Below are positions 1-25,367 of a DNA stretch of 25,367 nucleotides, piece by piece. Below the pieces are notes generated by a model, which was given only the letters and a program-made list of their open reading frames with translations, had not been told where the DNA came from and did no database searches. The stretch is taken from the IMG/VR virus record IMGVR_UViG_3300029989_000144, positions 1 to 25,367 of that record, one strand, 5' to 3'. The stretch is from a virus. The translations under genes were made by a program, and so were the position numbers. Within the stretch, counting starts at the first letter, position 1; every line of letters starts with the position of its first letter.

Positions 1-441
1 GCATTCATGGATTCCATGAAAGTGCAAGCAGTTTCTGACGCAATTATGGGTCGTGAAGAAATGATGCGGCGCCTGTCCCTTTTGGGTCGCAAGGGCGTCA
101 AAGACATCGTGCGCTTCCGCACAGCCACTGTAGGCCTCGACATGGAGACCGGCGAGCCTCTGGTCCAGACCGCATGGGAGATCCCCGACAGCGTGCTACA
201 GGACCAGGAATCCCTATCCATTATCGAATCGCTTGAGGTCGGAAAGGGTGGACCTAAGGTCAAGACGTATTCGTCGATCCAGGCCATGGCCCTGCTTGCC
301 AAGCTGCAAGGGTTCGAGGCTGCGCAGAAGTTCGAGCACAGCGGACCAGGTGGCGGCCCGATCTTGACCAGGGATGTCAGCGAGATGTCAGATGAGGCGC
401 TGATGGCTCTGATTACTGGCGGCGAGACGAAAGACGAATGA
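1..441 (+). CDS. Terminase small subunit, C-terminal part (5' end outside window)
   Basis: The reading frame is open to the first base of the window, so the ATG at 7 is probably not the true start and the N-terminal DNA-binding HTH region is missing. What remains has the layout of the C-terminal half of Terminase_2-type small subunits: a helix like 'GREEMMRRLSLLGR', a middle section, a 'KVKTYSSIQAMALLAKLQGF' helix (residues about 84-103 counted from the ATG at 7), then a charged tail. The small subunit recognises phage DNA and feeds it to the large terminase to start packaging. It overlaps the large-subunit gene by 4 bp (ATGA at 438-441), which supports both the reading frame and the role. 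Seen: frame, overlap and motif style. Inferred: exact family. The missing N-terminus prevents a firm assignment. Confidence 0.75.
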   Translation, partial: AFMDSMKVQAVSDAIMGREEMMRRLSLLGRKGVKDIVRFRTATVGLDMETGEPLVQTAWEIPDSVLQDQESLSIIESLEVGKGGPKVKTYSSIQAMALLAKLQGFEAAQKFEHSGPGGGPILTRDVSEMSDEALMALITGGETKDE

Positions 442-1868
442 CTCCGGTGCAACTGGCCGCGCAGGAGCTACTAAGGCGCAGGAAGGCTCGTAGGGGTCTT
501 CTCGACTTCATCAGGTACATCAACCCTGAGTACATCGTCAGCGAGTTCGCTGTTGAGCTGTGTGCGGCGCTGGAGCAGTTCCTTGCCGATCAGCAGGCTG
601 GCAAGCGACCCGTGCTCGTCGTCCAGGCGCCCCCTCAGCACGGCAAGTCCGATATTGTCAGCCGGTATGCTCCGGCCTGGATCTTTGGCCAAAACCCCGA
701 CCTATGCCTGGGCGGCCTGTCATACTCCAAAGACCTTGCTACAGACATGAATCGCGACGTACAGCGGATCATGCTCAGCCCTGAGTACACGCGGCTTTTC
801 CCTGCATCATCCTTGAACGCCAAGCGAGTGGTTACGGTCGAGGTTGAGGCCAAGCGTAACAGCGACGTTTTCGAGATCGTCGGGCGCAAGGGTCGATATA
901 TCGGTCAGGGTGTTGGTGGCCCGCTCACGGGCAAGCGAATTGATATTGGCATCGTGGATGACCCGATCAAGAACGCCCAAGAGGCACTAAGCCAGACCGT
1001 CAAGGACGGGATCTGGAACTGGTACATCACGACCTTCCTGACGCGCCTGTCGAAGAACAGCGGGCAAATCATCATGGCGACCAGCTGGGCCACTGACGAC
1101 TTGTCAGGGCGCATCCTGAAGGGCAACGCCAAGGCCAAGCATCTGAAGTTTGTCGCGGTCAACCTGCCAGGCGAGAAGGGCTACAATCCTGATCGGCGAC
1201 AGGGTGCGCTGGTTCCAGACCTGCACCCCCTCGACAAGCTGCTCGAAACCAAGGCTGTCATGTCCGACTACTTCTGGTCGGCCATGTATCAGCAGTCGCC
1301 AATTGCTGTCGGCGGCAACCTATTCAAGACTGACGGCTTCCACTACTGGAAAGGCGTGCCGCCCAAACTCAAATGGCGCGGCGTCTATGCGGATACCGCG
1401 CAGAAGACCAAAGAACATAATGACTATTCCGTGTTCCAGTGCTGGGGAGAATCATGGGAAGGTCAGGCCGTTCTATTGGACCAGGTGCGCGGCAAGTGGG
1501 AAGCCCCCGAGCTTCTGGCCCAGGCCAAGGCGTTTTGGGCTAAGCATAAGGCCGAGAGCAACGGGGTGCTGCGCTCATTCAACGTCGAGGATAAGGCGAG
1601 CGGTACAGGGCTCATTCAGTCGATGAAGGGCATCCCTGTCGTTGGCATCCCTCGATCCGTGGATAAGATCACGCGAGCCATGGACGCCATTCCGCTGATA
1701 CAATCGGGCAACGTGCTACTGCCAGAGGATGCGCCGTGGCTGTCTGACTACCTATCTGAGTTCGCAGCCTTCCCGAAAGGTGCCCACGACGACCAGGTCG
1801 ATCCGACGATGGACGCAATCCAAGACATCCTGTCACCGCAGAAAACTGACTACAGGTCACTCCTATGA
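438..1868 (+). CDS. Terminase large subunit (packaging ATPase/nuclease)
   Basis: DNA-packaging motor that pumps phage DNA into the prohead and cuts it. The 476-aa protein has both expected domains. The ATPase has Walker A APPQHGKS (residues 64-71), Walker B IDIGIVDD (168-175) and a coupling segment MATSWATDDLSGR (213-225). The RNase H-like nuclease has acidic positions in VYADTAQ (D319), VEDKASGTG (E384, D385) and HDDQVD (D451, D452). Length is typical for the family. The gene starts inside the stop of the small subunit and ends inside the start of the portal gene (ATGA at 1865-1868), so the three packaging genes are translationally coupled. All key residues are present, so it should be active. 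Which packaging mode it uses (cos or headful) cannot be read from the sequence. Confidence 0.96.
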   Translation: MTPVQLAAQELLRRRKARRGLLDFIRYINPEYIVSEFAVELCAALEQFLADQQAGKRPVLVVQAPPQHGKSDIVSRYAPAWIFGQNPDLCLGGLSYSKDLATDMNRDVQRIMLSPEYTRLFPASSLNAKRVVTVEVEAKRNSDVFEIVGRKGRYIGQGVGGPLTGKRIDIGIVDDPIKNAQEALSQTVKDGIWNWYITTFLTRLSKNSGQIIMATSWATDDLSGRILKGNAKAKHLKFVAVNLPGEKGYNPDRRQGALVPDLHPLDKLLETKAVMSDYFWSAMYQQSPIAVGGNLFKTDGFHYWKGVPPKLKWRGVYADTAQKTKEHNDYSVFQCWGESWEGQAVLLDQVRGKWEAPELLAQAKAFWAKHKAESNGVLRSFNVEDKASGTGLIQSMKGIPVVGIPRSVDKITRAMDAIPLIQSGNVLLPEDAPWLSDYLSEFAAFPKGAHDDQVDPTMDAIQDILSPQKTDYRSLL

Positions 1869-3100
1869 GCCGAACCACAAAATTCATCGACGGCCTGGCG
1901 AGCATCGTCAACGGCCTGGCCAATCGTCGCAGCGCCATGCAAACGAACGTCGTCGTGTCCACGCGACTCGACGATAGCCAGTTGCGCGCCATCTACAAGA
2001 CCGGGCTTGGCTCAAAGATCATCCGCATCAAGACCGGCTACGCGCTTAACGACACGCTCCAGTTCAAGGATAAGCAGGACGAGCGCATCTACAAGGTCAG
2101 GATTGAGCGCGCCGTCAAGAAGGCCTCCAAGTTCATGCTGGGCTTCGGTCGCGGCATAATCCTGATGAATGAGGTTGGCGCCGACCTGAAGACTGCCGCG
2201 CGCGACGTGGACATGAGCCGAGTCAGACTGGAGGTGTTCAGTGGCGACATGGTGACGGTCCAAAACATGACCTTTGACCTTGACAGCGCACGATACCAGC
2301 GCCCTCGTTTCTACTCCGTGCGCGGCAAGCTGTTCCACTACACGCGAGTCATTGACTTCTCGTACTACATGCCGCCAGAGGTTGACCTGCCGACGTACCG
2401 CTATGGCGGCGTCAGTGAGTTCGAGATGATTCACACCCAGCTGATCAACGATGGGATCGTTGAGCGGGCAAGCGGGACCATCCTCGAAAAGAACTCGACG
2501 CTATTCCACAAGATCAAGGGCTTCAAGGATTCGATCAAGTGCAAGGAAGATGACGCGCTGATCGAATATTACTCCAAGCTCGCTGAGATCCGGGGCATCT
2601 ATGGCGACGGGATCATCGACGCGGAAGACGATGTAATCACGGTTGCGCAGTCCCTGACCGACCTGGCCAACGTCGATAACGTCAGCCTGCGCCGCCTGGC
2701 ATTGGTGACGTCCATCCCCCTTCCATTGCTGGTTGGCGAGTCCGTTGGCGGCCTGAACAGCTCGGGAATCCAAGAGCGCCAGTCGTTTCAGGACATGACC
2801 GAAGCTCTCCAGTATGACTACCTGCTTGATCCCATCGTCGAGATATGTTCAGCGTTTGGCATCGACTGCGTAGAATTCAAGGAGAACCAGGGTGGCACGG
2901 CACTTGAGCGCCTGGACTTTGAGACCAAGGTGATTGACAACGCCGTCAAGCTGGATGCGCTGGGTGAGGATTATCGCGGCTACCTGAAAGAGCATGACGT
3001 ACTCAAGGATGATCCGTGGAAGGCTATTTTCATGCCGGACGAGGCGGATGTCGATGAGGCTGACGCGCTGGCTGCATCGCTTGAGGATGATCAGGTATGA
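1865..3100 (+). CDS. Portal protein, DUF1073 type
   Basis: A 411-aa protein resembling the DUF1073 portal family, which forms the dodecameric ring at the capsid vertex through which DNA passes and to which the tail attaches. Supporting features are the N-terminal 'LGSKIIRIKTGYALND' segment, the 'KASKFMLGFGRGIILMNE' core, and the 'IPLPLLVGESVGGLNSSG' segment typical of portal stem/clip regions. It lies between large terminase and an F-like head protein, the standard place for a portal. The DUF1073 Pfam entry is also linked to Acb1 anti-CBASS enzymes. I see only one HxT triplet (FHYT) and no second one, so this looks like a plain portal without the phosphoesterase domain. The C-terminal tail is acidic. 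The gene overlaps the next by 4 bp. Confidence 0.9.
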   Translation: MSRTTKFIDGLASIVNGLANRRSAMQTNVVVSTRLDDSQLRAIYKTGLGSKIIRIKTGYALNDTLQFKDKQDERIYKVRIERAVKKASKFMLGFGRGIILMNEVGADLKTAARDVDMSRVRLEVFSGDMVTVQNMTFDLDSARYQRPRFYSVRGKLFHYTRVIDFSYYMPPEVDLPTYRYGGVSEFEMIHTQLINDGIVERASGTILEKNSTLFHKIKGFKDSIKCKEDDALIEYYSKLAEIRGIYGDGIIDAEDDVITVAQSLTDLANVDNVSLRRLALVTSIPLPLLVGESVGGLNSSGIQERQSFQDMTEALQYDYLLDPIVEICSAFGIDCVEFKENQGGTALERLDFETKVIDNAVKLDALGEDYRGYLKEHDVLKDDPWKAIFMPDEADVDEADALAASLEDDQV

Positions 3101-4161
3101 AGCGCGAAGTGACAGCAGCAAAGCCGACCCCAATCAAGGCCCCGAAGTCCCCGCGCGGCATCGAGAACGAGTTCGCCGAGATCATGGACTTCATGATTCA
3201 GCAGATGGCGCAGCGATTCCAGAATCAAGTGCTGAACAAGATCCAGGCTAAGACGGTGGAGAAGTTTGCGGATCGGTCGCCCATCGTGGTGCGCCTATCC
3301 AGGGAGCGGAAGGTTGTCGATCACTACCGCGACAGCAAGCAGCACGTAGAGAGAGAGATATCGTTTACCGACTCTGCAGGCGTCAAATGGTCGCGCACTG
3401 AAAGCGTGTGGAAAGACGTGAAAGTCCCAGTATACCGAACTGAGCGCTACGAAATGCGTGGCCTGTCGGACGTGATCCGCTACGATACTGATCGCGTGCT
3501 TGACTTCGAAGACGCCCAGACCGGCAACTTCGCATCGATCCTCCTGCGGCTGTCCAAGGCCGCCAAGCGCAGCCTGCTCAAGCAATTCAGCAATGGGCGC
3601 CTAGAGACTGTCAGCAAGCAGATTCTGGCCAAGCTCGACAAGAAGGCCAAGAAGGAATTCTATGAGCGGGTGGCCGGCAAGACTGGCATCGACGTTACCA
3701 GTCTGGTCGCCAAAGAGGGCCTTAAGTCCACGACCAATGCGCTGGTAGCCGAGACCGCTCAGTGGGTTCAAACCCTGCGCGACGACACATTCCAGAAGTT
3801 CACCAACAACACGCTGTTTGCCATGAGTCAGGGCGAGTCGCTGGACACCATCGTTAAGCAGTTTGATGACGTGGTTATCGAGCGCAAGAATCATGCCAAG
3901 TTCCTGGCGAGGAACCAGGTGCGGAATTACAATTCCATCACGACCAAGATCCGGGCGCAGAACCTCGGCATAACCAAGGCTATTTGGGAGACGGCAGACG
4001 ACGACCGTGTGCGCCCATCCCACGTTGACCGCGAAGGCAAAGAGTTTGATCTCGCAGAGGGGCTGTATTCGTCTATCGATGGGATATACCTGCTACCTGG
4101 CACCGACTACAATTGCCGCTGTACTTACACAATGATCATTCCAGAGACCGCAGAGGGTTAG
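3097..4161 (+). CDS. Phage head morphogenesis protein (Mu F / SPP1 gp7 family)
   Basis: A 354-aa minor head protein. The C-terminal 60 residues carry the family signature: WETADDDRVRPSH (297-309), a following acidic/Gly stretch, then PGTDYNCRC (334-342). The paired Cys/His pattern is typical of this domain. Family members are minor capsid proteins associated with the portal and are needed for correct head assembly; some are ejected with the DNA. The N-terminal two-thirds is helical and highly charged (for example 'KQILAKLDKKAKKEFYERV'), as usual. The start overlaps the portal stop by 4 bp. Position after the portal agrees with the assignment. Confidence 0.92.
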   Translation: MKREVTAAKPTPIKAPKSPRGIENEFAEIMDFMIQQMAQRFQNQVLNKIQAKTVEKFADRSPIVVRLSRERKVVDHYRDSKQHVEREISFTDSAGVKWSRTESVWKDVKVPVYRTERYEMRGLSDVIRYDTDRVLDFEDAQTGNFASILLRLSKAAKRSLLKQFSNGRLETVSKQILAKLDKKAKKEFYERVAGKTGIDVTSLVAKEGLKSTTNALVAETAQWVQTLRDDTFQKFTNNTLFAMSQGESLDTIVKQFDDVVIERKNHAKFLARNQVRNYNSITTKIRAQNLGITKAIWETADDDRVRPSHVDREGKEFDLAEGLYSSIDGIYLLPGTDYNCRCTYTMIIPETAEG

Positions 4162-4166
4162 GCATA

Positions 4167-4508
4167 ATGGCTATGCGATACGAGATCAAAGGGGCGGTTG
4201 TAGACGGCGACCACGATAGCCCGGTAATGGATGCGAACTTTGCTCAGTGCGAATTGTCGTCTATCCGATTCTTCGATGCGGGAGGCGCTCAGGTTATCCC
4301 AAGCGCTGGCACTGTTTCATTCAAGGGCAGCCCTGATGGCGTTAACTGGCGCAATGTGCAAGACGGGGAATTCAGTGCCGCTGATGCTTACAGCGCAACT
4401 CGCACGCCTCCGTATGCTGAAGGGCTTATGATTTGTGGGCGCCTGACATTTTCCGGGATTGTTGGCGCGAGCAGCTTCTCTGCGACCATCTGGAGGAATC
4501 GAGCATGA
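4167..4508 (+). CDS. Unrecognised small protein in head region
   Basis: A 113-aa protein that I do not recognise. The start chosen (ATG 4167, MAMRYEIKG) follows a GAGGG ribosome-binding site at 4153-4157 with 9-nt spacing; a longer frame beginning at 4113 would overlap the upstream gene. The composition is beta-rich with small polar residues ('GTVSFKGSPDGVNW', 'GRLTFSGIVGASSFSATIW'), like a small secreted or virion beta-sandwich rather than an enzyme. It has no membrane segment or cysteine-rich site. It overlaps the next gene by 4 bp, so the two probably work together. Its place among head genes makes a decoration or head-fibre role possible, but that is inference. Confidence 0.7.
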   Translation: MAMRYEIKGAVVDGDHDSPVMDANFAQCELSSIRFFDAGGAQVIPSAGTVSFKGSPDGVNWRNVQDGEFSAADAYSATRTPPYAEGLMICGRLTFSGIVGASSFSATIWRNRA

Positions 4509-5050
4509 CCTATCGTACGGGAAGTCGCGGCAGTGGCGGAGCAACTCCAGAACCGTCAGCGGGAGGTGTCGACATCGGATTCTTCGACTATCGCAACACC
4601 CTGCCTGACCAGTATTTCGAGTCGACAGTCTGGAACACGATCAAGAATAACGCCCTGGGCCCTCAGACCGAGCTTCGATTCGCGCCAAAAGGTGTCACGT
4701 CGATGCTTGATACGGCGACCGGACGAATCTTGTTGAGCGGCCTGGCGATTGGCGACCAGGTTTACGTCCGCCACACCTTGAGCGTGCTCGGCTACGTCAA
4801 CAATATGAGTCTGACGCTGCGCAACTACTTCGGCCAGACTGGCCAGGAGTACGTCGAGCCGTTCGGGCCTACGATCCGATTGCAGTCGGGTGCTGGCGTT
4901 CAAAGCGGGCTCCAGATCGCTGATTCCAGGTTCTATGTGCGCGATGAGAATACTCGGCTCGGCGGGGTGCTGCCTCAGATCAAGGGTGACAACAGGTTTG
5001 AGGTTCAGTATTCGGGGGTTTATATCTCGGTGATTCGGAAGAATAGTTGA
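4505..5050 (+). CDS. Unrecognised beta-rich protein in head region
   Basis: A 181-aa protein starting at ATG 4505 behind a GGAGG site in the upstream gene's tail and overlapping its stop (ATGA). The N-terminus is glycine- and serine-rich ('GSRGSGGATPEPSAGG'), like a flexible linker or a capsid-binding tail. The rest alternates hydrophobic and polar residues in short strands ('ILLSGLAIGDQVYVRHTL', 'LTLRNYFGQTGQEYVEPFG', 'FEVQYSGVYISVIRK'), which suggests a beta-sandwich or jelly-roll fold. This shape would suit a capsid-surface fibre or decoration protein, but I cannot name a family. Its TGA stop lies inside the -35 box of the downstream accessory promoter, so the accessory cassette was joined exactly at this gene's end. 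Confidence 0.75.
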   Translation: MTYRTGSRGSGGATPEPSAGGVDIGFFDYRNTLPDQYFESTVWNTIKNNALGPQTELRFAPKGVTSMLDTATGRILLSGLAIGDQVYVRHTLSVLGYVNNMSLTLRNYFGQTGQEYVEPFGPTIRLQSGAGVQSGLQIADSRFYVRDENTRLGGVLPQIKGDNRFEVQYSGVYISVIRKNS

Positions 5051-5115
5051 CATAGGGTTGCCGGATAACTATTATCTCTCCATCGAAACAAACAACGGAG
5101 CAAGACGAGATGACT
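5043..5115 (+). repeat. 73-bp promoter/leader repeat, copy 1
   Basis: This stretch spans the promoter, leader, Shine-Dalgarno and first two codons (ATGACT) of the gene at 5110. It is repeated in inverted orientation at 25264-25336 with only three differences in 73 bp, all transitions (copy 1 versus copy 2 on its own coding strand: G to A at 5056, and A to G in the leader twice). The genes downstream of the two copies are not similar after the second codon. Confidence 0.95.
5047..5075 (+). promoter_or_regulatory. Sigma70-type promoter of accessory gene (P1)
   Basis: The -35 box TTGACA (5047-5052) is perfect, followed by a 17-bp spacer and -10 TATTAT (5070-5075, 5 of 6 to consensus). The -35 overlaps the TGA stop of the upstream gene. 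The half sites ATAGTT (5043-5048) and AACTAT (5067-5072) form an inverted repeat across the promoter and could be an operator. The expected start of transcription is near 5082, giving a leader of roughly 28 nt before the ATG at 5110. Confidence 0.88.
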
Positions 5116-5589
5116 CACGCAATCCCGCAATGGCTGCGCGACCAATTCGACGTAATTGAGTTGCGAGTCAGAAAGATGGGGGCTGAAGCTGTATTCACAC
5201 AGATGCGCACTAAAGTGCAGGCCTACTTTGAAATGCAGCGCTCGGTAGAGAACAGTAGGGCAGGCAGGGATCTGGCCATTATCACGCAGCAGAAGAACCT
5301 GATCGAATCTTTGCGCGAAGATCTGCAATTAGCAATCGCCATTGATTGTCAGGATGACGTAATTGATGCGTGCGCTGAGGCTGGGATTAAAGATATGACT
5401 CCGGGTAAAGCTATTCGTCATCTCAACGACTTAAAGGTGGATCTGCTGAATTCTCTGGAGGAGTGCCTGCCATGCCTAGGATGGAAGAATATGTCAGATG
5501 AATATATCAAACGAGAGCATGAGCTGGGCAATGGGTATGCGGAGCTGATCCTTCGCGCCCGCTTCGCTATTGCCAAAGCAAAAGGATGA
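5110..5589 (+). CDS. Accessory (moron 1) protein of unknown function
   Basis: A 159-aa protein, predicted soluble, charged and largely helical, with no recognised domain. It starts at ATG 5110 after a GGAG at 5097-5100. Visible features are a possible coiled-coil stretch ('GRDLAIITQQKNLIESLRED', about residues 57-76), a CxxC-like pair in 'EECLPCLGW', and a C-terminal 'RARFAIAKAKG' tail resembling the end of the small protein encoded at 16150-16455. It is a self-contained unit: own strong promoter before it and an intrinsic terminator after it, placed between head genes on the same strand. This promoter-gene-terminator arrangement is that of a moron, a gene not needed for virion assembly that often acts in lysogeny or host defence. 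The specific role is unknown. Confidence 0.85.
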   Translation: MTHAIPQWLRDQFDVIELRVRKMGAEAVFTQMRTKVQAYFEMQRSVENSRAGRDLAIITQQKNLIESLREDLQLAIAIDCQDDVIDACAEAGIKDMTPGKAIRHLNDLKVDLLNSLEECLPCLGWKNMSDEYIKREHELGNGYAELILRARFAIAKAKG

Positions 5590-5623
5590 CCTTAGGATTA
5601 ATTTCACACATAATTCAAATATG

Positions 5624-5651
5624 AAGCCCTCTTAATCGAGGGCTTTTCTTT
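5624..5651 (+). terminator. Intrinsic terminator closing moron 1
   Basis: An 8-bp perfect stem AAGCCCTC (5624-5631) / GAGGGCTT (5638-5645) with a 6-nt loop, followed by TTTTCTTT (5644-5651). It lies 35 bp after the stop of the 159-aa gene. It would also limit transcription arriving from upstream head genes, so the following head genes may need their own promoter or antitermination. Confidence 0.88.
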
Positions 5652-5677
5652 GCCCGCAATTTCCCATCGGCACAATA

Positions 5678-5707
5678 TTTGCTTTGCCATCAATCAGGGT
5701 TTACAAT
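5678..5707 (+). promoter_or_regulatory. Possible weak promoter before the DUF2213 gene
   Basis: TACAAT at 5702-5707 is 5 of 6 to the -10 consensus, 29 bp before the ATG at 5736. The best -35 at a suitable distance is TTTGCT (5678-5683, 18-bp spacer), which is poor. It would restart head-gene transcription after the moron terminator. The rest of the 146-bp gap from 5590 to 5735 holds only the terminator. Confidence 0.3.
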
Positions 5708-5735
5708 TCGGCAAGATTCGTGCCAAGGCTGGATA

Positions 5736-6890
5736 ATGGAAAAGCTCAAGTTCAACGACGCAGCGACCTATGATGAGGGCATGAAGACGGCCATCTCTGT
5801 TCGTGATGGCGTGCTTGAGTACCTGGGCGAAGAGATCGGCCAGGAGCCGCCTGAAAAGATCTTCACCGTGTACCGCTCTCCAGCCACCATTGCCAACCTT
5901 GTCGCGCAGATGCCAGGCATTCCTGTTATCGGCGAGCACGTTGAGCCAGGCACTGAAGATGACGACATCGACAGCAAGGTTGAGTCGGCCACGCTTATTG
6001 ATTATTTCGACGAGGCGCTTGGTTCTACTCTTGCCATCAAGAATCAGGTATCGCTTGACCCTGCAATGATCGCCGAGATCAAGGGTGGCAAGCGAGAGCT
6101 GTCCCTTGGTTACGAGGGGCGCCTTGTTCCTCACTCCAAATACGATTTCGAGCAGGTTGATTTACGCCCTACTCACCTGGCCACTGTCGAAGATGGCCGC
6201 TGTGGTTCCGGCTGCCGCTTCATGGATCGCAAACCAACCCCAAACCCGGAGGCTCAAATGAAGCCGAAGAAGTTGCACAAGGCGTTTTGCGACGCCGATG
6301 GCTCGATGAGCCTTTCGCAGATTGTCGAGCTGGCTGCCGGCCTGCCGGAAGCAATCAAGAACGTACCAGCTGACAAGCTCCAGGAGTTGCTACCAGCGCT
6401 CCAGGAGATCATGGTCGCGGCCAGTGACGCGGGCGTGAAGCCGGTGGTCGAGACGGAAGAGACCGAGACCGAAGTCGAAGATCTCCCCGAGATGACCGAC
6501 GAAGAAGCCGACAAGCTGATGGACGAAAGCGCCGATGCATCTGGTGGAGATCCGGTCAAAGTTACCGACTCCGCTCGCAAGGTTCTGCGCAAGAAGTTTG
6601 CCGACCGTATGGCCATGGCCGTCGGTTCCGCCGTCAAGCTGCATGGTGCAGTGATCGAAAAGGCCCAAGGCATCCTGCCTGAAACCTATCGCTTCGCCGA
6701 CAAGTCCACCATGCAAATCATGCGTGATGCGCTGGCTACCCAGCACACTGAAAAGTTCGCTGATTCTGAGCTGCCACTGGCATTCAAGATGCTGCGCAAA
6801 GGCGCGGGCGAATACCAACAATTCGGCGACAGCAAGGCCAGCGATAACAGCCTGACCGCCCGCCTCCAAAAAGAAATGGAAGGGAAATAA
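5736..6890 (+). CDS. DUF2213 prohead protease/scaffold protein
   Basis: A 384-aa protein combining a prohead protease-like N-terminus and a scaffold-like C-terminus. The N-terminal domain has the DUF2213 pattern: 'VRDGVLEYLGEEIG' (22-35), 'GIPVIGEH' (61-68), 'ELSLGYEG' with a likely nucleophile Ser (S123), and 'PTHLATVEDGRCG' (145-157). His68 and His147 are candidate catalytic histidines. After about residue 165 it becomes helical with a strongly acidic region ('ETEETETEVEDLPEMTDEEA'), typical of scaffolding segments that organise and are then cleaved during head maturation. ATG 5736 (MEKLKF) is preferred over an upstream non-ATG start at 5679; the ribosome-binding site is weak (AAGG). It is followed by cement and capsid genes, the usual order. 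Confidence 0.85.
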   Translation: MEKLKFNDAATYDEGMKTAISVRDGVLEYLGEEIGQEPPEKIFTVYRSPATIANLVAQMPGIPVIGEHVEPGTEDDDIDSKVESATLIDYFDEALGSTLAIKNQVSLDPAMIAEIKGGKRELSLGYEGRLVPHSKYDFEQVDLRPTHLATVEDGRCGSGCRFMDRKPTPNPEAQMKPKKLHKAFCDADGSMSLSQIVELAAGLPEAIKNVPADKLQELLPALQEIMVAASDAGVKPVVETEETETEVEDLPEMTDEEADKLMDESADASGGDPVKVTDSARKVLRKKFADRMAMAVGSAVKLHGAVIEKAQGILPETYRFADKSTMQIMRDALATQHTEKFADSELPLAFKMLRKGAGEYQQFGDSKASDNSLTARLQKEMEGK

Positions 6891-6892
6891 CC

Positions 6893-7378
6893 ATGGCTTT
6901 CGATAAGACTGTACTGACGGCAATTCCCGACCTGATGCCTGGCGAGGTCATCGCCGCGTCCCCGCATAACGTTTCGGCGTTCGATGTGTGGGAAGAAGGC
7001 TTGATCCCTGGCCGCTTCTGCAAGTTCGACACGGGCTCCATTGACCTGCTCGACGCATCGGCGACCACGCTTATCGCTGGCGTCGTTCGTCGCAAGATCT
7101 CCAGTGCGCTGGAAAACGCCAAGTATACCAAGCTGGGCATCGCTCCAGACCAGGTTGCCGAGGTCGTAAACTTTGGCTTCGTAACAGTCGAGATCCCGAC
7201 TGGCGTTACGCCTGCTCGCTTCGGCCAAGTCTACGCGGTTAACACTGCTGGTGCGGACATCGGCAAGGCCACCACTGTGTCGACCGGCAACGTTGCCGTG
7301 CCTGGCGCCGTGTTCTGGGAAGGCAAGCGCCCAGGATCGTGGCTGATCAACATTCCAAAGTATCTGACCGGGGTTTAA
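6893..7378 (+). CDS. Structural cement (decoration) protein, Gp24 type
   Basis: A 161-aa beta-rich protein directly upstream of the major capsid gene. It resembles the structural cement Gp24-like family found between the protease/scaffold and capsid genes of such phages. Such proteins bind between capsomers and stabilise the expanded head. Visible features are 'MPGEVIAASPHNVSAF', repeated short Gly/Thr-rich strands ('FVTVEIPTGVTPARFGQVYAV'), and no signal peptide or membrane segment. It starts 2 bp after the previous stop, and the gene for the capsid follows 3 bp after its own stop, as for co-produced head proteins. Confidence 0.82.
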   Translation: MAFDKTVLTAIPDLMPGEVIAASPHNVSAFDVWEEGLIPGRFCKFDTGSIDLLDASATTLIAGVVRRKISSALENAKYTKLGIAPDQVAEVVNFGFVTVEIPTGVTPARFGQVYAVNTAGADIGKATTVSTGNVAVPGAVFWEGKRPGSWLINIPKYLTGV

Positions 7379-7381
7379 CCA

Positions 7382-8362
7382 ATGTCCATCATCAAGAAAG
7401 ATCCGTTCAAGCTCTACCGCGTTAAGAGCTTCGAAGACGCAGCCGCGAAGGCCAAGACCTTTACCGATGCTGGCGGCATCATCCTGGCCCGTAACCTGGA
7501 ATACCTCAGCACCGAGATTTTCACTCAGGAATACCCTGATCTGACCTTCTTGCAGCAAGGTATCACCGTGAACAACGAGGGTGGTTACGCTGACAGCATT
7601 AAAAAGCTGAAGCTGGCCATCTCCGGCGAGTATCGTGAATCCGGCTCGAACACCAACACTACCGGCAAGATCACCTTGCAGGGTGAGGACGACAACATAC
7701 CGGTGTTCAGCATGGAAGCCGAGTCCGACTGGTCTGAAGTCGAGCTGAAAAAGGCCGAGCTGCAGAACGTCAACCTGCCATCGCGATTCCTGGAGGCACA
7801 CGCCGAAGTCTACAACCGCAAGATCGATGCGATTGGCTACATCGGTCAGAAGCGCAGCAACGGCACTATCAAGGCGCCCGGTTTGCTGACTTATACCGGT
7901 TGGGATACCGACGTGGCGGCAACCACTGCGCTGCTGATGACCGGCCAGGAGCTGTACAACGCAATTGCAGGCCTAATTACTCGCCAGTGGGCGAACGTGT
8001 ACAACGTGGCCACCTACATGGCCGACCATGTGACCATGCCGGCAAGCGTGTACAACATCACTCGCACCAAGATTCTGGACTCCAATGCATCGCCAGCTTC
8101 CGTACTGTCGGCGCTGCAGGCAAACTTCCCAGGTGTTACCTTCGGCATGACCACTCAAGCCGAAGCCGGTCAGGCGGCTACTGCGTCCGTAACCGTGGCC
8201 CTGTCCCGTAACCGTCGCGGTATGCAGTTCCGTCTTCCGGTTCCGCTGGAGGTCTCCAGCATCGATCAGCGCGGCTTCAAGTACTACGTTGAGTCGTACT
8301 TCTCCATCGCTGGCCTGGACGTGATCGAAGACGGCGCAGCGGCTACGCTGACCGGCCTGTAA
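7382..8362 (+). CDS. Major capsid protein, DUF2184 type
   Basis: A 326-aa protein with HK97-fold style features of the DUF2184 family: an N-terminal arm, a long mixed core ('DNIPVFSMEAESDWSEVELKKA'), an 'RFLEAHAEVYNRKIDAIGYIG' spine-like helix, and a C-terminal 'RRGMQFRLPVPLEVSSIDQRGFKYYVESYFSIAGLDVI' P-domain ending, given here as a pattern rather than an alignment. Several hundred copies form the icosahedral shell. Its place after scaffold and cement genes, and the well-optimised codon choice (few rare codons, as in highly expressed genes), support the assignment. A small hairpin follows the stop. Confidence 0.9.
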   Translation: MSIIKKDPFKLYRVKSFEDAAAKAKTFTDAGGIILARNLEYLSTEIFTQEYPDLTFLQQGITVNNEGGYADSIKKLKLAISGEYRESGSNTNTTGKITLQGEDDNIPVFSMEAESDWSEVELKKAELQNVNLPSRFLEAHAEVYNRKIDAIGYIGQKRSNGTIKAPGLLTYTGWDTDVAATTALLMTGQELYNAIAGLITRQWANVYNVATYMADHVTMPASVYNITRTKILDSNASPASVLSALQANFPGVTFGMTTQAEAGQAATASVTVALSRNRRGMQFRLPVPLEVSSIDQRGFKYYVESYFSIAGLDVIEDGAAATLTGL

Positions 8363-8368
8363 TCAATA

Positions 8369-8386
8369 GGGCGCAAGGACGCGCCC
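8369..8386 (+). other. Small hairpin after the capsid gene
   Basis: GGGCGC (8369-8374), loop AAGGAC, GCGCCC (8381-8386). There is no T-run, so it is not a clear terminator. It may be a partial terminator or an mRNA-stabilising 3' structure that favours capsid mRNA over downstream genes. Confidence 0.45.
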
Positions 8387-8406
8387 GCCTATTTCGAGGT
8401 GTTACC

Positions 8407-8795
<389 letters not shown>

Positions 8796-8796
<1 letters not shown>

Positions 8797-9137
8797 TGAC
8801 TATTCAGACCGACTTCGAATCCCGCTTCGCTTCTGCTGTTCCGGCGATCCAGTGGCAACCATGGATTGAGTCGGTCTGGCCGTCTTATAGCTGCCTGACG
8901 TACACCGACGGTAACAAGGAGGCGATCCTTAACCTGATCGCCCATCTACTTGTCACCGAAGGTCAGCCAGGAACTAGCGCTGCGCGCACTGCCGAGAGCA
9001 AGTCTGTCGGCAGTGTGTCCGTGTCCTACGGTACATCGTCCAGCACCAGCGAACTCGCCACGTTCTTCAACTCGACACGCTATGGGCAGCGCTATTGGCT
9101 GCTCACTGGCCGCCAAGTTGGGGCTCGATTCGTATGA
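8796..9137 (+). CDS. DUF4054-type head-tail connector protein
   Basis: A 113-aa protein with the DUF4054 pattern: an N-terminal 'FESRFASAVPAIQWQPWIESVWPSYSCLTY' helical region, 'ILNLIAHLLVTE' helix, a Gly/Ala/Ser loop ('SVGSVSVSYGTSSS'), and a C-terminal 'STRYGQRYWLLTGRQVGARFV' ending. Family members lie at the head-tail interface (adaptor position) of contractile-tailed phages. The ATG overlaps the preceding stop (TAATG) and the gene overlaps the next by 4 bp. Confidence 0.85.
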
Positions 9138-9613
9138 CGCCAACGGAGGCGCTAGCGGAATGTCAGCGCCAACTGGCGGCAATGAAGCGAGCAAAGGAGG
9201 CCGTGATCAAGGTCGGGCTTCCTGCCGGGGAGTCGGCTACGAGCGCCGCCTACACATCTGACGGCCAGAAGCCTGGCCCCTCTGTTCTCGATGTTGGCAT
9301 ATGGCATGAGTACGGCACTCAGCATGTTGATATGCGCTCATTTCTGCGAGGCCCGTTCGAGGCCAAGAAGTCCGAAATATCCAAAGCCATTGACACGCAA
9401 TTCAAGCTGGTGCTCGATAGCGGGCTGGATATCGAGGTCGCACTTGGTCGCGTCGGGTTAACTGCCGTGAATATCAGTCGCGGCGCTTTCACGACCAAGG
9501 GCTATGGCGAATGGCCTGACATCAAGCAGGCGACAAAGGATGCCAAGGGCTCCGATCAGGTTCTGATCGATACCGGTATTCTCCGAAACGCAATTACTTG
9601 GGTGATTGAATAA
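9134..9613 (+). CDS. HK97 gp10-like / virion morphogenesis neck protein
   Basis: A 159-aa protein; the start at ATG 9134 (MTPTEAL) overlaps the upstream stop (ATGA) and replaces a longer frame that begins inside the upstream gene. The 'VGIWHEYGTQHVDMRSFLRGPF' segment, the later 'GEWPDIKQATKDAKGSDQVLIDTGILRNAITWVI' ending (shown as a pattern) and the length match proteins of the HK97 gp10/virion morphogenesis group, which complete the neck and connect head to tail. It sits in the connector block between DUF4054 and the neck terminator. The role is well supported; the precise subfamily is not. Confidence 0.8.
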   Translation: MTPTEALAECQRQLAAMKRAKEAVIKVGLPAGESATSAAYTSDGQKPGPSVLDVGIWHEYGTQHVDMRSFLRGPFEAKKSEISKAIDTQFKLVLDSGLDIEVALGRVGLTAVNISRGAFTTKGYGEWPDIKQATKDAKGSDQVLIDTGILRNAITWVIE

Positions 9614-9825
9614 TGGCTAAGTCCAATTGGGTGATGACGGATGCTGGTTGGCGCCACCGCCCATGGTGGAAGGTGGCGATCAATACCGCGCTGCGTAAGA
9701 TTCAAAAAGGCCGGAAGTCTCAATGGCTGGTTGCGACTAAGGCAATCGACCAAGAGCTAGCTGCTGGGAAGCCTGTAACTATTGGGTATTGCCTGGCCAG
9801 AGTCGAGGTTTCGAATGCTCCCTGA
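9613..9825 (+). CDS. Small protein of the connector block
   Basis: A 70-aa basic, Trp-rich protein ('NWVMTDAGWRHRPWWKVAIN') that I do not recognise. It starts at a TAATG overlap with the preceding gene and ends overlapping the next, so it is translated as part of the connector set. There is no membrane segment. The tight coupling on both sides suggests a real gene. Confidence 0.62.
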   Translation: MAKSNWVMTDAGWRHRPWWKVAINTALRKIQKGRKSQWLVATKAIDQELAAGKPVTIGYCLARVEVSNAP

Positions 9826-10162
9826 CATGTCCGAGGTTCTGACCGAGTGGTCACAGCCGATCAAGCTGAAAACAGTTTCCGAGACAACCGTTGATTTCGT
9901 GCCGACCACGAAGGTTGCAGTGCAGACCATCATGGGCGTCGTGCAGCCCGCCGATAAAGAAAGGCTCGCCGTTGACCAGATCGACTACTCCCTTGAGTAC
10001 ATCTGGATTCATAGCGTTACGCCAATGGCGATTGGTCAGTATGTCGAATGGAATGGTCGAGACTTCAAGCTCGTCCCGTTTCGCAAGGGGTTCGGCCAGT
10101 ATGGATACGTCGAGGCCTATGGCGAAGAAACCAAGCTCCCGCTGCTGGAGGCTACCCCATGA
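9815..10162 (+). CDS. Putative head-tail joining protein
   Basis: A 115-aa protein. The start ATG 9815 (MLPDMSEV) has a GAGG at 9805-9808 with 6-nt spacing; an alternative ATG lies at 9827. The beta-rich sequence ('DYSLEYIWIHSVTPMAIGQYVEWNGRDFKLVP') is like small head-closure/joining proteins that present an SH3-like or beta-barrel fold ('vGqyveWnGrdfkl'). It lies between the gp10-like gene and the neck terminator gene, the expected position of a head-closure protein. The next gene starts inside its stop (ATGA at 10159-10162). Confidence 0.7.
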   Translation: MLPDMSEVLTEWSQPIKLKTVSETTVDFVPTTKVAVQTIMGVVQPADKERLAVDQIDYSLEYIWIHSVTPMAIGQYVEWNGRDFKLVPFRKGFGQYGYVEAYGEETKLPLLEATP

Positions 10163-10677
10163 CGGGTGAACCCCTTGATCCGGTATACGTCGCGGTAATG
10201 TTGCTAATTCGCGACTTGCTTGTTCACCCTGAAGAATTTATCAAGGCAGGCCGCCAGAACTTCGACAGAAAGCAGTTCGAGCAACCCTACATTGTAGTGG
10301 ACTCATTAGCTGGTGACGTGCCACTGTCAAGCTCTGAGAGCTTCGACGGTGACGCCGAAGAAATGACCTATTCCGAATACGTCTCGCGACCTATCGTCAT
10401 TGACTTCTATGGGTACGGGGCATCGAAGAGAGTCAGAAATTTCAGGCTGCTCGCTCGCTCGCAAAAGTCTCAGGATCTTCAGGTGGGCCTTGGCATCACG
10501 CTCTGGCACCCAACAACGGCGACCGATGTGAAGGCGCTGACTGGCCAGCAATATGGCGAGCGCATGCAACTACAATGCCAAGTACACTACAGTCCTTCGG
10601 TAGTTGTTGATATACTGCGTATCGACACCGCACAACTTCGCATAATCGGCGAACGAGGTTTGATCTATGAGCAATAA
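10159..10677 (+). CDS. Phage neck / tail terminator protein (LIC_12616-like)
   Basis: A 172-aa protein; start chosen at ATG 10159 (MTGEPLDP), overlapping the previous stop by 4 bp rather than the longer frame from 10048. It resembles the phage neck terminator group: N-terminal 'VYVAVMLLIRDLL' helix, a central 'QPYIVVDSLAGD' strand, 'RPIVIDFYGYGASKRVRNFRLLARS' and a C-terminal 'VHYSPSVVVDILRIDTAQLRIIGERG' region given as a pattern. It caps the tail tube and sheath and joins the tail to the head. It overlaps the sheath gene by 11 bp, which fits coordinated synthesis. Confidence 0.78.
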   Translation: MTGEPLDPVYVAVMLLIRDLLVHPEEFIKAGRQNFDRKQFEQPYIVVDSLAGDVPLSSSESFDGDAEEMTYSEYVSRPIVIDFYGYGASKRVRNFRLLARSQKSQDLQVGLGITLWHPTTATDVKALTGQQYGERMQLQCQVHYSPSVVVDILRIDTAQLRIIGERGLIYEQ

Positions 10678-12172
10678 CAACGCAAGCATCGCTAACGTGA
10701 TCAACGTCGCGCTGATTCCCGAGGGGCAGCAGGCGCAGCGCGACAACATGAACGTGATCGCCATCCTGACCAGTGAGCTAGGCGTGATCACCAGCGAAGA
10801 ACGATTCCGCATCTACAAGGACTCCGCAGCCGTCGAAGCTGACTGGGGAACCGCATCGATCGTTACTCGATACGCGCAGACTGTATTTGGCACCACTCCA
10901 AACGCCATTAACTTCGGCGGCTCCCTAGTGATCGGCCTGCATCGCGCTGCTGCTGAAACCGTTCCGGCAACCGCCGCGACCCTGGTCAGCACTCAGTTTG
11001 TCGAAGCGACTCTGATCTCTCAGCTCCAGACCATCGCCGATGGTAGCTTCAATATCAACGTTGACGGCGTGACCGTTAACGCTACGGCGCTCAACTTCAG
11101 TACGGTCTTCAGCCTGGACGGTGTTGCGGCGGTGCTTGATACCGCCATCGCTGGCGCAACCGTTTCGCACAATAACGGTTATTTCACGATCACCAGCTCT
11201 ACCACTGGTATTACCAGCCTGCTGACCTTCATGACTCCAGGCGCTACCGGGACTTTCATCGGTGATTTGCTGACCCTGAGCCAGGGCAGTGGTGGCACCC
11301 TGACCCAGGGCAAGGCATCTTCTGTTCTGCCAATCGAAACTAAGGTCGCATCCCTGTCCGCCTTGAAGTCGAAAATCAACTTCAAGGGTGGCGTATTTAC
11401 TGACCTGTTGACTGATGCCGAGGTTCCGCTTGTGGCCGCATGGTCCAAGGCTAACCAGACCATCATTTACAACGTGTTCAGCGGATCGACTTACCTGGCG
11501 CTGTCTCCGGCCAACCCGGTTTGGGCGGTCAAGCTGGCGAGTCAATCGTCTTTCCGCTGCCTGTACAGCAAGTCGGGCAATCGCTTGCTGGCAGCCACCT
11601 ACATGGCGCGTACTCACACCGTGAACTTCAATGCTGAGAACTCGGCAATCACGATGAACCTGAAAACCCTCAACGTTCCTGCCGAGGGCTATGAGCAAAC
11701 CGAGATCAACGCGGCCAAGCGCGTCGGCCTGGACCTGTACATTTCAATCAAGGATACCCCGGTAGTCTTGACCAGCGGCGCGAATGATTTTGTCGATAAC
11801 GTGTACAACATCTATGCGTACATTGATGCGATTCAGACCGACAACTTCAATGTGCTGAAAGCCACTGGCACAAAGCTTGCACAAATCACTCGCGACGTAA
11901 ACCGGCTGGTTGCATCATGCGAAAAGACATCGCGCGGATTTGCTCGTGCTGGTGTGTTTGCCCCTGGTGCCTGGTCGAGCCCTGACAGCTTCGGCAACCT
12001 TGCGACCTTCAATCGCAACATCGAGCAGTTCGGGTTTTATGTTCTGGCCGGATTGCTGCGAGATCAACCGCAATCTGGTCGCGCTGACCGTAAATCACCG
12101 CCGCTACAGATCGCGGTCAAGAATGCCGGTGCAATTCACAGCGCCGACATCATCATTAACTTCAACCTGTAA
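10667..12172 (+). CDS. Tail sheath protein, DUF3383 type
   Basis: A 501-aa protein matching the DUF3383 family, the contractile sheath of this group of myophages. Features include 'NVINVALIPEGQQAQRDNMN' at the N-terminus, 'RIYKDSAAVEADWGTASIVTRYA' (the typical 'Y.s.aaVaadFG..s' motif of these sheaths), an inserted beta-rich domain about residues 100-200, and a C-terminal 'GFYVLAGLLRDQPQSGRADR' with 'APPLQIAVKNAGAIH'-like ending (here SPPLQIAVKNAGAIH) that contacts the tube. Many copies form the outer sheath that shortens on infection. It is followed by the tube gene, the invariable order. Ribosome-binding site GAGG at 10654-10657. Confidence 0.92.
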   Translation: MSNNNASIANVINVALIPEGQQAQRDNMNVIAILTSELGVITSEERFRIYKDSAAVEADWGTASIVTRYAQTVFGTTPNAINFGGSLVIGLHRAAAETVPATAATLVSTQFVEATLISQLQTIADGSFNINVDGVTVNATALNFSTVFSLDGVAAVLDTAIAGATVSHNNGYFTITSSTTGITSLLTFMTPGATGTFIGDLLTLSQGSGGTLTQGKASSVLPIETKVASLSALKSKINFKGGVFTDLLTDAEVPLVAAWSKANQTIIYNVFSGSTYLALSPANPVWAVKLASQSSFRCLYSKSGNRLLAATYMARTHTVNFNAENSAITMNLKTLNVPAEGYEQTEINAAKRVGLDLYISIKDTPVVLTSGANDFVDNVYNIYAYIDAIQTDNFNVLKATGTKLAQITRDVNRLVASCEKTSRGFARAGVFAPGAWSSPDSFGNLATFNRNIEQFGFYVLAGLLRDQPQSGRADRKSPPLQIAVKNAGAIHSADIIINFNL

Positions 12173-12183
12173 GGGGCTGAAAC

Positions 12184-12615
12184 ATGAGCGTAATTACTCT
12201 ACAGGCTGACGCTACCACGCTGATCCTGAACGACCAATCGATCACCAGCTTCGGCGAGGGCGACTATCTGACGTTGACCCCCGTCAATGCAGCGAGCGCA
12301 CACGTCAACTCCGCTGGTGGCGGCGTGACCATCAGCGAGCGATTCGACAAGGATGTGCATGACCTGGTTGTTCGCGTCCAGAAGTACAGCCCAGACGATG
12401 TATTCCTTCAGGGCCTGCTTAACGGTGAAAGCGTGACCGTGCTGATTGGCTCACTGAAAGAGTCGTACGTCGCTGACGGCTCTGCCGGTGTCGAGAGCTG
12501 GACCCTTGAGGCCGGGAGCATCACCACTCAGCCAACCCAAACCAAGAGCAATACCGACGGGAACGCGCTGATGGAATACACCGCACGCTTCCGCACTGCC
12601 AAACGGAGCCTGTAA
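12184..12615 (+). CDS. Tail tube protein, DUF3277 type
   Basis: A 143-aa protein of the DUF3277 family. 'GEGDYLTLTPVNA' and 'GVTISERFDKDVHDLVVRVQKYSPDDVFLQ' (residue pattern) are the usual tube hallmarks: a beta-barrel with an exposed loop. The subunits stack into the inner tube that pierces the cell and carries DNA. It lies directly after the sheath gene with an AAGGGG ribosome-binding site at about 12171-12176, and before the tail assembly chaperone. Confidence 0.9.
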   Translation: MSVITLQADATTLILNDQSITSFGEGDYLTLTPVNAASAHVNSAGGGVTISERFDKDVHDLVVRVQKYSPDDVFLQGLLNGESVTVLIGSLKESYVADGSAGVESWTLEAGSITTQPTQTKSNTDGNALMEYTARFRTAKRSL

Positions 12616-12618
12616 CCC

Positions 12619-13035
12619 ATGACCCCACAAGAACAACGCGAAGCTGCCATGGCTCAGATTCGCGCCGTCCATGAAGATGGTGAAGCCGAGATCAATGGCC
12701 GCACCTACAAGTTCCACAAGATGCAGCACATCGAGCGCCGCAAGGTGTTTGCGTTCTATACGTCGGTACAGCAGCAGCTTCACGTGCAGAACTTCGCATT
12801 CCTCGACACGGCGGCATTCGCCCAGGTTGAGGATGTGATGTGGAAGAACATCACCTTCGATGGCTCCGCGATCAGCAAGCTCCGCGATCACTGGGAAGAG
12901 TTCCCCGAGGACTATATCAATCTGGTGGCCACCACTATGGGGGTCATGTCGTACCCTTTTTTGCGCGCCGCAGGTATCGCCTCAGCATCCCAAGGCGAAA
13001 AGAGTCAGATGACTACATCCTTGAAACCAATGTAA
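12619..13035 (+). CDS. Tail assembly chaperone, short form (unshifted)
   Basis: A 138-aa protein occupying the position of the lambda G-type tail chaperone, between tube and tape measure. It has an N-terminal 'GEAEINGRTYKFHKMQHIERRKVF' region like chaperones of this tail type and a helical middle ('GSAISKLRDHWEEFPEDYINLVATT'). Such proteins coat the tape measure and recruit tube subunits; they are not in the finished virion. A slippery run in its last quarter allows a -1 shift into the downstream frame that gives the longer form. If no shift occurs, translation ends at 13035 with 'SQMTTSLKPM'. Confidence 0.88.
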   Translation: MTPQEQREAAMAQIRAVHEDGEAEINGRTYKFHKMQHIERRKVFAFYTSVQQQLHVQNFAFLDTAAFAQVEDVMWKNITFDGSAISKLRDHWEEFPEDYINLVATTMGVMSYPFLRAAGIASASQGEKSQMTTSLKPM

Positions 13036-13205
13036 GCGGCGAGCGCATGGCTATGTTCGCCCTATCAAAGGCCGGGTTTGGAAGCCTGGCCGAGATAGAA
13101 CAGTGGGATACCGATCAGTTCCTTGACGCCATAGAGTTCGAGCAAATCAGCGCTGACATCCAGGCGCACAAGATGGGGACGCTTCCAAATGGCCGTAGTA
13201 AATGA
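12619..13205 (+). CDS. Tail assembly chaperone, -1 frameshift product (GT-like)
   Basis: Joining 12619-12963 to 12963-13205 (base 12963 read twice) gives a product of about 195 aa. The slippery run CCCTTTTTTG (12954-12963) contains TTTTTTG, a canonical X-XXY-YYZ heptamer in the 0 frame, overlapping CCCTTTT. The -1 frame is open and continues with a coherent helical domain ('MAMFALSKAGFGSLAEIEQW', 'DTDQFLDAIEFEQISADIQA') before stopping at 13205, 14 bases after the tape measure ATG. The two-product arrangement is conserved in long-tailed phages (lambda G/GT). There is no ATG with a good ribosome-binding site that would express the second part alone. Read directly: frames and slippery site. Inferred: that the shift occurs, and its rate. 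Confidence 0.82.
12954..12963 (+). other. Programmed -1 frameshift slippery site
   Basis: CCC TTT TTT G. In the 0 frame, codons CCT (12955-12957), TTT (12958-12960) and TTG (12961-12963) can re-pair one base back as CCC/TTT/TTT. It sits 72 bases before the 0-frame stop and inside the region where the -1 frame is open. Confidence 0.82.
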
Positions 13206-14721
13206 GCTGGTCACAAAATTCAGCTTCTTGGGCGATCTATCGCCGCAGGAGACGTTTAACTCAAATCTGAAGCTATCTATTCTTGGGCTTGCTGGGCTAG
13301 GGACGGCTCTAGCTGCATCGGCTGGCGGCCTGTTTGCCTTTGTTACAGCAGGGACCGAGGCCGCTGACCAGCTCACTGATCTAAGCGCTGAAACCGGCGT
13401 CACCGTTGAGTCGCTCCAGGAGCTTGGCTTTGCTGCTGAGCTATCTGGCTCCAGTGCCGAGCAGATGCAATCTAGCCTGGCCGGACTGTCCAAGGTGGCG
13501 GGTGATGCCGCTCGGGATCTGGGGCGCGGCAAAAAGGCTTTTGACGAGCTGGGGATCAGCGTCAAAGACTCGAACGGCAACGTGAAAACCGCTGACGTTC
13601 TTTTTGGTGAGCTGGGTACAAAGTTTCGCGATCTTGGAACGGACACGGCAAAGCAAAAGTCGATTATCGCCTCGCTTGGCCTGGACCCTTCGACGCTTCA
13701 GTTGCTCAACTCCACCAGCGAAGAGGTGGGCGCCCTTGTCGAGCAGTCACGCGCGCTTGGCATCGTCACGACCGAGCAGGCCGAGGCCGCGGCAAAGCTT
13801 CAGGATTCCCTGGCCATCGCCAAGTTCGGCGTTAGCGCACTTCGGCAACAGGTGGCAATCGGCCTGGCGCCAGCCATAACTGATATCACCGATCGATTCA
13901 TTGGATTCCTTGAGGCGAACCATGAGCTGATTGAAGCCGGTCTAAAGTATTTGGGCGAGATAATCATCTCGGTCGCAGGCTTCCTTGAGCGCATGGCGCC
14001 CATCGTTCTAACCTTGGCTGCAGCTTTTGGCGTTGCGTACCTTGCAACTGGTGGGTTTGCTACGGTGATGGCGTTTGTCCTATCGCCCGTGGTGCTGATC
14101 ACCGCCGCAATCGTTGCGCTACTGCTCATCGTTGACGACCTGATCACCGCATTCCAGGGCGGTCAATCGGTCATTGCCGACTTCTTTATGGAGTTCCTCG
14201 GTGTCGATATCGTGCCAATCTTGCGCGGCGTGGTCGATGCTTTCATGAGCATGGTTGATGCGGTGATAGCGCTGATTGGCAAGCTGTGGGATGCCTGGAA
14301 GCAATTCACTACTGGCATTGTTCAGCTGTTCTTGGGCGACTGGGATAACGCTCTTGCCTCGCTGCTGGGGGCGTTCAATACGCTGGGTGAGGCAATCAAG
14401 TCCGTATTCGTCGGCGTCTTCGACTTCCTGTCGAACGCCATGGGGCAGGTGTTTGACGCCATCAAGTCGGCAGCCGGCTCACTTCTTCCTGACTGGGCAG
14501 TAAACCTGCTGAGCGATGACTCAGCGGCCGCACAGCTCGGGCCGAACGATGCCATGGCTATCGGTGGCGGGAACACGACCAGCACGAATAGCAGCATTGA
14601 GCAGCAGGTGCAGATCAACGTGAACAGCAATGATCCAAAGGCAGCTGGCGCGGCGGTAAATGACGCCCTGCAAGATCAGCTCAAGACCGCGAAAACTCAG
14701 GTTAACAGGGGTGGACGATGA
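13189..14721 (+). CDS. Tape measure protein
   Basis: A 510-aa protein that sets tail length and is ejected ahead of the DNA. The composition is typical: Ala/Gly/Leu-rich helices, an N-terminal amphipathic part with a TMP-like 'GTEAADQLTDLSAETGVTVE' motif (about residues 55-74), a strongly hydrophobic centre (about residues 244-320, with several membrane-like helices such as 'VVLITAAIVALLLIVDDLI'), and a polar Asn/Gln/Ser-rich C-terminus. The length would suit a tail of roughly 75 nm using the usual 0.15 nm per residue rule, which is short. The start overlaps the end of the frameshifted chaperone frame by 17 bp; GGGGA at 13175-13179 is the ribosome-binding site. Confidence 0.92.
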   Translation: MAVVNELVTKFSFLGDLSPQETFNSNLKLSILGLAGLGTALAASAGGLFAFVTAGTEAADQLTDLSAETGVTVESLQELGFAAELSGSSAEQMQSSLAGLSKVAGDAARDLGRGKKAFDELGISVKDSNGNVKTADVLFGELGTKFRDLGTDTAKQKSIIASLGLDPSTLQLLNSTSEEVGALVEQSRALGIVTTEQAEAAAKLQDSLAIAKFGVSALRQQVAIGLAPAITDITDRFIGFLEANHELIEAGLKYLGEIIISVAGFLERMAPIVLTLAAAFGVAYLATGGFATVMAFVLSPVVLITAAIVALLLIVDDLITAFQGGQSVIADFFMEFLGVDIVPILRGVVDAFMSMVDAVIALIGKLWDAWKQFTTGIVQLFLGDWDNALASLLGAFNTLGEAIKSVFVGVFDFLSNAMGQVFDAIKSAAGSLLPDWAVNLLSDDSAAAQLGPNDAMAIGGGNTTSTNSSIEQQVQINVNSNDPKAAGAAVNDALQDQLKTAKTQVNRGGR

Positions 14722-15491
14722 GCATTGAGCGGCTAAAGGCTGGCGAGGACCAGTCACTATCGGGCTCGTCGCTGGAGCAAATCGGCATCGGGGGCTTCAC
14801 GGCCTTCGCTCGGGTCAGTGACTCGACGGCGTACACCACTCAGGCGCCAACGTCTGTCGTCGAGGATGGCAGCTATATTGGCGATCACCTGATCAACGAG
14901 CCGATAAAGCTAACTATCAGCGGCGACGTAGCCGATGTGTTCATCCCGTCGGCTAGGCCGAGCAAGTCGGAATCTCGTTTGCCGACTGTAGGTGTCGTGA
15001 ACTCGCTAAAGCCTGGACGTACCGCATCTCAGCTCCAGGCCGTGGCGCGCATCGTCGATTCTGCTGCGGATGCCAGGCGCAAGATCAATGAGCGGATTGC
15101 AGGCGGCAGCAATATCGCTGCCGTGACTGGCAACAACTCGGGCGGCAAGTCGTATCAAGAGCAGTTCATCGATTTTATTGAGTCGGTCCACTATGGGAAA
15201 CAGCTGATCGCAATCAGCATGCCGTTCCGAAAGCAAGACAACATGGCCATAACCAGCGTGACGATCACTCGCGACAACCAGCGTAACGCCCTGACGTTCT
15301 CGCTGACTGCGCAAAAGTTCAGGATCGCCAAGACCTTGTTTTCTAGCGTATCGCAGTTCTACCGCAAGCCAGCACCAGCCGTGAAGAGTCAGACGGCTGG
15401 AGTGGCTGACAAGGGCGCGCAATCGCCGACGTCGGGCGCGGGTACTACCAAGAAACAAAAGTCGCTGCTAACTGCGATCACCGGGAGATAG
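14718..15491 (+). CDS. Dit-like distal tail / baseplate protein
   Basis: A 257-aa protein directly after the tape measure, with a 4-bp overlap (ATGA) and AGGGGTGG upstream. It resembles the Dit-like phage proteins of contractile tails in this gene order: an N-terminal beta domain ('GGFTAFARVSDSTAYTTQAP', 'GSYIGDHLINEPIKLTISGD'), a helical middle ('QLQAVARIVDSAADARRKIN'), and a second beta domain ('KQLIAISMPFRKQDNMAITS') with a Lys/Thr-rich tail. It would form the ring linking the tail tube to the baseplate hub. Assignment rests on position and general pattern. Confidence 0.72.
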   Translation: MSIERLKAGEDQSLSGSSLEQIGIGGFTAFARVSDSTAYTTQAPTSVVEDGSYIGDHLINEPIKLTISGDVADVFIPSARPSKSESRLPTVGVVNSLKPGRTASQLQAVARIVDSAADARRKINERIAGGSNIAAVTGNNSGGKSYQEQFIDFIESVHYGKQLIAISMPFRKQDNMAITSVTITRDNQRNALTFSLTAQKFRIAKTLFSSVSQFYRKPAPAVKSQTAGVADKGAQSPTSGAGTTKKQKSLLTAITGR

Positions 15492-15493
15492 TC

Positions 15494-15835
15494 GTGGCAA
15501 TTGAAATAATTAATATCACCGACGAGCCAGGTCAGCGTCACACGCTGCTTGAGGGGAATGAAGAGATCACGCTGACCCTCAACTTCTATGAGGTGACGGA
15601 GACGTGGACATTCGACGTTGCCTGGCGCGGCGTGAAAAAGAATGGGTTCATGATCAGCCTCGGGTGCCTGCATATCCAGGCGCTGAACTGGCCATTCGAC
15701 TTCTTTTGCGTGACGACCGATGGTAGCGGACTGGCGCCGTTCCGCCTGGGCGACTTCAGCGAAGACAGATGCGAGCTGTATTTCGTGACCGCCGAAGAGA
15801 TGATCGAGCGTCGAGGCCTTGAAGTTCCTACTTGA
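15494..15835 (+). CDS. Baseplate plug protein
   Basis: A 113-aa protein starting at GTG 15494 behind GGGAGA (15483-15488). The sequence ('EEITLTLNFYEVTETWTFDVAWRGVKKNG', pattern) and a later 'LNWPFDFFCVTTDGSGLAPFRLGDFSEDRCELYFVT' region match the baseplate plug family seen between Dit-like and hub genes. Its TGA stop (15833-15835) lies inside the -35 box of the next accessory promoter. The next baseplate gene, the hub, is 1.8 kb further on, because an accessory island was placed between them. Confidence 0.8.
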   Translation: MAIEIINITDEPGQRHTLLEGNEEITLTLNFYEVTETWTFDVAWRGVKKNGFMISLGCLHIQALNWPFDFFCVTTDGSGLAPFRLGDFSEDRCELYFVTAEEMIERRGLEVPT

Positions 15836-15860
15836 CATAATAGTTATTTGTGGCGATTAT
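15832..15860 (+). promoter_or_regulatory. Sigma70-type promoter of accessory island (P2)
   Basis: Perfect -35 TTGACA (15832-15837), 17-bp spacer, -10 GATTAT (15855-15860, 4 of 6). The -35 overlaps the baseplate plug gene's stop, as in P1. The spacer holds ATAATAGTTAT (15837-15847), the exact complement of the 11-bp element across the -10 of P1 and P3. Confidence 0.78.
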
Positions 15861-15898
15861 TCGCTGGCGCAATGAAGCGCAATGACAGGGGAGCAATC

Positions 15899-16153
15899 AT
15901 GGGTGACAATGAAGAGTGCCTGAAAGAATATCTTGAAGGCGTCGAGGCGCAGCAGTCGGCATTTTTTTCAGTAACTCTGCGCGACTACTTTGCGGCCAAG
16001 GCGATGCAGGCCGGGCTTGCATGCCTACAGGAACCATCTACGGCCGCAAGCATCTGTGAGCAAGCGCGAGGCTTAGGAATAAAGGTTGAGCAGATGTTTG
16101 CGGCCGATTCTTACAAGGTCGCCGACGCCATGCTTGCGGAGCGTGCGAAATGA
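15899..16153 (+). CDS. Accessory (moron 2) small protein, 'LRDYFAAKAMQ' type
   Basis: An 84-aa protein, first gene behind promoter P2. The start is ATG 15899 (MGDNEECLKEYL), chosen because AGGGGAG lies just upstream at ideal distance; a longer frame from 15848 would begin upstream of the expected transcript start. The 'TLRDYFAAKAMQAGLACL' segment and the 'YKVADAMLAERAK' ending are familiar from small proteins of unknown function scattered through enterobacterial and pseudomonad prophages. It overlaps the next gene by 4 bp. Function unknown. Confidence 0.85.
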   Translation: MGDNEECLKEYLEGVEAQQSAFFSVTLRDYFAAKAMQAGLACLQEPSTAASICEQARGLGIKVEQMFAADSYKVADAMLAERAK

Positions 16154-16455
16154 GCAAGCATACGCCCGGGCCTTGGATTTGGAATCCTGAAGACGACGAA
16201 TGTCTTATAGGGAAAGGCGGCGCGCACGTTATGACTCTAGGCGATTGCTATCCAAATGGTGGTGGTCCTAGCGAGCACGACGCTAACATAATCGCCGCCG
16301 CGCCTGATCTGCTTGAGTCACTGGAAAGCCTGCTTGATATGGGCTCGGTATTCATCTCGGCAATCGAAGCGAATGACTGTTACTCCGTCGATTTTGAAGA
16401 GTGGGCAGTAAAGGCGCGCGCAGCCATCGCCAAAGCAAAAGGACAAACAAAATGA
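16150..16455 (+). CDS. Accessory (moron 2) protein, 'HTPGPW' type
   Basis: A 101-aa protein with the N-terminal 'KHTPGPWIWNPEDDECLIGK' and central 'HDANIIAAAPDLLESLE' segments that recur in many small phage proteins of unknown role, often in early or accessory regions. The C-terminal 'KARAAIAKAKG' tail resembles the end of the moron 1 protein. It overlaps both neighbours by 4 bp. It probably belongs to an accessory gene pool shared between phages, and is not a structural protein despite lying among baseplate genes. Confidence 0.85.
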   Translation: MSKHTPGPWIWNPEDDECLIGKGGAHVMTLGDCYPNGGGPSEHDANIIAAAPDLLESLESLLDMGSVFISAIEANDCYSVDFEEWAVKARAAIAKAKGQTK

Positions 16456-16979
16456 CCTACATCAAACAAACCCTGACCGCCGACGAATCAATCATCGCCG
16501 AGGCCAAAATATCCAAATGGTCGCTGTTTCACATCTACTGCGCCGCGACGATCTTCGGTGTGACAATCATCTGCCTGCCGATCAGCGCCGCACTGCTGCT
16601 GTACGCCTACCTCAAGATCAAGTCCACTGAGATGGCCGTGACCAGCAAGCGGGTCGTGTACAAGTCGGGCGTGATCATGCGTAACACGGCAGAGATCCGA
16701 CTTGGCAAGGTTGAGTCCGTATCGGTGCGCCAGGGCTTCCTTGGGCGCATGTTTGGATATGGTGACGTGGTGATCTCTGGTACTGGGGGAAATGGCGCTG
16801 TAATGAAGGGGGTTATTGATCCGCTGGCGTTTCGTGCGAGGGTTGATGCTGCATGCGACCCGACAATTCAGGCGGTAATTGATATCCAGTGCGCAAAAGG
16901 CGAAGGGCTTGATCGCCAAATCAACGCCATGGCTGAGCGCATGTCTCGCGATGTCGGCAAGCAAGGCGGTGCGGCATGA
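16452..16979 (+). CDS. Membrane-anchored bacterial PH-domain protein (bPH_2/DUF304-like)
   Basis: A 175-aa protein; start ATG 16452 (MTYIKQTL) overlaps the preceding stop. Residues about 24-55 form a membrane hairpin ('LFHIYCAATIFGVTIICLPI', then 'SAALLLYAYLKIK'). Then follows a classic bacterial PH-like domain: 'TEMAVTSKRVVYKSGVIMRN', 'EIRLGKVESVSVRQGFLGRM', 'FGYGDVVISGTGGNGAVM' and 'IDPLAFRARV'. A polar C-terminal extension (about 60 residues) faces the cytoplasm. This is the YdbS-like architecture of host inner-membrane proteins, here carried by a phage within a moron, so a lysogenic-conversion or superinfection-exclusion role is reasonable to suspect. The last point is inference. Confidence 0.85.
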   Translation: MTYIKQTLTADESIIAEAKISKWSLFHIYCAATIFGVTIICLPISAALLLYAYLKIKSTEMAVTSKRVVYKSGVIMRNTAEIRLGKVESVSVRQGFLGRMFGYGDVVISGTGGNGAVMKGVIDPLAFRARVDAACDPTIQAVIDIQCAKGEGLDRQINAMAERMSRDVGKQGGAA

Positions 16980-17620
16980 AGCTTGTTGATATTCTGGCGC
17001 GGGAATTGAAGGTTTGGCCTGAAGGCGTGACGAATCTGAAACAGTCATTCGGCGGCATGATCTTTTATCTCGACGCATCTAGTCAGCTGGTTATATTGGA
17101 TCGAGCCGATATCGCTCAGGACTGGCGAGAAGCCAAAGTCACCTTTGCCCAATGGCAAGCTGCAGTCGATGCGCTGAAGGATGAGCAAATGACCTACAGC
17201 TATGAAAACGTGAGCATTAATGCTCCGTACATTTCGCTTGGTGAGCAATCCGTGATCCCTGAATGCAAAATCATTCAGTCGGCCTGGACCGGCGAAGGCC
17301 TGCCGCCAGTTGGGACGGTATGCGAATACCTTGAGGATGGTAACGGAGACTGGGAGCAGGTCAGGATTGTGGCGATTGATCAGCATCTTGGTTATTCATT
17401 TGCCGTGTATAGCAGCGATAATGGCTATAGTGGTAATCGTCGCGCCGAGTTATTCCGCCCAATACGTACGCCCGAGCAGATCGCGGCGGAAGAGCGAGCG
17501 ATAGCGGTCGAGCAGATGGTCGCAGACATTCGATCACTGATTGTTGGACCGGATGACTTTAGTAAGTGCGGCATCCTTTATGATGCCGGATACCGTAAAC
17601 TCGAAATTACGGAGGAATAA
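16976..17620 (+). CDS. Accessory (moron 2) protein of unknown function
   Basis: A 214-aa protein with two parts. The N-terminal 70 residues ('LVDILARELKVWPEGVTNLK', 'TFAQWQAAVDALK') look like a small alpha/beta module. The rest has the pattern 'GEGLPPVGTVCEYLEDGNGDWEQVRIVAI' (pattern) followed by 'RRAELFRPIRTPEQIAAEER', which recurs in accessory proteins of many phages of Enterobacteria and Pseudomonas. No catalytic motif is visible. It overlaps the PH-domain gene by 4 bp and ends 3 bp before the hub gene, with the hub's GGAGG site inside its last codons; no terminator separates them, so P2 transcription would run on into the baseplate genes. Confidence 0.85.
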   Translation: MKLVDILARELKVWPEGVTNLKQSFGGMIFYLDASSQLVILDRADIAQDWREAKVTFAQWQAAVDALKDEQMTYSYENVSINAPYISLGEQSVIPECKIIQSAWTGEGLPPVGTVCEYLEDGNGDWEQVRIVAIDQHLGYSFAVYSSDNGYSGNRRAELFRPIRTPEQIAAEERAIAVEQMVADIRSLIVGPDDFSKCGILYDAGYRKLEITEE

Positions 17621-17623
17621 CCC

Positions 17624-18511
17624 ATGACCGACAGATTCTTGCGCGACTACGAACTGACAATTGGTCTAGGCGCGCAAGCTGTCACAATTAAGCCGCCGTT
17701 TCGAATCGCTTTCAGCGCCGACAAATCTGACAAGGCTGATCTGAACAAGATGACCTTGAAGGTTGACGGGTTGAACGAGGGTAAGCGGCGTATTCTTGTG
17801 CGCGACAGCGATGAAAAGGCGAGCAAGTCCGGCGATGATGCGGACAAGAAGCCAACTACAACACCGAAAAATAACACTTATTTCCCGATTGACCTGAAGA
17901 TCGGATACCAGGGCAGGATCGAGACAATTTTTCGCGGCTCAGTCGATCAGGCATTCTCTAATCGACCTGGTGCGCAATTCGAAACAACGCTGATCTGCCT
18001 GGACGGCGGCCATGACTTCCTCAAGGGGTTTGTCAGCACTTCCGTGACCAGCAAGAAGGCCGCCATTGATGCCGTGCTGGCGACCATGCCAAACACCGCC
18101 AAGGGGACTATCGGCAAGCAGAAGGATCTAATCCGCCCCAAGATCCTGGTTGGCAACTCAATGGCGACCATTCAGGATATGCTCGACCCTGATCAGCGCT
18201 GGTTTATTGACGACGAGCGCCTGAATATCCTCGGCGGTGATGAGGTGGTATCGGGCTATGTTCCGGTCGTCAGCGCAGAGACCGGACTGCTCAAGGCGCC
18301 AGAATCTGACAAGGAGGAGGTAACTGTTACGACCTTCCTGAACCCATCGATCAAGGTTGGCGGCCTATTCCGTCTGATCAGTGTTATTGCGCCACACCTT
18401 AACGGTATCTACAAAGTGAGCCTGATCTCCTATAGTGGTGACTTTGACGGCGCCGACTGGAGCCAGAAAATCACCGCTAAAATTGCAGAAGGGTACACGG
18501 TGCCGCGATGA
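17624..18511 (+). CDS. Baseplate hub protein
   Basis: A 295-aa protein with the layout of gp44/gp27-like hub proteins of contractile tails. Its N-terminal beta region ('DYELTIGLGAQAVTIKPPFR') is followed by 'NKMTLKVDGLNEGKRRIL', a 'IDLKIGYQGRIETIFRGSVD' strand pair (ring-forming tube-like domain), and a C-terminal 'GLFRLISVIAPHLNGIYKVS' segment. It forms the trimer that holds the central spike and continues the tail tube. A Lys/Asp/Thr-rich insertion (about residues 65-86) looks like a surface loop. GGAGG at 17611-17615 precedes the ATG. It overlaps the spike gene by 4 bp. Confidence 0.8.
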   Translation: MTDRFLRDYELTIGLGAQAVTIKPPFRIAFSADKSDKADLNKMTLKVDGLNEGKRRILVRDSDEKASKSGDDADKKPTTTPKNNTYFPIDLKIGYQGRIETIFRGSVDQAFSNRPGAQFETTLICLDGGHDFLKGFVSTSVTSKKAAIDAVLATMPNTAKGTIGKQKDLIRPKILVGNSMATIQDMLDPDQRWFIDDERLNILGGDEVVSGYVPVVSAETGLLKAPESDKEEVTVTTFLNPSIKVGGLFRLISVIAPHLNGIYKVSLISYSGDFDGADWSQKITAKIAEGYTVPR

Positions 18512-19113
18512 CAGATAAGAAAGAGGAGCTGACAGACGTTCTCAATGACGCGACAGTGACAGCCCTTGCGAACACCCACACCATAGTTGTGGCCAAGATC
18601 GTGGCGGTTGGCGAGATCACTATCGACGTGCAGCCGGTGATCCAGCGCGTAGTCGATGGCGAGGACAAAGACCTCCCTATCTTTCCATCCGTTCCACCAG
18701 TCTTCCTAAGTGGCGGAGAAAGCTATGACGCACACCCGATAGCCGTTGATGACTACTGCCTTCTCCTGGTGAGCGAGCGCTCGTTTGATCGCTGGTACGA
18801 TGGCGCTGACAACGCGCCACCAATCGAGCAGCGAATGCATGACTACAGCGATAGCTTCGCCCTGGTTGGAATCTCACCCAGGGCGGCAGCAAAGGCCATC
18901 CCGATGACCATTGAGCGCAAAGGCGACTCAACTGTGACCGGGCAATGGGTCCACGCTGGCGGCTATGAGCTGACCGGAAACATGGTAGTAATCGGCAACA
19001 CGGACTCAACAACATACTCCGTCGGCGGCCAGGCCGGATGGAGTGGAACCTTCCGCACTGGCGACAGCAAAACTGTAACCGTCGTATCAGGGCTAATCAC
19101 AAACGTCGCATGA
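18508..19113 (+). CDS. Central spike / membrane-puncturing protein (Gp138 type)
   Basis: A 201-aa protein. The N-terminal OB-fold domain ('NTHTIVVAKIVAVGEITIDV', 'QPVIQRVVDGEDKDLPIFPS', then 'DDYCLLLVSERSFDRWYDG') matches Gp138 spike proteins, which trimerise at the tail tip. The C-terminal repeats of short strands ('TMVVIGNTDSTTYSVGG'-like, ending 'TFRTGDSKTVTVVSGLITNV') form the beta-helix and tip. I see no HxH iron-binding motif at the extreme C-terminus. It lies between the hub and wedge genes, as expected, with a 4-bp overlap to the hub. Confidence 0.85.
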   Translation: MTDKKEELTDVLNDATVTALANTHTIVVAKIVAVGEITIDVQPVIQRVVDGEDKDLPIFPSVPPVFLSGGESYDAHPIAVDDYCLLLVSERSFDRWYDGADNAPPIEQRMHDYSDSFALVGISPRAAAKAIPMTIERKGDSTVTGQWVHAGGYELTGNMVVIGNTDSTTYSVGGQAGWSGTFRTGDSKTVTVVSGLITNVA

Positions 19114-19151
19114 TGATGTAGTATGTTGGCACAGCTATTGCAGGTGCCATT

Positions 19152-19505
19152 ATGCGAGTATCAGGACTGGACGAAAGCGGAGATTGGATATTCGGCAGGG
19201 GGAGGGCTTCCTATCTCACTCGTGCCGAAGCCATTCGCCAGAACGTCATCACGCGCATCAAATCCTTCCGAACTGACTTCTTCCTCGATACGGATGCCTG
19301 TATCGATTGGATAGACCTGCTTGGCCGCCGAGACACAAAAGAAGAGATCATTCGAGCCGTCGAGCGAGTAACGCTGGCAACTGATGGCGTGACGACCATC
19401 AAGAAGCTTGAAATTGAAGTCAAGACAAGCACTCGCAACGCTACTATAATGCTCTCGTTTGGCACGATTTTTGACGAAGACATTACAGAAGAGATAACCA
19501 TCTGA
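19152..19505 (+). CDS. Baseplate wedge protein, gp25/W-like
   Basis: A 117-aa protein with 'RAEAIRQNVITRIKSFRTDF' and 'FLDTDACIDWIDLLGRRDTK', the usual pattern of gp25/W-like baseplate wedge proteins ('i..rl.t..gewf.d...Gvdw...lG'), and a C-terminal beta part ('RNATIMLSFGTIFDEDI'). It starts at ATG 19152 (MRVSGLDE) behind AGGTG in a 38-bp gap. The TGA stop overlaps the ATG of the J-like gene, the standard neighbour, which supports the call. In such phages this protein joins the sheath base to the wedge. Confidence 0.75.
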   Translation: MRVSGLDESGDWIFGRGRASYLTRAEAIRQNVITRIKSFRTDFFLDTDACIDWIDLLGRRDTKEEIIRAVERVTLATDGVTTIKKLEIEVKTSTRNATIMLSFGTIFDEDITEEITI

Positions 19506-20695
19506 TGGCAGGCCCGACGATTGATGCCAACGGCATTACAATTCAAAGCTTCGAAGAGATCTTCGCCGAGCTTGTGGCTGGCTTTCAGGCGATCTATGGC
19601 GCCGATATCGACCTGACTCAGAACACTCCAGACGGGCAGCGCGTAGCAATCTACGCCAAGGCATACGCTGACGCCCAGGCGTTCGCTCTGATGATCGCCA
19701 ACAACTTCGATCCCGACTTCGCTCGCGGCTTGATGCAGGCAAAGATTGCCAAGCTTGCCGGGGTATTCCCGCGTCCGGCAACCCGATCAATATGGGATCT
19801 GTCTGTAACTGCAAGTCGAGACGTGACGCTAGGTGCTGGATATCAAATATCCGACGATCTTGGCCAGCTGTGGGAGCTTCCGACGCCGGTTAACGTTCCA
19901 ATTGGAACGAGCACAATAACGTTTGTCGCCACTGACTTTGGCGAGGTTACTGGCCTGGCTGGCGCCGTCTTTACACCAGTAACTGTCGTGCTCGGGATCA
20001 CTGGGTTCGCCGCTACATCGAACGCCACTCCAGGCAAGGATGCCGAGACAGATGAGGAATTCGTCCAGAAGCGAAACCTGAGCCTGGAGAATCCGGCGTT
20101 CTCGACAACCAACTCACTTGCTGCTCGCCTGCTCAATACGCCAGGCGTGACCGATGCGAGAGTGTACGACAACGACACCGATTCGTTTGGCCCGCCAGAT
20201 CATCCAGAATGGAGCCTGAAAGCGCATCACATTTGGGCGGTCGTTGAGGGCGGGACGATTGATGCGATCTCCAAGGCGCTTCTATTCCAGAAGACTGGCG
20301 GCGCAGGCATGAAGGGCGCTATTAAGCTGGTCATTCCAGAAACTCTAACTCGTCCAGATGGCAGCACATTTATCGTAAGCCAGGTTAGATATCTTGACAG
20401 GCCAGTTATGGTGCCGCTTCACATCACGCTCACGGCGAAAAGGAAGGATTCGCTTGTTCCGGTTGACACGGCACTGATCAAGAAAAATATTGCAGGCTAC
20501 AAATTCTATATCGGGGCCGCTCTCCAGGCCGCCGAGTTGTACTGTCCAGCGTACACCGCTGGCGACGACTTCATCCTGACTCTGATGAAAATCAGTATCG
20601 ATAACGTGACATTTACCGACGGCAGCCTTTCTCCTGGCCCCGGATCGAAATTTGAAATTGACGCGGCCAACATCACCATAACCGAGGTGATTTAG
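19505..20695 (+). CDS. Baseplate J-like protein (gp47/P2 J family)
   Basis: A 396-aa baseplate wedge protein. The N-terminal 'SFEEIFAELVAGFQAIYGAD' and 'DLTQNTPDGQRVAIYAKAYA' segments, the 'FARGLMQAKIAKLAGVFPRP' core, and 'ATPGKDAETDEEFVQKRNLS' with 'NSLAARLLNTPGVTDARVYD' are the standard Baseplate_J pattern. The C-terminal third holds strands ending in 'FEIDAANITITEV'. It builds the wedges around the hub and helps trigger sheath contraction. It overlaps both neighbours by 1 bp. Confidence 0.92.
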   Translation: MAGPTIDANGITIQSFEEIFAELVAGFQAIYGADIDLTQNTPDGQRVAIYAKAYADAQAFALMIANNFDPDFARGLMQAKIAKLAGVFPRPATRSIWDLSVTASRDVTLGAGYQISDDLGQLWELPTPVNVPIGTSTITFVATDFGEVTGLAGAVFTPVTVVLGITGFAATSNATPGKDAETDEEFVQKRNLSLENPAFSTTNSLAARLLNTPGVTDARVYDNDTDSFGPPDHPEWSLKAHHIWAVVEGGTIDAISKALLFQKTGGAGMKGAIKLVIPETLTRPDGSTFIVSQVRYLDRPVMVPLHITLTAKRKDSLVPVDTALIKKNIAGYKFYIGAALQAAELYCPAYTAGDDFILTLMKISIDNVTFTDGSLSPGPGSKFEIDAANITITEVI

Positions 20696-21411
20696 TGGCG
20701 CTCACAGAGGAACTGACGAACCTGCTGATCAAGCAGTATTGGGAAAAGCCCAAGGCCAAGGCAGAGATTCAACTGCTTGCCTCCAAGTGGGAGCAGGCTA
20801 TTGCATTACTGTCAGCCCTGGACCCAGCTTTCGACCTGGATAACGCGGTAGGCCCTCAACTTGATGTGCTCGGCAGAATCGTTGGTATCAGTCGATCGGT
20901 CCCTAGCGTGATTCCGAAAATCTATTTTGGCTTTAGCGCTAACCCCGACAGCAAGGGTTTTGCCAGCAAGTTCAATCAGAGCAGGATTGGCGGCCCATTT
21001 TACAGCAAGTTTTCTTCGGCTTTTACGGATCTCCAGCTTGGAGATAACGACTATCGGTTTTTCATCCGAGTCAAGGCATCGCTGAACAGGGCGTCAGGCT
21101 ATCTGTCGAGCGATCATTATATCGGGATTCAGGATGTAGTCCTGGCCGCCTTCAATGGTAGGGCGTACGTCGTGGACAACCTCGATATGACGCTGACCCT
21201 GTACGTATCTCCGGTGGTGAGCCTGGATAGGCTTAGGCTCATCCGTGCGCTTAATCTGCTGCCAAAGCCGCAGGCTGTGCGCTACAAAGTGATAATTCAG
21301 GCAGAGCCAGGGATAACCTTTGGCTTCTCGGCCAATCCAAACTCGCGAGGCTTTGCGAGCAAATTCGATCCTTCCCGCATTGGCGGGCACTTTGCAAGAA
21401 AGGTGATCTAA
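20695..21411 (+). CDS. DUF2612-type baseplate protein with internal repeat
   Basis: A 238-aa protein starting with GTG at 20695, overlapping the J-like stop by 1 bp (TAGTG) with GAGGTG at 20684-20689. The N-terminal 'LDNAVGPQLDVLGRIVGISR' segment (49-68) is typical of DUF2612/tail protein I-like baseplate proteins, which join wedges to tail fibres. The protein contains one motif twice: residues 78-105 and 209-236 both read FGFSANPxSxGFASKF followed by xxSRIGG, 21 of 28 positions identical. The second copy is the protein's extreme C-terminus, just upstream of the fibre gene, so it is a candidate fibre-docking surface. Confidence 0.85.
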   Translation: MALTEELTNLLIKQYWEKPKAKAEIQLLASKWEQAIALLSALDPAFDLDNAVGPQLDVLGRIVGISRSVPSVIPKIYFGFSANPDSKGFASKFNQSRIGGPFYSKFSSAFTDLQLGDNDYRFFIRVKASLNRASGYLSSDHYIGIQDVVLAAFNGRAYVVDNLDMTLTLYVSPVVSLDRLRLIRALNLLPKPQAVRYKVIIQAEPGITFGFSANPNSRGFASKFDPSRIGGHFARKVI

Positions 21412-21412
21412 C

Positions 21413-22420
21413 ATGTCAAAAATTGCCCGATACAACGGCAATCTAAAGGCCTTCGCTTCTGAGGCTCTAGGGACCGAGCGAACTATTTTTGGCGAGACGA
21501 CTCAGGCTAATGACCTGACCAGCCAAATTACCGCAGATTTCCTACGCGGATGGGGCATCGTTGGCCCGTCTGATTCTCCAGCATTAGAAGACTTCAACGC
21601 GGTGTCGTACACGCTAAGCCAGATCCTGGCCTATTTGCACCAGGCTGGCGTACCCGAGTACAACAGCGCGCAAGAGTACTTCAAGGGCAGCGTTACTCAA
21701 GTTGGCGGGGCGATTTATATCTCCCTGATTGACGCGAATATCGGCAATGCTCCAGCATCATCGCCATCCCAGTGGGCCGCCAAGGTTCAGCATGGGTCGG
21801 TTCGCGCCACTACGTCGGGGAGCCTTACCGTACCCGATGGCGTAACAAAGCTAACGATATCCGGCTGCGCCGCTGGCGCGGGTGGCGGGGCCTGCATCGG
21901 AGGATCGAGCCAAACCTCTGGACCTGGTAGTGGTGGCGGAGCAGGTCAGTCAGTTATAAAGATGACTGCTCCCGTAACCCCAGGGCAAGTAATCCCCTAC
22001 ACGGTCGGGGCCGCAGGGGTTGGCGCCTTAAATCAGGCAACTCCAGCTACTAACGGGGGAGCAACAACAGTTGGTGCGGCAGGCTCTATTCTTTCACTGG
22101 TAGGAGGCACCGCAGGTGTAAGCGGGTCAAACTCTGCAGGGGTCATATCAGGGCCAAATGGGGGGGCCGGCTATCCACAGGGTGGGGATGCTCCGGATTC
22201 CATACCAGGACAAGCAAGCTCTGGCGGTATCGGAGCTAGCGGCCCTTTCGGCGGTGGCGGAACAACAGCAAGAAGCGGAAGCAGCCTCGGATACGCCGGA
22301 AGAAATGCTGATGGATATGGTGCCGGAGGGTCCGGCGCTGGCGGTTACTACACTCCGGGTTCTGGTCCGGCAAGAGCTGGCGGTAATGGCTCTCCAGGTC
22401 TTCTAATTTTTGAATGGTGA
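21413..22420 (+). CDS. Tail fibre / glycine-rich adhesin
   Basis: A 335-aa probable receptor-binding protein. Residues 1-135 are a baseplate-attachment module ('FGETTQANDLTSQITADFLR', 'LEDFNAVSYTLSQILAYLHQ', 'EYNSAQEYFKGSVTQVGGAI'). From about residue 140 it is a glycine-rich domain with many GGxG/GGGG runs, 'VTPGQVIPYTVGAAGVG', and the ending 'SPGLLIFEW'. Glycine-rich (Gly_rich_2-like) tips with polyglycine-type packing occur in phage adhesins, where exposed loops between glycine runs contact the receptor. Position after the baseplate genes and before a tail-fibre assembly gene supports the role. This is short for a fibre, so the virion may have stubby fibres or other fibres encoded elsewhere. 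Confidence 0.85.
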   Translation: MSKIARYNGNLKAFASEALGTERTIFGETTQANDLTSQITADFLRGWGIVGPSDSPALEDFNAVSYTLSQILAYLHQAGVPEYNSAQEYFKGSVTQVGGAIYISLIDANIGNAPASSPSQWAAKVQHGSVRATTSGSLTVPDGVTKLTISGCAAGAGGGACIGGSSQTSGPGSGGGAGQSVIKMTAPVTPGQVIPYTVGAAGVGALNQATPATNGGATTVGAAGSILSLVGGTAGVSGSNSAGVISGPNGGAGYPQGGDAPDSIPGQASSGGIGASGPFGGGGTTARSGSSLGYAGRNADGYGAGGSGAGGYYTPGSGPARAGGNGSPGLLIFEW

Positions 22421-22424
22421 AAAA

Positions 22425-22931
22425 ATGTCTGAACGATACGTAACAGTTAATGTTGCAACTGGAATTGTTGAAAACATGATTCTTTGGGATGGAAACCCTG
22501 AGACCTGGCAGCCTGACGAGGGGTACATTGCCATCCGTTCTGATTTTGCACAAGCAGGCTGGAGTTATGTTGATGGCGTATTCGTCGCCCCGGTAGTTGT
22601 ACCAGAGCCTCCAACCGACGCAGAGATTGAGGCGCGCAATAAGTCTCTGCTGAAGTCCTATACAGCAACTGCAAATGCTCAAGTCTCGGCATTGACCAAC
22701 CGTATCAATACGATCAATGGTGGAATCGAGATCGATGAGGCGCTCCCAGAGGAGGTCGCGGAACTGCCAGTGCGACAGGCTCAGCTTGTCGAGTGGAAGC
22801 GTTATGCCTTATATCTTGGTCGAGTAACCAAGCAATCCGGATGGGCATTGACAGTTGACTGGCCGGTTCAGCCAGTTGAAGGCATGGATCTAACCGTGTC
22901 CGCCGCCGCTCCAGGTTCATCGTCAACGTAA
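22425..22931 (+). CDS. Tail fibre assembly protein (Caudo_TAP-like)
   Basis: A 168-aa protein. It has the general pattern of phage tail fibre assembly proteins: an N-terminal beta part ('YVTVNVATGIVENMILWDGN', 'EGYIAIRSDFAQAGWSYVDG'), a linker ('PVVVPEPPTDAEIEARNKSL'), and a C-terminal 'LLKSYTATANAQVSALTNRI' helix followed by 'LVEWKRYALYLGRVTKQSGW' and 'VDWPVQP', the 'W...Wp..P' ending typical of the family. These chaperones help the fibre fold and trimerise. I use ATG 22425 (MSERYV); a TTG at 22410 in the same frame is an alternative. It starts 4 bp after the fibre gene. Confidence 0.85.
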   Translation: MSERYVTVNVATGIVENMILWDGNPETWQPDEGYIAIRSDFAQAGWSYVDGVFVAPVVVPEPPTDAEIEARNKSLLKSYTATANAQVSALTNRINTINGGIEIDEALPEEVAELPVRQAQLVEWKRYALYLGRVTKQSGWALTVDWPVQPVEGMDLTVSAAAPGSSST

Positions 22932-22959
22932 TAAATGCTATCTTGGCTGTAATGCCAAT

Positions 22960-22981
22960 GCGCCACCTTCACGGGTGGCGC
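22960..22981 (+). other. Stem-loop between fibre assembly and lysis genes
   Basis: GCGCCACC (22960-22967), loop TTCACG, GGTGGCGC (22974-22981): an 8-bp perfect GC-rich stem without a following T-run. It lies in the 74-bp gap between the tail-fibre assembly stop and the first lysis gene. It may be a weak or Rho-assisted terminator or a processing/stability element. Confidence 0.6.
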
Positions 22982-23005
22982 AACAACTTTAGCTAAGGAT
23001 TAGCC

Positions 23006-23371
23006 ATGGATGACCCTGTAAGCCTTGTCTCCAGCCTTTCAAGCCTTCCTGCGGCAATAGGGGCGGCCGTCGGCGCGTTCCTTGCCTGTATGGGGGCCTG
23101 GAACAAGTGGGAGCAGACCCAGAAGAATGACGTTACCCAGGTCACGATCTTGACTGATGATCGCAACCGTTGGCAGGAGCGCGCAGAGAGAGCTGAGTCT
23201 GCGATTGATGACTACCGAGCAAAGCTGAACCAAATAATTCTTGATCAGTCGGAAATGAAAGCGCAAAACGCCGTGATGATCGAGCAGATAAAAAACCTGC
23301 GCGAAGAGAACGACGAGCTGCGAAACGAGGTTCGACGACTTGCAGGGGGCTCTAATGTCCGATCAATTTAG
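23006..23371 (+). CDS. Small membrane protein, holin candidate
   Basis: A 121-aa protein, first gene of the lysis block. One hydrophobic segment near the N-terminus ('LPAAIGAAVGAFLACMGAW', about residues 14-32) is followed by a long charged coiled coil (about residues 40-113, 'ERAERAESAIDDYRAKLNQI', 'NLREENDELRNEVRRL'). Such one-segment proteins in lysis cassettes are candidates for holin (timing the hole in the inner membrane) or a holin partner. The start is ATG 23006 after AAGGA. It overlaps the next gene by 17 bp. The cassette position is firm; the holin role is inferred. Confidence 0.75.
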   Translation: MDDPVSLVSSLSSLPAAIGAAVGAFLACMGAWNKWEQTQKNDVTQVTILTDDRNRWQERAERAESAIDDYRAKLNQIILDQSEMKAQNAVMIEQIKNLREENDELRNEVRRLAGGSNVRSI

Positions 23372-23609
23372 CTGTGACCCAAAGCGCGTGACCAAGGAGC
23401 GCAATCGCTTCCTTGGCTATGGCGCACTAGCCATCGCGCTGGCGGTAGGCTTTGGTTACTCGATGGCATCGATCAAGTATCAGGAGTCATTCGTTATCAT
23501 CGCCGATACATCAGCCAAGGAGCGAGCCAGCCTCCACCGGCGCTACATGACTCAGATCCACGCCAAGGACAAAGAGATCCAGGCGCTACGGGAGAAGCTC
23601 GAAAAATGA
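23355..23609 (+). CDS. Small one-segment membrane protein of lysis block
   Basis: An 84-aa protein starting at ATG 23355 (MSDQFSCD) behind AGGGGG. A basic N-terminus ('PKRVTKERNR') is followed by one membrane segment ('FLGYGALAIALAVGFGYSM', about residues 24-42) and a charged helix ('RRYMTQIHAKDKEIQALREK'). It is a second holin/antiholin candidate, or a structural partner of the preceding protein with a similar layout. It overlaps the endolysin gene by 4 bp. Confidence 0.75.
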   Translation: MSDQFSCDPKRVTKERNRFLGYGALAIALAVGFGYSMASIKYQESFVIIADTSAKERASLHRRYMTQIHAKDKEIQALREKLEK

Positions 23610-24091
23610 TTATTCCGAAAAGCATTAAAGATGCGGTTACCGAGGCGCTTGGAATGCTTCCGGCCAAGATGACGAGTGATCGCGCAGTAGTTCAGCTATA
23701 TGCGACCGGGCTTCAGGAATCGAGATTTATCCATCGGCGACAGATCGGCGGGCCAGCTCGTAGCTTCTGGCAATTCGAGCTGGGCACCCCGGCAAGTCGC
23801 GGCGGCGTGTGGGGCGTGTATCTCCACGATAAAAGCAAGGTCCTGCTGGCCAATCTATGCGCGGCCAGGTCAGTCAAGTTTTCACCTCCTGCAATCCTTG
23901 AGGCCATCGAAAACGATGATGTATTGGCCGCCGCCGTGGCAAGGCTGCTTTATTGGACCGACTCGGGATCGCTCCCTGTTCTCGGCGACTCGCAAGGCGC
24001 ATGGGCTCTCTACCTGAAAGTCTGGCGCCCAGGCAAGCCACACCCGGATACCTGGCAGGAATGCTATGCAGCGGCAATGGGGGCAGTATGA
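23606..24091 (+). CDS. Endolysin, lysozyme/transglycosylase-like
   Basis: A 161-aa protein without signal peptide or SAR segment, so export depends on a holin. 'YATGLQESRFIHRRQIGGPA' (residues 32-51) has the lysozyme-fold pattern of a catalytic Glu (E38) in an 'ALQES' helix followed by the 'GPARSFWQFE' element, as in soluble lytic transglycosylase-like enzymes. The C-terminus has 'WALYLKVWRPGKPHPDTWQE', also typical. It would cut the glycan strands of peptidoglycan at lysis. It lies directly upstream of Rz/Rz1. The fold is well supported by motif, but the exact chemistry (hydrolase or lytic transglycosylase) cannot be decided from the sequence. Confidence 0.8.
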   Translation: MIIPKSIKDAVTEALGMLPAKMTSDRAVVQLYATGLQESRFIHRRQIGGPARSFWQFELGTPASRGGVWGVYLHDKSKVLLANLCAARSVKFSPPAILEAIENDDVLAAAVARLLYWTDSGSLPVLGDSQGAWALYLKVWRPGKPHPDTWQECYAAAMGAV

Positions 24092-24528
24092 AGCTGACGA
24101 CCTTTGCCATCCTGATGGCGCTCCTGACAGGCTTTGGCGCCGCTTGGAACATCCAGGCCTTACGATGGGATGCTGATGCTGCATCGATCCGCCAGAAGGC
24201 TTCAGAAGATCTCGAGAGAGCCCGAAAACAGCAAGATGATCGCATCGAGCAAGCCGAGAACGAAAAGGAGAAGATCCAAAATGATTTCGAGGAGTTCAAA
24301 AGGGCTGAAGCTGAGCGTGATGCTACTATCGGTAGCGGTGGTAAGCGGGTGTCAGTCCGTGCAAAGCGCCCCGCAGTGCCCAGCTCCGCGACCGACTCCG
24401 GCCGAGCTGCGAGCGGAGCCGCCGAGCTTGATCCCGCTTATCGATCAACTCTTTCCGCTCTCAGGCGCGGCGCAGAGGAGCAACTTCGCCTGCTGAATAT
24501 CTGTAGAGCTGAACTTTTCGCCAGATAA
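24088..24528 (+). CDS. i-spanin Rz (inner-membrane subunit)
   Basis: A 146-aa protein; start ATG 24088 (MKLTTFAILM) overlaps the endolysin stop (ATGA). An N-terminal membrane anchor ('FAILMALLTGFGAAW', residues 6-20) is followed by a periplasmic coiled coil ('RQKASEDLERARKQQDDRIE', 'QAENEKEKIQNDFEEFKRAE') and a C-terminal polar region. It acts in the last lysis step by bridging to the outer-membrane lipoprotein Rz1 and fusing the two membranes. The nested Rz1 in the +1 frame is the classical arrangement and confirms the call. A terminator follows the stop. Confidence 0.9.
   Translation: MKLTTFAILMALLTGFGAAWNIQALRWDADAASIRQKASEDLERARKQQDDRIEQAENEKEKIQNDFEEFKRAEAERDATIGSGGKRVSVRAKRPAVPSSATDSGRAASGAAELDPAYRSTLSALRRGAEEQLRLLNICRAELFAR
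24281..24496 (+). CDS. o-spanin Rz1 (outer-membrane lipoprotein), nested in Rz
   Basis: A 71-aa lipoprotein read in the +1 frame wholly inside Rz. It starts at ATG 24281 (MISRSSKGLK) with AAGGAG (24265-24270) 10 nt upstream. It has a basic n-region, hydrophobic core 'LSVMLLSVAVV', and a lipobox 'VVSGC' with Cys24 as the lipidation site. The mature part is short and Pro-rich ('QCPAPRPTPAELRAEPPSL'), as in known Rz1 proteins. With Rz it spans the periplasm and fuses membranes at lysis. Confidence 0.9.
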   Translation: MISRSSKGLKLSVMLLSVAVVSGCQSVQSAPQCPAPRPTPAELRAEPPSLIPLIDQLFPLSGAAQRSNFAC

Positions 24529-24532
24529 AACA

Positions 24533-24556
24533 AAGCCCCAATCAAGGGGCTTTTTT
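24533..24556. terminator. Bidirectional terminator at end of late operon
   Basis: AAGCCCC (24533-24539), loop AATCAA, GGGGCTT (24546-24552), with T-run 24551-24556 on the + strand, and TTTGTTTT on the - strand from the preceding AAAACAAA. It ends the lysis operon and also stops the convergent minus-strand transcript. The last codons and stop of the minus-strand 55-aa gene lie inside it. Confidence 0.9.
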
Positions 24557-24709
24557 CATGCCGTACTTTTTTACCCTGCCAATCGCATGTTTCAGCGAGT
24601 CGCATTCAACGCCCAGGCTGCTTGCGATCAGTTTCCAGCAAATACCCTCGGTTCTCAGCTCGTAGGCAAATGCCAAGTCCTCGTAGGGTATCGACAGACT
24701 AGTGCGCAT
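24542..24709 (-). CDS. Small HTH-like DNA-binding protein, 55 aa
   Basis: A 55-aa minus-strand frame, ATG at 24709-24707, stop TGA at 24544-24542. The central part ('AYELRTEGICWKLIASSLGV', then 'ECDSLKHAIGRVKKYG') fits a helix-turn-helix: 'R.EG..Wk.IA..LGv....L..a..R.kk.G' is the pattern of many short phage and transposase HTH domains. It overlaps the end of the membrane-protein gene by 11 bp, so it could be translated by coupling; the ribosome-binding site is weak (GGGCGGTG). The terminator encodes its last residues. It is a candidate regulator of the accessory promoters, but that link is inference. Confidence 0.6.
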   Translation of the reverse strand: MRTSLSIPYEDLAFAYELRTEGICWKLIASSLGVECDSLKHAIGRVKKYGMKKAP

Positions 24710-25016
24710 TCATCACCGCCCAGTCGATCAGATAGGTCAGCGAGAGAGCTACAGCGAATGCCCCGATCAGAAAGGTATTTGTGAAGCGCTTGCCCAGGTA
24801 TTTATCCATTTGGATGACTCCACTCGGGCTGTCTTCCCGGAGTTGCTGGCGCGTCTTTCTGGTTGCCTGGATACGCATAAATGGTTTTGCTGGGCCCGGC
24901 TGGGTATCGCTGCACTCCACAAGTATGACGGAGTTATTTTGCTTGCAGGATGCAATGAGGCCGCCAAGGCTATTGCGCATGTCTTTATCGGTGAGCTTGG
25001 CTACTTGGGCTTGCAT
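24699..25016 (-). CDS. Accessory small membrane protein
   Basis: A 105-aa minus-strand protein. It has a soluble N-terminal part ('LTDKDMRNSLGGLIASCKQN', 'NSVILVECSDTQPGPAKPFM') and one C-terminal membrane segment ('TFLIGAFAVALSLTYLIDWA', about residues 80-100) ending close to the C-terminus, as in tail-anchored proteins. The start ATG 25016 follows AAGAGGAGAT, a strong ribosome-binding site. A second in-frame ATG (MDKYLGKRF) behind GGAG could express the membrane part alone. No recognised family. It lies convergent to the lysis genes and is part of the right-end accessory cassette. Confidence 0.75.
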   Translation of the reverse strand: MQAQVAKLTDKDMRNSLGGLIASCKQNNSVILVECSDTQPGPAKPFMRIQATRKTRQQLREDSPSGVIQMDKYLGKRFTNTFLIGAFAVALSLTYLIDWAVMNAH

Positions 25017-25044
25017 GGCGGATCTCCTCTTATTGGTACTGGCA

Positions 25045-25064
25045 AAGCCCCAGTTAAGGGGCTT
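25045..25064 (-). terminator. Hairpin after the 66-aa gene
   Basis: AAGCCCC (25045-25051), loop AGTTAA, GGGGCTT (25058-25064). On the minus strand it lies 4 bp after the 66-aa gene's stop, followed only by TTTGCC, so it is likely a weak terminator or attenuator that allows some read-through to the 105-aa gene. The stem is the same as in the terminator at 24533, with a different loop. Confidence 0.6.
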
Positions 25065-25068
25065 GAGG

Positions 25069-25269
25069 TTATCGGGGCTGGCAGGCTTGAAAGTAAGCCT
25101 CGGCTTTGGCCTGAGTGCAACGGCGGGAACCGTAATAGAAGCTCAGGCGCTGGCCGCGACGGGTCATTGAGCGAACGCAAACGATGTCTGCATAGCGCGC
25201 CTCGCCGTAGCCGGCCTTTGAAAATGTCGCGTTATTGATAGCCATGTCGATCAGCATTTGAATAGTCAT
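25069..25269 (-). CDS. Accessory small protein behind repeated promoter P3
   Basis: A 66-aa minus-strand basic protein ('NNATFSKAGYGEARYADIVC', 'SMTRRGQRLSFYYGSRR') that I do not recognise. It is soluble, without a clear motif. It starts at ATG 25269 with the same leader and GGAG site as the moron 1 gene, since the 73-bp repeat covers the promoter to the second codon. The strong promoter and hairpin after the stop make this a moron-like unit convergent to the late operon. Confidence 0.75.
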   Translation of the reverse strand: MTIQMLIDMAINNATFSKAGYGEARYADIVCVRSMTRRGQRLSFYYGSRRCTQAKAEAYFQACQPR

Positions 25270-25336
25270 CTCGCCTTGCTCCGTTGTTCGTTTCGATGGA
25301 GAGATAATAGTTATCCGGCAACTCTATGTCAACTAT
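25264..25336 (-). repeat. 73-bp promoter/leader repeat, copy 2 (inverted)
   Basis: Reverse complement of 5043-5115 with three transitions. It includes the -35, -10, leader, Shine-Dalgarno and first two codons of the 66-aa gene. The similarity stops abruptly at both ends. Right of it, 25337-25367 holds no gene; the last bases (AAAAAAGCCCG) look like one arm of another terminator cut by the window edge. Confidence 0.95.
25304..25332 (-). promoter_or_regulatory. Sigma70-type promoter of right-end cassette (P3)
   Basis: On the minus strand: -35 TTGACA (25332-25327), 17-bp spacer (25326-25310), -10 TATTAT (25309-25304). It has the same core as P1, with one base different in the spacer. The inverted half sites ATAGTT/AACTAT that flank the core in P1 are also kept. 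Confidence 0.88.
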
Positions 25337-25367
25337 CAATCCACAAGCCCATACACAAAAAAGCCCG

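Follow-up and report, generated by a model that had tools for sequence, protein, structure and literature searches.

The initial transcribed sequence of the T7 A1 promoter is reported to support facile promoter escape, also on the escape-limited N25 promoter, and pyrimidine-rich versions of the initial sequence to impair it (PMC12464699). In T4-type phages, PeSL cassettes have been described, in which an early promoter is combined with a stem-loop (Arbiol 2010 and Comeau 2014, cited in PMC4503421). For the early promoters of the T4-type phages RB69, RB49 and 44RR, the promoter passages of PMC1524935 report a preference for C at positions -3 to -1. In archaeal viruses, conserved early regulatory sequences have been used to find anti-defence genes (PMC11065993).

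The stretch of viral DNA analysed here (25,367 nucleotides of IMG/VR record IMGVR_UViG_3300029989_000144; hereafter the window) encodes a contractile-tailed phage, with genes for terminase, portal, protease, capsid, sheath, tape measure, baseplate and tail fibre. It carries a 73-bp unit twice, in inverted orientation. The unit resembles the PeSL cassettes in being a short regulatory cassette repeated before unrelated small genes, with the second copy also placed after a terminator. However, PeSL elements consist of a promoter and a stem-loop, whereas the shared part of the unit considered here is a transcribed leader and the promoters vary. An early promoter and a stem-loop terminator repeated as one unit were not found in the window: the terminator lies outside the 73-bp repeat, and none was seen upstream of copy 1.

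Results

The duplicated unit and its genomic setting

A repeat search over the whole window returned a single long inverted pair, with copy 1 at 5043-5115 on the plus strand and copy 2 at 25264-25336 on the minus strand (73 nt, 96% complementary). Since the remaining inverted pairs in the window were only two of 25 nt at 76%, a chance origin of the 73-bp pair could be excluded. When the copies were compared base by base, exactly three differences were found, all of them transitions, which reproduced the original prediction to the letter. Each copy spans a promoter, a leader and the first two codons of a gene. Both promoters have the form TTGACA-17 nt-TATTAT and match 11 of the 12 consensus bases. 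In copy 1 (promoter 5047-5075, plus strand) the -35 lies at 5047-5052 and the -10 at 5070-5075, with a spacer of 17 nt, and in copy 2 (promoter 25304-25332, minus strand) these elements lie at 25332-25327 and 25309-25304. The -10 is followed in both copies by a 6-nt gap, the octamer ATCGAAAC (from 5082 on the plus strand and 25297 on the minus strand), GGAG, and an ATG at 5110 and 25269, respectively. The predicted transcription start (+1) is the A of ATCGAAAC, the seventh base after the -10. With its 5' end at this position, the window leader reads 5'-ATCGAAAC(A/G)AACAACGGAGCAAGACGA(A/G)ATG, and the start-anchored leaders would occupy 5082-5109 on the plus strand (ATCGAAACAAACAACGGAGCAAGACGAG, predicted +1 at 5082) and 25270-25297 on the minus strand (predicted +1 at 25297). 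Their octamer gap of 6 falls in the range of 5-7 nt after the -10 that defined our leader set, and their 28 nt, with GGAG and then the start codon, agree with the placement of a Shine-Dalgarno sequence (SD) and start codon about 20-35 nt from +1 in that set.

Over positions -42 to -1, the two promoters were identical at 38 of 42 bases, upstream of genes that are unrelated. Copy 1 precedes a gene for a 159-aa protein (5110-5589, plus strand), whose N-terminal third resembles P. syringae phage proteins. Copy 2 heads a minus-strand set of small genes, starting with one for a 66-aa protein (25069-25269) and followed by one for a 105-aa protein without a known family (24699-25016). As had been proposed, the 159-aa and 66-aa products showed no mutual BLASTP similarity; neither had a PHROG assignment or an above-threshold Pfam family.

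The TGA stop codon (5048-5050) of the upstream head-region gene falls within the -35 of copy 1. In the Vibrio phages 1.154.O and XM1, which arrange their head genes in the same order, 47 bp separate the two genes that flank copy 1 in the window. The window has about 630 bp at this place, holding the promoter, the leader, the 159-aa gene and a terminator-like hairpin (AAGCCCTC-TTAATC-GAGGGCTT with a T-rich tail, 5624-5651, plus strand). Judged from these gene arrangements, copy 1 and its gene are a moron-like insertion that is absent from the related Vibrio phages; of the parts expected of a moron, the promoter matches 11/12 bases and the hairpin at 5624-5651 was recognized by eye, being absent from the scan listing. 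Copy 2 directly follows a terminator-like hairpin, GCCCGC...GCGGGCTTTTTT, of which the window contains the 3' part (25353-25367, minus strand) and the sister contig L004 the whole. Two similar hairpins of the type AAGCCCC..GGGGCTT were seen after small minus-strand genes in the window (24532-25069, minus strand), and hairpins of this type likewise follow a relative of the 66-aa protein gene in contig L071. In the Agrobacterium phage Atu_ph07, small antisense gene clusters, some with the leader, lie between head genes (163641-164484 and 174070-175085) and resemble the moron-like insertion of the window.

The host of the window phage is probably Pseudomonas, because Pseudomonas phages account for the close matches to the leader among named phages, and the 159-aa protein resembles proteins of P. 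syringae phages over its N-terminal third. Head, tail and lysis genes were present in the window and an integration module was not identified there; the lysogen named in the original prediction is hypothetical.

Recurrence of the leader across phages

An exact search of IMG/VR with promoter plus leader returned three contigs, all from the window's own phage, as they were 99.98-100% identical over their overlaps. Searches with the leader alone gave many more matches. When the 73-bp unit was compared by BLASTN with 50,697 phage records, as the original prediction had proposed, the matches mostly ran from the -10 to the leader and did not include the whole promoter. The leader was found in the Pseudomonas phages PfAn1, phiPto-bp6g and Torfinnsbu and, with mismatches, in MR14 and Touem01. 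It was further present in Klebsiella phage mfs, Pamexvirus phiH2, the Pectobacterium jumbo phage CBB, E. coli phage Rtp, a 180,500-bp phage record, Atu_ph07 (490,380 bp) and many viral contigs. Single phages can hold at least two copies with unrelated genes. When these sites were aligned at the leader, different promoters stood directly upstream at a nearly constant distance from the -10; the -10-to-octamer distance is constant, whereas the octamer-to-SD distance varies. It is well supported that it is the leader, as a unit, and not the promoter that recurs across phages. The idea of a promoter copied as a unit holds within this phage, where it stands in one piece before unrelated accessory genes, but the promoter does not belong to a shared mobile family; what had been taken for a swapped unit is better described as a shared leader with promoters and genes exchanged on either side.

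Scrambled octamers served for comparison. A strict promoter pattern followed by the octamer gave 61 non-redundant sites in viral contigs, against 14 with a scrambled octamer, and at the 6-nt gap the same scan gave 40 against 2. With GGAG included in the pattern, 66 contigs were found for the octamer and 8 for its scrambled version. The pattern of this GGAG scan biases the pooled gap distribution, and the spacing is therefore taken from the strict promoter scan and from the Atu_ph07 analysis below. A pyrimidine directly preceded the predicted +1 in 165 of 177 sites. Downstream of the leader, 158 open reading frames fell into 122 clusters, 104 of which had a single member, and their median length was 72 aa. 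Conservation of the leader through homologous downstream genes could be ruled out, given these 122 clusters across phages and the BLASTP dissimilarity of the two window products.

That the leader can be parted from its promoter is illustrated by contig L071, which encodes a relative of the 66-aa protein (95% identical). Here the leader matched at 30 of 31 positions and the 42 bp upstream at 16 of 42, about the level of random promoter pairs (median 15 matches). With the leader kept and the promoter at random level, one of the two lineages must have acquired a different promoter, joined at +1 or directly beside it. Klebsiella phage mfs has promoters of another class, with an upstream box ATAGCAC...TTGNTAAA and no TTGACA. 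In about half of them ATCGAAAC follows the -10 at the same distance; in the rest its place is taken by related A/C-rich starts such as ACACCAAC or ATACCAAC, so that the exact octamer is not required in this phage. Around 15 promoters with the box ATAGCAC...TTG(C/T)TAAA, lacking a TTGACA -35, were counted in mfs (L297-L299), and this box suggests that a phage-specific activator or another promoter class may operate in Webervirus.

Two further observations concern parts of the leader and its genes. Phage records of 177-180 kb and contigs carrying the Pseudomonas-type leader (L225, L250, L255 and L231) have homologous small proteins (LKAKVVKVLVKNGFN / MKAKVINLLIKGGFN) encoded behind the leader, and it is possible that leader and gene were passed on together from phages of one host to those of another. 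In phage HU1 (L420) and in L206 (G006), the 3' half, GAACAACGGAGCAAGACGAGATG, is present and the 5' octamer is not, from which it appears that the ribosome-site half of the Pseudomonas leader version can be used alone.

In 257 Gb of bacterial and archaeal genomes, the 19-mer leader core had no exact match, and a looser form of the leader had only eight matches, none preceded by a promoter, which we read as chance. E. coli genomes gave no match and plasmids three weak ones. On these searches, the possibility that the leader was borrowed from a host gene was rejected.

Promoter-first analysis of Atu_ph07

Because pattern searches select what they ask for, the whole Atu_ph07 genome was read in segments and promoters were picked by their -35 and -10 alone. 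In 36 of the 83 sites obtained in this way, ATCGAAAC stood exactly 6 nt after the -10, and at none of the other offsets from 0 to 11 was it found. The genome contains 82 copies of the octamer, as compared with 13 to 46 copies of four scrambled octamers. Among 49 strict promoters, positions +1 to +9 were conserved (A T C G A A A C R) at 0.84-1.48 bits per position. Information rose at -1 (C or T), amounted to 0.07-0.35 bits at +10 to +13, and rose again at the SD. The view that the full leader is retained under selection is borne out to the extent that the leader is under constraint. The genome paper of Atu_ph07 makes no mention of promoters.

For a subset of Atu_ph07 sites, such as CTCCTTC|ATCGAAACGTTGAAGGAG, the SD region has its complement in the 8 nt that precede +1. 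Compared with permuted arms, these SD-hiding arms gave a z of 4.4 in Atu_ph07, with 0 of 1000 permutations reaching the mean stem score, and z values of 1.6 and 1.3 in the other sets. Hiding of the SD in read-through RNA is known for some T4 genes, and in this subset the SD could, according to the predicted stems, be hidden in read-through RNA and free in RNA from the own start. As a general explanation of the leader an SD-hiding hairpin was rejected, the signal being found in Atu_ph07 only. A hairpin of the leader itself was likewise rejected: the untranscribed CUCC must be included to pair with GGAG, and the structure is not special (z 0.07).

Discussion

The leader is a conserved phage regulatory start module, and an unusual one, as it lies downstream of +1 and is common to unrelated phages. 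As to its function, we consider it an even call that the core of the 73 bp is a portable 5' leader, giving strong and promoter-independent expression through an initial transcribed sequence joined to an open ribosome-site module. Such a leader would act in cis on the host RNA polymerase and ribosome. In it, AUCGAAAC-R would be followed by an open, A-rich stretch and by GGAG, with the start codon placed some 24-28 nt from the 5' end. Its first nine nt would serve as initial transcribed sequence and allow the polymerase to escape quickly from near-consensus promoters, and the remainder would form an almost unstructured ribosome-loading site. The leader would work behind any sigma70-type promoter and before any gene, which would explain the exchange of promoters on its one side and of genes on the other. 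In the window phage, one promoter-leader combination would have been copied to two moron-like loci. The conserved block from +1 to +9 has about the length of the RNA made before promoter escape, and near-consensus phage promoters are of the kind limited at escape; these two points, together with the AUCGA shared with T7 A1, favour a role of +1 to +9 as initial transcribed sequence.

The main rival, which we regard as somewhat unlikely, places the function at the RNA level only: the 5' AUCGAAAC and the A/C-rich stretch would leave the ribosome site accessible, promote ribosome loading or make the 5' end more stable, with polymerase escape being irrelevant. Several observations are consistent with it. 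Leaders were less folded than shuffles, with a predicted mean of -3.3 kcal/mol over +1 to +50 against -4.6 kcal/mol for the shuffles, and 74 of 158 had no predicted structure at all. In Atu_ph07, the start codon offset was 25.3 +/- 1.2 nt, and octamer-like starts were found at 42 of the 68 promoters followed by an SD and start codon, as compared with 1 of the 15 others. The A/C-rich variants in mfs point in the same direction. Two Atu_ph07 promoters before tRNA genes lack the exact octamer, one of them carrying a form with two mismatches, which hints at a role at the mRNA rather than the polymerase level, two being too few for more than that. However, openness needs no fixed octamer locked to the -10, and it is the octamer-to-SD distance that varies and the -10-to-octamer distance that is constant. 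Moreover, pairing with 16S, 23S and 5S rRNA beyond the SD was no better than for shuffles, except for one Atu-type 8-mer and an 8-nt 23S match, the meaning of which is uncertain.

It is improbable, in our estimate, that the leader is the target of a regulator, in which case +1 to +20 would be read, for joint shut-off or activation, by a protein of phage or host that binds RNA or DNA, such as CsrA/RsmA, Hfq/Crc or a repressor of the phage. The high information content of the block and its presence at many genes of one genome would fit such a protein, as would ACGGAG, which includes ANGGA, the core known for CsrA/RsmA. Yet the phages with this leader differ widely in size and host, the leader also stands in a structural region of 25 kb, and the block is not palindromic. 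In addition, the window leaders folded to 0 kcal/mol when taken from their own start, and these transcripts do not contain the GGA-presenting hairpin expected of a CsrA/RsmA target.

We hold it to be very improbable that the leader is a recombination linker, a short shared sequence for promoter and gene exchange without an expression role of its own. The junction near +1 between the window and L071, the presence of at least two copies with unrelated genes in single phages, and the 73-bp duplication itself agree with such a linker, which would nevertheless need neither a constant -10 distance across unrelated phages nor conservation of +1 to +9 and of the SD without the bases between them. A purely local event, in which promoter and leader were recently duplicated inside the window phage and nothing further is conserved, would account for a pair that is 96% identical including the promoter and for the exact combination being confined to contigs of this phage, but as a full explanation it is refuted by the leader in unrelated phages behind other promoters and has next to no probability left, although the promoter part of the 73-bp pair probably did arise by local duplication.

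A wider and more tentative suggestion is that AUCGAAAC-R may be a cross-lineage viral 5' tag on phage mRNAs, preferred by conserved machinery of the host (RNA polymerase, a ribosome factor or a factor acting at the 5' end) and selected in unrelated phages of alpha- and gammaproteobacteria. Phage transcripts would be favoured in this way, and early, moron and anti-defence genes might be recognized by the tag from sequence alone. If the proposed function is correct, strong and shared selection acts on the first nine bases transcribed in many phage messages, whatever their promoter or gene, and the question whether AUCGAAAC speeds promoter escape, ribosome loading or both becomes testable in laboratory strains. 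With the leader as a search handle, small early and accessory genes would be simple to locate in phage genomes, and expression design would gain a portable leader of natural origin.

In the literature searched, the leader sequence was not found in print and no earlier description of it was found. The initial transcribed sequences of T7 A1 and T5 N25 resemble the leader in starting at +1 and covering about the first nine bases, and they belong to strong promoters. T7 A1, an annotated promoter for the host polymerase, has its annotated start at the A of ATCGAGAGG, and its RNA begins AUCGAGAGG, of which only AUCGA is shared with the leader. T7 A3 (T7 380-900) begins ATGAAACGACAG at its annotated start, which is near ATCGAAACGA minus one base. 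The T7 A1 and T5 N25 sequences have been described promoter by promoter, whereas one and the same leader octamer is found in unrelated phages infecting several groups of bacteria, stands in dozens of promoters of one genome and is joined to an SD leader. The term moron covers the insertion of promoter, gene and terminator between genes that are adjacent in relatives, as at copy 1 with its putative terminator, and leaves the shared leader unexplained. For the early promoters of RB43 and relatives (PMC1524935) and the RpoD-like promoters of CBB (PMC5259590), which concern the same phages and the same promoter class, the promoter passages of these papers give -35, -10 and UP features and do not mention a conserved leader at +1 to +9. 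The signal of the archaeal viruses is similar in that, within a genome, many small early genes without mutual relationship carry a single regulatory sequence as their mark; it is, however, a BRE/TATA promoter with virus-specific flanks (PMC11065993), whereas the leader lies downstream of +1 and is shared by unrelated phages.
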